From positions 1-60,271 of IMG/VR virus record IMGVR_UViG_3300032282_003042: a DNA stretch of 60,271 bases, one strand, 5' to 3'. The DNA is from a virus. Of this stretch, positions 1 through 60,271 are shown one piece after another (the stretch's first letter is position 1; each line of letters begins with the position of its first letter). Both the position numbers and the translations under genes were made by a program. The notes under the pieces are model-generated. The model did not search any database and was not told where the DNA came from. It saw only the letters and a program-made list of their open reading frames with translations.

Positions 1-16
1 GAGTAGCTAAAGAAAC

Positions 17-613
17 ATGGATAGATCGAACAACTACACAAGATTCTACAACAAACTCTATATCTGTCTTTACTCAGTAGTATTTGCTGGAAGTGCTTTT
101 GCTCAAGCAACTCAAGCACCATCTAACACAAACATTGCTGGTCCTTCAGCATCTGCTACTGGTAACGTGACTAACCAGGCAGTTCAAGTATTACAAGGAC
201 CATACGCAATGAACACATATGGGAATGGAGTTTCTTGCCAAGGTGCTACATTTTCATTATCTCCATTTGTATTGAAAAGTGGAAACTCAAGTGAAGATCC
301 AGCAACATTTACAACAAGTAGCCAAAATTGGGGAATTTCTGCTGGGATTAATGTGCCACTCGATAGTACATTAATGGAATTGTGCAAAGAAAGAGCACGA
401 ACAGAAATTAAAAGACAGAATGCTGAAGCAGATAAAGCACGTTTAGATTTTGAATTAGTTAGATTAATTAAATGTGGAGAAGCAATTAAATCTGGTGTTA
501 CCTTCCACCCAAATTCTCCTTACGCCAGAATATGTTCTGATGTAGTTGTAAGGTATCCGCAGATAAATACTACAGTAACTACGTTACAAAATAATGGCAA
601 AGTCAAAGAATAA
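17..613 (+). CDS. Conserved phage protein with signal peptide
   Basis: The protein has 198 residues. The N-terminus reads as a signal peptide: a short polar start, a hydrophobic core around residues 15-27 and an AFA-Q cleavage-like site near residue 30. This suggests export or membrane processing. A Gln/Asn/Ser/Thr-rich middle part contains TNQAVQVLQGPY and YGNGVSCQG, which I recall from conserved hypothetical proteins of marine T4-like phages. Residues about 122-150 form a charged, probably helical stretch, and a Cys pair follows. An in-frame stop at 8-10 makes the ATG at 17 the first possible start. The end overlaps the next small gene. The function is unknown; a virion or envelope-associated role is inference only. 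Confidence 0.8.
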   Translation: MDRSNNYTRFYNKLYICLYSVVFAGSAFAQATQAPSNTNIAGPSASATGNVTNQAVQVLQGPYAMNTYGNGVSCQGATFSLSPFVLKSGNSSEDPATFTTSSQNWGISAGINVPLDSTLMELCKERARTEIKRQNAEADKARLDFELVRLIKCGEAIKSGVTFHPNSPYARICSDVVVRYPQINTTVTTLQNNGKVKE

Positions 614-698
614 AGGTAGTAAAGTAGCCAAGAAACCTAAACAGAATCAAGGAAATGCTACTGCCAAGAAAGCAAAAAATGGTGGCAAAAAAAAGTGA
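594..698 (+). CDS. Lys-rich 34-residue basic peptide
   Basis: This short ORF starts inside the end of the previous gene (20 nt overlap) and ends just before the next one. It encodes a 34-residue peptide that is almost all Lys, Asn, Gly, Ala and Gln (start MAKSKNKGSKVAKKPK, end KNGGKKK), so it is strongly basic and lacks hydrophobic residues. Such a peptide could bind nucleic acid or be a head-packaged basic protein, but nothing proves this. A late-promoter-like GATAAATA lies at 562-569, about 25 nt upstream. Tight packing with both neighbours supports a real gene. Confidence 0.55.
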   Translation: MAKSKNKGSKVAKKPKQNQGNATAKKAKNGGKKK

Positions 699-704
699 GG
701 TGTT

Positions 705-896
705 ATGCCAAGAGAATGGAATACTCCTATAAGAGAACCGTGGAATCCTGTAATCAAAAAATGCCTTGACGCTGTTGATGAGCACGTCAGATTGCACATT
801 AAAACAGGAGATGAGTGGCATTTATCACAAGCAGAAACATTAAGAAAATATGTAAAAAATTTAAAAGTTTGGATACATAAACAAGAGGGAAGATGA
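705..896 (+). CDS. Conserved small phage protein, 63 aa
   Basis: This small soluble protein, rich in charged and aromatic residues, is preceded by a GTGAGGTGTT ribosome-binding site. It contains WNPVIKKCLDAVDEH and a TLRKYVKNLKVWIHKQE helix, and is probably all-helical. No catalytic motif is visible. Its stop overlaps the next start as ATGA, which indicates translational coupling within a run of small genes. I recall similar short proteins in marine T4-like phages, but no function is known to me. Confidence 0.7.
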   Translation: MPREWNTPIREPWNPVIKKCLDAVDEHVRLHIKTGDEWHLSQAETLRKYVKNLKVWIHKQEGR

Positions 897-1045
897 CTAA
901 TGTAGTTTGGAGTGTTAATATTTTACTCTGTATTGGATTATTGGGAACTGCATGGTCCATTTATTATATACTAAGACTAGCATATCTGGAGACAAAAAAT
1001 GAAAAACCTAGCACTCATTCTATCAGCAACAAGTTTAACAATTAG
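893..1045 (+). CDS. Single-pass membrane peptide, 50 aa
   Basis: This ORF begins at the ATGA overlap with the stop of the preceding gene. It encodes 50 residues with one hydrophobic helix (about residues 5-29, including NILLCIGLLGTAW and SIYYILRLAY) and a polar tail. The 3' part overlaps the start of the next gene by 47 nt in another frame. The coupled start and clear transmembrane pattern support translation. A small inner-membrane role such as lysis control is only a guess. Confidence 0.6.
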   Translation: MTNVVWSVNILLCIGLLGTAWSIYYILRLAYLETKNEKPSTHSISNKFNN

Positions 1046-1211
1046 TGGAGCACTTTGCTATGGTGCTTACATAACTTATCAGAAGGCACAGAAGATTTTA
1101 GATAACCCAGAAGAGTTTGTTGGTGCTGTGGTAGAGAAACAAGTATCAAAAGCATTGGAAAAATTATCCATACCTAAACTAAATAGTAATGTATTCAAGT
1201 TACCATTTTAA
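999..1211 (+). CDS. Small membrane-anchored conserved protein
   Basis: The product has 70 residues with an N-terminal hydrophobic segment (about residues 3-25, LALILSATSLTISGALCYGA) and an amphipathic polar tail containing NPEEFVGAVVEKQVSKALEKL. The start is supported by a GGAG ribosome-binding site 7 nt upstream. The N-terminus could be a membrane anchor or an uncleaved signal. I recall close relatives in marine T4-like phages, always unassigned. It ends 5 nt before the tail-fibre-like gene. Confidence 0.75.
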   Translation: MKNLALILSATSLTISGALCYGAYITYQKAQKILDNPEEFVGAVVEKQVSKALEKLSIPKLNSNVFKLPF

Positions 1212-1216
1212 TCATA

Positions 1217-2149
1217 ATGTCTATTACAAACACCACATATAGAGTTTTTGTCGAAAAACTTGGAAATACAAACCCATCGCAATTTATTGGAAACGAAGGA
1301 GAAGTTTTCTACGACCCCGATGCAGTATCACCATCACTAAAGCTATCTAATGGTTCTACTCCTGGGGGAGTATCCTTTGCTGGTGGTGGAAGTGGTGGTA
1401 ATGCCAACACTGGAGATATAACTTTTAATGCAAATTATCTTGTAGGGACGGGTACTACTTATGGTGGTTCTGGTTTATTCTTTGCTCCTGGTCCAGATTT
1501 TGTAGATGCAGAGAACGAAATTTCAAACGGAACTCAATACGTAAGATTACGTGGTGGTGATACTGCATCCCACATACATTTTGATACTGCAGATAATAGC
1601 AGTTATGATTGGTATTTTGGTGATGATAGTAAATATGTGTTGTTATCTAAAGAAGGTGATATAAAAATTTCAGCTTCGGGTGCTGGTGGTAGTGGTAGAT
1701 GGAGATTTAAACAAAATGGAACATTAAATCTTCCTGGTGGGAGCGATGTTGGGTCTGGGTCTGGAACTTATTTAAGTTCTGTGGGCACAATTTGTAGAAG
1801 TTCTGGACAATCTCAAGTTACTATTTACACAGCAAGTGAAACATGGATGACTACGGTAAAATTACTCATACAAGCCGAAGGTTCAATCTCATCAGGTGGA
1901 TGGCAAACTCAAGCAACAGAACTATTAATAATTAAATCTGTAAATGGACCATCAATACAAGCATTCAAAACTAGTGACATCACTACTGGTGGTATAGACA
2001 ATGATATCTTCATATCAAATTATTTTGTGTCTTTAGTTGATGGAAAAATTACTGTAAATGCAGAACCCATCAATACTGGGCTGATCGATGGGATTAACAC
2101 AAATGTTTGTTTTGCAGTTTCAATTACTGAAATATATTCTAACGATTAA
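1217..2149 (+). CDS. Tail-fibre/adhesin-like virion protein
   Basis: The protein has 310 residues rich in Gly, Ser, Thr and Asn. Its N-terminal segment (FIGNEGEVFYDPD, then LKLSNGSTPGGVSF) resembles the repeat used in tropism-determinant and tail-fibre N-termini to describe a fibre head. A Gly/Ser hinge follows at residues 55-65. The remainder looks like beta-structured fibre domains (HIHFDTADNSSYDWYFGDD, SGRWRFKQNGTLNLPGG). No enzyme motif is visible. Composition and gene neighbourhood suggest a host-binding or virion surface protein; the exact location in the particle is unknown. Confidence 0.6.
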   Translation: MSITNTTYRVFVEKLGNTNPSQFIGNEGEVFYDPDAVSPSLKLSNGSTPGGVSFAGGGSGGNANTGDITFNANYLVGTGTTYGGSGLFFAPGPDFVDAENEISNGTQYVRLRGGDTASHIHFDTADNSSYDWYFGDDSKYVLLSKEGDIKISASGAGGSGRWRFKQNGTLNLPGGSDVGSGSGTYLSSVGTICRSSGQSQVTIYTASETWMTTVKLLIQAEGSISSGGWQTQATELLIIKSVNGPSIQAFKTSDITTGGIDNDIFISNYFVSLVDGKITVNAEPINTGLIDGINTNVCFAVSITEIYSND

Positions 2150-2182
2150 ACTAAATACTGATAAGTTTAAACTACCATTCTG

Positions 2183-2596
2183 ATGTCATTAAAAGATCCT
2201 TATATCTATCGTATCAAACAAATCACAAAAGTAATCGACGGAGACACAATTGATGCTGACATTGACCTTGGTTTTGATATCTCTCTCAGTAAGCGAATAC
2301 GTCTTGCTGCTGTTGATACTCCAGAGAGTCGCACAGCAGACGCAAACGAAAAGAAATATGGTCTCGAATCAAAAGAATGGTTGAAGCATAAAGTAGAGAA
2401 TGCCAAGAACATTCTAATCAAAACTGAGCTTCCAGATAGTACAGAAAAGTATGGAAGAATCATTGGTCATTTATTCATTAACGACCAAGAGACATCATTG
2501 AATGATCAAATGATTGTCGAAGGTTATGCTTGGGAATATGATGGTGGCACTAAGAAGAAAAACTTTGCTGAATTAGATGCTAAGCGTAAGAAGTAA
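2183..2596 (+). CDS. Thermonuclease-fold (SNase-like) nuclease
   Basis: This 137-residue protein carries the full staphylococcal nuclease signature: VIDGDT (D19, D21, T22), RLAAVDTPE (R40, D45, T46, E48) and YGRIIG (R92). These match the calcium ligands and the two catalytic arginines of the SNase family, so it should be an active Ca-dependent nuclease of DNA or RNA. There is no signal peptide, so action in the infected cell (host DNA degradation or DNA processing) is more likely than secretion. A CTAAATAC motif lies 24 nt upstream. The gene ends back to back with a convergent gene: its stop at 2594-2596 touches the opposing stop at 2597. Confidence 0.88.
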   Translation: MSLKDPYIYRIKQITKVIDGDTIDADIDLGFDISLSKRIRLAAVDTPESRTADANEKKYGLESKEWLKHKVENAKNILIKTELPDSTEKYGRIIGHLFINDQETSLNDQMIVEGYAWEYDGGTKKKNFAELDAKRKK

Positions 2597-3346
2597 TTAC
2601 TTACCCAAGTTATGCTGACGTTTCTTTTCTAGTTTAAATTCTTTTTTTAACTTCTTGGCAACTGCTTTCATCTGCTTATCTTTTTCAAAAGCAAAAAATA
2701 ATTGTAACTCATAGTCAGTTAAATCTTTGGATAGAAGTTTCTTACCACGAATCCAAAGTTGATTGGCAATTGGTTTAAAGAACTTCAACAGGAATTCCAC
2801 GGCAGACTTGCCTAGGAGCGCCGCCGCGGTCGCTGCCATCGCTGTGGTGCCTGCCAGTGCCACTTCCTTGTTTGTGGGCACTGGAACCGCTCCTAGGATA
2901 GGCACATGTATCTCTGCTGATATAGGTTTGTCTGTGGTTTGTTGGATATCAGTTGATTCTGATTTATCTTGTGATTGAGCAACTTTAATTGCTGGCATTA
3001 TTGGCGGAGGAGAATCAGGAAGTTTTCTTTCCTTTTCTTCTTTTTCGTGCTGTTCTTTTTGTTTTTCTGCTCGTACAGCTGCATCAAATTCTTCCTGTGT
3101 TGGTACATTAATCACAGGATATTTAATAGAAGGGTCTGGCGCCTCAAATACAGGAAGCGCCAAACCATTGGTAACAGGAACCTGAGTTTTAGCTGGCGGT
3201 AGTTGCTCTACTATAGTCGGGAGAATCCCCTGCACCGCATTCTGGGCAACCTTCGGTTGCTGTAGCGGCGATAGTTGGCTCGGTTGGAGCTGGGGTATCG
3301 ACGATGAATTCAGGTTCTGGATTCCTTCCAGTGGGTTTATCGGCAT
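2597..3346 (-). CDS. Conserved protein with Pro-rich N-terminus and hydrophobic segment
   Basis: The protein has 249 residues. The N-terminal third is rich in Pro, Gln and Leu. Next comes a highly charged helical stretch (AAVRAEKQKEQHEKEEKERK, residues about 90-110) and a linker. A hydrophobic helix of about 30 residues follows (VALAGTTAMAATAAALLGK), with a basic C-terminus. I recall this last part, starting PVPTNKEVALAG, in marine T4-like phages. GGGAGAA upstream of the ATG at 3346 supports the start, although the first 158 nt overlap the preceding gene in another frame. It is possibly a virion-internal or membrane protein; function unknown. Confidence 0.7.
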   Translation of the reverse strand: MPINPLEGIQNLNSSSIPQLQPSQLSPLQQPKVAQNAVQGILPTIVEQLPPAKTQVPVTNGLALPVFEAPDPSIKYPVINVPTQEEFDAAVRAEKQKEQHEKEEKERKLPDSPPPIMPAIKVAQSQDKSESTDIQQTTDKPISAEIHVPILGAVPVPTNKEVALAGTTAMAATAAALLGKSAVEFLLKFFKPIANQLWIRGKKLLSKDLTDYELQLFFAFEKDKQMKAVAKKLKKEFKLEKKRQHNLGK

Positions 3347-3515
3347 CTTCTTTATCTTCTCCCTTCTTCAATGTGTCAACTCCAAAGGTTGCTGCGGCAG
3401 CAGTGAATACTGTAGCAATAAATGTAGGGTCCATCTTAGCGAGTAGACCAGCATAACTAGCAGTGAGAAGAGCAGCACTCCAACTCAAAACACTAATCCT
3501 AATAATTGTGCTCAT
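3189..3515 (-). CDS. Two-helix membrane protein (possible holin)
   Basis: I chose the ATG at 3515, which has an AAGGA site 8 nt upstream; an ATG at 3542 is in frame with a closer site. The 108-residue product has two hydrophobic helices (ISVLSWSAALLTASYAGLLA and PTFIATVFTAAAATFG), then a charged, Pro-rich tail with a CxxC pair (GCPECG). Size, topology and position immediately after lysozyme fit a holin or lysis accessory protein, but no family signature proves it. The 3' end overlaps the next gene by 158 nt in a different frame. Confidence 0.7.
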   Translation of the reverse strand: MSTIIRISVLSWSAALLTASYAGLLAKMDPTFIATVFTAAAATFGVDTLKKGEDKEDADKPTGRNPEPEFIVDTPAPTEPTIAATATEGCPECGAGDSPDYSRATTAS

Positions 3516-3559
3516 ACATTTTTCCTTTTTGTTTTCGTTCATTGTCCTTTAACGTGAGG

Positions 3560-4231
3560 TTAACCTTTTTTCCAAGCTTCACCTTCTGCTTTTCTTCTAC
3601 GTGCTAGTCCTGCTTCTACATTTGAACCAGGATTTCTGTAGAGGTAAAGCGCATCAGGCACCTTATCCCATTCTTTATTTTTTAGAACACGAGTAATAGT
3701 ATTAAAATTATCACCACCATAAAAACCAGCGCCAAGATTATAGGCGAAAGAAAGTAGAGCACCTCTTTTACCATCAGACATCTCATTCCAGTGAGGAATT
3801 TTACGAAGTGCTGGTAAGAAATGTTTTTTTGCCTCATCAATCAGTAGCTCATCTGCTTCTGCTTGTGTGATGCTATCACCCATATGGAATGGCGAACCAT
3901 CTTTCTTGCGAGTGCATCCCCAACCAATCGTGATTGGCAGACCACCAGAAAGAGGGTCTGGATATGCATTCAATCTGCATCCTTCAAACTCTTTTACTAG
4001 TTTGATGCCCATTTGTGGAACATCATCACCACCAACTACGGGAGCGGCAACAGATGGTGCTGATGCTGGTGCCGCATTACCCTTTTTTCCTCTATAAATC
4101 TCCGCCCAATCAATGTTATCATCTAGATATTTGACTGGTAAATTATCTTCTAACCACTGAACAGCTTTAACGTGATTAGGGTTCTTCTCGTCGTAAAACT
4201 TGAAGAAGTTGTGTAAATCGATTCTTGCCAT
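3560..4231 (-). CDS. GH24-type lysozyme (endolysin) with N-terminal accessory domain
   Basis: This 223-residue protein hydrolyses the glycan strands of peptidoglycan. Residues about 75-223 are a lambdoid/T4-type lysozyme domain with the catalytic series E83 (KEFEG), D92 (YPDP) and T101 (ITIGWG). The family features LLSFAYNLGAG and GLARRRKAEGEAW follow. Residues 1-47 are a separate small domain (DLHNFFKFYD, VQWLEDNLP) also found at the start of the C39-like peptidase upstream. An Ala/Pro/Ser/Gly linker (residues 50-70) joins the parts. AAGGAG lies 6 nt before the ATG. There is no signal peptide, so release would need a holin, or the protein is virion-borne. Confidence 0.9.
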   Translation of the reverse strand: MARIDLHNFFKFYDEKNPNHVKAVQWLEDNLPVKYLDDNIDWAEIYRGKKGNAAPASAPSVAAPVVGGDDVPQMGIKLVKEFEGCRLNAYPDPLSGGLPITIGWGCTRKKDGSPFHMGDSITQAEADELLIDEAKKHFLPALRKIPHWNEMSDGKRGALLSFAYNLGAGFYGGDNFNTITRVLKNKEWDKVPDALYLYRNPGSNVEAGLARRRKAEGEAWKKG

Positions 4232-4249
4232 TGTTGTTCTCCTTAGTTA

Positions 4250-4921
4250 TCAATCAAAAATACGACCCCAACCATCGTTGCCACCTGGGCACCAACGATG
4301 CTTGAGCATTGCTTTTGTATAAATGGTCTTATTACCATTTGTTACTGGACCAGTATAGTTATCATTACATGAACCATAAGGATCATTAATAAAGTAACCT
4401 TTTTCATCTGGTGTTTTACCAATCACTACAACCATGTGCCCACCAGTAGGTGCAGATAAAGAACCACGGTGAAGGATACCAATAACGACAGGCTTCCCAG
4501 CATCGAGACTCTTATCAATATCAGCGAAAGAAAGATTGTAACTAAAGTGTGACTTAACACCATAACCCGCAAGAACCTTTGTCTGAACAGCATGGTCAGT
4601 GGTGTCGCCAATTGCAAATACTTTCTTAACATATTCGTCATCTCCTTTAATGCTTCCTGGCTTGAGGAAAGCAAGGCACATAGCACACGATGAACTGTTA
4701 CAAGTTCTATGTGCGTCTCTATAGTTATCTACTTGATTGAAATATGGAACTGCTAGAACTGCTGGTGTAGGTGGTTTAGTTCTAAAAATTCCAATCCATT
4801 CTGATTCTGAATCATCAAGGAATTGAGCAGGTAGGTTATCCTCTAACCATTGAACTGCTGCCACATGATTATCATTATTGTCATCATAAAATTTAAAAAA
4901 GTTATGAAGGTCTAACGTCAT
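4250..4921 (-). CDS. C39-like papain-fold peptidase with the same N-terminal domain
   Basis: The start is set at 4921 because GGAGATAAAA precedes that ATG and the product then begins like the lysozyme (MTLDLHNFFKFYD). Residues 1-47 are the shared domain. Residues about 55-223 are a peptidase C39-like domain: VPYFNQVDN, the nucleophile region TCNSSS (C74), the histidine region GGHMVVVIG, and FINDPYG for the acid residue. Such domains cut peptide bonds, and here the peptidoglycan cross-bridge or a phage protein are possible substrates. The gene overlaps the upstream nuclease by 20 nt and lies 18 nt before lysozyme, so both enzymes are probably made together. Confidence 0.82.
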   Translation of the reverse strand: MTLDLHNFFKFYDDNNDNHVAAVQWLEDNLPAQFLDDSESEWIGIFRTKPPTPAVLAVPYFNQVDNYRDAHRTCNSSSCAMCLAFLKPGSIKGDDEYVKKVFAIGDTTDHAVQTKVLAGYGVKSHFSYNLSFADIDKSLDAGKPVVIGILHRGSLSAPTGGHMVVVIGKTPDEKGYFINDPYGSCNDNYTGPVTNGNKTIYTKAMLKHRWCPGGNDGWGRIFD

Positions 4922-5255
4922 TTTTATCTCCGAATAAACGTATAAAGTACTCTGCGTCAACCACTGCTAGTGGTTTTTTTCCATTCTTTTTAATAACGAC
5001 AAGAGGTTCATAGTCACCAGAGTTGACAGATGCTTGTTCATAAGCATCCCATATATTTAGCTTCTCAACATTTTTACATTCAATACTATGAGGAAATTTT
5101 GACCTGGCTGCACGAGCCATGATAAGGTCTTCGCCACCTGCTCCCATGCTACGAGATTCAATATCTTCTGGATGAACTTCAAGCATCTCAATGAGTTTAT
5201 CTCTTACCCATTGTTGCAAACGGCGACCTTTCGCTTTTGCTGACTGTGGATTCAT
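4902..5255 (-). CDS. Small PD-(D/E)XK-like nuclease
   Basis: This 117-residue protein has a basic N-terminal helix (KAKGRRLQQWVRDKL), then RSMGAGGEDLIMA and SIECKNVE. The acidic residue after the glycines and the E-x-K pair (ECK) match the core of restriction-like PD-(D/E)XK nucleases, including small Holliday-junction resolvase-like phage enzymes. It is the first gene of the leftward lysis-module operon, and its ribosome-binding site lies in a hairpin overlapped by a late promoter. Substrate is unknown; DNA branch resolution or trimming during packaging would fit late expression. Confidence 0.7.
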   Translation of the reverse strand: MNPQSAKAKGRRLQQWVRDKLIEMLEVHPEDIESRSMGAGGEDLIMARAARSKFPHSIECKNVEKLNIWDAYEQASVNSGDYEPLVVIKKNGKKPLAVVDAEYFIRLFGDKNDVRPS

Positions 5256-5263
5256 AATAAAAA

Positions 5264-5287
5264 ACCTCCATATAGGAGGTATTTATC
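5264..5287 (-). promoter_or_regulatory. Late promoter GATAAATA overlapping an RBS-sequestering hairpin
   Basis: On the minus strand GATAAATA (5287-5280) matches the T4 late element. It runs directly into a perfect hairpin, ACCTCC-TATAT-GGAGGT (5280-5264). The downstream arm GGAGG is the ribosome-binding site of the nuclease gene starting at 5255. By T4 spacing the late start would fall near 5274-5273, within the loop, so late RNA would lack the ACCTCC arm. Read-through RNA would keep the hairpin and hide the site. Confidence 0.7.
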
Positions 5288-5290
5288 TAT

Positions 5291-5458
5291 TCAGTTGAAC
5301 CAAGGATCTGGTATTTTTTCAGTAGAATGTCTAATATCCATCTTTGTTGATGGTTTAGATTCTCTACATTTTCCTGTTGCTCCTGCAGTTTCTTTTGAAT
5401 GTTTTGAAACTTTTTCTTTTTCACAGTTTAAAACCAGCGAAAGTATCTTTTTTAACAT
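5291..5458 (-). CDS. Small ORF downstream of nrdB, 55 aa
   Basis: The ATG at 5458 has a GGAGG site 11 nt upstream. The ORF overlaps the 3' end of nrdB by 38 nt in another frame. The product (MLKKILSLVLNCEKEK at the start, KIPDPWFN at the end) has a short hydrophobic N-terminal helix and a polar, Lys/Ser-rich remainder with two Cys. No function can be assigned. Position, ribosome-binding site and filling of the gap before the lysis module support a real gene. Confidence 0.5.
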   Translation of the reverse strand: MLKKILSLVLNCEKEKVSKHSKETAGATGKCRESKPSTKMDIRHSTEKIPDPWFN

Positions 5459-6605
5459 CTTGTTTAATACCTCCAATGACATACGATTCTACTTCTGTTT
5501 CCTGTGGGGCAACTTGAAGACCTTTAGAAGATAACCAATGTTCGGTCCAAGGAAGTGGATTATTATTTAAAGGAACATCAAAAATAGGGTCAAGACCAAT
5601 CGCTTTGAGTCTACGATTAGCAATCCATTCTACATATTTTTGTAGCAATTTTGCATTTAAACCAATCATAGAGCCATCTTTAAATAAATATTCAGCCCAA
5701 AGTTTTTCTTCTTCAACACAATTTTTAAACATTTCATAAACTATATTTTTTTCTTCTTCTGCAATACGTTGCATATCATAATCATCACCTGCTTTCCATT
5801 TGTTAAGAATATTCTGAGTAATCACAAGATGCTGAGATTCATCACGAGCAATTAAACCAATGATTTTAGCGTTTCCTTCCATAAGTTTAAGTTCTCCGAA
5901 AGCAAATGAACAAGCAAAGGAAACATAGAATCTAATACCTTCAAGAATATTTACATTAGCAACAGCACGATACAGTTTACGTTTAAGATCATAAAGAGTT
6001 TCTTTAGCTGCAGGAACACCTTCTAATTGATGTTGCCATTGGTTACCAGCAGAATATTCTTGTGAAGCTTGAATGAAATCATCATATGCTTTAGTTACAC
6101 TTCGAGCACGTTGAAGAATTTGCTCATCGTGAATAATAGTATCAAACACTTCAGTTGGATCCGAGTAAACATTCTTAATAATGTAAGTATAAGAACGACT
6201 ATGAACCATTTCCATAAACTCCCAAACTTTTATACAAGCTTCCAATTCAGGAAGAGAACAATGAGGAGCAAATGCCATACTTGGTCCACGACCCTGAACA
6301 GAATCAAGAAGAATTTGGTATTTTAAATTGGAAGTAAAAATATGTTTTTGTTCGGGACGTAAAGTCTGATAATCTGCACGATCTTTTTGAAGAGACACTT
6401 CTTCTGGTCTCCAAAAATATCCAAGTTGAGTTTGAGTAAGTTTATCAAATACAGGATATTTGAATTGGTCATATCTTTGAACCCCCAAAGGGGAACCAAA
6501 AAACATTGGTTGTTTTAACGCATTAACAACTGATGTATTAAATACAGTCATGCCTTCTATTTTGGTCATGGTTTCGTCTTTGGTTTTAAATTTTACAACT
6601 GTCAC
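5421..6605 (-). CDS. nrdB: Ribonucleotide reductase class Ia, small (beta) subunit
   Basis: The product is orthologous to T4 NrdB. It holds the di-iron/tyrosyl radical needed by NrdA to make deoxynucleotides. The N-terminus (MTVFN, then PMFFGS, YFWRPEEVSLQKDR) matches the family. EMVHSRSY carries Glu, His and the radical Tyr in the E.coli-like spacing, and RDESQHLVIT supplies further iron ligands. The listed start is a GTG with GAGG 9 nt upstream, overlapping nrdA by 20 nt. ATG codons at 6569 and 6551 are alternatives, and the latter aligns best with T4 NrdB. The C-terminal tail ends KKDTFAGFKL, as expected for docking to NrdA. Confidence 0.95.
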   Translation of the reverse strand: MTVVKFKTKDETMTKIEGMTVFNTSVVNALKQPMFFGSPLGVQRYDQFKYPVFDKLTQTQLGYFWRPEEVSLQKDRADYQTLRPEQKHIFTSNLKYQILLDSVQGRGPSMAFAPHCSLPELEACIKVWEFMEMVHSRSYTYIIKNVYSDPTEVFDTIIHDEQILQRARSVTKAYDDFIQASQEYSAGNQWQHQLEGVPAAKETLYDLKRKLYRAVANVNILEGIRFYVSFACSFAFGELKLMEGNAKIIGLIARDESQHLVITQNILNKWKAGDDYDMQRIAEEEKNIVYEMFKNCVEEEKLWAEYLFKDGSMIGLNAKLLQKYVEWIANRRLKAIGLDPIFDVPLNNNPLPWTEHWLSSKGLQVAPQETEVESYVIGGIKQDVKKDTFAGFKL

Positions 6606-8895
6606 AATCTTCTTCCTCTAATGTCAATAGGTCGTTAATAAAATTATCATTTTTAGGTTCTTTTTCTAAAGCAATATCATCCTTTTTAGCATCATAAGTA
6701 TTTTGATAGTAAGAAGTTTTCCACCCATACTTATAAGTATTTAAGAAATCTTGAGCCATCACTGACACAGGAACTTCATTATCGGCATAATTTTCTGGAT
6801 TATACGACCAGTTTCCAGAAATCGCTTGATCAAAGAATTTTTGCATAACAGCAACAATATTAATATAACCGCTGTTACCAGGCATATCCCAAAGAAGCGT
6901 ATAATTGTTTTTAAGACTTCCATACTGAGGGACAATCTGCTTAAGAGGTCCTTTTTTAGACTTTTTAACAGACAAGTAATCTCTAGGTGGTTCAATTCCA
7001 TTAGTTTCATTTGATACTACAGAACTGCTTTCTGATGGCATCTGTGCGGACAATGTTGAGTTTCTGAGACCATGATTAAGAATAGATATTCTCAATGTTT
7101 CCCAATCATAATTTAAATTATTGGGAACGATTGTATCAACATCCTTTTTGTAAGTATCGATAGGAAGAATACCATCAGAATACTTAGTACGATCAAAGTA
7201 TCCACAACGTCCTTTTTCTTTGGCAAGTTCATTTGAAGATTTTAGTAGATAGTATTGGAATGCTTCTGTAAGATCATGAACTAATTGCCATGCTTTAGGA
7301 TCATCATAATGCTCGCCATGTCGAGCCAAGTAATGAGCGAGACCAATATAACCGATTCCAAGTGAACGACGATTTTTTGTGGATACTTCAGCTGCTTTGA
7401 TAGGATAATTTTGGTATTCAATCAATTCATCCAATCCACGAACAGAAAGATCACAAAGATCTTCTAGTTCATCAAGATTTTTCAATTTACCAACATTAAT
7501 AGCAGACAAAATACAAAGAGCAATTTCACCTTCACCATCAATATGCTGAATAGGATCTGTCGGAAGAGTAATTTCTTGACACAAATTACTCATATTAACT
7601 TTATCTTTAAATGATGAATGAGAATTGCAGTGGTCAATATTCATAATATAAATACGGCCTGTTTCAGCACGTTCTTTTAAAATACCAAGAATTAATTCTT
7701 GAGCACTGATTTGTTTGCGGGGTATTGAAGTATTTGATTCGTAAGAGATATACAAATTATCAAACTCAGGAGTCCCAAAAGCATCATACAGCCCAGGGAC
7801 ATCATGAGGAGAGAATAAAGTAATTTCTTGATTAGAAATGAATCGTTCATAAAAAATCTTCGAAATTTGAATAGAATAATCGAGTTTGCGTACACGATTA
7901 TCTTCCGTTCCTTTATTGTTTTTTAATACAATAATATCTTCTATCTCTTGATGCCAGATTGGGAAGTGGACTGTCGCACTTCCTCCTCGTATACCATTTT
8001 GCGTACAACAACGGACAGTTGCTTCAAACTTTTTGAGAAACGGTATAACTCCAGTGTGAGCCACTTCACCCCCTCTAATTTTGCTGTTGACACCACGGAT
8101 TCTACCTGCGTTAATGCCGATGCCTGCCCTTTGAGCAACATACCTACCAATAGCCATGTCGCTACTGAAGATGCTATCAAGGGTGTCATCAGAATCAACC
8201 AACACACAACTAGCGAATTGCCTGAGAGGTGTTCTAACTCCCGCCATGATAGGGGTCGGAATGTTGATTTTGTGTTTGGATATGGCATTGTAATAACGTC
8301 GAACGTAATCTAAACGAGAAGTTAATGGATAATCAGCAAACAAAGTTACTGCAATCATCATGTACATATATTGAGGAGTTTCAAATACTTCATTATTACT
8401 CCTATCTTGAACAAGATATTTGTCAACTACTTGTCGCAACCCCGCATAAGAGAATAGATAATCCCTATCATGATCAATCCAACTATCAATTTTAGCCCAA
8501 TCTTCATCAGTATACTTATCTAAAATTTCCTCATCGTATACTTTTAGAATTGTCGAATTATATAAAGCTACGTCGTAAACATTTGGCATTCCATCTTTCC
8601 AAATATTCTTGTGGAAAACTTGTTTTCGCAAAGAAAATAACAACAAACGTGCAGCTACATATTGATAATTTACATTATCCAAAGAAATAAGATCGCTAGC
8701 AGAACGAATCAAAATTTCTTGAATTTCTTCAGTTGTAATATTATCATAAAATTGTATACCAGAATTCATTTCTACTTGAGAAGAAGAAACTCCAGCTAGT
8801 CCATCACATGCTTCATCTACCATACGATGAATTTTATCTAGATTAAGTGGTTCGATAGAACCGTCACGCTTAGTAACTTTAATCCCGTTGCTCAT
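6586..8895 (-). CDS. nrdA: Ribonucleotide reductase class Ia, large (alpha) subunit
   Basis: The product reduces ribonucleoside diphosphates with NrdB and so supplies dNTPs for phage replication. The N-terminal 90 residues resemble an ATP-cone (VTKRDGSIEPLNLDKI). The catalytic region contains FASCVLVDSDDTLDSI and NMSNLCQEITLP (active-site Cys and Glu), and QMPSESSSVVSNETNGIEPP follows. The C-terminus ends CDSC, the redox pair re-reduced by glutaredoxin or thioredoxin. The start at 8895 overlaps the primase stop as ATGA and has GGAAG upstream; an in-frame ATG at 8907 has no such site. Coupling with primase and nrdB makes a DNA-synthesis operon. Confidence 0.96.
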   Translation of the reverse strand: MSNGIKVTKRDGSIEPLNLDKIHRMVDEACDGLAGVSSSQVEMNSGIQFYDNITTEEIQEILIRSASDLISLDNVNYQYVAARLLLFSLRKQVFHKNIWKDGMPNVYDVALYNSTILKVYDEEILDKYTDEDWAKIDSWIDHDRDYLFSYAGLRQVVDKYLVQDRSNNEVFETPQYMYMMIAVTLFADYPLTSRLDYVRRYYNAISKHKINIPTPIMAGVRTPLRQFASCVLVDSDDTLDSIFSSDMAIGRYVAQRAGIGINAGRIRGVNSKIRGGEVAHTGVIPFLKKFEATVRCCTQNGIRGGSATVHFPIWHQEIEDIIVLKNNKGTEDNRVRKLDYSIQISKIFYERFISNQEITLFSPHDVPGLYDAFGTPEFDNLYISYESNTSIPRKQISAQELILGILKERAETGRIYIMNIDHCNSHSSFKDKVNMSNLCQEITLPTDPIQHIDGEGEIALCILSAINVGKLKNLDELEDLCDLSVRGLDELIEYQNYPIKAAEVSTKNRRSLGIGYIGLAHYLARHGEHYDDPKAWQLVHDLTEAFQYYLLKSSNELAKEKGRCGYFDRTKYSDGILPIDTYKKDVDTIVPNNLNYDWETLRISILNHGLRNSTLSAQMPSESSSVVSNETNGIEPPRDYLSVKKSKKGPLKQIVPQYGSLKNNYTLLWDMPGNSGYINIVAVMQKFFDQAISGNWSYNPENYADNEVPVSVMAQDFLNTYKYGWKTSYYQNTYDAKKDDIALEKEPKNDNFINDLLTLEEEDCDSCKI

Positions 8896-9890
8896 ACTTT
8901 CTTCCATTCGATAAGTTTAACTTTTGCTTCTAAACCATGATAGGTATTACTCTCTACCATATCCTGTACATCATATCCAGCCAACACCATATCATTGATA
9001 TCTTTTTCTTTGATATGAGAATCCCATATAACTATTTTTTCTCCAGCATTAATTGTTTTTGTGTATTTGTCAACAATTTGTTTGTTTCTTGGTTCGTTGT
9101 CGAAAACAAATGTACGATCAGGAAACAATAACCTGTCAAGTACAACGTCACTGCCACACATTGCAATGCTGTTTTCAATAAACATAGAATCAAATGGCCC
9201 TTCAGTAACATAAACATTTTTTGCTGGATTTACACGATCTAATCCAAATATTTTTGGCTGATCTTCATTTAACATAATAGTAATATATCTTAATTTGGAG
9301 TTTGGTATCAATGATCTCCCCTGAAAACCAAACATATTTCCTTCTTTGTCCTTGAGTGGAATAATAATTCTGGGACTATCTTTTCTCAAAGTGTCAAATA
9401 TTTTGATTTGAGAATTGGTCCATTCTTTAAATTTTGGACAATAATAAAAGTAATCTAAATCTTTAATTTTTCTACTTTCCAAATATTCCCTTGCTGGGTG
9501 TGTAATATTTAGTTGAGAGATCTTTTCTAAATTTTCAGTATTTTTGCGTCTAGAAGAAAATTTAGGTTCTTGAAAATTAAATGATGGATTTGGCGTTTGA
9601 GTTCCTTTGCCAGTCAACCCTTCTTTATAACGCTCAAGAAGATATTGATCATACAAAATAGAATTTTGATCTTTTAAAAAATTAGTGAATGTTCTTCCAA
9701 TACCACAATTATGACACTTAAAAACCAAATCATTTTTAATTTTAAAAATATATCCCCTAGCTTTATCTTGACGTTTTTTGCTATCTCCGCAATAAGGACA
9801 ACGAAAGTTATAAAGTGATTCTTTTTTCTTCGCAAACTTTTGAAGTTGGGGTGATATTAGTCCAACGTACTTCACATCAATAAAACTCAT
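8892..9890 (-). CDS. 61: DNA primase, T4 gp61 type
   Basis: This 332-residue primase makes RNA primers with helicase gp41 for lagging-strand synthesis. It begins with a four-Cys zinc ribbon (C31, C34, C59, C62: CPYCGDS and CHNCG) that reads the priming site. The middle TOPRIM-like core has VYVTEGPFDSMFIENS (Glu of motif I) and a later acidic motif around FDNEPRN. It is the first gene after a strong host-type promoter at 9919-9947, so it should be expressed early, with nrdA and nrdB coupled behind it. Confidence 0.93.
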   Translation of the reverse strand: MSFIDVKYVGLISPQLQKFAKKKESLYNFRCPYCGDSKKRQDKARGYIFKIKNDLVFKCHNCGIGRTFTNFLKDQNSILYDQYLLERYKEGLTGKGTQTPNPSFNFQEPKFSSRRKNTENLEKISQLNITHPAREYLESRKIKDLDYFYYCPKFKEWTNSQIKIFDTLRKDSPRIIIPLKDKEGNMFGFQGRSLIPNSKLRYITIMLNEDQPKIFGLDRVNPAKNVYVTEGPFDSMFIENSIAMCGSDVVLDRLLFPDRTFVFDNEPRNKQIVDKYTKTINAGEKIVIWDSHIKEKDINDMVLAGYDVQDMVESNTYHGLEAKVKLIEWKKV

Positions 9891-9918
9891 TTAACAAAAG
9901 GGGGCGTTCATTCCACCT

Positions 9919-9947
9919 ATAATAGCATTTGTTTTTCCAGTTGTCAA
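9919..9947 (-). promoter_or_regulatory. Early sigma70-type promoter for the primase-nrd operon
   Basis: The minus strand has TTGACA (9947-9942), a 17-nt spacer and TATTAT (9924-9919). The -35 is consensus and the -10 differs at one position. It lies about 30 nt upstream of the primase start, in the gap after the preceding leftward gene. Confidence 0.8.
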
Positions 9948-9968
9948 GAGTTTAATAAAAAATTTATT

Positions 9969-10400
9969 TTATTTTTTAATGTTTTCTGGGTTGGGCACGT
10001 ATCTGTGTTCCATTTTAAACCCTAATTGGTCTGGTGTCAACCACCCTGAAGCCAATGTTGACACAGATGTGGCCAGCACTGCCGATAATATACCCATGCC
10101 AACAATCATCCACTTAATTCTACCATAATCTTCAACCTTATTTTCAATTGTTTTGATTCTATTATCAAGTGTTTGTTTCAACTCATCAATCATCTTGATC
10201 ATAATGTTGTCTGTCTTTGTTGCTTGTTCTAAGCGTGATTCATGCCTTTCAAGGATAAGAGCAACGTTTTGGTTGCTCTCACTAATCTTATCAACTGCTC
10301 TTTCAAGTTTGTCAAGCATCTCTTTCGAAAGATCTTCATAAATAGAAAATTTTGCTTCCAAAACTGATAGTTCAGTTTTCTGATTTAATCCGAAAGCCAT
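9969..10400 (-). CDS. Coiled-coil protein with C-terminal membrane helix
   Basis: The 143-residue product has a long heptad-patterned helix over residues about 10-90 (EAKFSIYEDLSKEMLDKLERA, DELKQTLDNRIKTIENKVED). One transmembrane helix follows (WMIVGMGILSAVLATSVSTL), then a short tail with WLTPDQLGF. This layout resembles haemolysin XhlA-like and some holin-associated phage proteins, but also tail or scaffold-associated coiled coils. I recall homologues in marine myoviruses without a proven role. It lies 8 nt from its upstream neighbour, so the two are probably co-transcribed. Confidence 0.75.
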   Translation of the reverse strand: MAFGLNQKTELSVLEAKFSIYEDLSKEMLDKLERAVDKISESNQNVALILERHESRLEQATKTDNIMIKMIDELKQTLDNRIKTIENKVEDYGRIKWMIVGMGILSAVLATSVSTLASGWLTPDQLGFKMEHRYVPNPENIKK

Positions 10401-10407
10401 AATTACC

Positions 10408-11115
10408 TCAAACGTTTCTTACAGCAAACTCAAGAGCACTTTGAAAAGTAGATGCATCTTTATTCAACATGTAACGAAAAGCATCTTTGTTTGAGTCATC
10501 TAATTGAGCATAAGCAGCAGCAATTCTTTTAGCAGAAAAATTATCTAAATTTTGTTGAGACCCATCATTGAATGTTATTTTTGCAAATGAAGTTTCTCCC
10601 CTTGAATCTAATTCTGATGTAGCTACTTGAAGAGCAACATTCAAAGCATCAGTTTCTTCAATCATAATATTACCTTCCATTTCGTATGAATTTTTTTGTA
10701 TTTTTTTCTGTTGTTGATTTGCTTTATTTTTAAAATCTGCTACACGAGCTTTCATAAGTTGATCCATTTCACTTTGTTTTCTTTGCATTTTTTCTCTAGC
10801 TTCTTCACGCTTTTTTTGTAAATCTTTTTTATTATCTAATTCTTTCTTTTTGCGAATCTGTTCTTGTGCCCTTTCGGTAGCACTGGGAACTTTTTCTGAA
10901 ATAAGTTCTAATTCTTCTTTCATTTTTCTTTTTCCTAAAATACGGGATACTAATTTTTTTGCTCCTTTAGTTCTACCATCAACTTTATTTTCATTAGATT
11001 TTTTATATTTTCTTTGTGATTTGGGGTTCACAAATACAAATGCGGGGGGTAGACAAAGACCCTCACCATTGCCAGCCATCATTTCATTTAAATTAAATTT
11101 AGTATGTTTAGACAT
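10408..11115 (-). CDS. Charged helical protein, unknown function
   Basis: The protein has 235 residues. The N-terminal 40 residues are polar and mixed (NLNEMMAGNGEGLCLPPAFV). A basic segment and a very long Lys/Glu/Gln-rich helix follow (residues about 65-145), then a compact C-terminal domain (FAKITFNDGSQQNLDNFSAK, AYAQLDDSNKDAFRYMLNK). No catalytic motif is visible. The start lies within the end of the preceding gene (28 nt overlap). The long charged helix suggests a scaffold-like or nucleic-acid-associated role, which is inference. I recall related conserved proteins in marine T4-like phages. Confidence 0.75.
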   Translation of the reverse strand: MSKHTKFNLNEMMAGNGEGLCLPPAFVFVNPKSQRKYKKSNENKVDGRTKGAKKLVSRILGKRKMKEELELISEKVPSATERAQEQIRKKKELDNKKDLQKKREEAREKMQRKQSEMDQLMKARVADFKNKANQQQKKIQKNSYEMEGNIMIEETDALNVALQVATSELDSRGETSFAKITFNDGSQQNLDNFSAKRIAAAYAQLDDSNKDAFRYMLNKDASTFQSALEFAVRNV

Positions 11116-11444
11116 TCTTGATCAACTTTAGAATTTATAGTTTCTGGTAATCTATTTAAAAATAACATAAATGCTTTCAATACTGGCCAATATTTAGCTT
11201 CAATTTTAAAAAAAAGTAATGGAGTTGCAGCATCATCAAATATATTATATAACAATATAATATGATTTAAAATTAAATTAACTTTTAATTCACCATCAGT
11301 TTCATATCTTTTCAATAATCTTTTTATATATTTAAATATATTTAGATCTTCTAAAAAATCTTCATAAGTAACTGATGAAGTATTATTATAATGTTTAATT
11401 GCAAACATCACCCAATTATCTTTTGTCAATTCATCAAATAACAT
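11088..11444 (-). CDS. Conserved T4-like phage protein, unknown function
   Basis: This 118-residue, mostly helical protein (MLFDELTKDNWVMFAIKHY, LNHIILLYNIFDDAATPLLF, LNRLPETI) is a type I recall in many marine T4-like phages, usually near the same small charged proteins. It has no motif that gives a reaction. It overlaps the next gene by 28 nt and starts 8 nt after the Ig-like gene ends, so it probably belongs to that late transcript. Confidence 0.8.
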   Translation of the reverse strand: MLFDELTKDNWVMFAIKHYNNTSSVTYEDFLEDLNIFKYIKRLLKRYETDGELKVNLILNHIILLYNIFDDAATPLLFFKIEAKYWPVLKAFMLFLNRLPETINSKVDQECLNILNLI

Positions 11445-11452
11445 AAATTATA

Positions 11453-12328
11453 TCAAGCAGCAGTCACCGTTAACGTTGCTTCATTAGAAATAACTTCTTT
11501 GGCACCATCAGATGATGTGAGTTTTACACGATACCCATAACCATTAGATGCTGTTGTTAGTCCAGTGAGAGCAAGTGAAGAACTTGTAGCACCAGAAACA
11601 TTTGTCCAACGACTAGCACTACTTGTTCTACGTTGCCACTGATAAACAAGTGATCCAACATTAGTCGAAGCAGTAACCGAGAAGGTAGCAGCAGCGGTAG
11701 CAACAGTAGAAACAGTGATCGTAAGATCGTTAGTTGTATCAACACCACCTAACTGACTACCCTTGACAAGGATTGTATCAGTAGCAGCAAATCCAGAACC
11801 ACCAGTTACAACAGTAACAGTATAGGTTCCACCAGAACGAGAAACTGTAAATTCGTATCCAGTAGAAGCAGGGGCGACATCACCAGAAACATTGGTAATC
11901 ACATTACCAGCGGTAGAACCAGTAATAGTATAGGTTCCTGTACCAGTGGCGGCAGTACCAGATCTAGTGAAAGTAAGAATAGCCCCAGAAGGAGTTCTGG
12001 TTGATTGGTTAGCAGGTTGGCCAGAAATTGTAATGGTCGAAGTTAAATCAGCAGCAATAGTATCATCTGCTTGGGTTTCATTAACATTGGTATCAGGATC
12101 ACCAATTGTAATCATAAGCTCTGCTTTGTGGCGTGTTACGCCATCGCAATCAGTGAAAGTGTAATAAGACCACCAACCAGGAGCATCAATACCACGACTT
12201 TTGTTTTCATCCAAAGCAGCTTCAGTATTGTCAACAAAAATAACTTCTTTTGATTGTGATGAAGCTGCTATGCCTATACCAGCTTTTGTTTTATTTGTAT
12301 TTGAATCTGTTCTACCGTATAGAGACAT
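11453..12328 (-). CDS. Virion surface protein with Ig-like C-terminus
   Basis: The protein has 291 residues. The first 75 (SLYGRTDSN, SRGIDAPGWWSYYTFTD, RHKAELMITIGDPD) are a conserved N-terminal domain known to me from marine T4-like virion proteins. The rest is Ser/Thr/Gly/Ala-rich beta structure. The final 80 residues (VGSLVYQWQRRTSSASRW, GYRVKLTSSDGAKEVISNEA) resemble an immunoglobulin-like fold as used on capsid decoration proteins. It probably decorates the head or tail and may bind surfaces. A perfect late promoter lies 36 nt upstream and GGAG 9 nt before the ATG. Confidence 0.75.
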   Translation of the reverse strand: MSLYGRTDSNTNKTKAGIGIAASSQSKEVIFVDNTEAALDENKSRGIDAPGWWSYYTFTDCDGVTRHKAELMITIGDPDTNVNETQADDTIAADLTSTITISGQPANQSTRTPSGAILTFTRSGTAATGTGTYTITGSTAGNVITNVSGDVAPASTGYEFTVSRSGGTYTVTVVTGGSGFAATDTILVKGSQLGGVDTTNDLTITVSTVATAAATFSVTASTNVGSLVYQWQRRTSSASRWTNVSGATSSSLALTGLTTASNGYGYRVKLTSSDGAKEVISNEATLTVTAA

Positions 12329-12364
12329 CTAATTTCTCCAATATTTTAGCTTATATCTACTAGA

Positions 12365-12372
12365 TATTTATA
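12365..12372 (-). promoter_or_regulatory. T4-type late promoter for the Ig-like gene
   Basis: TATAAATA on the minus strand is an exact match to the T4 late element read by a gp55-type sigma factor. It sits between a terminator for the upstream genes and the Ig-like gene start at 12328. Confidence 0.8.
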
Positions 12373-12375
12373 AAA

Positions 12376-12403
12376 AAAGGAGACCTTACTTTTGGTCTCC
12401 TTT
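12376..12403 (-). terminator. Rho-independent terminator
   Basis: A perfect 10-bp inverted repeat (AAAGGAGACC / GGTCTCCTTT, 8-nt loop) is followed on the minus strand by a T-run. It overlaps the last codons and stop of the 54-residue membrane-protein gene. It ends transcription just before the next late promoter. Confidence 0.85.
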
Positions 12404-12550
12404 ATTTAATATTGTTTTTAAAAACAATTGTATAAAATCTATAATTCCATTTGCTTTTGTTCTTTTTGTTTTTGATAACCATTCAGACAATGAAAGTAAA
12501 AATCCAAGAACAATAGTAAATCCCCAGTTAGTTAATAAACAGGTAATCAT
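12386..12550 (-). CDS. Small membrane protein, 54 aa
   Basis: The start is coupled to the previous small gene by an ATGA overlap. The product has a hydrophobic N-terminal helix (CLLTNWGFTIVLGFLLSLSE), a short basic turn (KTKRTKANG) and an amphipathic helix (IIDFIQLFLKTILN). The stop codon lies within the terminator loop, so coding sequence and terminator stem overlap. Size and topology fit a small inner-membrane or lysis-control protein; nothing decides the role. Confidence 0.65.
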   Translation of the reverse strand: MITCLLTNWGFTIVLGFLLSLSEWLSKTKRTKANGIIDFIQLFLKTILNKGDQK

Positions 12551-12720
12551 ACTTGTGGTTTAAATAATCTATCTTTAACAAGCTCATACACTACATCATC
12601 AATGCTATTATCTGTGCTAGAGACATACTTTTTAAGTAATTCTAGCACTAAATTTTTAACTGCTGGACTAGTAGCAATTGAAAATAATAATGGTTTAATT
12701 ACAGATACTAATGTAGACAT
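12547..12720 (-). CDS. Small helical protein, 57 aa
   Basis: GGAG lies 8 nt before the ATG. The product starts MSTLVSVIKPLLFSIATS, is amphipathic, and ends in a charged helix (DDVVYELVKDRLFKPQV). It overlaps the downstream membrane-protein gene by 4 nt, so the two are probably made together. A GATAAATA late element lies at 12747-12754. I recall comparable short ORF pairs in marine T4-like phages; function unknown. Confidence 0.65.
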   Translation of the reverse strand: MSTLVSVIKPLLFSIATSPAVKNLVLELLKKYVSSTDNSIDDVVYELVKDRLFKPQV

Positions 12721-12739
12721 AATTTACTCCAATTTTACA

Positions 12740-12847
12740 TCATTTATATTTATCAGCTTTCATTTGACTTTTTAATGCTTTCAAAATATAAATTTTATTT
12801 TTTTTCTTTTGTTCGTGTTCTGCTTCTGTAGATTTTATTACAGGCAT
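12740..12847 (-). CDS. Possible 35-residue basic peptide
   Basis: This short ORF in the gap between a charged virion-type gene and the 57-residue gene encodes MPVIKSTEAEHEQKKKNK and a basic helix ending KADKYK. It ends 19 nt before the next start. A recognisable ribosome-binding site is weak. The ORF also contains the GATAAATA element at its 3' end. Treat as tentative. Confidence 0.35.
   Translation of the reverse strand: MPVIKSTEAEHEQKKKNKIYILKALKSQMKADKYK
12747..12754 (-). promoter_or_regulatory. Late-promoter-like element
   Basis: GATAAATA on the minus strand, 26 nt upstream of the 57-residue gene starting at 12720. One mismatch to TATAAATA at the first position. Confidence 0.5.
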
Positions 12848-12870
12848 CACTTCCAAAGTAGATGCCTCTT

Positions 12871-13998
12871 TTACTTTTTTTCTTCTTCAATCTCCTTGCG
12901 AAGTTCAGCTTCTTCTTTCATTTTTTTCTGAGTAGAAAGAATTTTATTAATTTTATTACGACGAGCAAGAAGATATTTATCTTGATTATCCTTTTTGCCA
13001 TCATTATTTACATCATCATCTTCTTTCCCAACTGGATCTAGTTTTTCACCAATTACTTTAAATTTAGCTCCATCCATTTCACCTAATTCAGCAAGTGCTT
13101 CTCCAACAATAGACCATAGTTCTTCTGCTGTTTCTACATCATAGTCTTCTTTCTTCATATCATGCTTCTTATCAGCATCTGACTTCTCCCATGTTTTGAG
13201 AGACATTTTATTTTTCTTAGCAAGCTTCTTATCTTCGTCTTTATCTTCTTTGCTACCTTCCCATGCTTCATTTTTTGCTTTCCAAGCAGTAGCATAAGCA
13301 ATCCCTTTTTCCTTCTTGGTTAGTTCACCATCTTTTGAATAACCTTTCTTGATGTGCTTAACCATGCGCTCATACTTAGCGCCTGGAGGCGCTGATTCAT
13401 CAAGCATTAATTCGCCAATTGGTTCATATCCAGCCTTTACGCAATCATTAACTTCTTTGTCACCTTTCATTTTGGTGCCTTTCTTTTTATATCCTTTCCA
13501 GCAAGATGTAAATCCATTATCATCCTTACCATCCATTTTTTCAAAAACGTAATGAACACCTTCAACGTAAATATTGAAAGCTTCTTTTACTTCTTTTTCA
13601 GTCTTTTTTTCTCCTTTTTCTTCTTTATCAGGAGCATGTTTGTATTCTTTATGCTTACCACCTTCGTCTTTTTCTTTTTCTTTTTTCTCTACTTCTTCTT
13701 TGGCAACAACATTTGTATATTTGATGGTGGCACCATGGGATTGTTTAATGCCTTTACCAGTTTTTAAATTAGTATTTAAAACAACTGCTGGATCAGCGTA
13801 ACCAGCATTTTGTTTTGGATCTTTGTGAGCAAAATTATCTTCGTTTCCTTTTTTTTCTAACGATGGAATTTTTTCTTCAAAAACATTTTTTTTGCCACTA
13901 AAATATGAAGCAGTAGCTTCAACTAATGCTGTTGAAAAATCATCATTATGTTTAATTTGTGTCGTTGGTTTCTGTCTTTCCATCGGTGAATAATACAT
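12871..13998 (-). CDS. Highly charged virion-type protein with KERM-like module
   Basis: The 375-residue protein is dominated by Lys, Glu and Asp. Low-complexity charged linkers separate recognisable parts: SALVEATASYFSGKKNVF-like N-terminus, a segment with HYVFEKMDGKDDNGFTSCWK (residues about 150-170), DESAPPGAKYERMVKHIK with YATAWKAKNEAW (about 205-245), and a DVNNDGKKDNQDKY calcium-loop-like motif. I recall the GAKYERMVKHIK module in marine T4-like virion or prohead proteins. A perfect late promoter ends 13 nt before the ATG, leaving a leader of about 7 nt without a ribosome-binding site. Another in-frame ATG lies at 13983. Confidence 0.7.
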   Translation of the reverse strand: MYYSPMERQKPTTQIKHNDDFSTALVEATASYFSGKKNVFEEKIPSLEKKGNEDNFAHKDPKQNAGYADPAVVLNTNLKTGKGIKQSHGATIKYTNVVAKEEVEKKEKEKDEGGKHKEYKHAPDKEEKGEKKTEKEVKEAFNIYVEGVHYVFEKMDGKDDNGFTSCWKGYKKKGTKMKGDKEVNDCVKAGYEPIGELMLDESAPPGAKYERMVKHIKKGYSKDGELTKKEKGIAYATAWKAKNEAWEGSKEDKDEDKKLAKKNKMSLKTWEKSDADKKHDMKKEDYDVETAEELWSIVGEALAELGEMDGAKFKVIGEKLDPVGKEDDDVNNDGKKDNQDKYLLARRNKINKILSTQKKMKEEAELRKEIEEEKK

Positions 13999-14233
13999 TT
14001 TTTCTATCTTTATTTATACTTTGTGTGATATTAACTTCTCTAATATCATTAATCCAAGCTCTAAACATTTTACCTTCTTCGGTAATTGCGATAACGTAAT
14101 TTACACCAGATCTATGTATTTTCCCCTTTTCGCCAGTAATAGATGACATCACATAATCACCTTCTTGAAAAATTTTTTTATGCAAATAACATTCTCTAAG
14201 AGTTTCTTGTCTTAGTTGCTTAAAATTTTTCAT
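13952..14233 (-). CDS. Small KOW/SH3-like domain protein
   Basis: The 93-residue protein has a helical N-terminus (FKQLRQETLRECYLHKKIF). A beta segment follows (GDYVMSSITGEKGKIHRSG, NYVIAITEEGKMFRAWIND) whose Gly-Lys turns and strand pattern resemble KOW/SH3 barrels. Such barrels often bind nucleic acid or protein. Its end overlaps the next gene by 47 nt. I recall the same module fused to charged virion proteins in related phages, which would explain the adjacency. AATAAATA lies at 14250-14257, about 10 nt of leader before the ATG, with no clear ribosome-binding site. Confidence 0.7.
   Translation of the reverse strand: MKNFKQLRQETLRECYLHKKIFQEGDYVMSSITGEKGKIHRSGVNYVIAITEEGKMFRAWINDIREVNITQSINKDRKNVLFTDGKTETNDTN
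14011..14018 (-). promoter_or_regulatory. T4-type late promoter, 12 nt from the start codon
   Basis: Exact TATAAATA on the minus strand upstream of the charged protein at 13998. With T4 spacing, transcription would begin near 14005, giving a leader of about 7 nt. Confidence 0.75.
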
Positions 14234-14249
14234 AGTATGTGTTTTTAAA

Positions 14250-14257
14250 TATTTATT
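14250..14257 (-). promoter_or_regulatory. Late-promoter-like element
   Basis: AATAAATA on the minus strand, 16 nt upstream of the start at 14233. One mismatch to the T4 late consensus. The predicted leader is only about 10 nt. Confidence 0.55.
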
Positions 14258-14260
14258 TTA

Positions 14261-14851
14261 TTAAAAATGTTTTGCTAAACAACACCATAAAATATGTTTT
14301 TGACCAGATAATATTTTAGATGATTTGTGAGCATGGTGTAGATCACATGGAAAACATAATAAACTTCCAATTTTTGGTTTAATTTTTATTTTGTCATTCA
14401 AAAAAAATGTATTCCCGCCTTCAAAATTATCATTCAAATATAATATAAAAGAATAAACAAGCTGACTTCTTTCACCTGAAGATGCGTCAATATGCCAATC
14501 ATAATAATCTAAAGTATGATATGATCTAAAATGCAATGTTCCAGATAACTGCTTACTATAATAATTATTCCTAGTAATATAATTGATAAATTTATTTTGA
14601 TTTATATACGAAATATGTCCATTTTCAATTATGGCGTGGCTTTTTTTATATAATTTTAAATCAATATCTTTGGGAGAAAGATGTGTAACATCTAAAGCAG
14701 TATTATGTCTGGTTTTATTTTTAATTTTATCCAAATCATTTTTATATTTTAATAATTTGGGATTTAGCCACTCTACAATTTCACTGCATTCTTGATCTGT
14801 AACAAAATTTTGATATTCATATATCAAATTAGTATGTTTTATTAACTCCAT
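14261..14851 (-). CDS. 2-oxoglutarate/Fe(II)-dependent oxygenase
   Basis: This 196-residue enzyme has the prolyl-4-hydroxylase-like double-stranded beta helix. The iron ligands are H120 and D122 (DWHIDA) and H175 (HHAHKSS), and a Lys at 185 sits where the 2-oxoglutarate carboxylate binder is expected. SFILYLNDNFEGGNTFF is the typical strand pair before them. It should oxidise a protein, nucleobase or small molecule with O2 and 2-oxoglutarate; the substrate is unknown. Marine T4-like phages often carry several such genes. The gene lies alone between the KOW-like gene and the tRNA. Confidence 0.88.
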   Translation of the reverse strand: MELIKHTNLIYEYQNFVTDQECSEIVEWLNPKLLKYKNDLDKIKNKTRHNTALDVTHLSPKDIDLKLYKKSHAIIENGHISYINQNKFINYITRNNYYSKQLSGTLHFRSYHTLDYYDWHIDASSGERSQLVYSFILYLNDNFEGGNTFFLNDKIKIKPKIGSLLCFPCDLHHAHKSSKILSGQKHILWCCLAKHF

Positions 14852-14869
14852 TTTTTATAAATTTTAAAA

Positions 14870-14954
14870 CGGTGAATCAGGGATTCGAACCCTGGGAGGC
14901 TTTCACCTCGCTGGTTTTCAAGACCAGTGCCATAAACCACTCGACCAACTCACC
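14870..14954 (-). tRNA. tRNA-Ser(UGA)
   Basis: Read on the minus strand, the 85-nt gene folds as a class II tRNA. The acceptor pairs GGTGAGT with ATTCACC, and the discriminator is G, as for serine. The anticodon stem-loop is CTGGT-CTTGAAA-ACCAG, giving anticodon TGA. It has a long variable arm (GAGGTGAAAGCCTC) and a T-arm CAGGG-TTCGAAT-CCCTG. No CCA is encoded. It would read UCA and related serine codons during infection. Confidence 0.95.
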
Positions 14955-15019
14955 CTTTGATGGTTCGAGTGTGATATACCTCAAGGATATAACAGGGACT
15001 CGAACTCTATCAATTTTAT

Positions 15020-15430
15020 TTATCGATCACCATCTGCCCGATTTTCGGAAAAATAAACATCAAAAGCTCCTTCTGGGTAACGCTTTAGAAGTTTTTGTAC
15101 ATTATGAGCAACCACATCATCAATAGAAACTCCAAGCGCAATACATGCTTGAGCTACATACCACATAATATCACCCAACTCAATAATAAGATGCTCTCGA
15201 TTATCACTATTCCAAGGTTTACCTTGGAAAACCATTTTCTTAATGATCTCAAGAAACTCACCACCTTCAGCATTAATACCAACACCAGCAGTGAGAAGTC
15301 GTTCAATATTGGCACCTTTAGAATCCAAATCAACAAGGCGCTGAGAAAGAGCAAGAAATTCTTTTGATGCATCAGAAGTTACTTCATCAACAAATTCAAC
15401 ATACTTATCAAAATTAACGTGTTTATCCAT
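15020..15430 (-). CDS. mazG: MazG-like nucleotide pyrophosphohydrolase
   Basis: The 136-residue protein belongs to the all-alpha NTP pyrophosphatase family. EGGEFLEIIKKMVFQGK gives the first E-x-x-E metal site and IIELGDIMWYVAQAC the E-x-x-D site; together they bind magnesium. MazG-type enzymes cleave (d)NTPs to monophosphates. Phage versions have been proposed to clean or rebalance nucleotide pools. GINAEGGEF and the overall length match the marine phage type. It lies upstream of the tRNA and after helicase gp41. Confidence 0.9.
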   Translation of the reverse strand: MDKHVNFDKYVEFVDEVTSDASKEFLALSQRLVDLDSKGANIERLLTAGVGINAEGGEFLEIIKKMVFQGKPWNSDNREHLIIELGDIMWYVAQACIALGVSIDDVVAHNVQKLLKRYPEGAFDVYFSENRADGDR

Positions 15431-15438
15431 ATTAAATA

Positions 15439-16824
15439 TTAAAATACAAAGGAAGAAAAATTGTTATTTAGTTTATTATTATCTGATATATTTTCCATTG
15501 TTGTCAAAGATTCGTCTTCTTCCGCAACAATAGATCCTTCAGCGTCATCTACATTATACAGCTTCATTTTGGATCTGTCAAGCCCCACAGTAAATCTTTT
15601 GTGGAAAGTGGGATCATTATATCGATTCTTAAGTTGTTTAACCATGATGCGACCAGATTGTTCAAGTTCCTCAGTAGCGATAAGAGCAAACATAAAATCA
15701 GCAGTAGCGGGAAGACCAAAAGACTCGGAAGTATCGGTAAGATCAACGTCACTATTGCCAAAACCATTCCTAGTAGTTTGAGTAGCAGAAACAACTGGAA
15801 CGTTATGTTCAACAGCAAGACCCCTAAGTTCTTCAGCAATTGCCTTAACATAAGTATAAGAGTTTACAATGTGTCCCTTATATCTAGACGAAGCACAAAT
15901 GTTTAAATAATCAATAAAAATTAAATCTGGTTTAAAGCTTTTCTTTAAACTTAATTCATTAAGAAGTCCTTTAAAATGACCAGCATGAGCTGATGCCGTT
16001 GGATATTCTTTAATGATAAGTTTACCTTCTGTTTTTCTACCAATCTCATTAACTCTAGAAGTAAAGATAGATTCAGGAATTGAAGTAATATCTTTAATGT
16101 TTACATTAAGAAGATTAGCATCGATTCTCTCTGCAATTTTTTCTTCTGCCATTTCCAAAGTAATATATAAAACATTTTTTCCTTGAGAAAGAGCAGAAGC
16201 TGCACAATGGCACATAAACAAGGATTTGCCAACTCCAGTTCCAGCCAAAGCAACATTAAGTGTTTTGTTTGGTAAACCGCCTTTTGTAATTAGATTAAAT
16301 TTTTCCAAATCAAAAGGTATTTTATCTTCTTTTAAATGATAAAATTCATAACGTTCATGTGCATTTTGAATATAATCATGACCTACATGTTCATCGAAAG
16401 ATACTGCCAGGGCCTCTTGAAGGATACTGGGGATCGCATCTTTTGATATTTTTTGATCGCCTCCATCTGCAATTTTGATTGACTCAAGGAGGGCGAGATA
16501 GATTGCTCTGTCTTTACACCACTTTTCTGTGGTGTCGAGAAGCCATTGATATTCAACTTCATTGTTATTGAATTCTTTAATTGTTTTAATTGCATTCTTA
16601 AACGTGTCCTCATCTAAATCTTTTCTTGATTGTAAATTTATAACTAAAACTTCTGATGTAGGCATCATTTTATATTTACTAGCAAAGTCCCAAACTTCTT
16701 CGTAAATAACTTTTTCGTGTTGATCAGTAAAATAATCTGGTTTAACAAAAGGAACTACTTTGCGATAAAAATCTTCATTACAAATCAAATTTCGTAAAAT
16801 AGTAAATTCAATCCTCTCCATCAT
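15439..16824 (-). CDS. 41: Replicative DNA helicase, T4 gp41 type (DnaB family)
   Basis: The 461-residue hexameric helicase unwinds the fork 5'-3' and binds primase gp61. Walker A is GTGVGKS (residues about 195-201) in a RecA-like core, followed by ITLEMAEEKIAERIDANLL and a Walker B region LIFIDYLNIC. VVSATQTTRNG and KNRYNDPTFHKRF (arginine finger region) follow. The start at 16824 is chosen because GGAG lies 6 nt upstream, although an in-frame upstream start at 16866 exists. It overlaps the uvsX stop by 17 nt, so recombination and replication proteins are coupled. Confidence 0.95.
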   Translation of the reverse strand: MMERIEFTILRNLICNEDFYRKVVPFVKPDYFTDQHEKVIYEEVWDFASKYKMMPTSEVLVINLQSRKDLDEDTFKNAIKTIKEFNNNEVEYQWLLDTTEKWCKDRAIYLALLESIKIADGGDQKISKDAIPSILQEALAVSFDEHVGHDYIQNAHERYEFYHLKEDKIPFDLEKFNLITKGGLPNKTLNVALAGTGVGKSLFMCHCAASALSQGKNVLYITLEMAEEKIAERIDANLLNVNIKDITSIPESIFTSRVNEIGRKTEGKLIIKEYPTASAHAGHFKGLLNELSLKKSFKPDLIFIDYLNICASSRYKGHIVNSYTYVKAIAEELRGLAVEHNVPVVSATQTTRNGFGNSDVDLTDTSESFGLPATADFMFALIATEELEQSGRIMVKQLKNRYNDPTFHKRFTVGLDRSKMKLYNVDDAEGSIVAEEDESLTTMENISDNNKLNNNFSSFVF

Positions 16825-17839
16825 CTGATACTCCATAAAGAAATTCACTCGATGCTTGTTCCTCAAGTTTAGCCATTATTTCATCAGTAAAATATTGTTC
16901 AGGATTTTTTAAAATTTCTTTGCCATATACCTTTTTACCATTGACTTCATAACGCCCAGCACTGTTCTTCCATATACCAGCCCTCTCACCTAACTCCAGA
17001 AGGCCGTAGTGGCGCTCTAAACCCCTTTCGTCAAAGAATAAACGTGTTTCCACTTTAGATCCCTCACGGGTCAAACGGGACTTTTTCGCCTCACATTTAA
17101 TAATGTTTCCGACCAAATCGGTTCCATCTTTTTCTTTTTTCTTTCCGAGATAAATGATTGTGCTAGCAGAATACTTAAGACCACTACCACCGCCCATCTC
17201 TTTTGTAGGAACGTAAGCGCCAACAACGTCATATGTATGATTAGTAACTAACATGGGAATATTTGCTTTACCAAGTTTTAGTGTTAAAATTCTAAACACT
17301 GATTTGGTTAGCTGTGCTTTAGTCATGTCACGAACATTTTTATCATTAGAAGCATCTTCTACTTCTTTGTTCGTAGCAAGCATACCAAGAGAATCAAGCA
17401 CAAACATGAGGGGCTTACGCTCCTCTTTAGGCTGTTCCATATATTTATCAATGATACGCACAGCCTGAGTACGAAATTCTTCAATAGTATCAATTGGCAT
17501 AATAATCATTCGCTTGGAATCAATATCACGACTTTCAATCATTTGCTTACTAATAGCAGACTCAGTTTCAAAATATATGACTCCAGCATCAGGGTTGATG
17601 TTAAGAAAATTGCGAACAATACTAAGACAAAAGAAAGTCTTTCCAGTTCCGCTTTCTCCCGCCAAGGCAGTAATTTTGTTGGATGGTATACCTCCAAACA
17701 ACGAACCAGAAACCAGGGCATTGAAAATATAACTACCAGTATCAACAAAAGATTCTACATCTCCAGCTGCAATTCCATCGACAGCAAATGAAGCAAATTC
17801 ATTTTTACTATCTTTTATTACTTGTTCTAAAAAATTCAT
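16808..17839 (-). CDS. uvsX: UvsX recombinase (RecA-like)
   Basis: The 343-residue strand-exchange protein forms filaments on single-stranded DNA in T4-type recombination-dependent replication. Walker A is GESGTGKT (61-68). FETESAISKQMIESRDID and LMFVLDSLGMLATNKEVED (Walker B) follow, then MLVTNHTYDVVGAYVPTKEMGGGSGLKY, the T4 UvsX DNA-binding loop region. It lies between gp43 and gp41 and acts with UvsY (34702-35178) and UvsW. Its upstream gap to gp43 is only 10 nt. Confidence 0.95.
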   Translation of the reverse strand: MNFLEQVIKDSKNEFASFAVDGIAAGDVESFVDTGSYIFNALVSGSLFGGIPSNKITALAGESGTGKTFFCLSIVRNFLNINPDAGVIYFETESAISKQMIESRDIDSKRMIIMPIDTIEEFRTQAVRIIDKYMEQPKEERKPLMFVLDSLGMLATNKEVEDASNDKNVRDMTKAQLTKSVFRILTLKLGKANIPMLVTNHTYDVVGAYVPTKEMGGGSGLKYSASTIIYLGKKKEKDGTDLVGNIIKCEAKKSRLTREGSKVETRLFFDERGLERHYGLLELGERAGIWKNSAGRYEVNGKKVYGKEILKNPEQYFTDEIMAKLEEQASSEFLYGVSDDGED

Positions 17840-17849
17840 TTATATGCTC

Positions 17850-20345
17850 CTAAAAAAAATTAAGTAGAGATATTTTTCTTTCACTATCCCATCCAATACA
17901 TTCTAACACATTTTTGAGTGGATCGTAAAACGACTTTTCAAACTGAAGTTTATGGTCCACATACTTTTCCAAATTAAATTCTGGAGGAAGATTTTGAAAA
18001 AAAGAAATTACATTTTGTTGGATGGGATTTGGCGTTCGCAAATAAATGAATTTAATTTTTTCTCCTTCTTGAATAATGGGATATTTATGAGCAAGATTAA
18101 GCTTTCGTATAAGGTGATTATAAAGTAATGCACCTCTGACTTGAATGGGACATCCCTTTGAAAATATGTCGCTAACACTTTTATATTTTTCCAATCCATT
18201 TACACCTCTAGGAAAAGCTATATTCAAATAATCTTGATTTTTAATATCTTCTTTTATTTCATCTATAAAATTTAAAATGTCATCATTTGATTTAGTAATA
18301 ATAAGTGTATATGCTTCAAGTAATTTATTTCTGAAATAAACAGGAGTAGATGAACGAGCAGTTTCCATACCACAAACTTTCATCTTTGGTTTGGAGTAAC
18401 GAACACCTTCACTATCCCACACATTAAGAACATACCGTTTTTTTGCAGTCCAGAAACCACGCTCAGCAATGTTCTCCCTTTTCATTTTCATCATCTGATC
18501 ATAAGCATTTACATACTCCGCCAATTCTTGGTAAGAACTTTCAATATGCTTTTCAAGTTCCAGTGAAGCGACCTTATCAAGGAACGTGACAACGCTTTCA
18601 GAAGTTTTTTCTCTTGTGCCGTATATCTTTTCCACAAGCGGTCCAAGATTAAGATACATAGAATCAGTATCAGAAGCAATAACATAATCAACATCCTTTG
18701 TTTTTAAAACTTTATTCAAATAAGCATTTGTTTTCTTTTCGATCCAGCGAATAGATAGCTGACCAGAAAGAGTGATTGCCTCAGCAATTTCAAGTTTATA
18801 ATAGCGGAAGTGCTCGTTACCAATAGCACCATAAGCAGAGTTGAGTTGAATCTTACGTGCCATCTGAATGTTATTACAGCGGGCAATCTCTTTCTTCAAC
18901 TCAACACTAGGATTCTTCTCATACTCTTGCTTGGCAACAAGCATCTTCTTTTTATAGATGGTGCGTTCTTGATAAATTTTATCCATCAATTTAGGAAGAA
19001 ATCCCTGAAATTCTGTTGTATAAAAAGTACCATTGGCACATAGAGTTTGCCCAGAAAGATTACTAAGATCTATCTCTTTATTTAAGAGACGATCCACATT
19101 AGCACTTGGGTGTTTATGTGGAAGAAGAGTTTCTGGAGACAAATTATATTGCATAATTAAATGAGGATATAGACTGTTAAGGTCAAAACTCACAATCCAA
19201 TCATACATTCCTGAAATAGGTTCTTTTACATAAGCACCAGCATACTTATTGTGTTTGGTACTATTTTTCTTAGGTGGAATAACAATGTTTTGTTTAGCAA
19301 GATAAACATAAATTATATTATCCCACATACGAACTTGAGAATAAACATCCTCATAGTTTACTTTAGCATCATACGCCATTGTAATGGCAAGTTCAATTAA
19401 TTTCATCTTGTCTTCTAATTGATCAACAAGACGAACATCAATAATGTTATACTTGACAAATTTATCCCAATCTTTTGTGTAAAACTCTTTGAAAGTATCA
19501 TATTCGGAGTGATCAAGTTTTTTTGCATCAAGTTCTACTGATGCAATGTGATCGAGTCGATATGATTCTTGATTCGTGTAAGTAAATTTTTTATAGAGTT
19601 CCAGATAATCAAGGGTAGCAATACCCATAATATCATAAGCAATATTTTTACGTCCTTTGATATAAATTTCTCTAGAAAGAACGATATTCCAAGGTGATAT
19701 TAATTTTGCATCTTTATCTCCCAATATACGTTCTACTCTTCTAAGAATATATGGAATATCAAACAATTGAATATTCCAACCAGTAATAATGTCTGGATAA
19801 TTTGAAGACCACCAATACAAAAATGCTCTCAACATTCCAGTTTCAGTATCAAATTGCATGTAATCAACATTCTCATCAGAATTAATATATGGTCGTGATC
19901 CAAAAACTGTGATTCTTCCCATTATATTATCTTTGATACTAATCAATAATATTTCTTGATCAGCAGATTCTATATCAGGAAATCCATTTTCAGCTCCAGT
20001 TTCAATATCTAACGTAAAAATACGTATTTTAGATACATCGTATTTGATTTCATTATCTGGATATTGTTCAAAAATATATTGATTTAAAAATCTGGTTTGG
20101 CCATAAATTTCAAAATCTTCAATATCTTTGTGTTCTTCTATAAAATTTTTGGCGTCTCGTATACTTCCTTGTTTTACTGGTCTGACATATTTACCATCTA
20201 GTGTTTTCCAATCAGATTTATTTTTACATGGTAAAAATAATGTTGGGTCAAACAATACTTTTTCACTAAAACTTTTTCCATTTTCATATCCCCTAATAAA
20301 AATAAAATTTCCTGATTGTTCAACACTAGTGTAAAATTTCATCAA
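17850..20345 (-). CDS. 43: DNA polymerase, family B, T4 gp43 type
   Basis: This 831-residue polymerase replicates the phage genome. The N-terminal 3'-5' exonuclease has LDIETG (D113, E115) and WNIQLFDIPYIL. The polymerase domain has SFDLNSLYPHLIMQYNLSPE (motif A), KIQLNSAYGAIGN (motif B) and VIASDTDSMYLN (motif C, catalytic Asp pair). The C-terminal end (SERKISLLNFF) resembles the clamp-binding tail of T4 gp43. It overlaps the preceding small gene by 4 nt (ATGATG). Length is close to the 898 residues of T4, with no inserted intein or split. Confidence 0.97.
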   Translation of the reverse strand: MMKFYTSVEQSGNFIFIRGYENGKSFSEKVLFDPTLFLPCKNKSDWKTLDGKYVRPVKQGSIRDAKNFIEEHKDIEDFEIYGQTRFLNQYIFEQYPDNEIKYDVSKIRIFTLDIETGAENGFPDIESADQEILLISIKDNIMGRITVFGSRPYINSDENVDYMQFDTETGMLRAFLYWWSSNYPDIITGWNIQLFDIPYILRRVERILGDKDAKLISPWNIVLSREIYIKGRKNIAYDIMGIATLDYLELYKKFTYTNQESYRLDHIASVELDAKKLDHSEYDTFKEFYTKDWDKFVKYNIIDVRLVDQLEDKMKLIELAITMAYDAKVNYEDVYSQVRMWDNIIYVYLAKQNIVIPPKKNSTKHNKYAGAYVKEPISGMYDWIVSFDLNSLYPHLIMQYNLSPETLLPHKHPSANVDRLLNKEIDLSNLSGQTLCANGTFYTTEFQGFLPKLMDKIYQERTIYKKKMLVAKQEYEKNPSVELKKEIARCNNIQMARKIQLNSAYGAIGNEHFRYYKLEIAEAITLSGQLSIRWIEKKTNAYLNKVLKTKDVDYVIASDTDSMYLNLGPLVEKIYGTREKTSESVVTFLDKVASLELEKHIESSYQELAEYVNAYDQMMKMKRENIAERGFWTAKKRYVLNVWDSEGVRYSKPKMKVCGMETARSSTPVYFRNKLLEAYTLIITKSNDDILNFIDEIKEDIKNQDYLNIAFPRGVNGLEKYKSVSDIFSKGCPIQVRGALLYNHLIRKLNLAHKYPIIQEGEKIKFIYLRTPNPIQQNVISFFQNLPPEFNLEKYVDHKLQFEKSFYDPLKNVLECIGWDSERKISLLNFF

Positions 20346-20641
20346 TCCTCAAATTCCTCAATCACATCATTTTCATCAAAAGATTCTTCTTGTTTTTCGT
20401 CATAAACTAACGAAATATATTGTTCATAATTAAATTTCTTGGGCTCAGTAATCACAGTGATATCAGATGACCTCACCACAATTTCCCTTTCACTGGCATA
20501 CAATGGCCAGGGAGCAAAACAATTACCTTCTATTTGATATGGATATTTTAAAATGCAATCAGGATCGCCAAATTCACAATCAGGAATTTCTTGCAATTCT
20601 GTTACAATCCAATCACCACCAAATTTAATCAACTTAATCAT
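20342..20641 (-). CDS. Small beta-rich (Sm-like) conserved protein
   Basis: The 99-residue protein starts MIKLIKFGGDWIVTELQEI, then GDPDCILKYPYQIEG and REIVVRSSDITVITEP, and ends in an acidic tail. The strand order and the conserved L/V-x-N/Y-P motif resemble two other genes here (20638-21018 and 32844-33239), and an Sm-like barrel is my inference. It overlaps both neighbours by 4 nt, so it is coupled to gp43 synthesis. I recall the family in marine T4-like phages next to polymerase. Function unproved. Confidence 0.75.
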   Translation of the reverse strand: MIKLIKFGGDWIVTELQEIPDCEFGDPDCILKYPYQIEGNCFAPWPLYASEREIVVRSSDITVITEPKKFNYEQYISLVYDEKQEESFDENDVIEEFED

Positions 20642-21018
20642 ACTACTTCTGTTTCAGACAATGGAATATCATTTTCTTCTGATTCTTCCAAATTGTTTGT
20701 ATTATCTTCAGGAGATTCAATATTAACTTTTTCTAGATAAGCTTGTTCTAAATTAACATCACATGAAGCTACTGACAATATAGCATCATATGGCAATTTA
20801 AATTCTACATCAGTGGAATATGGACACCACCTAGAAAATTTAACTTGAAGATCTGTTCCAATTTCATTTTGCATTGGAACCTCAACGATAGATAAGGAAA
20901 AAGGATTTCGCATCAATAGACAAATTCCTTTTTTATTTTCTCCTTCACCGTCAAATAATTCTTTGAGGTCACAAATAATTTGTTCCCCAGTTTTCAAAAT
21001 AACAATTGATGTGCTCAT
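20638..21018 (-). CDS. Conserved Sm-like protein of the replication operon
   Basis: The start is the ATG at 21018: an AGAGG site lies about 7 nt upstream and a consensus promoter (21043-21071) lies just before it. Any longer reading would begin upstream of the transcript. The 126-residue product has a short barrel-like start (VILKTGEQIICDLKELFDG, LLMRNPFSLSI), then FSRWCPYSTDVEFKLPYDAILSVA and an acidic tail. The first part resembles an Sm1-Sm2 pattern, which is inference. Its close position before the polymerase suggests a replication or RNA-related role. Homologues are common in marine T4-like phages. Confidence 0.75.
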   Translation of the reverse strand: MSTSIVILKTGEQIICDLKELFDGEGENKKGICLLMRNPFSLSIVEVPMQNEIGTDLQVKFSRWCPYSTDVEFKLPYDAILSVASCDVNLEQAYLEKVNIESPEDNTNNLEESEENDIPLSETEVV

Positions 21019-21042
21019 AAAAAAACCTCTATATTTTTTACT

Positions 21043-21071
21043 ATTATACCATAAAAAGAAACGGGGGTCAA
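21043..21071 (-). promoter_or_regulatory. Consensus early promoter for the polymerase operon
   Basis: On the minus strand TTGACC (21071-21066), a 17-nt spacer and TATAAT (21048-21043) are almost perfect sigma70 elements. It lies 25 nt before the ATG at 21018 and should drive the two small genes, gp43, uvsX and gp41. The -35 is embedded in the preceding terminator hairpin. Confidence 0.85.
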
Positions 21072-21096
21072 GGTTGGATTTTGCCAACCAGACCCC
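21064..21096 (-). terminator. Hairpin terminator of hsp20 overlapping the next promoter
   Basis: A two-part stem (GGGGTC/GACCCC and GGTTGG/CCAACC, small bulge, 6-nt loop) is followed on the minus strand by a T-rich stretch. A second hairpin (TTTGGG-GCTA-CCCAAA, 21126-21111) lies right after the hsp20 stop. The first overlaps the -35 of the downstream promoter. Confidence 0.75.
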
Positions 21097-21127
21097 AAGC
21101 GACGACGATATTTGGGTAGCCCCAAAT

Positions 21128-21622
21128 TTATTTATTTAATGTGTTTTCGTTAGGAAAATTTGAATTGCGATCTTCAGTTAAAAATTGAGGAGTAGATTCG
21201 GTATGTCCTCCAATATTATAAAAAATTTTCTTTTGTTCTTCTGGAATTACTTTTTCTAAAGATATAATCAACAACCCATCACTAAATTCAACTGATTTTA
21301 CTTTAACATCATCTGACAATTGCCAAGTATTTTTGAATGAACGTTTTGATAATCCTTTATGCAAATATGTTCGTTCAATATCTTTTTTTTCAATTTTAGA
21401 GGCAACTGTGAGAATGTTTTGTTCAGTAGATACTTCAATTTCATTTGATCTAAATCCTGCAAGAGCAATTTCAATTTTGTAATTAGAATTGTCATGCTTA
21501 ATTAAATTGTATGGCGGATAGCTAGTATTATGCCCAGACATTTGTTCTAGACGAGTAAATATATCATCAAGTCCAACTGAAAATGGCGAATAAACATCCC
21601 AATTATATTTTATTGTGTGCAT
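21128..21622 (-). CDS. Small heat-shock protein, Hsp20/alpha-crystallin family
   Basis: This 164-residue chaperone prevents aggregation of unfolded proteins. The alpha-crystallin domain runs from about residue 45 to 135: YKIEIALAGFRSNEIEVST, NILTVASKIEKK, KGLSKRSFKNTWQLSDDVKV, and FSDGLLIISLEKVIPEEQKK. Hsp20 is a hallmark accessory gene of marine T4-like phages and may help assembly of virion proteins or protect the replisome. It has its own early promoter (21684-21712) and terminator, so it forms a single-gene unit. Confidence 0.93.
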   Translation of the reverse strand: MHTIKYNWDVYSPFSVGLDDIFTRLEQMSGHNTSYPPYNLIKHDNSNYKIEIALAGFRSNEIEVSTEQNILTVASKIEKKDIERTYLHKGLSKRSFKNTWQLSDDVKVKSVEFSDGLLIISLEKVIPEEQKKIFYNIGGHTESTPQFLTEDRNSNFPNENTLNK

Positions 21623-21683
21623 AGTATTCTCCTTTTTTAAAGCGAGGTTTTTTATTAAAGACCCATTACGGCGTCTTCAATAT

Positions 21684-21712
21684 TATATATCACAATCAAA
21701 AAAAATAGTCAA
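21684..21712 (-). promoter_or_regulatory. Early promoter of hsp20
   Basis: On the minus strand TTGACT (21712-21707) is followed after 17 nt by TATATA (21689-21684), which runs into TATAAT with a 19-nt spacer. It lies about 60 nt upstream of the hsp20 start. Confidence 0.65.
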
Positions 21713-21720
21713 TTAGAAAT

Positions 21721-21742
21721 AACCGAATAAAATTATTCGGTT
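21721..21742 (-). terminator. Hairpin at the end of regA
   Basis: A perfect 10-bp inverted repeat (AACCGAATAA, 2-nt loop, TTATTCGGTT) begins 2 nt beyond the regA stop. The T-run after it is weak (TTTCT), so termination may be partial. It separates regA from the hsp20 promoter. Confidence 0.65.
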
Positions 21743-21743
21743 A

Positions 21744-22163
21744 TCAATCAATTCTTTTTCTTCCTATGTTATATTTGCTTTCAAGAATCCATTCTTCTTT
21801 TTCTTTGAAGGCTAAAACTTTTATCTGATTTAATGGGGCAACATCTTCTATTTTTGACTCGTCAATTACTGAAATTAATCCCCAATCATAAAGCAATTTA
21901 ATAATTCTATTTCTACGTTGAACATCATTCAAAGAAAGATTAGTTGCTTTTCCATCCAAAGCAAACAATTCTTTAAAATGTACAATGTAATATCTGCCTT
22001 GCTTATGAAGAATATGACAAGATTGATAAATCTTTTTTTCTTTTCTAGATGCAACCCCAATACGTGTCAGTGTTTCTCTAACTTTTAAAAAATCATCTGG
22101 CTGAGTAAGAGAAACTTCAACCATATCAGATTGTTTCCATTCAATTTCAATTTCATTAGTCAT
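21744..22163 (-). CDS. regA: RegA translational repressor
   Basis: This 139-residue protein matches T4 RegA, which binds start regions of early mRNAs and blocks their translation. Matching features are the N-terminal IEIEWKQSDMVEVSLTQPDDFLKVRETLTRIG, the central YIVHFKELFALDGK and NDVQRRNRIIKLLYDWGL. The order gp45-gp44-gp62-regA is as in T4, where RegA controls this operon. It overlaps gp62 by one base. A hairpin follows the stop codon. Confidence 0.95.
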   Translation of the reverse strand: MTNEIEIEWKQSDMVEVSLTQPDDFLKVRETLTRIGVASRKEKKIYQSCHILHKQGRYYIVHFKELFALDGKATNLSLNDVQRRNRIIKLLYDWGLISVIDESKIEDVAPLNQIKVLAFKEKEEWILESKYNIGRKRID

Positions 22164-22546
22164 TAGTTTCCGCCTTTATTTAACAGTTTTTTCATTTGTT
22201 TTAGATCATCATTAGAAAGAACATTTAAAGATTCTATAGCTTTTTTATAACTATATCCATAATATTCTTGAACTAACTCAATATTTTCTATAGTTTGTTT
22301 TTTGATCCAAGGAGAATATCTTTTCCTAGGTTTCAAACTATTTATATAAAAATCATATTGTAACTTTTTATCTAAATGATAATTTTTATTCATTTCATTT
22401 GAATAAAGAATTGTATCAATGTGCAAAGAAAAACATTTATTAATTAAAAAAGGAGGATAATTACTTTCTTGAATCAAGTCTTCATTTAAAATATTTTTTT
22501 TAGATTGATTTATAGAATATAAGTAATCTTTTAACTCGTATTTCAT
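22163..22546 (-). CDS. 62: Clamp loader small subunit, T4 gp62 type
   Basis: This 127-residue protein is the non-ATPase subunit of the gp44/gp62 loader that places clamp gp45 on DNA. It is weakly conserved, and identification rests on length, helical pattern (NYPPFLINKCFSLHIDTILYSNEMN, YYGYSYKKAIESLNVLSNDDL) and its place between gp44 and regA. The family motif of the C-terminus (ALxxLSxDDLxxMxxxL-like) is visible. Its start overlaps the end of a 45-residue gene. Confidence 0.9.
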   Translation of the reverse strand: MKYELKDYLYSINQSKKNILNEDLIQESNYPPFLINKCFSLHIDTILYSNEMNKNYHLDKKLQYDFYINSLKPRKRYSPWIKKQTIENIELVQEYYGYSYKKAIESLNVLSNDDLKQMKKLLNKGGN

Positions 22547-22680
22547 ATAGCAGTCACGCCCATAATTTTAGCATTTGGATTTCTGGCAATAGCAACTTCT
22601 TTTGCCTCTTCATAATTTCTAGCTTCAACTTTTTCCGTAAAAAGTTTGCCAGCAACATAAAGTTTAACTTCACATTTCAT
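22543..22680 (-). CDS. Small conserved protein, 45 aa
   Basis: This short ORF begins MKCEVKLYVAGKLF and ends NAKIMGVTAI, forming a strand-helix-strand pattern with EARNYEEAKEVAIARNP in the middle. I recall this motif as a conserved tiny protein of marine T4-like phages. Its stop overlaps the gp62 start (ATATGA), indicating coupling. The function is unknown; location in the clamp-loader operon suggests a replication link. Confidence 0.75.
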   Translation of the reverse strand: MKCEVKLYVAGKLFTEKVEARNYEEAKEVAIARNPNAKIMGVTAI

Positions 22681-22724
22681 GATTAAATACTTCCTTTAAT
22701 TTTATCTAATATACCCGAAAAAGA

Positions 22725-22928
22725 CTAAGATTGTTGGGCAGAATGGTCAGATTTTAAACTGGCATATGTGGCAGGATTATATTTTAAATATTCCCAAAAT
22801 ATATGTTTCATTTCTCTGTTAGTTACTCCACAATGATTTGCTGCTTCTGGAAGATTCATAGTAGCATTAAAAAGTCCTTCGTTAGCTTCTTTGACATTTT
22901 TTGGAGTAGTTTTTACTTTTAATGTCAT
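22725..22928 (-). CDS. Small helical protein, possible HTH
   Basis: The 67-residue product has EGLFNATMNLPEAANHCGV followed by TNREMKHIFWEYLKYNP. The two helices with a short turn look like a helix-turn-helix DNA-binding core, similar to conserved small proteins in marine T4-like phages. No partner is known. It lies 5 nt after the 2OG oxygenase gene ends. The role in transcription is inference. Confidence 0.7.
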   Translation of the reverse strand: MTLKVKTTPKNVKEANEGLFNATMNLPEAANHCGVTNREMKHIFWEYLKYNPATYASLKSDHSAQQS

Positions 22929-22933
22929 ATCAT

Positions 22934-23587
22934 TTATATAAAAGTTGTTACTATTGCTCTTCTAAATTGATTTGGTTCTTGGGGAGTCCTATGGCAATGG
23001 AGTCCAGAAAATAAAATTATATCATCTTCTTTCGGTTGATGAATATGCCATTCTCCATTTTTATAAACTTTAACTTCTCCTCCAGTTACGTTATCCAAAT
23101 AAATCAATAAATTATTATGAGGAAAATCATGATCAACATGAGGCATTGTATATAATTCATTTTTTACATAATATGTCATATTGACATTTAATCTGTAAAT
23201 ATTATAAAAAGAAATATTATTATAATCTAATATTTCTTTTACACATTTTACAAAATTTTCGGCAAAATAACTAGTTATTTTACTATAAGGAGTTTCATTA
23301 TTAGGTCTTTCAATAATACAATGAGCAAAAAATGGAGTATTAGAATATTCTTCTTTTGAATCCAATTCATGCAAAAAATCATCTTCATTTGGTGTAGTTT
23401 TTTCGGCGTGATGCCAAATCATAGAACCACCAAAAATAAGTTCTTTAGTTTGTTTATATAAATCTGTTTTTGGATTTTCTAATACTATCAAAGGTTTTTC
23501 ATAAACTATTTGATTATAAGAAGGTAATGTAAATTGATTAGTATCTGGTTTTATTTTTGAAGTTTTTTTTGTTGATTTTTTATCCAT
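22934..23587 (-). CDS. 2-oxoglutarate/Fe(II)-dependent oxygenase (second copy)
   Basis: The 217-residue enzyme has iron ligands H150 and D152 (MPHVDHD), the distal His at 199 (HCHRTP) and the 2-oxoglutarate Arg at 209-210 (QFRRAIVTTF). NNLLIYLDNVTGGEVKVY is the typical double-strand core. The basic N-terminal tail (KKSTKKTSKIK) may aid nucleic-acid binding. It is not a close copy of the gene at 14261-14851, and its place inside the clamp-loader operon is unusual. Substrate unknown; similar phage genes are annotated as prolyl hydroxylase-like. Confidence 0.87.
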   Translation of the reverse strand: MDKKSTKKTSKIKPDTNQFTLPSYNQIVYEKPLIVLENPKTDLYKQTKELIFGGSMIWHHAEKTTPNEDDFLHELDSKEEYSNTPFFAHCIIERPNNETPYSKITSYFAENFVKCVKEILDYNNISFYNIYRLNVNMTYYVKNELYTMPHVDHDFPHNNLLIYLDNVTGGEVKVYKNGEWHIHQPKEDDIILFSGLHCHRTPQEPNQFRRAIVTTFI

Positions 23588-23592
23588 AATAA

Positions 23593-24540
23593 TTATTTAA
23601 ATTGACATGTCATCATAATTTCCGTCAAACAAGCAAGCATATTAATTTCTTGATCCGCAACAAAAGAAATTTGGTACTGATATTTAGCAATAATTAATAC
23701 AGCTTCTGGTATAGATGTGGATTTTAAATTATCGTATAAAGAATCATATATTTTTCTCAAAACTGTATTTGGATCATTATTGATATTTTCAGCTACCCAT
23801 TTTTTTACGTTAGTAAATTCTTTATTTTTTAAAGATCTTAAAAGATCATCTAATGTAATATCAGCAACATCCACAAGTATTGCACTAGAGATTTTTCCAT
23901 TAGATGCAAATCGCTGACATTCATTCAAAAGACGACGCCAATCAGGATAAAATCTTTTTATTAATTTTATGAGAATTTTTTGGTCATAAGAAACAGATTG
24001 CTCATCTAAAATTGATTTCAATCGAACAAAAAATTTAGCTTGAAGTTTCTCCTCTTCATCTTTATTAATTTTAAAATCAATAACCGTACATCTAGAATGT
24101 AATGGGTCAATGATTTTGTTTGGAAAATTGCAAGTAAAGATGAATCTACAATTACCATGAAATTCCTCAACAGCGGTTCTGAGCGACAACTGCACATCGC
24201 TGGTGGTGTTGTCTGCTTCATCGATAATGACGACTTTGTGGGGGGCGCTAGAGGTCAATGAGACAGTTGTGGCAAATTGCCTGACCTTATTTCGAACCGT
24301 GTCCAAAAAACGTCCTTCATCAGAACCGTTGATGACAATGTATGACGCTCCAATTTCATCACATATTGCTTTAGCCACTGTTGTTTTTCCCACACCAGCA
24401 GAACCACAAAGCAGAAGATTGGGAATCTCTTTCTGTTCAATAAATCCTTTAAACGAGTTTTTAATATTCACTGGAAGAATACAATCCTCAAGAGTGTGAG
24501 GACGATATTCTTCTACCCATAAAAATTTTCTATTCATCAA
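23593..24540 (-). CDS. 44: Clamp loader ATPase subunit, T4 gp44 type
   Basis: This 315-residue AAA+ ATPase opens and loads the sliding clamp together with gp62. Motifs: WVEEYRPHTLEDCILP at the start, Walker A GSAGVGKT (46-53), Walker B VVIIDEADN, sensor 1 FIFTCNFPNK and the SRC arginine finger region HSRCTVIDF. Length is like T4 gp44 (319). The ATGATG overlap with the gp45 stop gives coupling, which sets loader and clamp levels. Confidence 0.97.
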   Translation of the reverse strand: MMNRKFLWVEEYRPHTLEDCILPVNIKNSFKGFIEQKEIPNLLLCGSAGVGKTTVAKAICDEIGASYIVINGSDEGRFLDTVRNKVRQFATTVSLTSSAPHKVVIIDEADNTTSDVQLSLRTAVEEFHGNCRFIFTCNFPNKIIDPLHSRCTVIDFKINKDEEEKLQAKFFVRLKSILDEQSVSYDQKILIKLIKRFYPDWRRLLNECQRFASNGKISSAILVDVADITLDDLLRSLKNKEFTNVKKWVAENINNDPNTVLRKIYDSLYDNLKSTSIPEAVLIIAKYQYQISFVADQEINMLACLTEIMMTCQFK

Positions 24541-25214
24541 GGTTCAAGAGCAATATAATACGTTAAATCTAAAGAAGAATGTTTCCATTCGGTAATCATT
24601 TTACTAGAAATTTTAACATTATAATCACCAGGAAACAATCTAATATTTTCCATTTTCATAAACAATTCATAATGTCCAGTATTATCTCCAGGTATTTCCA
24701 AAGAAAATATATTACTAGTTTCGTTCTCTTTATCTACAAGACTAAGAATAACAGTTCCACCAATCGATTCAAATTTTAAATCAGGAATTTGATATACACT
24801 ATAAGCTTTATGCAAAGCATTAATATTTTCTTGCCTCAAAACAAATTCCATGTCAGCTCCAGGAAATTTAATATTTTTATCTGGAGCAGCTTTTAAAGTA
24901 ATCTCTGGGTCAGAAAAATAATACTTTGCACTCATTCCTTTTGATTTAATATTAACATATTCGCTATTATTAAATTCTAATGTAGGAACAGTATTGCCAT
25001 TTGAAAATAAGCTCAACCCAGCAAGAAATTGGTTGAGGTCGTAAATACCAAAAGTAATGGGAAAATTTTCTTCACAAGTATATTGTGCAACAGCATTTTC
25101 ACCAACACTAATAGTTTTTAAAACATTACCTTCTCTAATAAGAATAGAACTATTAATGGTACAAAAATTTTTTAACACCGCCATGGTGTTTTGCGAAATA
25201 GTAATTTGACTCAT
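24537..25214 (-). CDS. 45: Sliding clamp, T4 gp45 type
   Basis: This 225-residue clamp trimerises around DNA and holds gp43. In T4 it also activates late transcription by binding gp55 and gp33. The PCNA-like fold is seen from residue 5 (ISQNTMAVLKNFCTINSSILI), with an inner helix around FGIYDLNQFLAGLSLF. SLEIPGDNTGHYELFMKMENI and the C-terminal LDLTYYIALEP end the fold. It is first in the gp45-gp44-gp62-regA series and overlaps the upstream gene by 4 nt. Confidence 0.95.
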   Translation of the reverse strand: MSQITISQNTMAVLKNFCTINSSILIREGNVLKTISVGENAVAQYTCEENFPITFGIYDLNQFLAGLSLFSNGNTVPTLEFNNSEYVNIKSKGMSAKYYFSDPEITLKAAPDKNIKFPGADMEFVLRQENINALHKAYSVYQIPDLKFESIGGTVILSLVDKENETSNIFSLEIPGDNTGHYELFMKMENIRLFPGDYNVKISSKMITEWKHSSLDLTYYIALEP

Positions 25215-25519
25215 TTGAACTCCGAAAGACCGTTTTGAGTGCGAGTATAATGCTTATCAAAGTGAAGAAGAAGCATAGCGTAATGAATTACTTTTAGTAA
25301 ATCACGCTTGTTCAAACCATCTTTATCACCATAACGACTACCATACTTAAGAATGTTTGCTTGACAAAAAGCAGAAGCAAGTTTTTTTGCTGCCATCAAA
25401 TCAATTGTTTGAATATCATCATAACCCTCTTCATCCCCACAGTAATGACCGTGATAAGTGCTAATAATATATTCTTCAATATCTTTGAAAATTTTATCTT
25501 CATTGTATTTCCACTGCAT
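25211..25519 (-). CDS. Conserved T4-like phage protein, unknown function
   Basis: The start at 25519 is chosen for its GGAGG site 6 nt upstream. The 102-residue protein is helical and acidic: KYNEDKIFKDIEEYIISTYHGHY, then DIQTIDLMAAKKLASAFCQANILKY and GLNKRDLLKVIHYAMLLLHF. I recall this pattern next to gp45 in marine T4-like phages. No catalytic motif is evident. Tight spacing on both sides (stop overlap with gp45) supports joint expression. Confidence 0.8.
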   Translation of the reverse strand: MQWKYNEDKIFKDIEEYIISTYHGHYCGDEEGYDDIQTIDLMAAKKLASAFCQANILKYGSRYGDKDGLNKRDLLKVIHYAMLLLHFDKHYTRTQNGLSEFK

Positions 25520-25520
25520 T

Positions 25521-25694
25521 TTATTCCTCCATAACATACTGTAAGTCATCATGATAGCATTCTTTTAATGTTCCGTCAAGTGCCTTAACAAATAGTTTTG
25601 TTTTATGACCACCCAAAATCTTGACGGAACTGCCGTCCCGAAGGACGGCAATGTTACCTACGTAACCGTGAAATTCAGGACGGGAGTTCTTCAT
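25521..25694 (-). CDS. Small conserved protein, 57 aa
   Basis: The start at 25694 gives MKNSRPEFHGYVGNIAVLRDGSS with GGAAG upstream; a longer frame exists but would overlap the MoxR gene fully. The product is a compact beta-type domain (SVKILGGHKTKLFVKALDGTLKECYHDDLQYVMEE). It overlaps the MoxR-like gene end by 20 nt. The coding sequence contains a strong hairpin with a UUCG loop at 25631-25650. Function unknown. Confidence 0.7.
   Translation of the reverse strand: MKNSRPEFHGYVGNIAVLRDGSSVKILGGHKTKLFVKALDGTLKECYHDDLQYVMEE
25631..25650 (-). promoter_or_regulatory. UUCG-capped hairpin inside a small gene
   Basis: On the minus strand TGCCGTCC-TTCG-GGACGGCA forms a perfect 8-bp stem with a C(UUCG)G tetraloop, much more GC-rich than its surroundings. 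No T-run follows, so it is unlikely to be a simple terminator. It could pause RNA polymerase or protect an mRNA end between the MoxR-like gene and gp45. Confidence 0.5.
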
Positions 25695-26805
25695 TAGTTT
25701 CTTCCTTAGTTTCTTCTGCGACACTAGCATCAATCTTGTCGTACAGCTCCATGAAGCTAGATTTGGTTTCGTCATCAAAACGATTCACACAAACTTGAAT
25801 CGCTTTCATACGTTTGCCAAAGATACTATAAGCACGAATAATATGAGTCAACCGACGAGTAGAAATAACTTCATCAACACCACCATCTTTAAAAGTTTTG
25901 CGAATGATATCTGCCCAAGAGGCAAGCTTTTCACAAAATTCAATATCTTCGCAATTGAATTTTTTAGAAAGTTTTTCAAGAATTTTTTGTTCTGTTTTGG
26001 CAGTAGGGTAATCTTGTTCGAAAGTAAGAGCAAATCGCTCAAGGAATGCTTCATTTAGAACGTTAGTACCAATAAAACGCCCATCATCAGAACCTTTACC
26101 TTTGGTATTTGCAGTTGCAATAATCGTAAATCCAGAAGCTGGTTGTACGTATCGACCAGTTTTTTTAAGGAATACACCTTTACCTTCGAGAATAGATTGA
26201 AGACACATAATCTTATTGGAAGCAAGGTCAATCTCATCAAGAAGCAAAACAGCTCCACGTTCCAATGCTTCAATCACAGGACCATTATGCCAAACAGTTT
26301 CTCCATTTACCAAACGGAAACCACCAATCAAATCATCTTCATCAGTTTCGATGGTGATGTTAACACGAATCAACTCACGCTTCAGTTGAGCACAAGCTTG
26401 TTCAACACCGAAAGTTTTACCGTTACCAGACATACCAGTGATGAATACAGGATAAAAAATTCCAGAAGAAATAATTTTTTTGACATCACTAAAATTACCA
26501 AAGCTAACAAAGTTAGCATCTTTCTCTGGAATCAAAGATTGACGAGGAATTACGACATGTTCAACTGCTTGTTCAGCAATTGGTTCGGCAGAAGGAGAAT
26601 TGTAAGTATGTTCAATTTCCTGAGCAGTGAGGTTCCAACGACCATGACCAACTTTATATTGATCAAGACGTTTTGCGATAGTAGAATACGACGAACAAAA
26701 TTCTTCAGCAGCTGCAATAATAGCATTACTACCAAAATCAGATCCAAAATTTACAGAAATAAAAGAAACGAGAGCTTCTTGTTCGATGATTGCTTTACGA
26801 GCCAT
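25675..26805 (-). CDS. MoxR/CobS-like AAA+ ATPase
   Basis: The start at 26805 has AAGGAG 9 nt upstream. The 376-residue protein is a AAA+ ATPase of the MoxR class, often annotated CobS in marine phages: Walker A GMSGNGKT (124-131), Walker B LLLDEID (187-193) and sensor 1 ATANTKGKG. The N-terminal 90 residues are a helical adapter with a DNA-binding-like segment. MoxR ATPases act with VWA-domain partners to remodel or metallate target proteins, and such a partner is the next upstream gene (26890-29085). A direct cobalamin role is not shown by the sequence. Confidence 0.88.
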   Translation of the reverse strand: MARKAIIEQEALVSFISVNFGSDFGSNAIIAAAEEFCSSYSTIAKRLDQYKVGHGRWNLTAQEIEHTYNSPSAEPIAEQAVEHVVIPRQSLIPEKDANFVSFGNFSDVKKIISSGIFYPVFITGMSGNGKTFGVEQACAQLKRELIRVNITIETDEDDLIGGFRLVNGETVWHNGPVIEALERGAVLLLDEIDLASNKIMCLQSILEGKGVFLKKTGRYVQPASGFTIIATANTKGKGSDDGRFIGTNVLNEAFLERFALTFEQDYPTAKTEQKILEKLSKKFNCEDIEFCEKLASWADIIRKTFKDGGVDEVISTRRLTHIIRAYSIFGKRMKAIQVCVNRFDDETKSSFMELYDKIDASVAEETKEETNEELPS

Positions 26806-26889
26806 GATAAATAATCTCCTTTGTGGATAAAAGTATTGTAGCAGATACGGAGGGCATTGTGAGGTGCCCATGGACAGTTTAAAAATTGG

Positions 26890-29085
26890 TCAAGAAACCA
26901 AAGAAGCAAAAGAAGAAAGAAGTTTTTTATTGGTAGCTTTATTCTTGAGCATAGTACGAAATGCTTTGCTAATATCAACAGTATCAGCTTTTTCATCAAC
27001 TGTCATATTTACATTAGATGCAGACATATTATTCGAAGAAATGAAATACAAAGCATCATAACCAAGACCATTCAATTCATAACTTTTTTCTTTACGCCAA
27101 ATTTTCATTACTTCATCTGGAGTAGAAAGTTTTTTAGATGTTTCACTATAATAATCTCGATAAACGTAAGAGAAAGAACTTCCACCACAAATTCGAAATC
27201 CAATAAGATTAACTTCAGGAAAATTATCCTTTAGATTTTCCAATAAGATTGTGGTAACACTATTACTCCAACTTCCTGGATTAAAATTTCGATAAACATG
27301 ACCGATTTCTCGATCACGGAGAGCTGTATCAGAAGAAATGTAATGCATTCCAAAACCAGAACGAGATGTAGAGCCATAACGTTTTTTCAAATCAACATTG
27401 TAATTAATGTTATTTGCTTCCCCATCAGTAAGAATCACTACATTAACTTTTTGTAGTTTGTTTTTGTTTTTAAAGTTAGGAATAATTTTATGAAGAGCCA
27501 TAATTGATTCGTTGAGTGGTGTACCACTCAGATCAAGACCACTAGGAATTGAATATGCGGAATAACAATCACGATCTTGTCGATATGCAAGACGCCATAG
27601 ATTAAGCATCGCTTTTTCAAACATCCTATTATTAACTTTAGAACTTACAAAATTAAGCATAGAGAACGTGCGATAGACATCAATAATTCCATGCTTACGT
27701 TTATAATGATCTTTCGAATGAATATCAGAATTAATATAAGAATTAGACCATTCTTGAGTAAAACCATAAACTTCAAATGGAATTTGAACTTTTTTACAAA
27801 ACCACACAAGATTAAAAAGTTGTTTGACAGTATCAAGAAGATGATCTGACATTGATCCAGACCAATCAAGAACAAAAATCAATCCATGATTTTTACCATC
27901 AGGAACAACAGAAATTTTACGAAAAATATCATCATTATATTTGTATGTGTGAAGCATTTTCGTATCAAGCATTCCAGTACGAGCTGTTGACATACGTTGA
28001 TATTCATCAGCAGATTTCTTCATCTCAAATTCTTTAACAAGATAGTTAACTTCTTTTTGAGAGTCATTGCGATATTTTTTATATTCATTGTCGCAACAAG
28101 AAAAAACAGTATCATCAAATTTATTTTGTAGTTCTTCAAAAAATGCAGAAACATAATTAGTAAGTTTATCACAAGAAACTACAATTTGATCAATTTTGAG
28201 ATCAGGACGTTCTACATAATATGTTTCTGAATGATTATGACCAGTCAAATCTTTTGTTTTATCATCAAAATTTTTTTGTGTTTTAGAAGTAGTTTCATCT
28301 TGATTTTTTGATTTGTTTTCAGATCCAGATTTACTGCCATCTGATTCAGAATTTTCAGATTGATCTAATTGTTGTTCTTGCGTAAATTCTTGATTACCAG
28401 AAGTTTTAAATTCTTCTGCATCACCATTTTGTTGTTCGCCATTGCTTGACATTTGAGTGTCATTGCCTTGTCCCGATTGACCTGCAACTTTATTTTGAGT
28501 TTGAATATCAAAATTATTAATCACATCTTCATTTTGTTCTTTCGTATGTTTCATAAGCAATTCACAAATATGAAGAACTTCATCAAATGTTTCAGCTCCT
28601 TCAATCATTTTGATATAATGCTGTTCTTCTTCGACAAAAGGAATACAAGCATGAGCACCAATTTTGAAATGAAGATTGATGCGATCAATAAAATTAATTT
28701 TTGTGAGATCTTCTTTAGCAATGCCAAAAAAATCATCCCTATTCAATTCACTATAACCATTGTAAAAAGTACGAGCTAGCCCAGGAAACTTACGTTTCAT
28801 AAGTTTCTCAATTCGAGCATCTTCAACTACATTGATATAATCTTTAGGAACATTAGGAGGAACTTTGTCACGCCAATCTTCATTAGGAGTATACAAAGCA
28901 TGTCCAACTTCATGTCCCACCAGAAGGTCGTATACGACCCCAGAAGCCCTGTTCCAAATAGGAAGGGTCAAGACACGGTTAAGTACATCAAACGATGCTG
29001 TAGGGACCTTCTTGTGCTCAATCACGAGGTTTTCTGTGGCAAGCAACTTAGCTAGTTGCCCTTTGACTTCATGGTTAACAGACAT
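26890..29085 (-). CDS. CobT-like VWA protein with HExxH metallopeptidase motif
   Basis: The 731-residue protein begins with a zinc-peptidase-like domain: GHEVGHALYTP (H58, E59, H62) followed by NVVEDARIEKL, a likely third ligand. A long Gln/Ser/Asp/Glu-rich linker covers about 200-280. A VWA domain follows with the MIDAS motif DWSGSMSD (residues about 406-413) and VVILTDGEANN. VWA proteins of this type pair with MoxR/CobS ATPases, and the ATPase gene follows 84 nt downstream. Together they may modify, fold or cleave a phage or host target. The peptidase activity is predicted, not shown. Confidence 0.85.
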   Translation of the reverse strand: MSVNHEVKGQLAKLLATENLVIEHKKVPTASFDVLNRVLTLPIWNRASGVVYDLLVGHEVGHALYTPNEDWRDKVPPNVPKDYINVVEDARIEKLMKRKFPGLARTFYNGYSELNRDDFFGIAKEDLTKINFIDRINLHFKIGAHACIPFVEEEQHYIKMIEGAETFDEVLHICELLMKHTKEQNEDVINNFDIQTQNKVAGQSGQGNDTQMSSNGEQQNGDAEEFKTSGNQEFTQEQQLDQSENSESDGSKSGSENKSKNQDETTSKTQKNFDDKTKDLTGHNHSETYYVERPDLKIDQIVVSCDKLTNYVSAFFEELQNKFDDTVFSCCDNEYKKYRNDSQKEVNYLVKEFEMKKSADEYQRMSTARTGMLDTKMLHTYKYNDDIFRKISVVPDGKNHGLIFVLDWSGSMSDHLLDTVKQLFNLVWFCKKVQIPFEVYGFTQEWSNSYINSDIHSKDHYKRKHGIIDVYRTFSMLNFVSSKVNNRMFEKAMLNLWRLAYRQDRDCYSAYSIPSGLDLSGTPLNESIMALHKIIPNFKNKNKLQKVNVVILTDGEANNINYNVDLKKRYGSTSRSGFGMHYISSDTALRDREIGHVYRNFNPGSWSNSVTTILLENLKDNFPEVNLIGFRICGGSSFSYVYRDYYSETSKKLSTPDEVMKIWRKEKSYELNGLGYDALYFISSNNMSASNVNMTVDEKADTVDISKAFRTMLKNKATNKKLLSSFASLVS

Positions 29086-29117
29086 GGTTTTCTTTTGAAC
29101 TGAAAATAGTATACAAC

Positions 29118-29139
29118 AAAAAAGGGCTGTTGCCAGCCC
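29118..29139 (-). terminator. Rho-independent terminator after gp46
   Basis: The minus strand has GGGCTG-GCAA-CAGCCC (29139-29124) followed by six T residues. It lies 4 nt beyond the gp46 stop and separates the recombination genes from the VWA/MoxR unit. Confidence 0.85.
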
Positions 29140-29142
29140 CCC

Positions 29143-30873
29143 TCAGTCCACTTCAGAAACTGTCACACGAGACACACTGAAATTTTTTACTTTTTCAAAT
29201 TTAATCGTTTTGTCAAATTTTTCCGATATACCTTCTTTATGAGATATAACAAAAACATTTGTTTTATCATCAAAATTTTTCAAAATCCATCCCAATTCTC
29301 CCGTGCCATTTTGATCTAGAGAACCATCAAAGATTTCATCTAAAATGAGAAGGTTAGTATCCACGCTATTCTTAAGTTTAGCAATAGCTCTCCAAGTAAG
29401 CAACAAAGCAATATCAATCCTAGCTTTTTCCCCTTCAGAAAAAGATTCATATGAAAATGCATCCCTATATCTAGATTTAATTGTCTCTTCAAAACTTTCA
29501 TTCAATGTAAAGTTTACATAAAAATCCATGTTTTGAAGATAGTCATTAATCAGCTTATTCATCACTGGCAAATATTTTTGAATAATTCTTGATTTAATAC
29601 CATTATCTTTCAAAAGTTGATTAGCTACCAAAAGACAATCACGTTCTTCTTTAACATTAGCCATTTGATGTTCGGCTTCTTGTAAAGCTTTTTCCAAACC
29701 TTGTAGTTTAGAATCTTCCTCGTTACGATTAGTATTATTATTTTGTAGTTCAGAAATTTCTTGTTGAAGATCTTGAATTTGTGATTGGTAAGAACTAATT
29801 TGAAACTGCTGAATTTGAGTTTCGTTAAAAACACTGGTTAATTGTTGACTTAATTCAGTGTATTTGAATTCACGTTCTTCTTCTAGTTTAATTGCCAGCT
29901 CCATTTCTTCCATGCCCTGTTTCAGTTCTTTTATGGATTCCATAATCTCAGACACCTTAGCATCCCGAAGGTCTTCGCTAATGTGCTGTGTGCAGGTTGG
30001 GCAAGTGGTGTTCTCTGTAAAAAACTGATGTTCTTTTTTGTGGGTGGTAAACTTCTGCTGAATCTTACCACGAAGATTACCAAGCTTTCTAAGTTTGCCT
30101 GTGGCGGTAGCAAAATTTTCAATTTCTTTGCTTAAAGTATTTCTTTGTTCGTCGAAGTCTTTAAGTTTGTCGTTAACTTCTTGCTCAAGACTTGCCAGGT
30201 GAACAATCTTATTATTCTTCTCCTGAATATCGTTTTGATTTTGAAGATCCAGATTCACAATAAAGTTCTTCTGCATCGTGACTTTTTCCTGAAGAAGATC
30301 TATTTGATAATCACGATCTTTGATATCGTCGTTAGCAAATTTAAGCTTTTCTTTGAGATTGATATTCATCACCGAGAAGATCTGAATGTCAAGAATGTCT
30401 TCGATGATTTCTCTGCGTGATGCCAATGGCAATCTCATAAAAGGAACAAAAGTAGAAGAACCAAGAACTACAATTTGAGTAAATGATTTATAATTCATTT
30501 TCAAAATATTTTGTTCTAGTTGTTTTTGATTATCTATTGTAGAAGATGCTTGATCAAGCATCTCTCCATTTTGATATATTTCAAATACAGTTGGTTTAAT
30601 TCCTCTACGTATTAAATAATCGTTTTTACCTATTTGAAATTCTATTTCTGCAAGGCAATCTTTATCATTAATACTATTAACAAGTAATGGTTTATTAATT
30701 TTTCTAAATGGTTTGCCAAACAAAGAAAAAGTGAGGGCATCCAATACTGTACTTTTGCCAGCTCCATTTTGCCCTATAATTAAATTTGTTTTTTTATCAA
30801 CCAAATTTATTTCTGTAAAAATATTCCCAGTTGACAAGAAATTTTTCCATCTAAGTTTTTTAAATATAATCAT
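29143..30873 (-). CDS. 46: Recombination endonuclease subunit gp46 (Rad50/SbcC type)
   Basis: The 576-residue ABC-type ATPase works with gp47 to resect DNA ends for recombination. Walker A is GQNGAGKS (34-41). A long coiled coil follows with a zinc hook CPTC in the middle (about residue 290), and the C-terminal ABC motif FSEGEKARIDIALLLTWR and Walker B LLILDEIFDGSLD complete the head domain. It overlaps a small DUF3110-like gene by 4 nt, with gp47 just beyond it. A terminator follows. Confidence 0.95.
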   Translation of the reverse strand: MIIFKKLRWKNFLSTGNIFTEINLVDKKTNLIIGQNGAGKSTVLDALTFSLFGKPFRKINKPLLVNSINDKDCLAEIEFQIGKNDYLIRRGIKPTVFEIYQNGEMLDQASSTIDNQKQLEQNILKMNYKSFTQIVVLGSSTFVPFMRLPLASRREIIEDILDIQIFSVMNINLKEKLKFANDDIKDRDYQIDLLQEKVTMQKNFIVNLDLQNQNDIQEKNNKIVHLASLEQEVNDKLKDFDEQRNTLSKEIENFATATGKLRKLGNLRGKIQQKFTTHKKEHQFFTENTTCPTCTQHISEDLRDAKVSEIMESIKELKQGMEEMELAIKLEEEREFKYTELSQQLTSVFNETQIQQFQISSYQSQIQDLQQEISELQNNNTNRNEEDSKLQGLEKALQEAEHQMANVKEERDCLLVANQLLKDNGIKSRIIQKYLPVMNKLINDYLQNMDFYVNFTLNESFEETIKSRYRDAFSYESFSEGEKARIDIALLLTWRAIAKLKNSVDTNLLILDEIFDGSLDQNGTGELGWILKNFDDKTNVFVISHKEGISEKFDKTIKFEKVKNFSVSRVTVSEVD

Positions 30874-31133
30874 ATAAAATCTTTTGGGGGAATAATAAAA
30901 TCATCTGAAGTAATTATAGTATATTTTTGATTTCTAAATTCACAAGCATCAATCATATCATCTTCATTTATTTCGATTATTGATAAAGGTGGCATGTCAT
31001 TTGTTTGCTCAAGTAAAAATGAATACCTTTTTATATCGTCTTCTTCTTCAAATATAGGAATTATTTGTTCGCCTGCATCATTTTTTATGCAAAATACTCC
31101 TTCTGGATTTGATTCTAAAGTTAAAATATACAT
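30870..31133 (-). CDS. DUF3110-like small protein between gp46 and gp47
   Basis: The 87-residue protein has VFCIKNDAGEQIIPIFEEEDDIKRYSFLLEQ and a run of acidic residues, then IITSDDFIIPPKDFI. The pattern of a short sensor-like fold with an EEEDDxxRYxxxLE motif resembles DUF3110, common in cyanobacteria and their phages; I give this from memory. It sits in the recombination operon, overlapping gp46. Function unknown. Confidence 0.75.
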   Translation of the reverse strand: MYILTLESNPEGVFCIKNDAGEQIIPIFEEEDDIKRYSFLLEQTNDMPPLSIIEINEDDMIDACEFRNQKYTIITSDDFIIPPKDFI

Positions 31134-31136
31134 ATA

Positions 31137-32183
31137 TTAAATGATTTCGCAACTTTCAATATATAGAGATTTCATCAAAGATTTCAACGAATTTTTATTT
31201 ACGGAAAGCTCTACTTCATCAATATACTCATTCAATAAACTTAAAGTATCTTTTACTTCAGTATCATCAAATTTATAATTATCTTTTACTATTGCAAAAT
31301 CTTCAACAATTTTTAAATCAACTACATTATTATCATACAAACTATTCACAAATTTATCAAATTTATAATAATCTGTTTTATTTTCTACGATAATTTTAAC
31401 AAAAGAGTTTGAATACTTAGAGGGATCGATGTTGAAATTAGGGTCAGCATCATTATAATAAATTTTTTGGAAAATTTCAAACGGGTTTTTAATAAATTGT
31501 AATTTGTTTTTCTTCGGTTCATATAAATGAAATCCTCTAGGATCTTTATAATCATTCCAAAACATTTGATATGGATTACCTAAGTAAGTAACATTATCTC
31601 TGGAAGATTTGTGATGATAATGCCCAGAAAATACTTGTTTAAATTTAGAAAAAATATTTGCATCCATACCATGTTCCATTTTCATGCCAGGAGTAACTTC
31701 AAATCCATTTAATTCTAAATGACCCATAGCAATTTTGGCATCAGTTTGATCAATCCATGTCATTGTCTCGTCATGATTTTCAGAATTGATCCATGGTAAC
31801 ATAAGGATTTTAGTATCCTCAATCATTACCGTTTCTGGTTTGGAATAAATTTCAATGTTGTCGTATTCTTGTAATAATAATTCTGGGGAATTAATTTCAT
31901 TAGTATTTTTATAATAAGTACAATGATTACCAAGAATCATATGAACATAAATGCCATCGTCACGGAGACGATCAAAGTAATGCTTACGAATACGACTCCA
32001 AACATTAAAATCAATACTTTTGCGATTATCGAATGTGTCTCCCAAATCGATGATTTGTGTAATTCCTTTTTCTTTGAGAGTGGGGAAGAAAATTTCATCG
32101 TAAAATTTTTTAAAATATTCCCAAAAAATTAAACTTCCTTTTCTTCCATCTAAATGTTGATCTGTTATCAATGCAATTGTCAT
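31137..32183 (-). CDS. 47: Recombination endonuclease subunit gp47 (Mre11/SbcD type)
   Basis: The 348-residue nuclease partners with gp46. The calcineurin-like metallophosphoesterase motifs are all present: ITDQHLDGRKG, DLGDTFDNR, MILGNHCTYY, MGHLELNG and FSGHYHHKS, which bind two metal ions. Its 3'-5' exonuclease and endonuclease activities start recombination-dependent replication in T4. It lies 1 nt after the gp55 stop and just before the DUF3110-like gene, forming a compact operon. Confidence 0.95.
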   Translation of the reverse strand: MTIALITDQHLDGRKGSLIFWEYFKKFYDEIFFPTLKEKGITQIIDLGDTFDNRKSIDFNVWSRIRKHYFDRLRDDGIYVHMILGNHCTYYKNTNEINSPELLLQEYDNIEIYSKPETVMIEDTKILMLPWINSENHDETMTWIDQTDAKIAMGHLELNGFEVTPGMKMEHGMDANIFSKFKQVFSGHYHHKSSRDNVTYLGNPYQMFWNDYKDPRGFHLYEPKKNKLQFIKNPFEIFQKIYYNDADPNFNIDPSKYSNSFVKIIVENKTDYYKFDKFVNSLYDNNVVDLKIVEDFAIVKDNYKFDDTEVKDTLSLLNEYIDEVELSVNKNSLKSLMKSLYIESCEII

Positions 32184-32184
32184 T

Positions 32185-32688
32185 TCACAAATCTCCCAGT
32201 CTATTCATTCTAACTTCAATATTTTCTTTTATAGTTCCCATGTCAGAAAAACTAGAGTTCATATCAAGCATATCTGAACCATAATTATCAGTATGCATTA
32301 CTTCTTGATAACCAGATTTTTCCAAAAGTTTATTTTTAATGTCTAATTGTCTTTTTTCTTTAGATATTCTTCTGAGAAAAGCAAACCAAATAATTTGAGT
32401 AAAATAAGCAAAAGGATTTTTTGATTTTTCTGGATCAAAATTATCTATATATTGAACACAATTTTCTATGCCATCACTTATCATATCTTCCCTAAACATA
32501 TAGTTAACAAAGTTTGGTTTGTATGAAAGGTGTGTAGCAATTTTAAGAAAACATTCGCCAATATAATTTGGAATTTTTGGTTTTGGTTTATCTTTTTTTA
32601 TAGCATCATGCACAGATTTTTTATGCTGTATTAAAGCTTCTAAAAATTCTTTGTTATTAACATAATTTTCTGTTTTTGCTTTTGCCAT
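32185..32688 (-). CDS. 55: Late sigma factor gp55
   Basis: The 167-residue protein is the phage-coded sigma factor that reads TATAAATA late promoters together with the gp45 clamp. The match is to the conserved part YIGECFLKIATHLSYKPNF, FREDMISDGIENCVQYIDNFD and NPFAYFTQIIWFAFLRRISKEKRQ, a reduced sigma70 region 2. The C-terminus is short and acidic, as expected for clamp contact. It has its own consensus early promoter (32722-32750) and leads gp47 and gp46. Confidence 0.93.
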   Translation of the reverse strand: MAKAKTENYVNNKEFLEALIQHKKSVHDAIKKDKPKPKIPNYIGECFLKIATHLSYKPNFVNYMFREDMISDGIENCVQYIDNFDPEKSKNPFAYFTQIIWFAFLRRISKEKRQLDIKNKLLEKSGYQEVMHTDNYGSDMLDMNSSFSDMGTIKENIEVRMNRLGDL

Positions 32689-32721
32689 ATCTCATAGATT
32701 TGTGAATATTTCCCATAACAT

Positions 32722-32750
32722 ATTATAGCAAACAACTTCATATTTGTCAA
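32722..32750 (-). promoter_or_regulatory. Consensus early promoter for gp55-gp47-gp46
   Basis: On the minus strand TTGACA (32750-32745), a 17-nt spacer and TATAAT (32727-32722) give a perfect sigma70 promoter, 34 nt upstream of the gp55 ATG. Confidence 0.9.
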
Positions 32751-32777
32751 GACCCCTGAATGTATCAAAGCAAACAC

Positions 32778-32806
32778 TTGACAAACCTTTCAAAAAGCAG
32801 TATAAT
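32778..32806 (+). promoter_or_regulatory. Consensus rightward promoter, antisense to neighbouring genes
   Basis: On the plus strand TTGACA (32778-32783), a 17-nt spacer and TATAAT (32801-32806) form a perfect sigma70 promoter. No rightward gene follows; the transcript would run against the Sm-like gene (32844-33239) and uvsW. A short direct repeat ACTTAAAGATT follows around 32830-32850. It is divergent from the gp55 promoter, with -35 hexamers 27 nt apart. Confidence 0.75.
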
Positions 32807-32843
32807 AACTCTGTTCAGGGTTAAGGGACTACTTAAAGATTAC

Positions 32844-33239
32844 TTAAAGATTATTAAATATATGTTCTAAGTATTCTTTAGTTGACTTTACTGATCCCAA
32901 GTAACCCATTCGATTACTAAATGACTTTGGTTTTATATTAATTAAATCATCAGATGTAGTATTAATGTTATTAAGATAATATTCTTGTATTCTTTTATCT
33001 AATTCACTCATAGTAATAATTTGATTCATTTTAATTACAAACATATTTTCATAAGTAGAATTAATCCAATCTTTTAATACAAATCCGTGAACAGATTTTC
33101 CATTTTTATTAACTGTTTTTAAATCTATTAATTTGGGGTTTTCAACCAAAATACTATCTTCTTCTGGAAGGTAGCAAACTTTTGCTACAATTTCTTCTCC
33201 AGAAGATAATTTAATTGTTGAATAAAATTCTTCTTCCAT
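32844..33239 (-). CDS. Sm-like conserved protein
   Basis: The 131-residue protein starts EEEFYSTIKLSSGEEIVAKV and continues EDSILVENPKLIDLK, a pattern like the two-strand halves of an Sm-like barrel (inference). Then come VLKDWINSTYENMFVIKMNQIITMSELDK and a C-terminal helix MGYLGSVKSTKEYLEHIF. I recall the protein in most marine T4-like phages, before uvsW or near gp55. It overlaps the uvsW stop by one base. It may bind RNA, but no experiment is implied here. Confidence 0.75.
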   Translation of the reverse strand: MEEEFYSTIKLSSGEEIVAKVCYLPEEDSILVENPKLIDLKTVNKNGKSVHGFVLKDWINSTYENMFVIKMNQIITMSELDKRIQEYYLNNINTTSDDLINIKPKSFSNRMGYLGSVKSTKEYLEHIFNNL

Positions 33240-34702
33240 TATTTTAAATTTACTTTTATAATTTCGTAATTAAAATTTTCTTCTTGATATATTTTAATTC
33301 TTTCTTCTAAATGATTTAAAGTATAATTTTGTTTTGTATTATTTGATATGTCATCAGCAATATCATAAAGAGTTGCTATATCTTTTCCTTCTCCTTTACG
33401 TAATACTCTACCAATACTTTGTAAGTTTCTGACTCTAGATTTTGATGGAGAAGCAAATATAATATTATGCAATCTTTTAATATTAATACCAGTACTGAAA
33501 GTTCCGTATGAAGCAATAATTACAGCATTATCTTCTTGTTCAGTAATTGTTCTAACTTGTTCTCTGTCTTCAATTTCAGTAGCACCATGTACAAAGAAAA
33601 CCTTACGTGGTTTTTCTATGCTATTATTTATTAAATCATATAAAGGTTCTCCATGCTTTTCAATATAATTAAAAAGCACTAATGAATTTCCTTTTAAATC
33701 TAATACTAAATTTTTAATTAAATTATTTCTTTTTTTGTGTGATACAATATATTCCATTTCGGAATGATAATCTTCAAAATATTGATACTCGTGTTTACAA
33801 ACAAGAATTTTAATTCTAAAATTAGATAAGTAACCTTTTTTAATTAAATCATCTGTTTTAGTTACTTTTTCGCAAGGACCAAACAATCCTTCCAAAACCC
33901 ATTTGTGTGTTTTACTACCATCTAGAGTTCCTGTAAATCCAAAACGATATTTTGCATTATGCAATTTGGTCATAATCCCTGTGAGAGATTTTGATTTAAA
34001 CAAATGTGCTTCGTCTCCAATTACACAATCAATGTCATCAAAATATCTTTTAGGGAATTTATATATGGATTGCCATGTGGAAATAATAACTGGTTTATCA
34101 GTATTTTTATCTTTACCAGAATAGATTGTATGACAAAAATCATCTGCATTCCATCCATATTCTTTAAAGTCTTTTAACATCTGTTCAACTAATGATGTTG
34201 TTGGAACAATAAGAAGAATTTTTTTATTTGTGGCAACATAATATCTAACAATACTATAAATCATTAAAGATTTTCCTGATCCAGTTGGAGATAAAAATAA
34301 TCCTTTATTGTTTTTTAATGCTTTATATACTGTGAGATATTGATAATCTCTAGGAGCAAATTTAGAAATTTTGTTCATAAAATGAACAACTCCTTCTGGA
34401 GATATAAAATTATTTTGTTCTTCTACATTTCCATACCAATTATTATCAACGTATTCTATATTATAATGTTTTTCATTACACCACTCTTTTAAATGAGATA
34501 GCAATCCCCCATAGAGTTCTCCTGTGCCAGGAGAATATAATTTTATTGTTCCATCCCAATATTTAAATTTTGGATTTCTTTTTAAAAATTTTGCTTCTGG
34601 AACTTCAAATGAAAAATAATCAGATAGCTCATAATGAATATGTGGTTCTGCGTTTATTTTTAAATAAACTTCATTCTTTTTTGTAATTATAATTCTTGAC
34701 AT
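33239..34702 (-). CDS. uvsW: UvsW DNA/RNA helicase
   Basis: The 487-residue SF2 helicase unwinds R-loops and branched DNA and drives the switch from origin to recombination-dependent replication. It has Walker A SPTGSGKS (138-145), a DEAH box (CVIGDEAHLF), SAT-like FGFTGTL, and motif VI QSIGRVLRKGEG. The N-terminal part (SDYFSFEVPEAKFLKRNPKF) matches UvsW. It overlaps UvsY by one base, keeping the recombination genes coupled. Confidence 0.95.
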   Translation of the reverse strand: MSRIIITKKNEVYLKINAEPHIHYELSDYFSFEVPEAKFLKRNPKFKYWDGTIKLYSPGTGELYGGLLSHLKEWCNEKHYNIEYVDNNWYGNVEEQNNFISPEGVVHFMNKISKFAPRDYQYLTVYKALKNNKGLFLSPTGSGKSLMIYSIVRYYVATNKKILLIVPTTSLVEQMLKDFKEYGWNADDFCHTIYSGKDKNTDKPVIISTWQSIYKFPKRYFDDIDCVIGDEAHLFKSKSLTGIMTKLHNAKYRFGFTGTLDGSKTHKWVLEGLFGPCEKVTKTDDLIKKGYLSNFRIKILVCKHEYQYFEDYHSEMEYIVSHKKRNNLIKNLVLDLKGNSLVLFNYIEKHGEPLYDLINNSIEKPRKVFFVHGATEIEDREQVRTITEQEDNAVIIASYGTFSTGINIKRLHNIIFASPSKSRVRNLQSIGRVLRKGEGKDIATLYDIADDISNNTKQNYTLNHLEERIKIYQEENFNYEIIKVNLK

Positions 34703-35178
34703 TAAGTACTACCATTAATGAATTTTTCCCATTCAATTGCATTTTTTACATGATAATTTCTTTGTGAAATCATTTTTAAAACATTATCTAAAAAATGCAA
34801 AACTTGATTTATGTAAACAATTTTTGCTTCAGTATTAATAATATCTTCATCTGATTCTAAATACACTTTCATTTTTTCTAATGTTTTTATACTAGATCCA
34901 AATGGTTTTTCGGCATACACTTTTGCATCTGCCTCGCCTCCATAATATTCTCTTTTTTCTTTAGTAATTTTTCTAAGTTCAAATTCTAAAGAAGTTTTTA
35001 CTTGACTTAAATCTGTGTAAAAATTTAAGTATTTGTTGTGTTGAAATGGAATGTCTAAAGATAATTGAGCTAGATCTGCTGAATATGATTTATCTTTAAA
35101 TTGAAATTCTACTTTACAATCTTTATCCCATTCCGATCTAACATGATTAAAAATATTTTTAATATCATCAAATTTCAT
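34702..35178 (-). CDS. uvsY: UvsY recombination mediator
   Basis: This 158-residue protein loads UvsX onto gp32-covered single-stranded DNA. It aligns by length and helical pattern with T4 UvsY: MKFDDIKNIFNHVRSEWDKD, LSQVKTSLEFELRKITKEKREYYGGEAD, then a C-terminal helix with RNYHVKNAIEWEKFING. Position beside uvsW is as in other marine T4-like phages. It overlaps the upstream tail-type gene by 4 nt, so late virion and recombination genes meet here. Confidence 0.92.
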   Translation of the reverse strand: MKFDDIKNIFNHVRSEWDKDCKVEFQFKDKSYSADLAQLSLDIPFQHNKYLNFYTDLSQVKTSLEFELRKITKEKREYYGGEADAKVYAEKPFGSSIKTLEKMKVYLESDEDIINTEAKIVYINQVLHFLDNVLKMISQRNYHVKNAIEWEKFINGST

Positions 35179-35687
35179 AATTTAAAATTTTTATCTCGTA
35201 TAGTATAATTTGTATATTTAAAAGTTACTGAAGCTACAAAATATTCAGATGATTCTGTTGTTGCATCAAATTCTAATGGCGTTAAAGAGATTGGAAAAAT
35301 ATTTTCATAATCTATTATATGGATAGTATTAAAATTTGATGATAAAATTTCCAGTTGAGCATTTGAATATTCAATTTCAGAAATTTGTGGATGACCGTTA
35401 GCACCTCCATTTTTCATTATCCAATTGAAAATTGATTTATAATTTATTAAATTTTCGTCAACTATAAAATTTATAGTTAAATCTTCGAAAGTAACCCCAC
35501 CACCAGCAACTATAGGAAATGATCTAAATCTAGTTGGTACTTCTGTTACTGGCATACTAATTCCAGGAAGATTAACTTTTTGACAAAGAAAATCAACTCC
35601 TTGAAAAAGATCTAAATTTAATTTAAATGCAATTGGAGAAAGGTAATTCCTATTATCTAATTGCTCTTCATACCAATTTGATGCCAT
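35175..35687 (-). CDS. Tail tube-like (gp19 family) virion protein
   Basis: The 170-residue protein has a fold typical of tail-tube proteins: SPIAFKLNLDLFQGVDFLCQKVNLPG, TEVPTRFRSFPIVAGGGVTFEDLTINFIVDENLINYKSIFNWI and a C-terminal FVASVTFKYTNYTI. It is distinct from the main tube protein at 40965-41609, so it could be a tube initiator or terminator at the baseplate or neck. A late promoter (AATAAATA, 35714-35721) lies upstream and a terminator separates it from gp23. Confidence 0.72.
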   Translation of the reverse strand: MASNWYEEQLDNRNYLSPIAFKLNLDLFQGVDFLCQKVNLPGISMPVTEVPTRFRSFPIVAGGGVTFEDLTINFIVDENLINYKSIFNWIMKNGGANGHPQISEIEYSNAQLEILSSNFNTIHIIDYENIFPISLTPLEFDATTESSEYFVASVTFKYTNYTIRDKNFKL

Positions 35688-35713
35688 AAAAATTTTTCTT
35701 TCTTTCTACAATA

Positions 35714-35721
35714 TATTTATT
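35714..35721 (-). promoter_or_regulatory. Late promoter element
   Basis: AATAAATA on the minus strand, 26 nt upstream of the gp19-like gene; one mismatch from TATAAATA. It lies right after the gp23 terminator. Confidence 0.6.
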
Positions 35722-35731
35722 TGCATAAAAA

Positions 35732-35753
35732 AAGAGACCCTTTCGGGTCTCTT
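35732..35753 (-). terminator. Rho-independent terminator of gp23
   Basis: A perfect 9-bp stem (AAGAGACCC-GAAA-GGGTCTCTT on the minus strand) is followed by a T-run and lies 20 nt beyond the gp23 stop. It should limit read-through of this very abundant transcript. Confidence 0.9.
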
Positions 35754-35773
35754 GATAATTCTGTGATTTTAGA

Positions 35774-37177
35774 TCACATAAGATTGAGAACTTGTACTCT
35801 TCTGTAGTACATGTTAGCATTAGCGGTGAGAGTCTCACCATCTGGGGTTCCGTTGTAAGCACCGTTGGTGGTAACGAATGGGTTCGAAACCATACCGTAA
35901 CGAGTCTTGAAGCCAATCTTAGGCTGGAAGTTGTTAGGATCGATTGAACGGAGCATTTGGAGGGGAACATATGGGCAGTAGAATAGTCCTGCGTCATATG
36001 GAGAGGTTCCTTTGTAACCAACAACATAATAATGCTTATTGGAAACGTTAGCTGAATAAGGATCAACGAAGACCTTGATTCTGCCGTTGATTGTACCAAC
36101 AGCGAGGTTGCCAGTGTCATCAACCTGACCGATTGAAGGACCACCAGCACCACTAAGACCTGAAGAATAGTCAAGTACACCAGCCATCGCTAGAGCTGAA
36201 GCAACGTCAGCTGAGCAGATGATAAAGTTACCTTTGCCTCTACGAGTGTCTTGAGCAATAGCGTTACAATCTCTCTCAATTTGGAAGAGAAGACCTTTCC
36301 ACTTTTCAACTGACCAACGACCGTTTGAATCAACGTCAAGGTCAAAAATACCAGCGTTAGCAACGTTATTCTGAGCACCTTTTTTGGCAACTCTGTAAAC
36401 GGTACGAACAACTTCACGGTTGATTTCAGCTAGAACTTCGCTTGAAAGAATGTTAGCAAGTTCTTGCTCAGCATCAAGACCATGAATAGCCTTAAGGTCT
36501 TGAGCGAGTTCTAGAGTGTACTCAGCTTTGAGGGCTCTTGACTTAGCGGTAACTGAAGTCTTCTCGATGCTGAATGACATCTCACGGAATAGGTGACCAG
36601 AATCACCCATGATTTCTAGATTTTCACGGCTCATGCCACGAGCAACTTCGTAAGCATTAGCAGCAGGTGAAGAATCATTGAGGAGAGCGGGGTTATTACC
36701 TTCCGAATCTCCACCGACACCAGCACCAGTTCTTGGGGTATAGTCGCCCTTGGAGGCATCGTAACCAGCCGAGAATCCAGTATCAGGTTCGTTGAAGAGT
36801 GCTTCTTCGCCACCTTGGTTTTCGTAACGTGATCTCATAGCGAAGATAAGTCCATTAGGACCGCTCATTGGCTGAACACCACAAACGTCATATGCCATTA
36901 GGTTGGGCATCGAACGACGAACTAGGCTGATTAGAATTGGATCGAAACCAGCAAGCCCACCAGTGTTAGCCGATGATAGAGCAGTGCCGTCGCCAGTAGC
37001 ACCTAGGCTATTGACAGCAACTTCGTTAAGAATGCCGCGTTCTTCGCGGATAGCTCTTTCTTGATTTTCCAGGAGAACAGCGGTAACAGCCTGCTTGTAA
37101 CGATCTTGGATAGCGGGAGCTTCCGAGTGATTCAGAACAGGTGCCCACTTTTCCTGGAGGACTCTTGCGTTAAACAT
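35774..37177 (-). CDS. 23: Major capsid protein gp23
   Basis: This 467-residue protein builds the head hexamers. The fold is HK97-like. It starts MFNARVLQEKWAPVLNH like other marine gp23 proteins, and carries FDPILISLVRRSMPNLMAYDVCGVQPM and FDPYSANVSNKHYYVVGYKG later on. The N-terminal part before residue 53 should be removed by gp21; the site LNE (residues 50-52) fits the I/L-x-E rule. AAGGAG lies before the ATG and a perfect TATAAATA at 37217-37224. It is the most conserved marker for a T4-superfamily phage in the window. Confidence 0.97.
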   Translation of the reverse strand: MFNARVLQEKWAPVLNHSEAPAIQDRYKQAVTAVLLENQERAIREERGILNEVAVNSLGATGDGTALSSANTGGLAGFDPILISLVRRSMPNLMAYDVCGVQPMSGPNGLIFAMRSRYENQGGEEALFNEPDTGFSAGYDASKGDYTPRTGAGVGGDSEGNNPALLNDSSPAANAYEVARGMSRENLEIMGDSGHLFREMSFSIEKTSVTAKSRALKAEYTLELAQDLKAIHGLDAEQELANILSSEVLAEINREVVRTVYRVAKKGAQNNVANAGIFDLDVDSNGRWSVEKWKGLLFQIERDCNAIAQDTRRGKGNFIICSADVASALAMAGVLDYSSGLSGAGGPSIGQVDDTGNLAVGTINGRIKVFVDPYSANVSNKHYYVVGYKGTSPYDAGLFYCPYVPLQMLRSIDPNNFQPKIGFKTRYGMVSNPFVTTNGAYNGTPDGETLTANANMYYRRVQVLNLM

Positions 37178-37216
37178 TTTAGTCTCCTTGTTTTGGGAAA
37201 AGTTATGGATTAATAA

Positions 37217-37224
37217 TATTTATA
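37217..37224 (-). promoter_or_regulatory. T4-type late promoter of gp23
   Basis: Exact TATAAATA on the minus strand, 39 nt upstream of the gp23 start and directly beyond the gp22 stop at 37230. It gives the capsid gene its own strong late start. Confidence 0.85.
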
Positions 37225-37229
37225 TAATG

Positions 37230-38375
37230 TCACTTCCAGCGTGAAATAGCGTTTAGGTATGTAGCCATTGCTGGCGATACCGTTTCTCCTTCTACTGGTG
37301 TTTCGTCGCTTACTTCAGTTTTTGAAACTGAATTTGGAAAATATGATTCTTTTAGAGTCTTCACTGCTTCAGTAAATTTTTCTACTGATTCAAATGATAC
37401 TCCTTCAGTTAAAGAAGTAAGTTTTTCTTTCTGAGTATCAGCAAGACCTTCTGAAAGTTTATTCAAAATTACTAGCTTAGTTGACTCAACAAGACGATTA
37501 TTTAATTCAATATTGCGCTCAATTTGAACATTGAGGCGTTCTTCCATCTCACGAATCTCTTCTGTTAGATCTTCAACTAGATCTGACTTTTCTTCTGGAA
37601 TATTAATCCAATGCTCTTTGCACAGATTAATAAATCCAGCAATAAAATCTTCAGTGATTTCATTGCGTAAACCACGATCAATGCCTACCTGATTATCCTC
37701 AACCCAAGTGTTAATAGCATAATTGAGAGTGCCATTAATTTCTTCTGCAAGTTCTTGTTTTACAATTTCAACTTGTTCTTGCAATTTGGTTTCAAATGTT
37801 TCAGCTAATTTTTCGTATTCTTCTTTTAATTTTGCAGTGACTGCAGCTTCAAAAATTGTTTTTGCTTTTGCTTTAAAATCTTCTGAAAGATCTTCTCCCT
37901 CAGTGAGAGCTGCAACATCACTTGACAAATCAAGTTCTTCATATGATGGCTTAATTGGATACGTAACATCTGGACCTTCGGAAGTTCCGTAAGCAATTTG
38001 AGAACCTAATTTTGGGTGTTCTCCAGCAGGAAGATCTTTTCCATTACCACGTTGTTGTGGATCCCCAGAAACTTGAGAAACTGGAGCAGATGCTTTTGCA
38101 CCTGGATTATCTTCGCCTTCTTCGTCTCCATCTGGCTCTGGACCACCTAGATCAGTAATTGACTGATGATAAGGTGCAACTGCTTGAGTTGTTACAGTAG
38201 GAGCTGAATCTTTAGTACCTCCCCTAGTTTGTGCATCGTTAACTTGACCAGGAGCAGAATGCGAGCCACCAGGAATTACTGAAGCCGAAACTGTGGGCAT
38301 TGGATCTCCAGCTTCTACAATTAATCCCTCATTTTTTACAAAATCCACAAACTTTTCGTTTAACATACCTGACAT
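37230..38375 (-). CDS. 22: Prohead scaffold protein gp22
   Basis: The 381-residue core protein forms the prohead scaffold and is destroyed by gp21. The first 130 residues are a Pro/Gly/Ser-rich low-complexity part typical of marine gp22. The rest is a long acidic coiled coil (LKEEYEKLAETFETKLQEQVE, LVEDLTEEIREMEERLNVQ). It ends with ATYLNAISRWK, typical of marine gp22. GGGGAAA precedes the ATG. An AATAAATA element lies at 38414-38421. It is followed by gp23 and preceded by gp21, the T4 order. Confidence 0.93.
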   Translation of the reverse strand: MSGMLNEKFVDFVKNEGLIVEAGDPMPTVSASVIPGGSHSAPGQVNDAQTRGGTKDSAPTVTTQAVAPYHQSITDLGGPEPDGDEEGEDNPGAKASAPVSQVSGDPQQRGNGKDLPAGEHPKLGSQIAYGTSEGPDVTYPIKPSYEELDLSSDVAALTEGEDLSEDFKAKAKTIFEAAVTAKLKEEYEKLAETFETKLQEQVEIVKQELAEEINGTLNYAINTWVEDNQVGIDRGLRNEITEDFIAGFINLCKEHWINIPEEKSDLVEDLTEEIREMEERLNVQIERNIELNNRLVESTKLVILNKLSEGLADTQKEKLTSLTEGVSFESVEKFTEAVKTLKESYFPNSVSKTEVSDETPVEGETVSPAMATYLNAISRWK

Positions 38376-38413
38376 TTGAGTTTCCCCGTATTTCTGATAA
38401 TTATTCTATGATT

Positions 38414-38421
38414 ATTTATTA
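38414..38421 (-). promoter_or_regulatory. Late promoter element of gp22
   Basis: AATAAATA on the minus strand, 38 nt upstream of the gp22 ATG, one mismatch from the T4 late consensus. Confidence 0.6.
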
Positions 38422-38423
38422 AA

Positions 38424-39068
38424 TTAAAGATTTGACATAAAAGAATGAAAAGCTTTAATTTTTCTTTCTTCCATATTTTTTATATTAGATTCTGAAATAT
38501 ATTTTTTATATCCAGAAATTTGATACTCTTTCAAAAGACCATTATCCCAAACCCATTCTTTTCCTTCCATAATACCCTGAACAAATGCATCGGGAGCAGA
38601 AGGATCAGCTACAATATCTGCTGCAGTCGCAAGCATAAAATCATCACGTACATATTTTGCACCATTTTTTTCTTCTAGTGATCCCATTCCTCTAGATGAA
38701 ACTCCTAATTTAACTCCTTCATCAATAAGAGATTTTGCAATTTTCCCCATTGGAGTGTCTAAAATACGAGCTTTTCCATAAAAATTAGTGCCTTCGGCTC
38801 TAAGTTCTACGATTTTATGTGAAACTCTATCTAAATTTACAGAAGGTCCATCTGGATGTCCCAACTCCCCTAAAGCTCTTCCAGCTTTTACATACTCTTC
38901 ATTATATCTTTCAACTTCTTTATTTAAAATATTAAATGGATAAATTCTGCCATTCCTATTTTTTGTTTCTGATTGCAAAAATACACCTTCAATATATAAA
39001 TTTTTCTTTCCGTTTTTATCTTCCGATAAAATTTTAATATCTTCTATATTTTCTGTGATGAGTTTCAT
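38424..39068 (-). CDS. 21: Prohead maturation protease gp21
   Basis: The 214-residue serine protease cleaves scaffold and capsid proteins after I/L-x-E sites. The herpesvirus-type fold gives the catalytic His in GELGHPDGP and Ser in LGVSSRGMG. The N-terminal FLQSETKNRNGRIYP and FMLATAADIVADPSAPDAF are family signatures. The gene starts with an ATGA overlap with the small core-protein gene, and lies between portal and scaffold as in T4. Confidence 0.95.
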   Translation of the reverse strand: MKLITENIEDIKILSEDKNGKKNLYIEGVFLQSETKNRNGRIYPFNILNKEVERYNEEYVKAGRALGELGHPDGPSVNLDRVSHKIVELRAEGTNFYGKARILDTPMGKIAKSLIDEGVKLGVSSRGMGSLEEKNGAKYVRDDFMLATAADIVADPSAPDAFVQGIMEGKEWVWDNGLLKEYQISGYKKYISESNIKNMEERKIKAFHSFMSNL

Positions 39069-39244
39069 TGATCCTCTTGAGTGTCTATTGGTTCGTCAAA
39101 GAATGTAGAAGCTACTATTTTTTTATAATCATCTAATGCTTGTGATGTTTTACTTTTCAGCAAATCATTAATTTTATCTAAAGCATCAGATCTTTTTTTG
39201 TCGTAAAGTAAATCTACAATATTTTTTGATAATGATACAGTCAT
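39065..39244 (-). CDS. Small prohead core protein (gp67/gp68-like)
   Basis: The 59-residue product starts MTVSLSKNIVDLLYDKKRSD and is helical and charged, with a C-terminal acidic end (DEPIDTQEDQ). It lies between portal gp20 and protease gp21, where T4 has the core proteins gp67 and gp68, and overlaps gp21 by 4 nt. The sequence match is too short to choose between these two. It should be part of the inner prohead core. Confidence 0.7.
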   Translation of the reverse strand: MTVSLSKNIVDLLYDKKRSDALDKINDLLKSKTSQALDDYKKIVASTFFDEPIDTQEDQ

Positions 39245-39268
39245 ATTATATAATTTTAATTTATTATA

Positions 39269-40921
39269 TTATTTAGTATTTTTTTGATTTTTCTGAAGTT
39301 TTAGTTGTTTTTGTGTTTCTAATTCAGTTTGAGCATTTTGTATTTCTGGTGCAAGTGCATCATTTTGTCTAGTCATTGTATCCAATGTCATAGAATCAGA
39401 TGGACTAATTGCAATACCAGATTTAATATCTTTTTTCATTTGTTTATCGATATCTTTATATTCAGTTTCAGTTTGCATTAATATTTGTCTACGAAGATAT
39501 TCAACAGAAAAATATTTTCCAACAAAAGGATCCATTTGTGCGATTAAATTTACCCTTTCTTTCATCAATTCAATATTTTTTAATTCATTAAAATGGTTAT
39601 CAAATAGAAAATCATATTGAATATGATCTTCCATTTCTTCCCAATCTTCTGGCGTAATAATGCCCTTTAGAATTAATTGAGTTTTTAAAATATCATTAAA
39701 TAATTCACTAAAACGTTTACGTAAACGACCAATAAATTTTGCAAATTTTAATTCATCTCGTAAAACTTCGGTGGTCTTACCAAGATTAAACCCTTTATTG
39801 TCATCTGTGAGACGGGAAGGTGGTAGGTTGAGTGAGTTATAAAGTTTCTTTTTGAAATACTCAACGTCTTTGAGTTCACCAAGGTTCTGACCACCTGGCA
39901 GTGTAGTGATTTCAGTTCCTCTACCACCTTCACGGCGAGGAAGCCAAAAATCTTCAAGCATCGACATGTGTTTTTTGTCGTCACGAATTTCTCCAGTAGC
40001 TGCGTCATAAACAAGTTTATTGCGATAACGAGCCATTACTTCACGTAGATATTGTTCTGCTTTGACCTTAGGAAGGTTTCCGACATCAATATAAAAAATT
40101 CTTCTTTCTGGCGCTCTGGATAATCTATAAATTACCAAACTATCTTCAATCATTCGAAGTTGATTGAGAGATTTAATTGCTTTATGAAGAAAACTAAGAA
40201 CTGTTTTTTTGTTTAAATCAATTACTCCAGAAGTAGAGCAAGCAATAGAATCACATGCTATTTTAATACCTTGCGAATTACTAACATCAAAATTATTAGA
40301 AATTAGAGGCGTATTTGCAAATCCTTTTGGATTATAAACATAATAATCTACATACTCTCCCCAATCATATTCTAAAGCAGATCCTTTATAATAATCTTTT
40401 GCAACTTCGTTTTTTTCTAATTTATGTCTAACTTTTCTTAATTTTATTGGATCAATATAGCGCAATTCCAAAATTCCTTTTTTTGGATTTTCTAAATCAA
40501 TTACTTTGTGGTAATAAGTTCTACCATCTACATACCAACTTCTGATAATTTCGTGTGCTCTTTTATCAAAATTTAATAAAGATTTTATATAATTAAATTC
40601 GCTTCTAATTTTTGTTTTAATTGATTCTGGTATGTCAAGATTGGATAATTCAATTTCTACAGGAGAATCATCTGCATCTGTGACTACAAATTCGTTTACT
40701 ACTTCATCTATAGCAGAATCGCATTCTGGATGTAACGCCATATCTCTATAACGGCGTATGAGATCATATTCATTTTTATTACTACCACCTTCAATATCTA
40801 CATATGTACCAAAATAACCACCTGCTACAGTGGTTGTGCTATCATCATGATTGGGAGGAATAGGAGATTGACCCTTATTCCCCCCTTTTTTATTAATAAG
40901 AAATCCAAAAAGTTGACTCAT
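39269..40921 (-). CDS. 20: Portal protein gp20
   Basis: This 550-residue protein forms the dodecameric portal vertex through which DNA is packaged. Identification rests on RYRDMALHPECDSAIDEVVNEF, RSWYVDGRTYYHKVID, IEDSLVIYRLSRAPERRIFYIDVGN and NLPPSRLTDDNKGFNLGK, all typical of marine gp20. The tail is Gln/Lys-rich. An AATAAATA late element at 40953-40960 overlaps a small hairpin between gp19 and gp20. Confidence 0.97.
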   Translation of the reverse strand: MSQLFGFLINKKGGNKGQSPIPPNHDDSTTTVAGGYFGTYVDIEGGSNKNEYDLIRRYRDMALHPECDSAIDEVVNEFVVTDADDSPVEIELSNLDIPESIKTKIRSEFNYIKSLLNFDKRAHEIIRSWYVDGRTYYHKVIDLENPKKGILELRYIDPIKLRKVRHKLEKNEVAKDYYKGSALEYDWGEYVDYYVYNPKGFANTPLISNNFDVSNSQGIKIACDSIACSTSGVIDLNKKTVLSFLHKAIKSLNQLRMIEDSLVIYRLSRAPERRIFYIDVGNLPKVKAEQYLREVMARYRNKLVYDAATGEIRDDKKHMSMLEDFWLPRREGGRGTEITTLPGGQNLGELKDVEYFKKKLYNSLNLPPSRLTDDNKGFNLGKTTEVLRDELKFAKFIGRLRKRFSELFNDILKTQLILKGIITPEDWEEMEDHIQYDFLFDNHFNELKNIELMKERVNLIAQMDPFVGKYFSVEYLRRQILMQTETEYKDIDKQMKKDIKSGIAISPSDSMTLDTMTRQNDALAPEIQNAQTELETQKQLKLQKNQKNTK

Positions 40922-40952
40922 TTTATTAAATTAAAGAGTATTTGTTATACTC

Positions 40953-40960
40953 TATTTATT
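40953..40960 (-). promoter_or_regulatory. Late promoter element of gp20
   Basis: AATAAATA on the minus strand, 31 nt upstream of the gp20 start. It touches a hairpin AGAGTA/TACTCT (40935-40953), which may act as a weak terminator or pause for gp19 transcripts. Confidence 0.6.
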
Positions 40961-40964
40961 TTGT

Positions 40965-41609
40965 TTATCTTGTGCTTGCGTCTGAATTTGCCTGACGAGC
41001 TGTCAACCCATCTCTCGTAGTTCCTGAAGGAGCAACAGTAGTCCAATATGAATATTGAAATTCTACTGAAAATTCTTCAATTTGATCATTGCTATCATAA
41101 GCAAGATCAATTTGAGCCACGTTAGTTGGGAAAGCATACCATAATTTATATGTTCTCAAAATAGCAGGAGTTGCGGCAGCAGAAGTTTTTTCTAGTTGAT
41201 GAACTAAAATATCTGCTGTATAGCCATTAGTATTATCTGGAGTGAACAAAGTAGCAGTATTACCCGCATGTCCATTAATTGCTTCCAACCAATCTTCGAA
41301 CACAGCTCTAATAACAAAATCTTTATCATTAATAAATGTTGGAGTCCATGTATCAAAAGTTCTATCCCCAGCAATTTTTACTGTTCTTCCTCTAAAAGGA
41401 ACTTCAATTACTCCCGTATTTGAAGCTGGTAAAGCAGCAGATTTGCAAAGTAAATTAACTTTTTCCGTTTCGGTAGGAATTATAGATTTTAAATTAGATC
41501 CTCCGCCAACTCCTTTTTGTGGGAAAGCGATTTCCACTTGGAACATATTAGGCTTTACGCCTTGACCAATATTAGAAATAAAGTTGCTGATTGTGCTTTG
41601 TAGTGCCAT
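40965..41609 (-). CDS. 19: Tail tube protein gp19
   Basis: The 214-residue protein polymerises into the inner tail tube. It carries the family pattern: KPNMFQVEIAFPQKG, LLCKSAALPASNTGVIEVPFRGRTVKIAGDRTFDTW and FEDWLEAINGH, then the C-terminal strand pair EFSVEFQYSYWT. It follows the sheath gene by 34 nt, the order sheath-tube-portal being typical of T4-like phages. Confidence 0.95.
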   Translation of the reverse strand: MALQSTISNFISNIGQGVKPNMFQVEIAFPQKGVGGGSNLKSIIPTETEKVNLLCKSAALPASNTGVIEVPFRGRTVKIAGDRTFDTWTPTFINDKDFVIRAVFEDWLEAINGHAGNTATLFTPDNTNGYTADILVHQLEKTSAAATPAILRTYKLWYAFPTNVAQIDLAYDSNDQIEEFSVEFQYSYWTTVAPSGTTRDGLTARQANSDASTR

Positions 41610-41643
41610 TTTTTAAGTCCTCTAAAAATGTTATTATAATAAA

Positions 41644-43593
41644 TTATCTACCAATAACTTCATTAAATGAAACGCCAGTTTTGGTGGCAGTAAATGTAAT
41701 TGTAATATAATTAATCGAGCGGGTTGGCTTGATATACAATTCAGCAACAAATTCATTTCTATCAATAACATCTGGAGTGTTATTTGTATCATCGCACACA
41801 ACTAAGAAATCAGTAATACCTCTTCTTGATTGAATTTCATTTAAGTATGAATTGACGGCACTTGAGAATGTAGCTCTTGTCGTGACATCATTTTGTTCAA
41901 ATAATACTTGTTTTGATAAATCACCAGTTCTTCTTTCTACATTTAAGAATAAACGACGAACATTGATTCTATCAAATGCAGATGGTGAAGCAAGTGCGGT
42001 TTTATCGCCAAATAAAGTTACACCAGATCCAGGGAATGAAACAATTGGATTGATTCTATTTTGATATAAAGCATCACGATCAGCTTTATTTGGATTGAAT
42101 GCTAATTTAATAGCACCTCTCAATGATCCTCTATTTAATCCTGCTGGAGAATACCAATCATCCAAAGAAGTTGAAGTTGATACACAAAGACCAGCTACAT
42201 CTCCATTGCAAGCGATATATCTATAACTATCATTGAAACGATCATAAAAATACTTATAACCACTATCAAACACAGCATATGAAGTTGATTGCAATCCATT
42301 GAAGAATGCAATAGTGTTATCTCTTTGTGCTGTAGATGTTAAAGCACCTGTTGTACCTATTTGATTTGCTTTATGTGGGGATATAAAAGCTATGCAATCT
42401 TTTCTAAATGAAGCAATAGAAATGACTTGAGATGCTTTTGATTTTGTATCAGATTCGGTAGACATAGAACCACCCATCAAAAGAAAATCAATATTAGCTT
42501 CTTCTGTATCTTGGAATAAATTATAAGCTTCAGAAATTTGTGTAGTGCTGTAAGAATAATCGTCTGTGCCGTAATCAAAACTTGCTTTATAGTTTCCACT
42601 CAAAACAAAAGCATCCCCAACTGTTAAATCATCAGAAGCTTGTCCCCAAGATTCTCCTGCCGATGTTGAAATTGGTTTTACTGTTTCATCTGGTCCAGCA
42701 CCAACAAATACATAGTTAGATTGTAAATTTACTGCTGTTTTATAATAAATTGAACCACCTTCTGGTGATTTTGCATCTGATATTTTTGATAAATATAATA
42801 ATTTTTCTACAATATTATTATTACCATCTATTACTGCAACGTGTACTTCATCATATTTAATACCTTTTTCTGAAGCAAATTGCGATGATCCTGGTCTTGG
42901 TCCTATTTGTGATAAAAATACTGTTGTGCCATCAACTTTAGCATTTAAATACCAATTTTTTACTGCAGTAATTAGAATGTTATCATTTTCTGATGTAAAT
43001 GACCAGTCTTGAGCAGTAACAACTGTATTTGGTTCGTTTAAAATTACTGATAATTCTTTTGTAGATGAAGACCAAGAAAAAACTACACCTGATTTTTCGA
43101 CAACACCATCACTGAGAGTGACAGTATCACCTGCTTCTGGGGGAGTTGTTGGTGCGGATGCCAAAGTTAAAATATAATCAGCTCCTCTATCTACAACTGC
43201 AACTTTATAGTTGTTCGCCCAAGTACCTGCTGTTCTTGCAACAAAACCATAAGAATTTCCAGTTCCAGATTCCCAATCAAGTTGAGTTTTTACTAATACT
43301 CCTTCATCTCCATTTGTAGCATTCAAAACTGTTGTTTCTGCTCTTACTACAGCTAATCTACCGCCATAGTTAAGATATTCGGAAGCAACAAACCAATCGT
43401 CAGCATTTTCTGCAGTTGGATCACCAAATACAGAACGAAATTCTTTTTCTGTACTTACATTTACAATTGCATCGATAGGACCCTTAGCAAAAGTTGAAGC
43501 AATTCCTGCAGTAATTTGCTGTGCTCCTACAACAACAGCATTAGATAAATCACGTTCTTTAAGAACAATACCAGGCGAGACTTGACTTGCCAT
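41644..43593 (-). CDS. 18: Contractile tail sheath protein gp18
   Basis: The 649-residue sheath protein surrounds the tail tube and contracts on infection. Its N-terminus (SQVSPGIVLKERDLSNAVV, TAGIASTFAKGPIDAIVNVS) and C-terminal domain (NPIVSFPGSGVTLFGDKTAL, INVRRLFLNVERR, LYIKPTRSINYITITFTATK) match the T4 family. The middle holds variable surface domains. A CATAAATA late element lies at 43630-43637. Confidence 0.97.
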   Translation of the reverse strand: MASQVSPGIVLKERDLSNAVVVGAQQITAGIASTFAKGPIDAIVNVSTEKEFRSVFGDPTAENADDWFVASEYLNYGGRLAVVRAETTVLNATNGDEGVLVKTQLDWESGTGNSYGFVARTAGTWANNYKVAVVDRGADYILTLASAPTTPPEAGDTVTLSDGVVEKSGVVFSWSSSTKELSVILNEPNTVVTAQDWSFTSENDNILITAVKNWYLNAKVDGTTVFLSQIGPRPGSSQFASEKGIKYDEVHVAVIDGNNNIVEKLLYLSKISDAKSPEGGSIYYKTAVNLQSNYVFVGAGPDETVKPISTSAGESWGQASDDLTVGDAFVLSGNYKASFDYGTDDYSYSTTQISEAYNLFQDTEEANIDFLLMGGSMSTESDTKSKASQVISIASFRKDCIAFISPHKANQIGTTGALTSTAQRDNTIAFFNGLQSTSYAVFDSGYKYFYDRFNDSYRYIACNGDVAGLCVSTSTSLDDWYSPAGLNRGSLRGAIKLAFNPNKADRDALYQNRINPIVSFPGSGVTLFGDKTALASPSAFDRINVRRLFLNVERRTGDLSKQVLFEQNDVTTRATFSSAVNSYLNEIQSRRGITDFLVVCDDTNNTPDVIDRNEFVAELYIKPTRSINYITITFTATKTGVSFNEVIGR

Positions 43594-43629
43594 GTTTTTA
43601 CCTCTTAGATATCCAAATTAATCTAAAAT

Positions 43630-43637
43630 TATTTATG
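43630..43637 (-). promoter_or_regulatory. Late promoter element of gp18
   Basis: CATAAATA on the minus strand, 36 nt before the sheath start. One mismatch at the first base of TATAAATA. Confidence 0.55.
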
Positions 43638-43676
43638 AAAATGTTTTTTTCAAAGGGGAAAACAATGCGTAAACAT

Positions 43677-43904
43677 TTACCAATCAGGATATTCCCATAG
43701 ATTCTTTGATTTCAATTTTCTATTACGCAATATTCTTTTTATTGAACAATCCTTACATTCATATGAATAAGCTGAAGGAAACGGTCTTTTATTTTTTTTA
43801 GTTAAATAAAAATCAGAAAGAAGATCTTTTACTTTTTTACATGCCCTACATTTTCTTTCAACAAAAATTAAATGCTCTAAAGAAAATTGATCTTCTATAT
43901 CCAT
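43677..43904 (-). CDS. Small zinc-ribbon protein
   Basis: The start at 43904 overlaps the terminase stop by one base (TAATG). The 75-residue product has two Cys pairs (KCRACKK and YECKDCS) separated by 30 residues, forming a zinc ribbon like that at the start of endonuclease VII-type proteins, followed by basic residues (KRILRNRKLKSKN). Here it stands alone without the catalytic part. It may bind DNA during packaging. Location after gp17 supports late expression. Confidence 0.65.
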   Translation of the reverse strand: MDIEDQFSLEHLIFVERKCRACKKVKDLLSDFYLTKKNKRPFPSAYSYECKDCSIKRILRNRKLKSKNLWEYPDW

Positions 43905-45550
43905 TAGTAATTCCACATATAAGATACATCTTCTTGTGTGTTGCCATATTCCCATAAAGAACCATTATCTATAAATCCATCATCTCCTTCTAATCCAGTT
44001 ACAATAAATCCAAAAGGAGACATATCTTGTTCAATTTGATTTTTTTGTTCTTCGTAAATTCTTTGACGAACATCGTTATCTGTCATTTCTTTGAAATAAT
44101 CTTGAACTGCTAGCCAAGAAAATATAACAAGACACATTACCAAATCATCATGATAACCTTCATCTGCTTCAAAAGATTGTTTTTTCTGAATAAATGTAGT
44201 AAGTTCATTAATAATATCATAATCCCTGAATAACAATTTATCATCTTCAATAATTTGCTTTAAATTTTGACATCCAATTTTTTTGACAGTAATACTCATT
44301 TTAACACCAAGTTGAGTTTTATTTCCAGAAAACCCCTGTCCAACAATTTGACCAGCACGACCACGCATAGAACACATAAGAACATTAGGATATTCTAAAT
44401 CGTAATTAAGAATAGATGCTACTTGATCCCCAACGTCATTGACTTCACATAAAACATAAGCATTATTATATGCTCTAGCTAAATCATTAATGACATTTGG
44501 AAAAAGCATCGGTTTGATTTCGTTATTTCGATACTTAGCAACAATTTTGTATGGCAATGTTGTAATATCAAAAACAATAAAAGCTGAATAATCTCCTCCT
44601 ATACCCCGAGAAACATCTGCAGTGATAATATATTCAGACTTTTCATTTGGTTTTTCGTAAATATCTAATCCTTTATTAGAACTGATTGGAGTGTCAAATA
44701 CTAATGCTCTTAATTTAGAAGCAGAGATAAGAGTATCAACTGATCCTAAAAATTCACATTCAAATTCTTGTGTAAATTGTCTCTCAGAAGTATTTTTAAT
44801 TGTTTCTTCTTTCCATTTAGCATCACGACCAGGAACTTCTGACCAATGAACTTCTGTCCAAATATAATTATTTCGTTTATTTTGAGCATCTACCCACAAC
44901 TTATAAAAGTGATTCATCCCATATGGGGTAGAAATAATAATAACTTTAGTCCTTTGGCCAGATGAAATAGTGGGATAAACTGATGAGAAAAAATCATCAG
45001 CAATATGATTTGGTACGAATGCAAATTCGTCCAAGAAAATAATGTTAAATGACATTCCTCGAACAGCAGATGCTGACGTAGAAGCAGCCATAATTTTAGA
45101 ACCATTTTCCAATTCCATAGAACCCTTGTTCCACGCAATTATACCTTGTTGCAACCATTTAGGAAGATTTTCGTATGCTGTTTGTAATCTTCCTAATAAA
45201 TCACGGGCAGTTGATGCTTTGTTTGCTAGAATACCGATATTAGCACTATCATTAAATAACGCATAATGAAGTAAATAAGAAACTACAACTGTTGATTTTC
45301 CAGTTTGTCTTGGTAGTTTAGCGATATTAAATCTATTATCGTGAAATTTTCTGACCAATTCCTTTTGAAAATCATACATTTCAAAAGGAATTAGACCTTC
45401 ATCTACAGATACAATTTTTACATAATTTAAAGCAAAATATACAGGATCTTCTTTACATCTAATATATTCTTCTACTTGATCTTTTGTAAATTGAATCGCT
45501 ACGTTTGCTTTTTTTAATAATGGATTACCAAGGTATACTGAATCACTCAT
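43904..45550 (-). CDS. 17: Terminase large subunit gp17
   Basis: This 548-residue packaging motor has an ATPase and a nuclease. Walker A is RQTGKST (81-87) and Walker B IIFLDEFAF (171-179, catalytic Glu); a coupling motif follows around KVIIISTPYG. The nuclease has ITADVSRGIGGDYS (first Asp), CEVNDVG and YHDDLVMCLVIFSW (last Asp pair). It cuts concatemers for headful packaging. It overlaps the previous zinc-binding gene by 8 nt. Confidence 0.97.
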   Translation of the reverse strand: MSDSVYLGNPLLKKANVAIQFTKDQVEEYIRCKEDPVYFALNYVKIVSVDEGLIPFEMYDFQKELVRKFHDNRFNIAKLPRQTGKSTVVVSYLLHYALFNDSANIGILANKASTARDLLGRLQTAYENLPKWLQQGIIAWNKGSMELENGSKIMAASTSASAVRGMSFNIIFLDEFAFVPNHIADDFFSSVYPTISSGQRTKVIIISTPYGMNHFYKLWVDAQNKRNNYIWTEVHWSEVPGRDAKWKEETIKNTSERQFTQEFECEFLGSVDTLISASKLRALVFDTPISSNKGLDIYEKPNEKSEYIITADVSRGIGGDYSAFIVFDITTLPYKIVAKYRNNEIKPMLFPNVINDLARAYNNAYVLCEVNDVGDQVASILNYDLEYPNVLMCSMRGRAGQIVGQGFSGNKTQLGVKMSITVKKIGCQNLKQIIEDDKLLFRDYDIINELTTFIQKKQSFEADEGYHDDLVMCLVIFSWLAVQDYFKEMTDNDVRQRIYEEQKNQIEQDMSPFGFIVTGLEGDDGFIDNGSLWEYGNTQEDVSYMWNY

Positions 45551-45776
45551 TTGCTCTTTTTATATCTTTTTCTATATCTTCCATACTATTTAATCTTTTT
45601 TTCCAACCATCTCCTTTTGTCGTTCCTTTCATTGGATTGATGCAAGTATCATCTCCTATTCTATCGCAAACCAAACTAGCAAGTTCAGTTTCGTTACCTT
45701 TTTTATTTGTTCCAGACCAAAAGTGCTGACCATCAATCCAGCAAGCTCCACATTTAGGGCATGTTTTAGTATTCAT
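45543..45776 (-). CDS. Conserved zinc-binding protein upstream of gp17
   Basis: The 77-residue product starts MNTKTCPKCGACWIDGQHFW with a CxxCxxC group, then LVCDRIGDDTCINPMKG with further Cys, so it probably binds zinc. I recall the same small protein immediately before gp17 in many marine T4-like phages. A packaging or terminase-assisting role is inference from position and its 8-nt overlap with gp17. Confidence 0.8.
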   Translation of the reverse strand: MNTKTCPKCGACWIDGQHFWSGTNKKGNETELASLVCDRIGDDTCINPMKGTTKGDGWKKRLNSMEDIEKDIKRANE

Positions 45777-45777
45777 A

Positions 45778-46608
45778 TTAGCAATTCCAAGCTCGTAGTG
45801 ATTTGTTAATGCGTGAATCTGGGTCGTTTGCTGTTTTTTTAGAAGTCAACTTTTTTTTCATTCCTTTCATTCTTGCACAAAAAGAATCTCTACGTGAACC
45901 ACCTTCTGGTTGAGGTGCTTTTAAATCACTACCAGGATGTTGTTTTTCGTATGATTTACGACCTTTTTCATTAAGTCCTCCATTTTTATTTTTACCTGCT
46001 TTACGTGTCCAAGCTGCACTTTCTTGCATATCATCATCGTCATCATCATCTTCTGAAACATCATTTTGTTTCTTTTTTGCTTCTTTAATTAAATCAGGGT
46101 GGCGAGAATATAAAGGTCCATCATAATTACCAGCAAATTCTTCATTGGTGCTAGTCATATAATCAGCTGCACTATCAATATAATCACACGCAAGCGTAAT
46201 TTTAGATTGAACCCAAGCAGGAAGTTGCATATTGGAGTCTTTTACTACTAGACGAAGACGATTTACTGCATCTTCAATAGTATCCATTTGACTCATAATC
46301 ATACCACCTTCATTATCAATTTCTTTCCCCATAGCAACGGCAATATGATTTTCGCAAATTTGTCTTATTTCTTTTATTGTTTTCTTTTTCTTCCATTCTT
46401 TTTTAAGTGACTTTTCCATAGGTAGTAAGTGCTTGTAGTAATCGGGGAACTCCATAATATGTTGAAGGGCAATACCATATGCTTCTTCATGTGTAGTTAC
46501 ATGCTCACGCTCAACGGTAGAACCAATCTCTGCTTGACGAGTAACATAGTCAAGTGAAACACCATGCTTCTTAACAATCTCTTGCTCTGTAGGAACTCTC
46601 TTTTTCAT
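45778..46608 (-). CDS. Multi-domain conserved protein (DUF5661- and DUF6321-like)
   Basis: The 276-residue protein combines three recognisable parts. Residues about 20-65 resemble DUF5661 (AYGIALQHIMEFPDYYKHLLPME). About 105-165 (QMDTIEDAVNRLRLVVKDS, LACDYIDSAADYM) is a module I recall from marine virion proteins. The last 80 residues (AAWTRKAGKNKNGGLNEKGRK, SFCARMKGMKKKL, DPDSRINKSLRAWNC) resemble DUF6321. A run of seven Asp lies between modules. The domain names come from memory; the function is unknown. The gene lies among structural genes. Confidence 0.75.
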   Translation of the reverse strand: MKKRVPTEQEIVKKHGVSLDYVTRQAEIGSTVEREHVTTHEEAYGIALQHIMEFPDYYKHLLPMEKSLKKEWKKKKTIKEIRQICENHIAVAMGKEIDNEGGMIMSQMDTIEDAVNRLRLVVKDSNMQLPAWVQSKITLACDYIDSAADYMTSTNEEFAGNYDGPLYSRHPDLIKEAKKKQNDVSEDDDDDDDMQESAAWTRKAGKNKNGGLNEKGRKSYEKQHPGSDLKAPQPEGGSRRDSFCARMKGMKKKLTSKKTANDPDSRINKSLRAWNC

Positions 46609-48251
46609 CTGCTAATTTCCTCCCAGTCCATAGAAGCAACAACAGTATCATCACCACCAACAGCATCAGAAGCAACCACAAGTGTAAGTTCATAAGGACT
46701 TCCAGTTAATCCATTTCTTTCTAACTGAAACTTAAATAATGCTTCTTTGAGAATATCAACTTGACTTGCTCCTTGATTTGATGCGTTGAAAAATCCACTT
46801 GCTAGTATTCTTCCCCCAGCAAAAGAAGTGCCAGTAATGTTATAATCAACAGCACTATCATCACCAGCACTCGTCCAAGTTCCACCAGTAGTAGTACCAG
46901 TGGCACGTACTTGCCAATTATAATTACCAGTGGTAATTGGCATTATAGAAAGTGCTGTGAGAATTACAATAGCATCTAAACGATTTGGTGATGTTTTGAG
47001 ACGCAAAGATATTACAGGATAAAATGTTCCCGCAGTTCCTAATGTTCTTGGGGAATTGATTGGGATACCAACTGCCTGCTGTATTCCACTAAGTTCATAA
47101 CCACCTTCGGAAATGGCAGTAGAGCAAACTTGCTTCATCGTGCTACTACCACTTGTAGTACCAGTATTAGTAAGCTCACATCTCAAAGGAAGTGATGCTG
47201 TTGTAATATAAGTTGAAGTGATTAAGTTTGCGTGGTGGAATGAATGGCAGAGGATAAACTGTCCGTTTATTACAAATCCCATTCTTACAGTACCAAGACC
47301 TAACCATTCAATATCCATCCAAATGATTTGTGCTTTGGTTGTATCTAATGTAATACCAGACGGACCAGTTCCATTTAACTTATCACCATTCCAATTTGCT
47401 TGTGCTACTTCTGTTTGAGTTCCAGTAGATAAACTCCTTTCTACAAAGTAAGGTGTCGTGCCATTAATCTCAAAATACATTCCATTGTCAGCACCAAAAT
47501 ATCCAACTCTCTGTCTCAGGTTTGCTTTTGGTGTGGCAGGAACAAAGGTATTCATCACAAGCAAAGATTTACCTGGCTGATACGAAAATACTTTTGTGGT
47601 CTCACGAATAACTTGTGCCCCAGAAGCATTATTCACTGTTAGATTAACCAGACCTTCGTTAGCAATAAAAGTAGCAGAAGCAGTGCCAGTGGTAGCAGTT
47701 GCCCACAGGTTATTATCTCTGTATCTGTGGGAACTATCAAACAAAGTAAGAGGTGCTGATACTCTTTGACGACCGAAAGCATCCGTAGTTCCTGTTGGTG
47801 CTGTAGTTACAAATGTTCCAGTTACGGGAATTGGATTGTTTAAATCATTTTTAATTTCCACTTCTGGCATTGTGCCAATGTTCACTGAACCACTTACAGG
47901 AACTGCTGTATTCCTTAGTTGAGCATCTGTTAGAGGACCACTAACAGGTTGAGTTGCTTGCCAAAATGTACCACTTACAGGTTGAGTTGCTGGAAAATTG
48001 GATACCGAAACACTCAAAGCACCACCATTATCATTCTTAATGGGAATACCCTGAGCAGTTGTATTGTTTACTTTAACTTCTGATCCTACATTTACTGTTC
48101 CAGTAATGGTAACATTTTCTGTTCCCAGAGAAACATGAAGTGGGTTGCTTTGGTCAATAGGGTCGCCATCCTTATTGGCAAGCATCATCACTTCATAAAG
48201 TGATTTTTCTTGGTTGAGAAATGATTGTGTAATTTTATTAAACTGTGCCAT
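46605..48251 (-). CDS. Virion structural/adhesin-like protein, 548 aa
   Basis: Residues about 30-165 contain repeats of short beta motifs (VSNFPATQPVSG, WQATQPVSG, PVSGSVNIG, IPVTGTF). The rest forms a beta-rich domain with FGRQRVSAPLTLFDSSHRY, DIEWLGLGTVRMGFVINGQFILCHSFHH and SLPLRCEL, typical of a large marine-phage structural protein family. It probably sits on the capsid or tail surface and may bind a carbohydrate. The stop and start overlap both neighbours by a few bases. Confidence 0.75.
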   Translation of the reverse strand: MAQFNKITQSFLNQEKSLYEVMMLANKDGDPIDQSNPLHVSLGTENVTITGTVNVGSEVKVNNTTAQGIPIKNDNGGALSVSVSNFPATQPVSGTFWQATQPVSGPLTDAQLRNTAVPVSGSVNIGTMPEVEIKNDLNNPIPVTGTFVTTAPTGTTDAFGRQRVSAPLTLFDSSHRYRDNNLWATATTGTASATFIANEGLVNLTVNNASGAQVIRETTKVFSYQPGKSLLVMNTFVPATPKANLRQRVGYFGADNGMYFEINGTTPYFVERSLSTGTQTEVAQANWNGDKLNGTGPSGITLDTTKAQIIWMDIEWLGLGTVRMGFVINGQFILCHSFHHANLITSTYITTASLPLRCELTNTGTTSGSSTMKQVCSTAISEGGYELSGIQQAVGIPINSPRTLGTAGTFYPVISLRLKTSPNRLDAIVILTALSIMPITTGNYNWQVRATGTTTGGTWTSAGDDSAVDYNITGTSFAGGRILASGFFNASNQGASQVDILKEALFKFQLERNGLTGSPYELTLVVASDAVGGDDTVVASMDWEEISR

Positions 48252-48514
48252 TAGTTTCCGAAAGCAATTTTAGTTACTTTGACACTAGAACCACCAGTTG
48301 ATGCTGCTAACAGTTGGTCACCAGTTTTTTGAACATAGATAATTTCATATTCTTTCAAAGTAAAAGAACCAAGAATATCGGTATCAGTGGGATCTTTTAC
48401 TAACAATGCTGACTGAGCATTTTGATTATTAAATACTCTCACAAGAGTAGCACCACTAACACTACTTGAAGCAGTCAAATTAGTTTCTTGGCTTAATAAT
48501 TTAAGAACTTGCAT
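48251..48514 (-). CDS. Small virion-type protein, 87 aa
   Basis: The product has a beta-type pattern (GATLVRVFNNQNAQSALLVKD, GSFTLKEYEIIYVQKTGDQL) similar to small conserved structural proteins of marine phages. A GGA site precedes its ATG and AATAAATA lies at 48535-48542. It overlaps the adhesin-like gene by one base, so it may be its partner or chaperone (inference). Confidence 0.7.
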   Translation of the reverse strand: MQVLKLLSQETNLTASSSVSGATLVRVFNNQNAQSALLVKDPTDTDILGSFTLKEYEIIYVQKTGDQLLAASTGGSSVKVTKIAFGN

Positions 48515-48534
48515 TGTATTTTCCTTTTATTTTA

Positions 48535-48542
48535 TATTTATT
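48535..48542 (-). promoter_or_regulatory. Late promoter element
   Basis: AATAAATA on the minus strand, 20 nt upstream of the 87-residue gene at 48514. One mismatch to TATAAATA; it overlaps the 3' end of the gp16 gene. Confidence 0.5.
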
Positions 48543-48951
48543 CTTCTGGTTCTTTCTTGCTCATATCTTTGAGCATTTTTTGAAGATCAGCTGTAGATCC
48601 AAGAAACATTGTATTGTTAACTGTTGTGGGAGCAGATCCTTTAACAGGAGCATCTAGATCTTTCATCTTCTTCTGTAGATCTATCAATTTATCAGTCATG
48701 TCTGAGACCTGCTTCATGGCGTTCACAGCGACTTCATACGCTCTAGGATGCCCAGACTCCTGAGCGACCTCTAAGGCGCCTTGTACGGCCTCCTGGCCCT
48801 TTTCTATGAGATCATATAAATGCCCCCTGGTATATTCGTAATCTTTTTCTGGATCATCAGATTTTGTAGAAATAGATTTATTATTTTTATCAACTACTTC
48901 CACGGGAGCTATATCAAATATTTGAGTCATGTTTTGTTGAAATTCATTCAT
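48538..48951 (-). CDS. 16: Terminase small subunit gp16
   Basis: This 137-residue protein regulates packaging with gp17. The central coiled coil (RGHLYDLIEKGQEAVQGALEVAQESGHPRAYEVAVNAMKQVSDMTDKLIDLQKKMKDL) and the C-terminal NNTMFLGSTADLQKMLKD are family features. It is slightly shorter than T4 gp16 (164 aa). A cluster of GC-rich codons lies around 48720-48800. It overlaps the gp15 stop by 8 nt. Confidence 0.92.
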   Translation of the reverse strand: MNEFQQNMTQIFDIAPVEVVDKNNKSISTKSDDPEKDYEYTRGHLYDLIEKGQEAVQGALEVAQESGHPRAYEVAVNAMKQVSDMTDKLIDLQKKMKDLDAPVKGSAPTTVNNTMFLGSTADLQKMLKDMSKKEPEE

Positions 48952-49759
48952 ATATAACTATTTCCTCGTTGAATCCAAAATCATCAGTTGATATCAATAA
49001 TAAATTATCTTGATTATTAATAACACCATCATTATTTTTGTCGGTTAATGCTTTTGGTGTGTATGTTAATTTAGAATTTCTAGTGTTAGAAGGATATTCA
49101 GAAGCAGATTCATAAACAATAGCTTTCTTAATAATAGAAGATTGATTGAATGGACCATATACATATGTTTTTGCTGTAAATGATAAAGTCCACGTAATTA
49201 ATCTTCTGTTTATAAAAGTTCCTTCCCAATCATCTTCATAATTTATTGTATTTAAAACAATTTGAACATCTTTTTTTTCATTCATGTCAGGAATGAAATT
49301 TATTGTTATGTTGAAATTTGGTTGAAAATATGGTATAATTTGTTCAAGTATTTGAAGACCATCATCTTGAGATTTAGAAAGTATTCCTAATTCAAATTCT
49401 ATATTATATGGTATTGGAACATATTGAACTTTTATTTCTTCGCCATTATTATTAATTATATTTTTATATTTTTGTATTGGACTAGTTTTTCTAGAACTAT
49501 CGTATGATATATTAACCATTTCAAAATACATTCTAGGAAGAATGACGTTTTCGTATGGTCTCCCTGGAGATGGATCTGGATCCTGCTCTATTCTTGTTAG
49601 AAATTTACTTCTTGGACCATAAGCAAAAGGAACTTTTTGTGCCTCTATAATATCTCCTGATGTTGGATCTTTTTTCTGTATTTCTATATTATTAAATAAA
49701 GTTCCAAAACCAACTACAGTTTTATGAATTGCTTGATTGTAAAAATGTTGTCCTAGCAT
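48944..49759 (-). CDS. 15: Tail sheath stabiliser gp15
   Basis: The 271-residue protein caps the tail and joins it to the neck. Matching family segments are GQHFYNQAIHKTVVGFGTLFNNI, RPYENVILPRMYFEMVNISYDSSRKT and VPIPYNIEFELGILSKSQDDGLQILEQIIPYFQP. It has an EF-like acidic segment near the C-terminus (DKNNDGVINNQD), a possible Ca site. One-base overlap with gp14. Confidence 0.95.
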   Translation of the reverse strand: MLGQHFYNQAIHKTVVGFGTLFNNIEIQKKDPTSGDIIEAQKVPFAYGPRSKFLTRIEQDPDPSPGRPYENVILPRMYFEMVNISYDSSRKTSPIQKYKNIINNNGEEIKVQYVPIPYNIEFELGILSKSQDDGLQILEQIIPYFQPNFNITINFIPDMNEKKDVQIVLNTINYEDDWEGTFINRRLITWTLSFTAKTYVYGPFNQSSIIKKAIVYESASEYPSNTRNSKLTYTPKALTDKNNDGVINNQDNLLLISTDDFGFNEEIVIYE

Positions 49760-50625
49760 TAGAAACTATCCATAAAATTTCCATAATCACCAAAAGCATT
49801 TTTTTCACTAAAATCTAATATAGTGTTTGCTTCTTCTTCAATATATTTATTCTGTGAATACTTAGTATTAACGTCTTCCAATGTATCAAAACTTTCTATT
49901 TCCCAAATAGCGTCGGTTCCTGTTATAGTTTCATTTTCTACAAAATTTCCATCTCGTTTATATACAATTAATTTTCTTGTATTAGGATTCCATGAGGATA
50001 CTCTTGCTGTAGTTCCACTAACACTTCCAGTAATAGTTTCCTTGAGTAAAAATACTCCAGAACCACCAATTTTTAATACTAATGTAGTTGAGTTGCTCAG
50101 TAAAGAATCCATATCGTCAATATCACTGATGCCAGTTTCTATAGTATCATTATTAAATTCATAAATTTCTGCTACTATAGTATAAAAATAAATTTCTCCC
50201 AATTGATAAAATGCTGTTTCGTTACGTACAAATTTAATTTCATATAATTGTTTTGTTAATGGAAAGAAAAGTAAATCCCCTTCTAGAGGTCTAATAGCAA
50301 GACCAAATTTAACTCCTTCTAATTCCCATCTTCTTTTAGAAACTACAAATGTTATTTCATCAGTAACTCTTAAACCAAATTTAGATACAAATTCTGCTTC
50401 ATTCCCAAAACCTTCTACATTTTGTAGCAACATTTCAATTTGAAATTGTTTTTCAAATTTTGAATAAATTATATCACTTAGAGAATTTTCTTTTATTATT
50501 ATTCTAGGCAAATAATACAAATCACATCCAAACAATTTAATTTGTTCGTCTACTAAATCTTGAATTAAATTTTGTTCTGATTTGTTTCCCCCATATCGTT
50601 GAGGAAAATAATGACTGGTTGCCAT
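49759..50625 (-). CDS. 14: Neck protein gp14
   Basis: This 288-residue protein forms the neck with gp13. The start (SHYFPQRYGGNKSEQNLIQDLVDEQIKLFGCDLYYLPR) and FEKQFQIEMLLQNVEGFGNE match the family, as do GDLLFFPLTKQLYEIKFV and the C-terminal EEANTILDFSEKNAFGDYG. The middle (GSGVFLLKETITGSVSGTTA) is an inserted beta part frequent in marine versions. Confidence 0.95.
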   Translation of the reverse strand: MATSHYFPQRYGGNKSEQNLIQDLVDEQIKLFGCDLYYLPRIIIKENSLSDIIYSKFEKQFQIEMLLQNVEGFGNEAEFVSKFGLRVTDEITFVVSKRRWELEGVKFGLAIRPLEGDLLFFPLTKQLYEIKFVRNETAFYQLGEIYFYTIVAEIYEFNNDTIETGISDIDDMDSLLSNSTTLVLKIGGSGVFLLKETITGSVSGTTARVSSWNPNTRKLIVYKRDGNFVENETITGTDAIWEIESFDTLEDVNTKYSQNKYIEEEANTILDFSEKNAFGDYGNFMDSF

Positions 50626-50629
50626 AAAA

Positions 50630-51460
50630 TTATCCTATCATATCTACTGGAGGTATTGCATAATCAGATAGCATCATAGATTCCAATTCTTTAACTTCTT
50701 GATTTCCGTCTTCCCACAATTGCCTTCCATTCATTGTTATTCCCCCAGGAAGTTGAATATTGTTATATTTAATCATATTTTGCCCCCACTGTCTTTTTAT
50801 TAAAGCAGTAGTGTATTTTTTCAAAAAGCTATCATTATAAATTTTAGACCAATCTTGTGGATCTAATGCCCTATGACATTCAATTAATAGATAATTGCCT
50901 GGCTTAATTCTAGTATTATCAATATCAATATATAAACGATCTTGACGTTTATTAAATCTAAATTGAACCAAAGCTCCAGTATTAACAACAGTATCTAAAG
51001 TTTCAAAATATTGACGAATCATATAATAATTTGACATATCAAAATTACCAAAAGCAAATCCAGATGAGAATGAAAAAATATCCATTAAAAAATATTGATT
51101 GCTTAAACCAAATAAATCATTGCGAACCCAATTTGAAGATACGCCAAATACTTTTGTAACACCAATAACATGATCTGGAACTTCAATAAAATTGTTTCTA
51201 TCTAACCAAGATGCAGAATCTGGGGAAGGCGTTGAAGTTATTGAATCTGATTGATTAAATCTTGTGTAATCTTCTTCTGTAACTTGATGTTTTAAATACA
51301 TCAATTCAATACCGTCATAATGATATTCTTGAAAAAATTGAATAGCATCATCTACTATATCGTCTAATTGATCTTGGTCCACATTAATTTCTAAAATTGG
51401 AGCACCAAGTCTTCTTAAACAATAATCTTTAAATTCTTCCCTAGTAGATGGCTTTGCCAT
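50630..51460 (-). CDS. 13: Neck protein gp13
   Basis: The ATG at 51460 (MAKPSTREEFKDYCLRRLG) is chosen, as the longer reading would start with TTG and there is a GGGA site upstream. The 276-residue head-completion protein matches marine gp13: FFQEYHYDGIELMYLKHQVT, FIEVPDHVIGVTKVF and RLYIDIDNTRIKPGNYLLIECHRALDP. It joins the portal to the tail with gp14. AATAAATA lies at 51481-51488. Confidence 0.95.
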   Translation of the reverse strand: MAKPSTREEFKDYCLRRLGAPILEINVDQDQLDDIVDDAIQFFQEYHYDGIELMYLKHQVTEEDYTRFNQSDSITSTPSPDSASWLDRNNFIEVPDHVIGVTKVFGVSSNWVRNDLFGLSNQYFLMDIFSFSSGFAFGNFDMSNYYMIRQYFETLDTVVNTGALVQFRFNKRQDRLYIDIDNTRIKPGNYLLIECHRALDPQDWSKIYNDSFLKKYTTALIKRQWGQNMIKYNNIQLPGGITMNGRQLWEDGNQEVKELESMMLSDYAIPPVDMIG

Positions 51461-51480
51461 TTCTATTCCCAATTATTAAT

Positions 51481-51488
51481 TATTTATT
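51481..51488 (-). promoter_or_regulatory. Late promoter element of the gp13-gp16 genes
   Basis: AATAAATA on the minus strand, 20 nt upstream of the gp13 start, overlapping the end of the giant repeat gene. One mismatch to the T4 late consensus. Confidence 0.55.
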
Positions 51489-54400
51489 CAAGTGAACGCA
51501 ACATTAAATTGATATAATTTATTATTTGTTGCTCCATAAACATATAGTTTTGTTCCAACTTCATTAAAAGAAACGTTTGTTAATATTGTATCCGAAATTC
51601 CGACACTAGATGTTGAAATATTAAAGAAACTATTTGAATTTAATGTTGCTGTATATAGATACCATGGAGTTGAAAGATCATATTGAATAATTCTATTATT
51701 TTGGCTACCAATTAAAAATAATTTTGATCCTTCATTATCAAATGAAATACCATAAACAGTATTTTCTACAGCGGCAATATTTAAATAACCTAGATACGCA
51801 GTGCTGAGATCCCAAGGAAAAGACAAATCATAATGTAATATCCTAGCAGAAGAAGTTTCTGTTGCGTATAATATTGTTCCAGCATCGTTAAAGGATAAAC
51901 CATTATATGTAGTACCATAAACAGAAATATTCAATGATTTACCACTATAAGAAGCCGTTGATATGTCCCATGCTGTTGATAAATTATATTGATAAACTGT
52001 GTTATTGGTATTTCCTATAACATAACAATTTGATCCATCAGAACTAAATATTAATCCTCTAGGAAGAGCATCTTGAGTAGTTACAGCAAATGACTTAGAT
52101 GCATATGTGATACTTGATATATTCCAAGGTTGAGATAATGTATATTGATAAATTGTATTATTTGTATCTCCAAGAGCATATAGTTTAGTTCCATCTGAAC
52201 TAAAAGCTAAATCAGTTGGAAGAGCATCTTGAGTACCAACTGTTGTTGCTCCACTAGAACCAGTAATTATTGTACTTAAATCGTAAGGTGTTGTTAAATC
52301 AAATTGAAATATATCTATATTTGTTGATGACACATACAATTTTGTTCCATCATTATTAAATTTTAAATCGCTTGGGTCTGTTGTTAAATTTGTTATAGAT
52401 CTAGTATAGGCTAATGAAATACTAGCAACATCATTAGGAGTTGCTAAATTAATTTGATATATAGAATCATTTGTTGATCCAATCATGAATATACTTGTTC
52501 CATCTGGTGTTATTTCTATTCCTCTGGTAATACTATCGTAACCACTTACAGCAGTACCAGATGATTTTGAATAAACAGCAGAAGAAACTAAAAATGGAAC
52601 ACTTAAATCATATTGGTAAATATATTTTGTTACATTACTTGTACCAACCATAAAAAGTTTGGAACCATCATTACTAAAACAAAATCCTTGTGGTGTTCCG
52701 TCTTGAGCATTAACACTTACGAAACCATTATTAATAGCTCTTACTGTCCAACTAGTTTCTAATGGATATTGATAAACTCCATCAGATCCTTGTCCTACAA
52801 TATAAACGTTAGACCCAGTAGAATCAAATACTATTCCAGTTGAAGTTGCATCGTCGTTTACGATACTAACAGAAAAACTATTTACTGTTGCTGTTGTTAC
52901 GTCCCATGCACTTGACATAGAATATTCGTATATTCTATCGTTAGCTGAACCCACAACATAAAATTTTGTTCCGTCGTCTTTAAAATAAACGCCGCCCGCA
53001 GATAATTCTGCTAATACTACAGATTGCCTAGAATATGTTGCTGTTGATACTTGCCATGCAACTGATAAATTATATTCAAATACTCTATCATTTGACTGAC
53101 CTACCATGTATATTCTAGTTCCATCTGGTTTAAAAAAGATACCAGCTGATGTAGTATCTTGAGTAACTACGGTAACATATCCTATATTTGTAGTTGAAAT
53201 ATCATAAGCTGTTCCAATTGGGAATTGCCATACAAGCGCAGTAGTACCACCAATAACATAAATTGCTGTTCCATCAGAATTTATTGCTATACCTCTGCTA
53301 TCTCCATCTTGAAGTACAATTGATACTGATTTACTGGCATATGTTGCAGTACTAATATCCCATGCAGTAGATAAAGTGTATTGATAAATTGCATCAGTTG
53401 AAAAACCACCGACATACAATATAGTGCCAGTAGGATTAAAACACATACCACTTGGATTTCCTTCCTGAGTAGTAACATTCAAAGATTTTGATGCATAACT
53501 ACCAGTACTAATATCCCATGCTGTAGATAAAGTGTATTGATAGATTGTATTATTTGTATCACCTATTATATAAGCTTTAGTACCATCGGAACTAAAAGCT
53601 AAAGCAGCTGATGTTGTATCTTGAGTTAAAATTGATAAAGTTTTTGTCGAATAAGACGCCGTACTAATATCCCATGCTGTACTTAAAGTATATTGTCTGA
53701 TATTATCTGATGCTGTTCCAACTATGTAACATTTAGTGCCATCAGAACTAAAAGCTATTCCTGATGGAACAGTTTCTTGCGAAGTTACAGAAAATGATTT
53801 AGTAGCAAATGTTGCGGTAGAAATATCATAAGCAACAGTTAAATTGTATTGGTATATTGTGTCGTTTGTTTGACCCAAAATATATAATTTTAAACCAGAA
53901 TCTCCAAAACATAAATCATATGGGTTTGTATCTCTAGCAGAAACGGATAATGATTTGTATGGAGTTATTGCAGTAGTAATATCCCACGGAGTTGTTAATA
54001 AATATTCTCCTATTCTATCGTTAGTTGTTCCATTAATGTATAATTTAGTTCCATCTGATTTTAAAGTAAATCCAAGTACGTTTGCTTCATAATGAGTTGT
54101 AGTAGTAAAAGTTTTACTATCATATGTAGCTGATGTAACAAGATTTGGAGTTGATAGAGTATATTGATATATAATGTTATTAGTTAAAACATATAATTTT
54201 GTGCCATTATTTCCAAGAAATAAATCATTAGGATCTAATGCTTGAGCACTTGTAGATTTGAAAAAATAAGATTCTGCTGCAGTTGAAACATCCCATGCTG
54301 TTGATAATTTATATTCTCTAACATAATCATTTGCATAACCAATAACATACATTTTAGTTCCTGTTGGATTAAATGATACTGAAGTTGCATTTGATGCCCA

Positions 54401-57400
54401 AGTGGCAGTGGAAAATGATTTATTTGCGTATGTTGCAGTACTTATTTGATATGGAGTTGATAAATTAAATTGAAATACTGTATTGGAACCTGTTCCAACA
54501 ACATATAATTTAGTACCAGAATCACCTATTGCTAAACCTTCTGGGGAAGTCTCTCTAGCTAAAGGACTATATTTTTTGGTATATATTGAATAAGCAGTAG
54601 ATAAATCCCAAGCAGTAGATAGAGAAAATTGATATACCCTATTGTTGTCATCACCCATAACAAAAAATTGTTTTCCGTCTGAACTAATATATAAACCATT
54701 AAACGTAGCTTCAAAAGCAGATACGCTAAAAGATTTTGAAGAGTATGTTGCAGTAAATAAATCGTATGGAGTTGTTAAATTATATTGATAAACAGTATTA
54801 TTTGTATCACCTAAAACATAAAGATTATATCCACTATTTCCAAATATGGCACCACTCAATACTCCAGTATCTTGAGATCCAACATATAAAGATTTTCTGT
54901 AATAAGCTGTACTAATATCCCAAGCTGTACTCAAAATTAATTCATGAATTCTATCGTTAGTGCTTCCTACCAAGAAAACTTTAGTTCCATCTAAATTAAA
55001 TGTTAATGAAGCTGAAGTTCCATCTAATAAAGATATATTAAAAGATTTATTTGAATAAGATGCACTATTAATATTCCAGGCAATAGATAAATTATATTGA
55101 TATATTGTATCGTTTGTTTGACCTACAATATATGCTTTAGTTCCATCGGTACTAAAAGTCAATCCAGATACTAATGTTTCTTGACTAGATATTGAAAAAT
55201 AATTTTTTTGTGCCGTACTTATATCTTCATTTGTTAATAATACAATTTCAGATATTTTTTGAGAACCACATACATAAATTTTACCACCATCCGATTTTAA
55301 AAATACTCCTGTTGGTGGTGATGCTAATAAAGATGTCGAAAAACTTTTGGATGAATACGTAGTTGTAGTTATATCCCAAGGAGTAGACAATTCATATTGT
55401 TGAATAGTAGTTGTAGTATTGCCAGAAATATAAAATTTAGATCCGCTTGAATTAAAACAGATATCTCTTGGTGATGTATCTGATAATGTCAAAGAAGCTG
55501 GAACATACAATGATGACAATTCGTCTGGAGTTTGTAAAATGTAAGAATATATTCTATCAGATCCAGAACCTAAAATATACATTCTAGTACCATTATTGCC
55601 TAAAAATAATCCTAATGGTATATTTTCTTGTTTTGTAATTGATACAAAAGTTGAAAATGTACCAGAACCAACATTCCAAGGAACTGATAAATTATATTGA
55701 TTTATTCTATCATTTGTATTTCCTAATACATATAATCTAGTTCCAGAAGAATTGAAACAAAGATCAGTTGTTGATGTATCTTCAGTAAGAACAGAAAGAT
55801 AACCCAAATTAGCAGTAGAAATATCCCATGCCGTTGCTAAATTTAATTGGTTAATCGTATCACTTGCATTGCCGACAATGAAACATGAAGTTCCGTCCGA
55901 ACTAAAAAATAGGCCAGAGGATGTTGGTTCTAAACTTGATATGAGATATGATTTTCCCGAATAAGATGCTGTACTAATATCCCATGCTGAAGATAAATTA
56001 TATTGGTAAATAGTATCGGTTGTTGTTCCAACAATATAAAATGAACTACCGTCTGGATTAAAAAATAATGCAGATGCGGTTGCTTCTTGAGTACCTATAC
56101 TAAAAGTTTTGCTTGCATAAGTAGCAGTACTGACATCCCAAGCTACAGTCAAATTAAATTGATCTACTCTATCATTAGTATCTCCCATTACATATAATGA
56201 TAATCCATCACTTTTAAAATATATACCAGTGACTGTTGTTTCTCTAGCAGAAATAAGTACTGATTTTGTGGCATATGTTGCAGTACTAATATCCCATGCA
56301 GTAGATAAAGTGTATTGATAAACAGTATCATTTGTCTGACCTGCCATGTAAAAAGCAGTTCCATCAGATTTAAAAGTTATAGCTCTACTTGCAGTATCTT
56401 GTGTTGAAGTAGTTAAAGATTTTGATGCATATGTTGCAGTTGAAATATTCCAAGCTGATGATAAATTATATTGGTATACTACAGAAGTACCACTTATATA
56501 AGCTTTTGTTCCATCGGAACTAAATGTCATATCATATGATGTTGCTTCTTGACCACTGATTAATAATGTTTGTCTAAATGGTATAGCAGTACTTGCATCC
56601 CAAGCAACAGATAATTTATATTGATAAATTCTATCATTTGTATCACCACTTGTGTACATCAATGTGCCATCAGAACTAAAAGCTACACCAGTTAAAGATG
56701 TATCTAATGTTGATGTACTATAATTTTCTGGAGCAGTGTTAGTAGCTGTAGCAAGATCATATGGAGTAGCTAATGTAAAAGTATGCACAAGTTTGTTTGT
56801 TACTCCAAGTACATATAATTTTGTACCAGTAGAATTAATAGAAACTGCACTGGCATTTGTATCATATGATGTAAATAATAAAGATTTTGATGCGTATGTT
56901 GTGGTACTAATATCCCAAGCAGTAGATAATGTATATTGAAAAACTGTAGTTGTAGTATATGTTGATACGTAACATTTTGTTCCATCAGAACTAAATGCTA
57001 TTCCATTTGGAGCTGTGGTTTGTGTTGTTACTGCGAAAGATTTTGTTGCATAAGTACCTGTACTAATATCCCATGCTGTAGATAAAGTGTATTGATAGAT
57101 TGTATTATTTGTATCACCAAGCACATATGCTTTTGTTCCATCTGAACTAAAAGCTAAATCAGTTGGAAGAGCATCTTGAGTAGTAATAGTCAAAGATTTT
57201 GATGCATAACTACCAGTACTAATATCCCATGCTGTAGATAAAGTGTATTGATAGATTGTATTATTTGTATCACCTATTATATAAGCTTTAGTACCATCGG
57301 AACTAAATTTTACTCCCATAGAAACACTATCTTGAGTACTGACAGTTAGTGATTTGCCAGAATAATATGCGGTGTTTGTATCACCAGCAGTATTTAAAGT

Positions 57401-58543
57401 ATATTGATAGATAACGCCAGCTGTACTAATAACATATGCTTTAGTTCCATCAGAACTAAAATCCAATCCCATTGGGTTGCTACTAGTTTGTGCAGTTGTA
57501 GATAATTGATAATACGCTGTACTAATATCCCAAGCAGTTCTTAGTGTAAAAGATCGAACTCTATCATTGGTATCCCCGCCAATATATAATTTAGTTCCAT
57601 CAGATTTAAAAAATAATGATGTTGAAAGAGCATCCCAACTAGAAACAATTAAAGATTTATTATCATAACTTAATGTACTAATATCCCACGCTGTAGATAA
57701 AGTATATTGATATACCGTATTGGTAGCTTGCCCTATTAAATAAACTTGTGTTCCATCTGGTTTAAAGTATAAAGATGATGAAATAGTATCTTGAGCAAGT
57801 ATTGAAGTTTGTTTTAAATCAGATACTGCCGTGGACATATCCCAATCAGTAGTGAGAGTAAATTGATATACTATAAAACCGCCAATTCCAACGACATAAA
57901 ATTTAGTACCATCGGATTTAAAAGCAATTCCTGTTGGTGAACTTTCGTAACCAGCTAAACTAAAACTTTTACTGGAATAAGATGCTGTACTAATATCCCA
58001 TGCTACTGATAAATTATACTGATAAATTGTTGCTGTTGTTGTTCCCACCACATAACATTTAGTGCCATCAGTACTAAATGCCAATCCAGTTGGACCAGTT
58101 TCTTGAGATCCAACATTAAATGATTTGCTATCAAATGAAGCTGTTGTTATATCCCAAGCTACAGATAAAGTATATTGATAAATTATACGATTAGTAGCTC
58201 CCAGCACATATGCTTTGGTTCCATTTGAACCAAAAATTACTGATTGCGGGGAAGTATCTATTGTAGTTAAAGAATCCACTAAAACTGCTGTGGAAATATC
58301 TTCTGGATTTGTTAATTTATATTGAGCAATTGCATCACCAACATCAGTAACAGCAAATATTTTATTGTTATTAAAACTAACAAAAAAATCTTGAAAAGAT
58401 GAACTTTCAGATAAAGTTTTATTAAGTGAAGTATAATAAAAATAACCCAAATTATATTTTACACTACCAAGATATACGTTATCTTCTGGTAAATAAAATG
58501 ATGATCTTTTGGCTTTATTAAAGGTTCCCCCTAATAATTTCAT
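51488..58543 (-). CDS. Giant propeller-repeat adhesin, 2351 aa
   Basis: After an N-terminal segment of about 75 residues the whole protein is about 44 tandem repeats of about 52 residues (near 156 nt). A typical repeat reads YTLSTAWDISTASY, then a strand with SFSVTSQE, then FSSDGTKAYVVG and TNDTIYQ, and passes into the next. The pattern (four strands, DGTK turn) resembles WD40/NHL/YncE-like beta-propeller blades, so the protein probably forms several propellers in a row. It ends FNVAFT, a lone strand that could close the last propeller. It is most likely a tail- or capsid-associated adhesin. No enzyme motif is visible. Confidence 0.8.
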   Translation of the reverse strand: MKLLGGTFNKAKRSSFYLPEDNVYLGSVKYNLGYFYYTSLNKTLSESSSFQDFFVSFNNNKIFAVTDVGDAIAQYKLTNPEDISTAVLVDSLTTIDTSPQSVIFGSNGTKAYVLGATNRIIYQYTLSVAWDITTASFDSKSFNVGSQETGPTGLAFSTDGTKCYVVGTTTATIYQYNLSVAWDISTASYSSKSFSLAGYESSPTGIAFKSDGTKFYVVGIGGFIVYQFTLTTDWDMSTAVSDLKQTSILAQDTISSSLYFKPDGTQVYLIGQATNTVYQYTLSTAWDISTLSYDNKSLIVSSWDALSTSLFFKSDGTKLYIGGDTNDRVRSFTLRTAWDISTAYYQLSTTAQTSSNPMGLDFSSDGTKAYVISTAGVIYQYTLNTAGDTNTAYYSGKSLTVSTQDSVSMGVKFSSDGTKAYIIGDTNNTIYQYTLSTAWDISTGSYASKSLTITTQDALPTDLAFSSDGTKAYVLGDTNNTIYQYTLSTAWDISTGTYATKSFAVTTQTTAPNGIAFSSDGTKCYVSTYTTTTVFQYTLSTAWDISTTTYASKSLLFTSYDTNASAVSINSTGTKLYVLGVTNKLVHTFTLATPYDLATATNTAPENYSTSTLDTSLTGVAFSSDGTLMYTSGDTNDRIYQYKLSVAWDASTAIPFRQTLLISGQEATSYDMTFSSDGTKAYISGTSVVYQYNLSSAWNISTATYASKSLTTSTQDTASRAITFKSDGTAFYMAGQTNDTVYQYTLSTAWDISTATYATKSVLISARETTVTGIYFKSDGLSLYVMGDTNDRVDQFNLTVAWDVSTATYASKTFSIGTQEATASALFFNPDGSSFYIVGTTTDTIYQYNLSSAWDISTASYSGKSYLISSLEPTSSGLFFSSDGTSCFIVGNASDTINQLNLATAWDISTANLGYLSVLTEDTSTTDLCFNSSGTRLYVLGNTNDRINQYNLSVPWNVGSGTFSTFVSITKQENIPLGLFLGNNGTRMYILGSGSDRIYSYILQTPDELSSLYVPASLTLSDTSPRDICFNSSGSKFYISGNTTTTIQQYELSTPWDITTTTYSSKSFSTSLLASPPTGVFLKSDGGKIYVCGSQKISEIVLLTNEDISTAQKNYFSISSQETLVSGLTFSTDGTKAYIVGQTNDTIYQYNLSIAWNINSASYSNKSFNISLLDGTSASLTFNLDGTKVFLVGSTNDRIHELILSTAWDISTAYYRKSLYVGSQDTGVLSGAIFGNSGYNLYVLGDTNNTVYQYNLTTPYDLFTATYSSKSFSVSAFEATFNGLYISSDGKQFFVMGDDNNRVYQFSLSTAWDLSTAYSIYTKKYSPLARETSPEGLAIGDSGTKLYVVGTGSNTVFQFNLSTPYQISTATYANKSFSTATWASNATSVSFNPTGTKMYVIGYANDYVREYKLSTAWDVSTAAESYFFKSTSAQALDPNDLFLGNNGTKLYVLTNNIIYQYTLSTPNLVTSATYDSKTFTTTTHYEANVLGFTLKSDGTKLYINGTTNDRIGEYLLTTPWDITTAITPYKSLSVSARDTNPYDLCFGDSGLKLYILGQTNDTIYQYNLTVAYDISTATFATKSFSVTSQETVPSGIAFSSDGTKCYIVGTASDNIRQYTLSTAWDISTASYSTKTLSILTQDTTSAALAFSSDGTKAYIIGDTNNTIYQYTLSTAWDISTGSYASKSLNVTTQEGNPSGMCFNPTGTILYVGGFSTDAIYQYTLSTAWDISTATYASKSVSIVLQDGDSRGIAINSDGTAIYVIGGTTALVWQFPIGTAYDISTTNIGYVTVVTQDTTSAGIFFKPDGTRIYMVGQSNDRVFEYNLSVAWQVSTATYSRQSVVLAELSAGGVYFKDDGTKFYVVGSANDRIYEYSMSSAWDVTTATVNSFSVSIVNDDATSTGIVFDSTGSNVYIVGQGSDGVYQYPLETSWTVRAINNGFVSVNAQDGTPQGFCFSNDGSKLFMVGTSNVTKYIYQYDLSVPFLVSSAVYSKSSGTAVSGYDSITRGIEITPDGTSIFMIGSTNDSIYQINLATPNDVASISLAYTRSITNLTTDPSDLKFNNDGTKLYVSSTNIDIFQFDLTTPYDLSTIITGSSGATTVGTQDALPTDLAFSSDGTKLYALGDTNNTIYQYTLSQPWNISSITYASKSFAVTTQDALPRGLIFSSDGSNCYVIGNTNNTVYQYNLSTAWDISTASYSGKSLNISVYGTTYNGLSFNDAGTILYATETSSARILHYDLSFPWDLSTAYLGYLNIAAVENTVYGISFDNEGSKLFLIGSQNNRIIQYDLSTPWYLYTATLNSNSFFNISTSSVGISDTILTNVSFNEVGTKLYVYGATNNKLYQFNVAFT
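53480..53596 (-). repeat. Copy A of a 117-bp exact direct repeat
   Basis: Within the giant repeat gene, this 117-bp stretch is identical base for base by my reading to 57191-57307, 3.7 kb away in the same orientation. Most other modules differ at many positions. Recent duplication or recombination between modules is likely. Confidence 0.8.
57191..57307 (-). repeat. Copy B of a 117-bp exact direct repeat
   Basis: Identical to 53480-53596 and in the same frame. Exchange between the copies would remove or add about 24 whole propeller modules without a frameshift, since the distance (3711 bp) is a multiple of 3. Confidence 0.8.
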
Positions 58544-58905
58544 TATACTATTTCCTCGTAACCTATTATTACATCCACCGAATTAGCTGTAGAAGCTAAA
58601 GCTCTTATACTACTTCCTTCCACAATATAAAAATAAGATTCTTTTGTACTCACAATTTGTGTTGAATATCCAGGAACATTCAATGTTTTACACAAATAAA
58701 AATCATTTGTACCGTTGTAAATACTTATACTTATACTAACACTAGATACTCCTCCAGTATTAGCAACAAATATACTATTGATTTTTAATACTTTATTGCT
58801 ACTTGCAGTATTTGTTAATACCGAAGTAACACTAGTTGTTGATAGTGATGTTGTTGATGTTTTCCCTGTGATAGTTCCAGGATTTTTTATGTTTGGTGCT
58901 GTCAT
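58543..58905 (-). CDS. Small fibre-associated protein, 120 aa
   Basis: The product has a Ser/Thr-rich N-terminus (ITGKTSTTSLSTTSVTSVLT) and a beta domain (KVLKINSIFVANTGGVSSVSISISIYNG, SYFYIVEGSSIRALAS, SVDVIIGYEEIV). It resembles small structural proteins of marine phages. It overlaps the giant adhesin start by one base, so it may assemble with it. A CTAAATAC motif lies 36 nt upstream inside an inverted repeat. Confidence 0.7.
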   Translation of the reverse strand: MTAPNIKNPGTITGKTSTTSLSTTSVTSVLTNTASSNKVLKINSIFVANTGGVSSVSISISIYNGTNDFYLCKTLNVPGYSTQIVSTKESYFYIVEGSSIRALASTANSVDVIIGYEEIV

Positions 58906-58930
58906 GGATGTAATATTCTACGACTACTTG

Positions 58931-58952
58931 ATCCCTAAATGTATTTAGGGAT
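58931..58952. repeat. Perfect inverted repeat with late-promoter-like core
   Basis: ATCCCTAAAT-GT-ATTTAGGGAT is a perfect 10-bp dyad with a 2-nt centre. It lies 1 nt beyond the stop of the short fibre gene and before the 120-residue gene. There is no T-run, so it may be a weak terminator, an RNA processing site or a promoter (CTAAATAC on the minus strand). Confidence 0.6.
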
Positions 58953-58953
58953 A

Positions 58954-59172
58954 TTAAGAAAATATCATACTCATAATTACTGGATCCGTTGCCTGCGTTC
59001 CCGATATTCCAGTTAATTCTGATCCATCACCAACAAATTTTACGGCAGTTATTTTTCCTATGTTAGAACCTTCTATCGTAATTCCAGAACCAACTGTCAA
59101 TTTATCATCCACGACATTTGAAGTCATTAAATTTTCTGAAACTAAATTTGCTAGCTGTCTTGTCTTGCCCAT
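58954..59172 (-). CDS. Short tail-fibre-like protein, 72 aa
   Basis: The N-terminus MGKTRQLANLVSENLMTSNVVDD and KFVGDGSELTGIS are typical of the first domain of marine-phage fibre proteins (the latter a common fibre linker). Here the protein stops after 72 residues, so it may be a truncated fibre or a small adaptor. An exact TATAAATA (59184-59191) lies only 11 nt upstream of the ATG, giving an almost leaderless late mRNA. Confidence 0.65.
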   Translation of the reverse strand: MGKTRQLANLVSENLMTSNVVDDKLTVGSGITIEGSNIGKITAVKFVGDGSELTGISGTQATDPVIMSMIFS

Positions 59173-59183
59173 AGTTTTTTAAT

Positions 59184-59191
59184 TATTTATA
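59184..59191 (-). promoter_or_regulatory. T4-type late promoter of the short fibre gene
   Basis: Exact TATAAATA on the minus strand; predicted start near 59178, only about 6 nt before the ATG at 59172. No ribosome-binding site fits in that leader. Confidence 0.75.
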
Positions 59192-59225
59192 TGTTATAAC
59201 AAATATATAAATTATTTTTTAAAAA

Positions 59226-60271
59226 TTATCCAAATCTAGTTATAGAACCTAACACCGTGAAAGTACCTCCAGCAGTTTTAATAATAGACCAAGTATAAAA
59301 ATCATATCCAGATGTACTTAATCCAGCTGTTGGAGCTGATCCTCCTTGCCAGTTTACTGTGACTGAATTACCATCTACAGTTAAACTATTAGTATAAAAA
59401 CTAGTTGATGATTGCTTTGAAATTACATTTATATCTATAGATTGTCCTACTGATAAAATACTATTTAAAGTTGTACTTGCATCACCTCTTATATTATGAG
59501 TCCATGTTGCAGAAGAAGCAGTGGTAAAGAGCCAAATATTAGAAGTTTTTGTGTCAATATTTGCAGTCCCATTTGCAGTGCCAGAAACAATATTCATTCC
59601 TTTTATAATGGCACTTCCGCCTCCAGTTCCAGCTGGACCTTGTATTCCTTGCGCTGCGTATGACCCACTTAAACCTTGTAAACCTTGCGTACCGTAAAAT
59701 CCTTGAACTCCTTGAAAACCTCTAGTTCCTTGTAGTCCATCTGTTCCTTGTATTCCTAAATTGCCTTGAACTCCCTGAACACCTTGATTTCCAGTAGTTC
59801 CCGCTGGCCCTTGAATACCCTGCAATCCACTAGAACCTAAAATTGTTACTATGTAAACAACAATTTCTATAATATCTCCAGTACTTGCACCATCATTTAA
59901 TGTAATAGATGTCCCATTAAAAGCAGAATATTCGCTAGAATCTAATTTAATTCCATTTAAAAATACATCAATATAATTTGGAATATAATTTGTTGTAAAT
60001 ACTGTTTGATTATTAGACGCAACAAATCTAATTACTGATCTATCAGTAGTTGCTCCTTGTGCCCCTTGATTACCTTGAATACCCTGAGTTCCTTGAATAC
60101 CCTGGATACCTTGAGTTCCTTGGATACCTTGGATACCTTGTGTTCCTTGATTTCCTTGAATGCCTTGTGTTCCTTGGTTTCCTTGAATGCCTTGTGTTCC
60201 TTGGTTTCCTTGAATGCCTTGTGTTCCTTGGTTTCCTTGAATGCCTTGTGTTCCTTGGTTTCCTTGAATGC
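59226..60271 (-). CDS. Collagen-like fibre protein, 5' end outside the window
   Basis: The frame stays open from the stop at 59226 to the window edge, so the true start lies beyond 60271. Reading N to C: Gly-X-Gln collagen-like repeats (GIQGNQGTQ type), a beta segment (TTDRSVIRFVASNNQTVFTT, NYIDVFLNGIKLDSSEYSAF, GDIIEIVVYIV), a second collagen-like block (GIQGPAG, GVQGVQG), and a C-terminal beta domain ending LGSITRFG. The middle segment is typical of marine-phage structural proteins. Gly-X-Y triplets form trimeric stalks, so it is probably a fibre carrying binding domains. Confidence 0.8.
   Translation of the reverse strand, partial: IQGNQGTQGIQGNQGTQGIQGNQGTQGIQGNQGTQGIQGNQGTQGIQGIQGTQGIQGIQGTQGIQGNQGAQGATTDRSVIRFVASNNQTVFTTNYIPNYIDVFLNGIKLDSSEYSAFNGTSITLNDGASTGDIIEIVVYIVTILGSSGLQGIQGPAGTTGNQGVQGVQGNLGIQGTDGLQGTRGFQGVQGFYGTQGLQGLSGSYAAQGIQGPAGTGGGSAIIKGMNIVSGTANGTANIDTKTSNIWLFTTASSATWTHNIRGDASTTLNSILSVGQSIDINVISKQSSTSFYTNSLTVDGNSVTVNWQGGSAPTAGLSTSGYDFYTWSIIKTAGGTFTVLGSITRFG
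60161..60271 (-). repeat. 27-bp tandem repeat coding for Gly-X-Gln triplets
   Basis: From 60161 to the window end a 27-bp unit is repeated exactly (starts at 60161, 60188, 60215, 60242, 60269), encoding a nine-residue collagen-like unit. Perfect identity points to recent slippage or recombination and to length variation among relatives. Confidence 0.85.

Follow-up and report, generated by a model that had tools for sequence, protein, structure and literature searches.

A probable T4-type late promoter nested in a terminator-like hairpin between the nrd and lysis genes of a T4-like cyanophage relative

The window, by which we mean the whole 60,271-nucleotide stretch analysed here (the complete IMG/VR virus record IMGVR_UViG_3300032282_003042), represents a relative of the T4-like cyanophages, and its nrdB-to-nuclease portion is 74.6% identical to that of S-PM2. 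The host group of this virus appears to be marine cyanobacteria. On the minus strand, nrdA, nrdB, and a short open reading frame (ORF) run straight into the element described below, with a terminator-like T-tract lying between them and a gene for a RusA-like nuclease, which is followed by the genes of a C39-type peptidase and a phage lysozyme (Table 1). Neither the short ORF nor the nuclease has a Pfam match. Judging by the promoter box in the element, the nuclease, C39, and lysozyme genes would be expressed late.

Table 1. The element and its neighbouring genes, in window coordinates.
Feature	Position	Strand	Basis
nrdB, upstream gene whose transcripts would enter the element	5421..6605	-	PF00268, E 3.3e-55
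Short conserved ORF, ~45 aa, GTG start overlapping the nrdB stop	5287..5424	-	Same frame open and recognisable in L123 and L126
T4-type late promoter box GATAAATA (consensus NATAAATA; -13 to -6)	5280..5287	-	Consensus in S-PM2 (PMC2984593)
Hairpin ACCTCC-TATAT-GGAGGT, 5' arm being the promoter-to-start spacer	5264..5280	-	Folding; compensatory stem changes in relatives
CCTCC 5' arm	5279-5275	-	A5280 lengthens the arm to ACCTCC
Loop TATAT	5274-5270	-	Read from sequence
Predicted late transcription start	5273..5274	-	T5274 by the -13/-6 rule, A5273 as nearest purine; T4 spacing (PMC1524935, PMC2988020)
GGAGG Shine-Dalgarno (SD), core of the hairpin 3' arm	5265..5269	-	Sequence; opening-cost prediction
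T6 tract, making the hairpin intrinsic-terminator-like	5259..5264	-	Sequence; d score 8.6 to 12.0
Nuclease start codon ATG	5255-5253	-	ATT between T6 and ATG
RusA-like nuclease, 117 aa	4902..5255	-	PHROG 244, E 6.9e-22
Gene of a C39-type peptidase; overlaps the 3' end of the nuclease gene	4250..4921	-	Peptidase_C39_2 PF13529, E 1.9e-13; phrog_10051 endolysin
Phage lysozyme gene, after a short gap	3560..4231	-	PF00959, E 3.9e-22

Read along the minus strand from 5287 to 5253, the element is GATAAATA-CCTCC-TATAT-GGAGG-TTTTTT-ATT-ATG, set in a context that reads ...ACTGAATAGATAAATACCTCCTATATGGAGGTTTTTTATTATGAATCC..., and the G of the short ORF's TAG stop (5289-5287) is also the first base of the promoter octamer. 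By itself, GATAAATA occurs in the window at chance level (8 observed, 7.3 expected), and its count was dropped as evidence for that reason. The composite ATAAATACCTCC-N3-8-GGAGG, however, is found once in the window and in none of 100 shuffles, while a looser composite (TAAATA, a stem of at least 5 bp, and ATG) likewise has a single occurrence, where shuffles average 0.013 and 4 of 300 contain any. The composite element is thereby confirmed as real beyond chance, unlike the octamer alone. A search of Rfam returned no family at the element, its sole match being a sub-threshold chance one inside the nuclease gene, and a promoter consensus scan placed sigma-70-like sites at background (27 vs 23.3).

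The octamer agrees with the cyanophage T4-type late promoter NATAAATA, of which Aeh1 has a CTAAATA variant. What differs is the segment directly downstream, as T4 late promoters are AT-rich just 3' of the box (PMC2988020), whereas here such a segment is not present and four of the five spacer bases (CCTCC) are G or C. In fact, among 56 promoter-like sites in the window and S-PM2, only this element and its S-PM2 counterpart have four or more G/C in the spacer. The GC-rich spacer fits selection for a hairpin arm, and the promoter may be weaker as a consequence.

Because the T4 late box spans -13 to -6 (PMC1524935, PMC2988020), we placed +1 at 5274, with the purine at 5273 as the neighbouring candidate. 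Here, the octamer (5287-5280) is so located with respect to the 5' arm (5280-5275) that late RNA from the predicted start would omit this arm altogether. The stem is short (6 bp with four G-C pairs, -9.2 kcal/mol), yet the hairpin forms part of the minimum-energy fold of the read-through RNA. For an RNA beginning at 5420, the predicted cost of opening the SD is 10.2 kcal/mol (10.2-10.7 over the read-through range), and its unpaired probability is close to zero, as compared with a predicted 1.9 kcal/mol for an RNA beginning at 5274 or 5273. A sequence-only reading of the locus had proposed a late-promoter octamer running into a hairpin that hides the nuclease SD, a late start within the loop by T4 spacing, and C39 peptidase and lysozyme genes close behind. 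The octamer was confirmed at 5287-5280, and the downstream genes are as described, with C39 overlapping the nuclease and lysozyme after a short gap; the SD masking and the loop start both find support as predictions from the opening costs and from the absence of the 5' arm in such an RNA. That reading was silent on two features, namely the T6 tract behind the hairpin and the TAG stop overlapping the octamer.

T4 gene e and I-TevI are established cases of a late promoter combined with an SD-hiding hairpin (PMC3014915, PMC2988022). T4 gene e reads TATAAATACCTTC...GGAGGTATT-ATG, and our IMG/VR scan for ATAAATACCTCC-N-GGAGG returned T4-type gene e alongside the nuclease studied here. The two share the order of parts, with a TATAAATA box, a 5' arm occupying the gap to the start site, an SD in the 3' arm, a start codon next, and a lysis gene downstream, although in our case the nuclease comes first and the lysis genes second and third. 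In terms of sequence, a gene e-like mode of working is well supported. Comparable leaders precede I-TevI, I-TevII, I-TevIII, segB, and Aeh1 mobE, whose late RNA is unable to fold the hairpin that blocks the SD and which, as nuclease genes within early or middle units, lie partly near nrd genes (PMC2988022). The I-TevI-type genes are homing endonucleases, however, whereas the gene here is RusA-like (PHROG 244), and the text consulted (PMC2988022) describes no terminator role for those hairpins, whereas the present hairpin scores as a terminator.

The element also has the attributes of an intrinsic terminator, in that a GC-rich stem (6 bp, where 5 suffice) runs into a T-rich tract and the d'Aubenton-Carafa-type score is 8.6 to 12.0. 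The score is positive in all tested nuclease-locus relatives as well, but strongly negative for T4 gene e (-64) and its relative L008 (-54); gene e lacks a T-tract and hence is no terminator. No other minus-strand site between the nrd and lysis genes (2000-9000) resembles a terminator as well as this element does, and its tail is T-rich on that strand and poor on the plus strand. Given the T6 tract and the terminator score, which set it apart from gene e, read-through RNA may mostly stop at the hairpin rather than continue untranslated. While the GC-rich stem and T6 closing an operon are as in any intrinsic terminator, the element departs from that type in that its 5' arm is a late-promoter spacer, its T-tract abuts a start codon, and one class of transcript would start inside it.

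This bears directly on whether the element could be a pure translational switch of the gene e type, for which read-through would continue, the hidden SD would silence it, and the T-tract would be a mere AT-rich leader. The matching order of parts in gene e and its relatives, the precedent just cited, and the strong predicted occlusion of the SD all speak for such a switch, but the T6 tract past the stem scores as a terminator where gene e is negative, and relatives with exchanged arms (described below) retain the T-tract and lose the SD. Moreover, the hairpin with its tail, ACCTCC...GGAGGTTTTTT, is common in viral contigs, where, if TAAATA is missing, a start codon follows in just 11 of 114 cases, as expected of a terminator at a gene end. 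Overall, we regard the purely translational switch as unlikely. As for the proposal of a gene e-like switch in the sequence-only reading, the order of parts and the predicted SD occlusion stand, while the terminator score of the T6 tract has no equivalent in gene e; similarly, its silent read-through RNA agrees with an SD that is predicted to be paired, except that this RNA may mostly terminate at T6 instead.

To follow the element among relatives, we examined 374 nuclease loci, which gave 234 distinct upstream sequences. In 72 of these, TAAATA leads into a hairpin with its 5' arm starting at the box, and a start codon soon follows. The other 162, mostly in other gene contexts, are without the element as scored. 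Most of the relatives in these counts are non-independent. The loop begins 4-6 nt past TAAATA in 54 of the 72 and 8 nt past it in a further 13, so that spacing is conserved. In 68 a purine occupies the predicted +1 (the sixth nucleotide past TAAATA); exceptions include the window and L134, which have T and then A at this position. An SD-like 3' arm is kept in 63 of the 72. Across 32 aligned elements, TAAATA is invariant (32/32) while the arm sequences vary, and both ATAAATA and CTAAATA forms are encountered. Stem variants with compensation include CCTCC/GGAGG, CCCCTA/TAGGGG, CCTTC/GAAGG, and CCCC/GGGG. In the 28 distinct unswapped sequences, to which the pair counts are limited because MAFFT does not align the stems when normal and swapped arms are combined, 92.9% of the helix cells are paired (37.7-57.1% in slid controls), and 10 cells changed on both sides. 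Two of five covariation measures for these 28 sequences (the number of pairs with two-sided change and further pair types) did not exceed shuffles, and the compensation thus rests on few independent changes.

A lysin homologue lies downstream in about 36 of 60 element-bearing loci, these being the ones with enough sequence, and in about 16 of 140 loci scored as lacking it; PHROG 591 was not counted as a lysin, and since the loci are related the comparison is descriptive.

In S-H34, S-N03, S-B68, and S-CREM2, the two arms are exchanged, giving GATAAATA-GAGGGG-ATAACA-CCCCTC-TTTTTT-ATG and similar forms, and the element stands ahead of the same nuclease and endolysin genes. The 3' arm in this group is CCCCTC or CACCCTCT, neither of them an SD, though the box, spacing, pairing, and T-tract are all kept. 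It follows that SD hiding cannot be the conserved function, and that this function can instead be a terminator which late RNA escapes by starting inside it. The expectation in the sequence-only reading that the dyad and the late element are retained in related phages is accordingly borne out by the 72 distinct relatives and their compensatory changes, but not as regards the SD arm, which is missing from the swapped group.

Beyond the nuclease loci, the promoter box, terminator-like hairpin, and start codon are linked across many phages, and many of the genes that follow close variants in related viruses look late. Scanning IMG/VR for swapped-form sites gave at least 78 distinct ones, and, among the matches listed, 77 of 78 have ATG or GTG 0-2 nt past the T-tract and the sites stand ahead of at least 61 different protein N-termini. 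As a control, the same swapped-type hairpin without TAAATA lies ahead of a start in 10 of 119 cases. Likewise, for T5-tailed hairpins in the nuclease relatives and S-PM2, an ORF start follows in 41 of 44 whose 5' base bears TAAATA and in 9 of 72 others (Fisher p ~6e-19, kinship ignored). The genes 5' of the swapped-form sites include, among the matches listed, psbA, psbD, and those of large structural-type proteins, and in S-RIM50 the element comes after psbD and ahead of a gene that carries the annotation major head protein. The tie to a lysis module in the sequence-only reading does not hold up here, with the same module found ahead of structural-type and other genes, and we rejected a lysis-specific reading as a general rule. 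Single genomes contain few copies, S-PM2 having two clear ones and S-CREM2, within its first 100 kb, one, and hence the module is widespread over phages without being frequent in each. A second family near lysis genes, PHROG 3316 (S-PM2p161), has a swapped-arm hairpin at a late box, TAAATA-nn-GGGGAG...CTCCCC, ahead of its start, with no SD and a weak T-tract.

These comparisons also allow two further explanations to be weighed. The element might be an ordinary terminator of the nrd operon, with TAAATA as an A-rich flank and the nuclease expressed by leak-through or from another promoter. Terminator features are indeed present, A-rich 5' flanks are common at terminators, and some relatives show pairing of AAATA with the tail's TATTT; against this, a start codon rarely follows such hairpins lacking TAAATA and nearly always those having it, TAAATA stays invariant though the arms change, and a purine predominates at the predicted +1. 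An ordinary terminator is, in our estimation, very unlikely. Alternatively, the dyad could serve as an operator in the DNA or as a stem stabilising the 5' end, in which case RNA would start upstream and a protein or the stem itself would regulate the nuclease. The combination of a nuclease gene and a promoter dyad does recall I-TevI, which represses its own late promoter (PMC2988022), but the arms change freely, even in polarity, with pairing kept, and the design recurs ahead of many unrelated genes. The operator reading was rejected on account of this free variation of the arms, and as for a 5' stem, RNA beginning at 5280 would leave the SD closed, with a predicted opening cost of 9.4 kcal/mol. 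Taken as a pair, the operator and 5'-stem options seem to us very unlikely too.

We therefore propose that the 35 bp are probably nested punctuation, in which a T4-type late promoter lies inside an intrinsic terminator and SD hiding has been added in this lineage. The stretch separating the -10 box from the start would double as the 5' arm of the terminator, with the next start codon directly past the T-tract. RNA from the nrd operon, holding both arms, should terminate at the T-tract, and whatever reads past it would have its SD paired and be poorly translated. With a gp55-type polymerase present, RNA would instead begin in the hairpin loop (5274/5273) and supply the nuclease, C39, and lysozyme genes with a short leader. 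Such late RNA would be neither terminated there nor SD-hidden, because it lacks the 5' arm.

As to the T4-like cyanophages at large, we lean slightly towards a general module that closes one transcription unit and opens the next within ~30 bp, from which late RNA escapes, and in which SD hiding is the addition of one lineage. If true, one short DNA element would perform three jobs, the same bases serving to space the promoter, to form a terminator arm, and, here, to mask the SD. This would also explain how early operons (nrdAB, perhaps psbA/psbD) are kept from feeding lysis or structural genes without intergenic space, and it predicts early RNA ends and late RNA starts that would be readable in any end-mapped cyanophage time course. 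The idea of gene e would, moreover, extend to cyanophages, including S-PM2, which a T4 review of such leaders lists with syn9, PSSM2, and PSSM4 as without an apparent gene e (PMC3014915). We found no published description of such a promoter-in-terminator module in a search that covered the open-access literature only, and which does not of itself establish novelty.

Several other arrangements were noticed in the course of the comparisons. At 12410-12365 of the window (minus strand), a terminator-like hairpin, AAGGAGACC-AAAAGTAA-GGTCTCCTT, has a T-tract leading directly into a late box TATAAATA (12372-12365), and so terminator and late promoter are fused in the order opposite to that at 5287. 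In many element-bearing loci, such as Sf-FR1 (L002:3640-4314) and its relatives, the gene after the nuclease belongs to PHROG 591, which by eye has an HExxH motif together with a likely signal peptide, and is possibly a different lysis enzyme. Upstream of the nuclease in a clade made up of L152, L173, L184, L194, L197, and L201, the sequence reads GATAAATATnTT... and weak AU-rich pairing replaces the GC-rich hairpin, still ahead of the same C39-lysozyme genes. S-CRM01 (L213, upstream of 2489) and L380 have, behind the late box, a hairpin (AACAGTATG/CATATTGTT) that reaches as far as the start codon; SD and T-tract are both missing. The PHROG 3316 site of S-PM2 (L001:6892-6923; 117799 in S-PM2) has homologues in L143, L160, L197, and others, with the genes concerned lying downstream of the lysins. 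In Synechococcus phage MA01, a homing endonuclease (L444, 1800-2504) is inserted between the element and the nuclease; the element persists upstream, and the ATG past its T-tract now opens a frame of just two codons. In L582, L641, and L642, GAGGGG...CCCCTCTTTTTT-ATG lies behind a TATAAT-like sequence in place of TAAATA, hinting that sigma-70-type promoters may likewise be nested in terminators. Lastly, a gene of S-CREM2 (L567:7704-10313) is annotated as a Cas9/Csn1-type endonuclease and virion protein, as far as the annotation goes, in a cyanophage.
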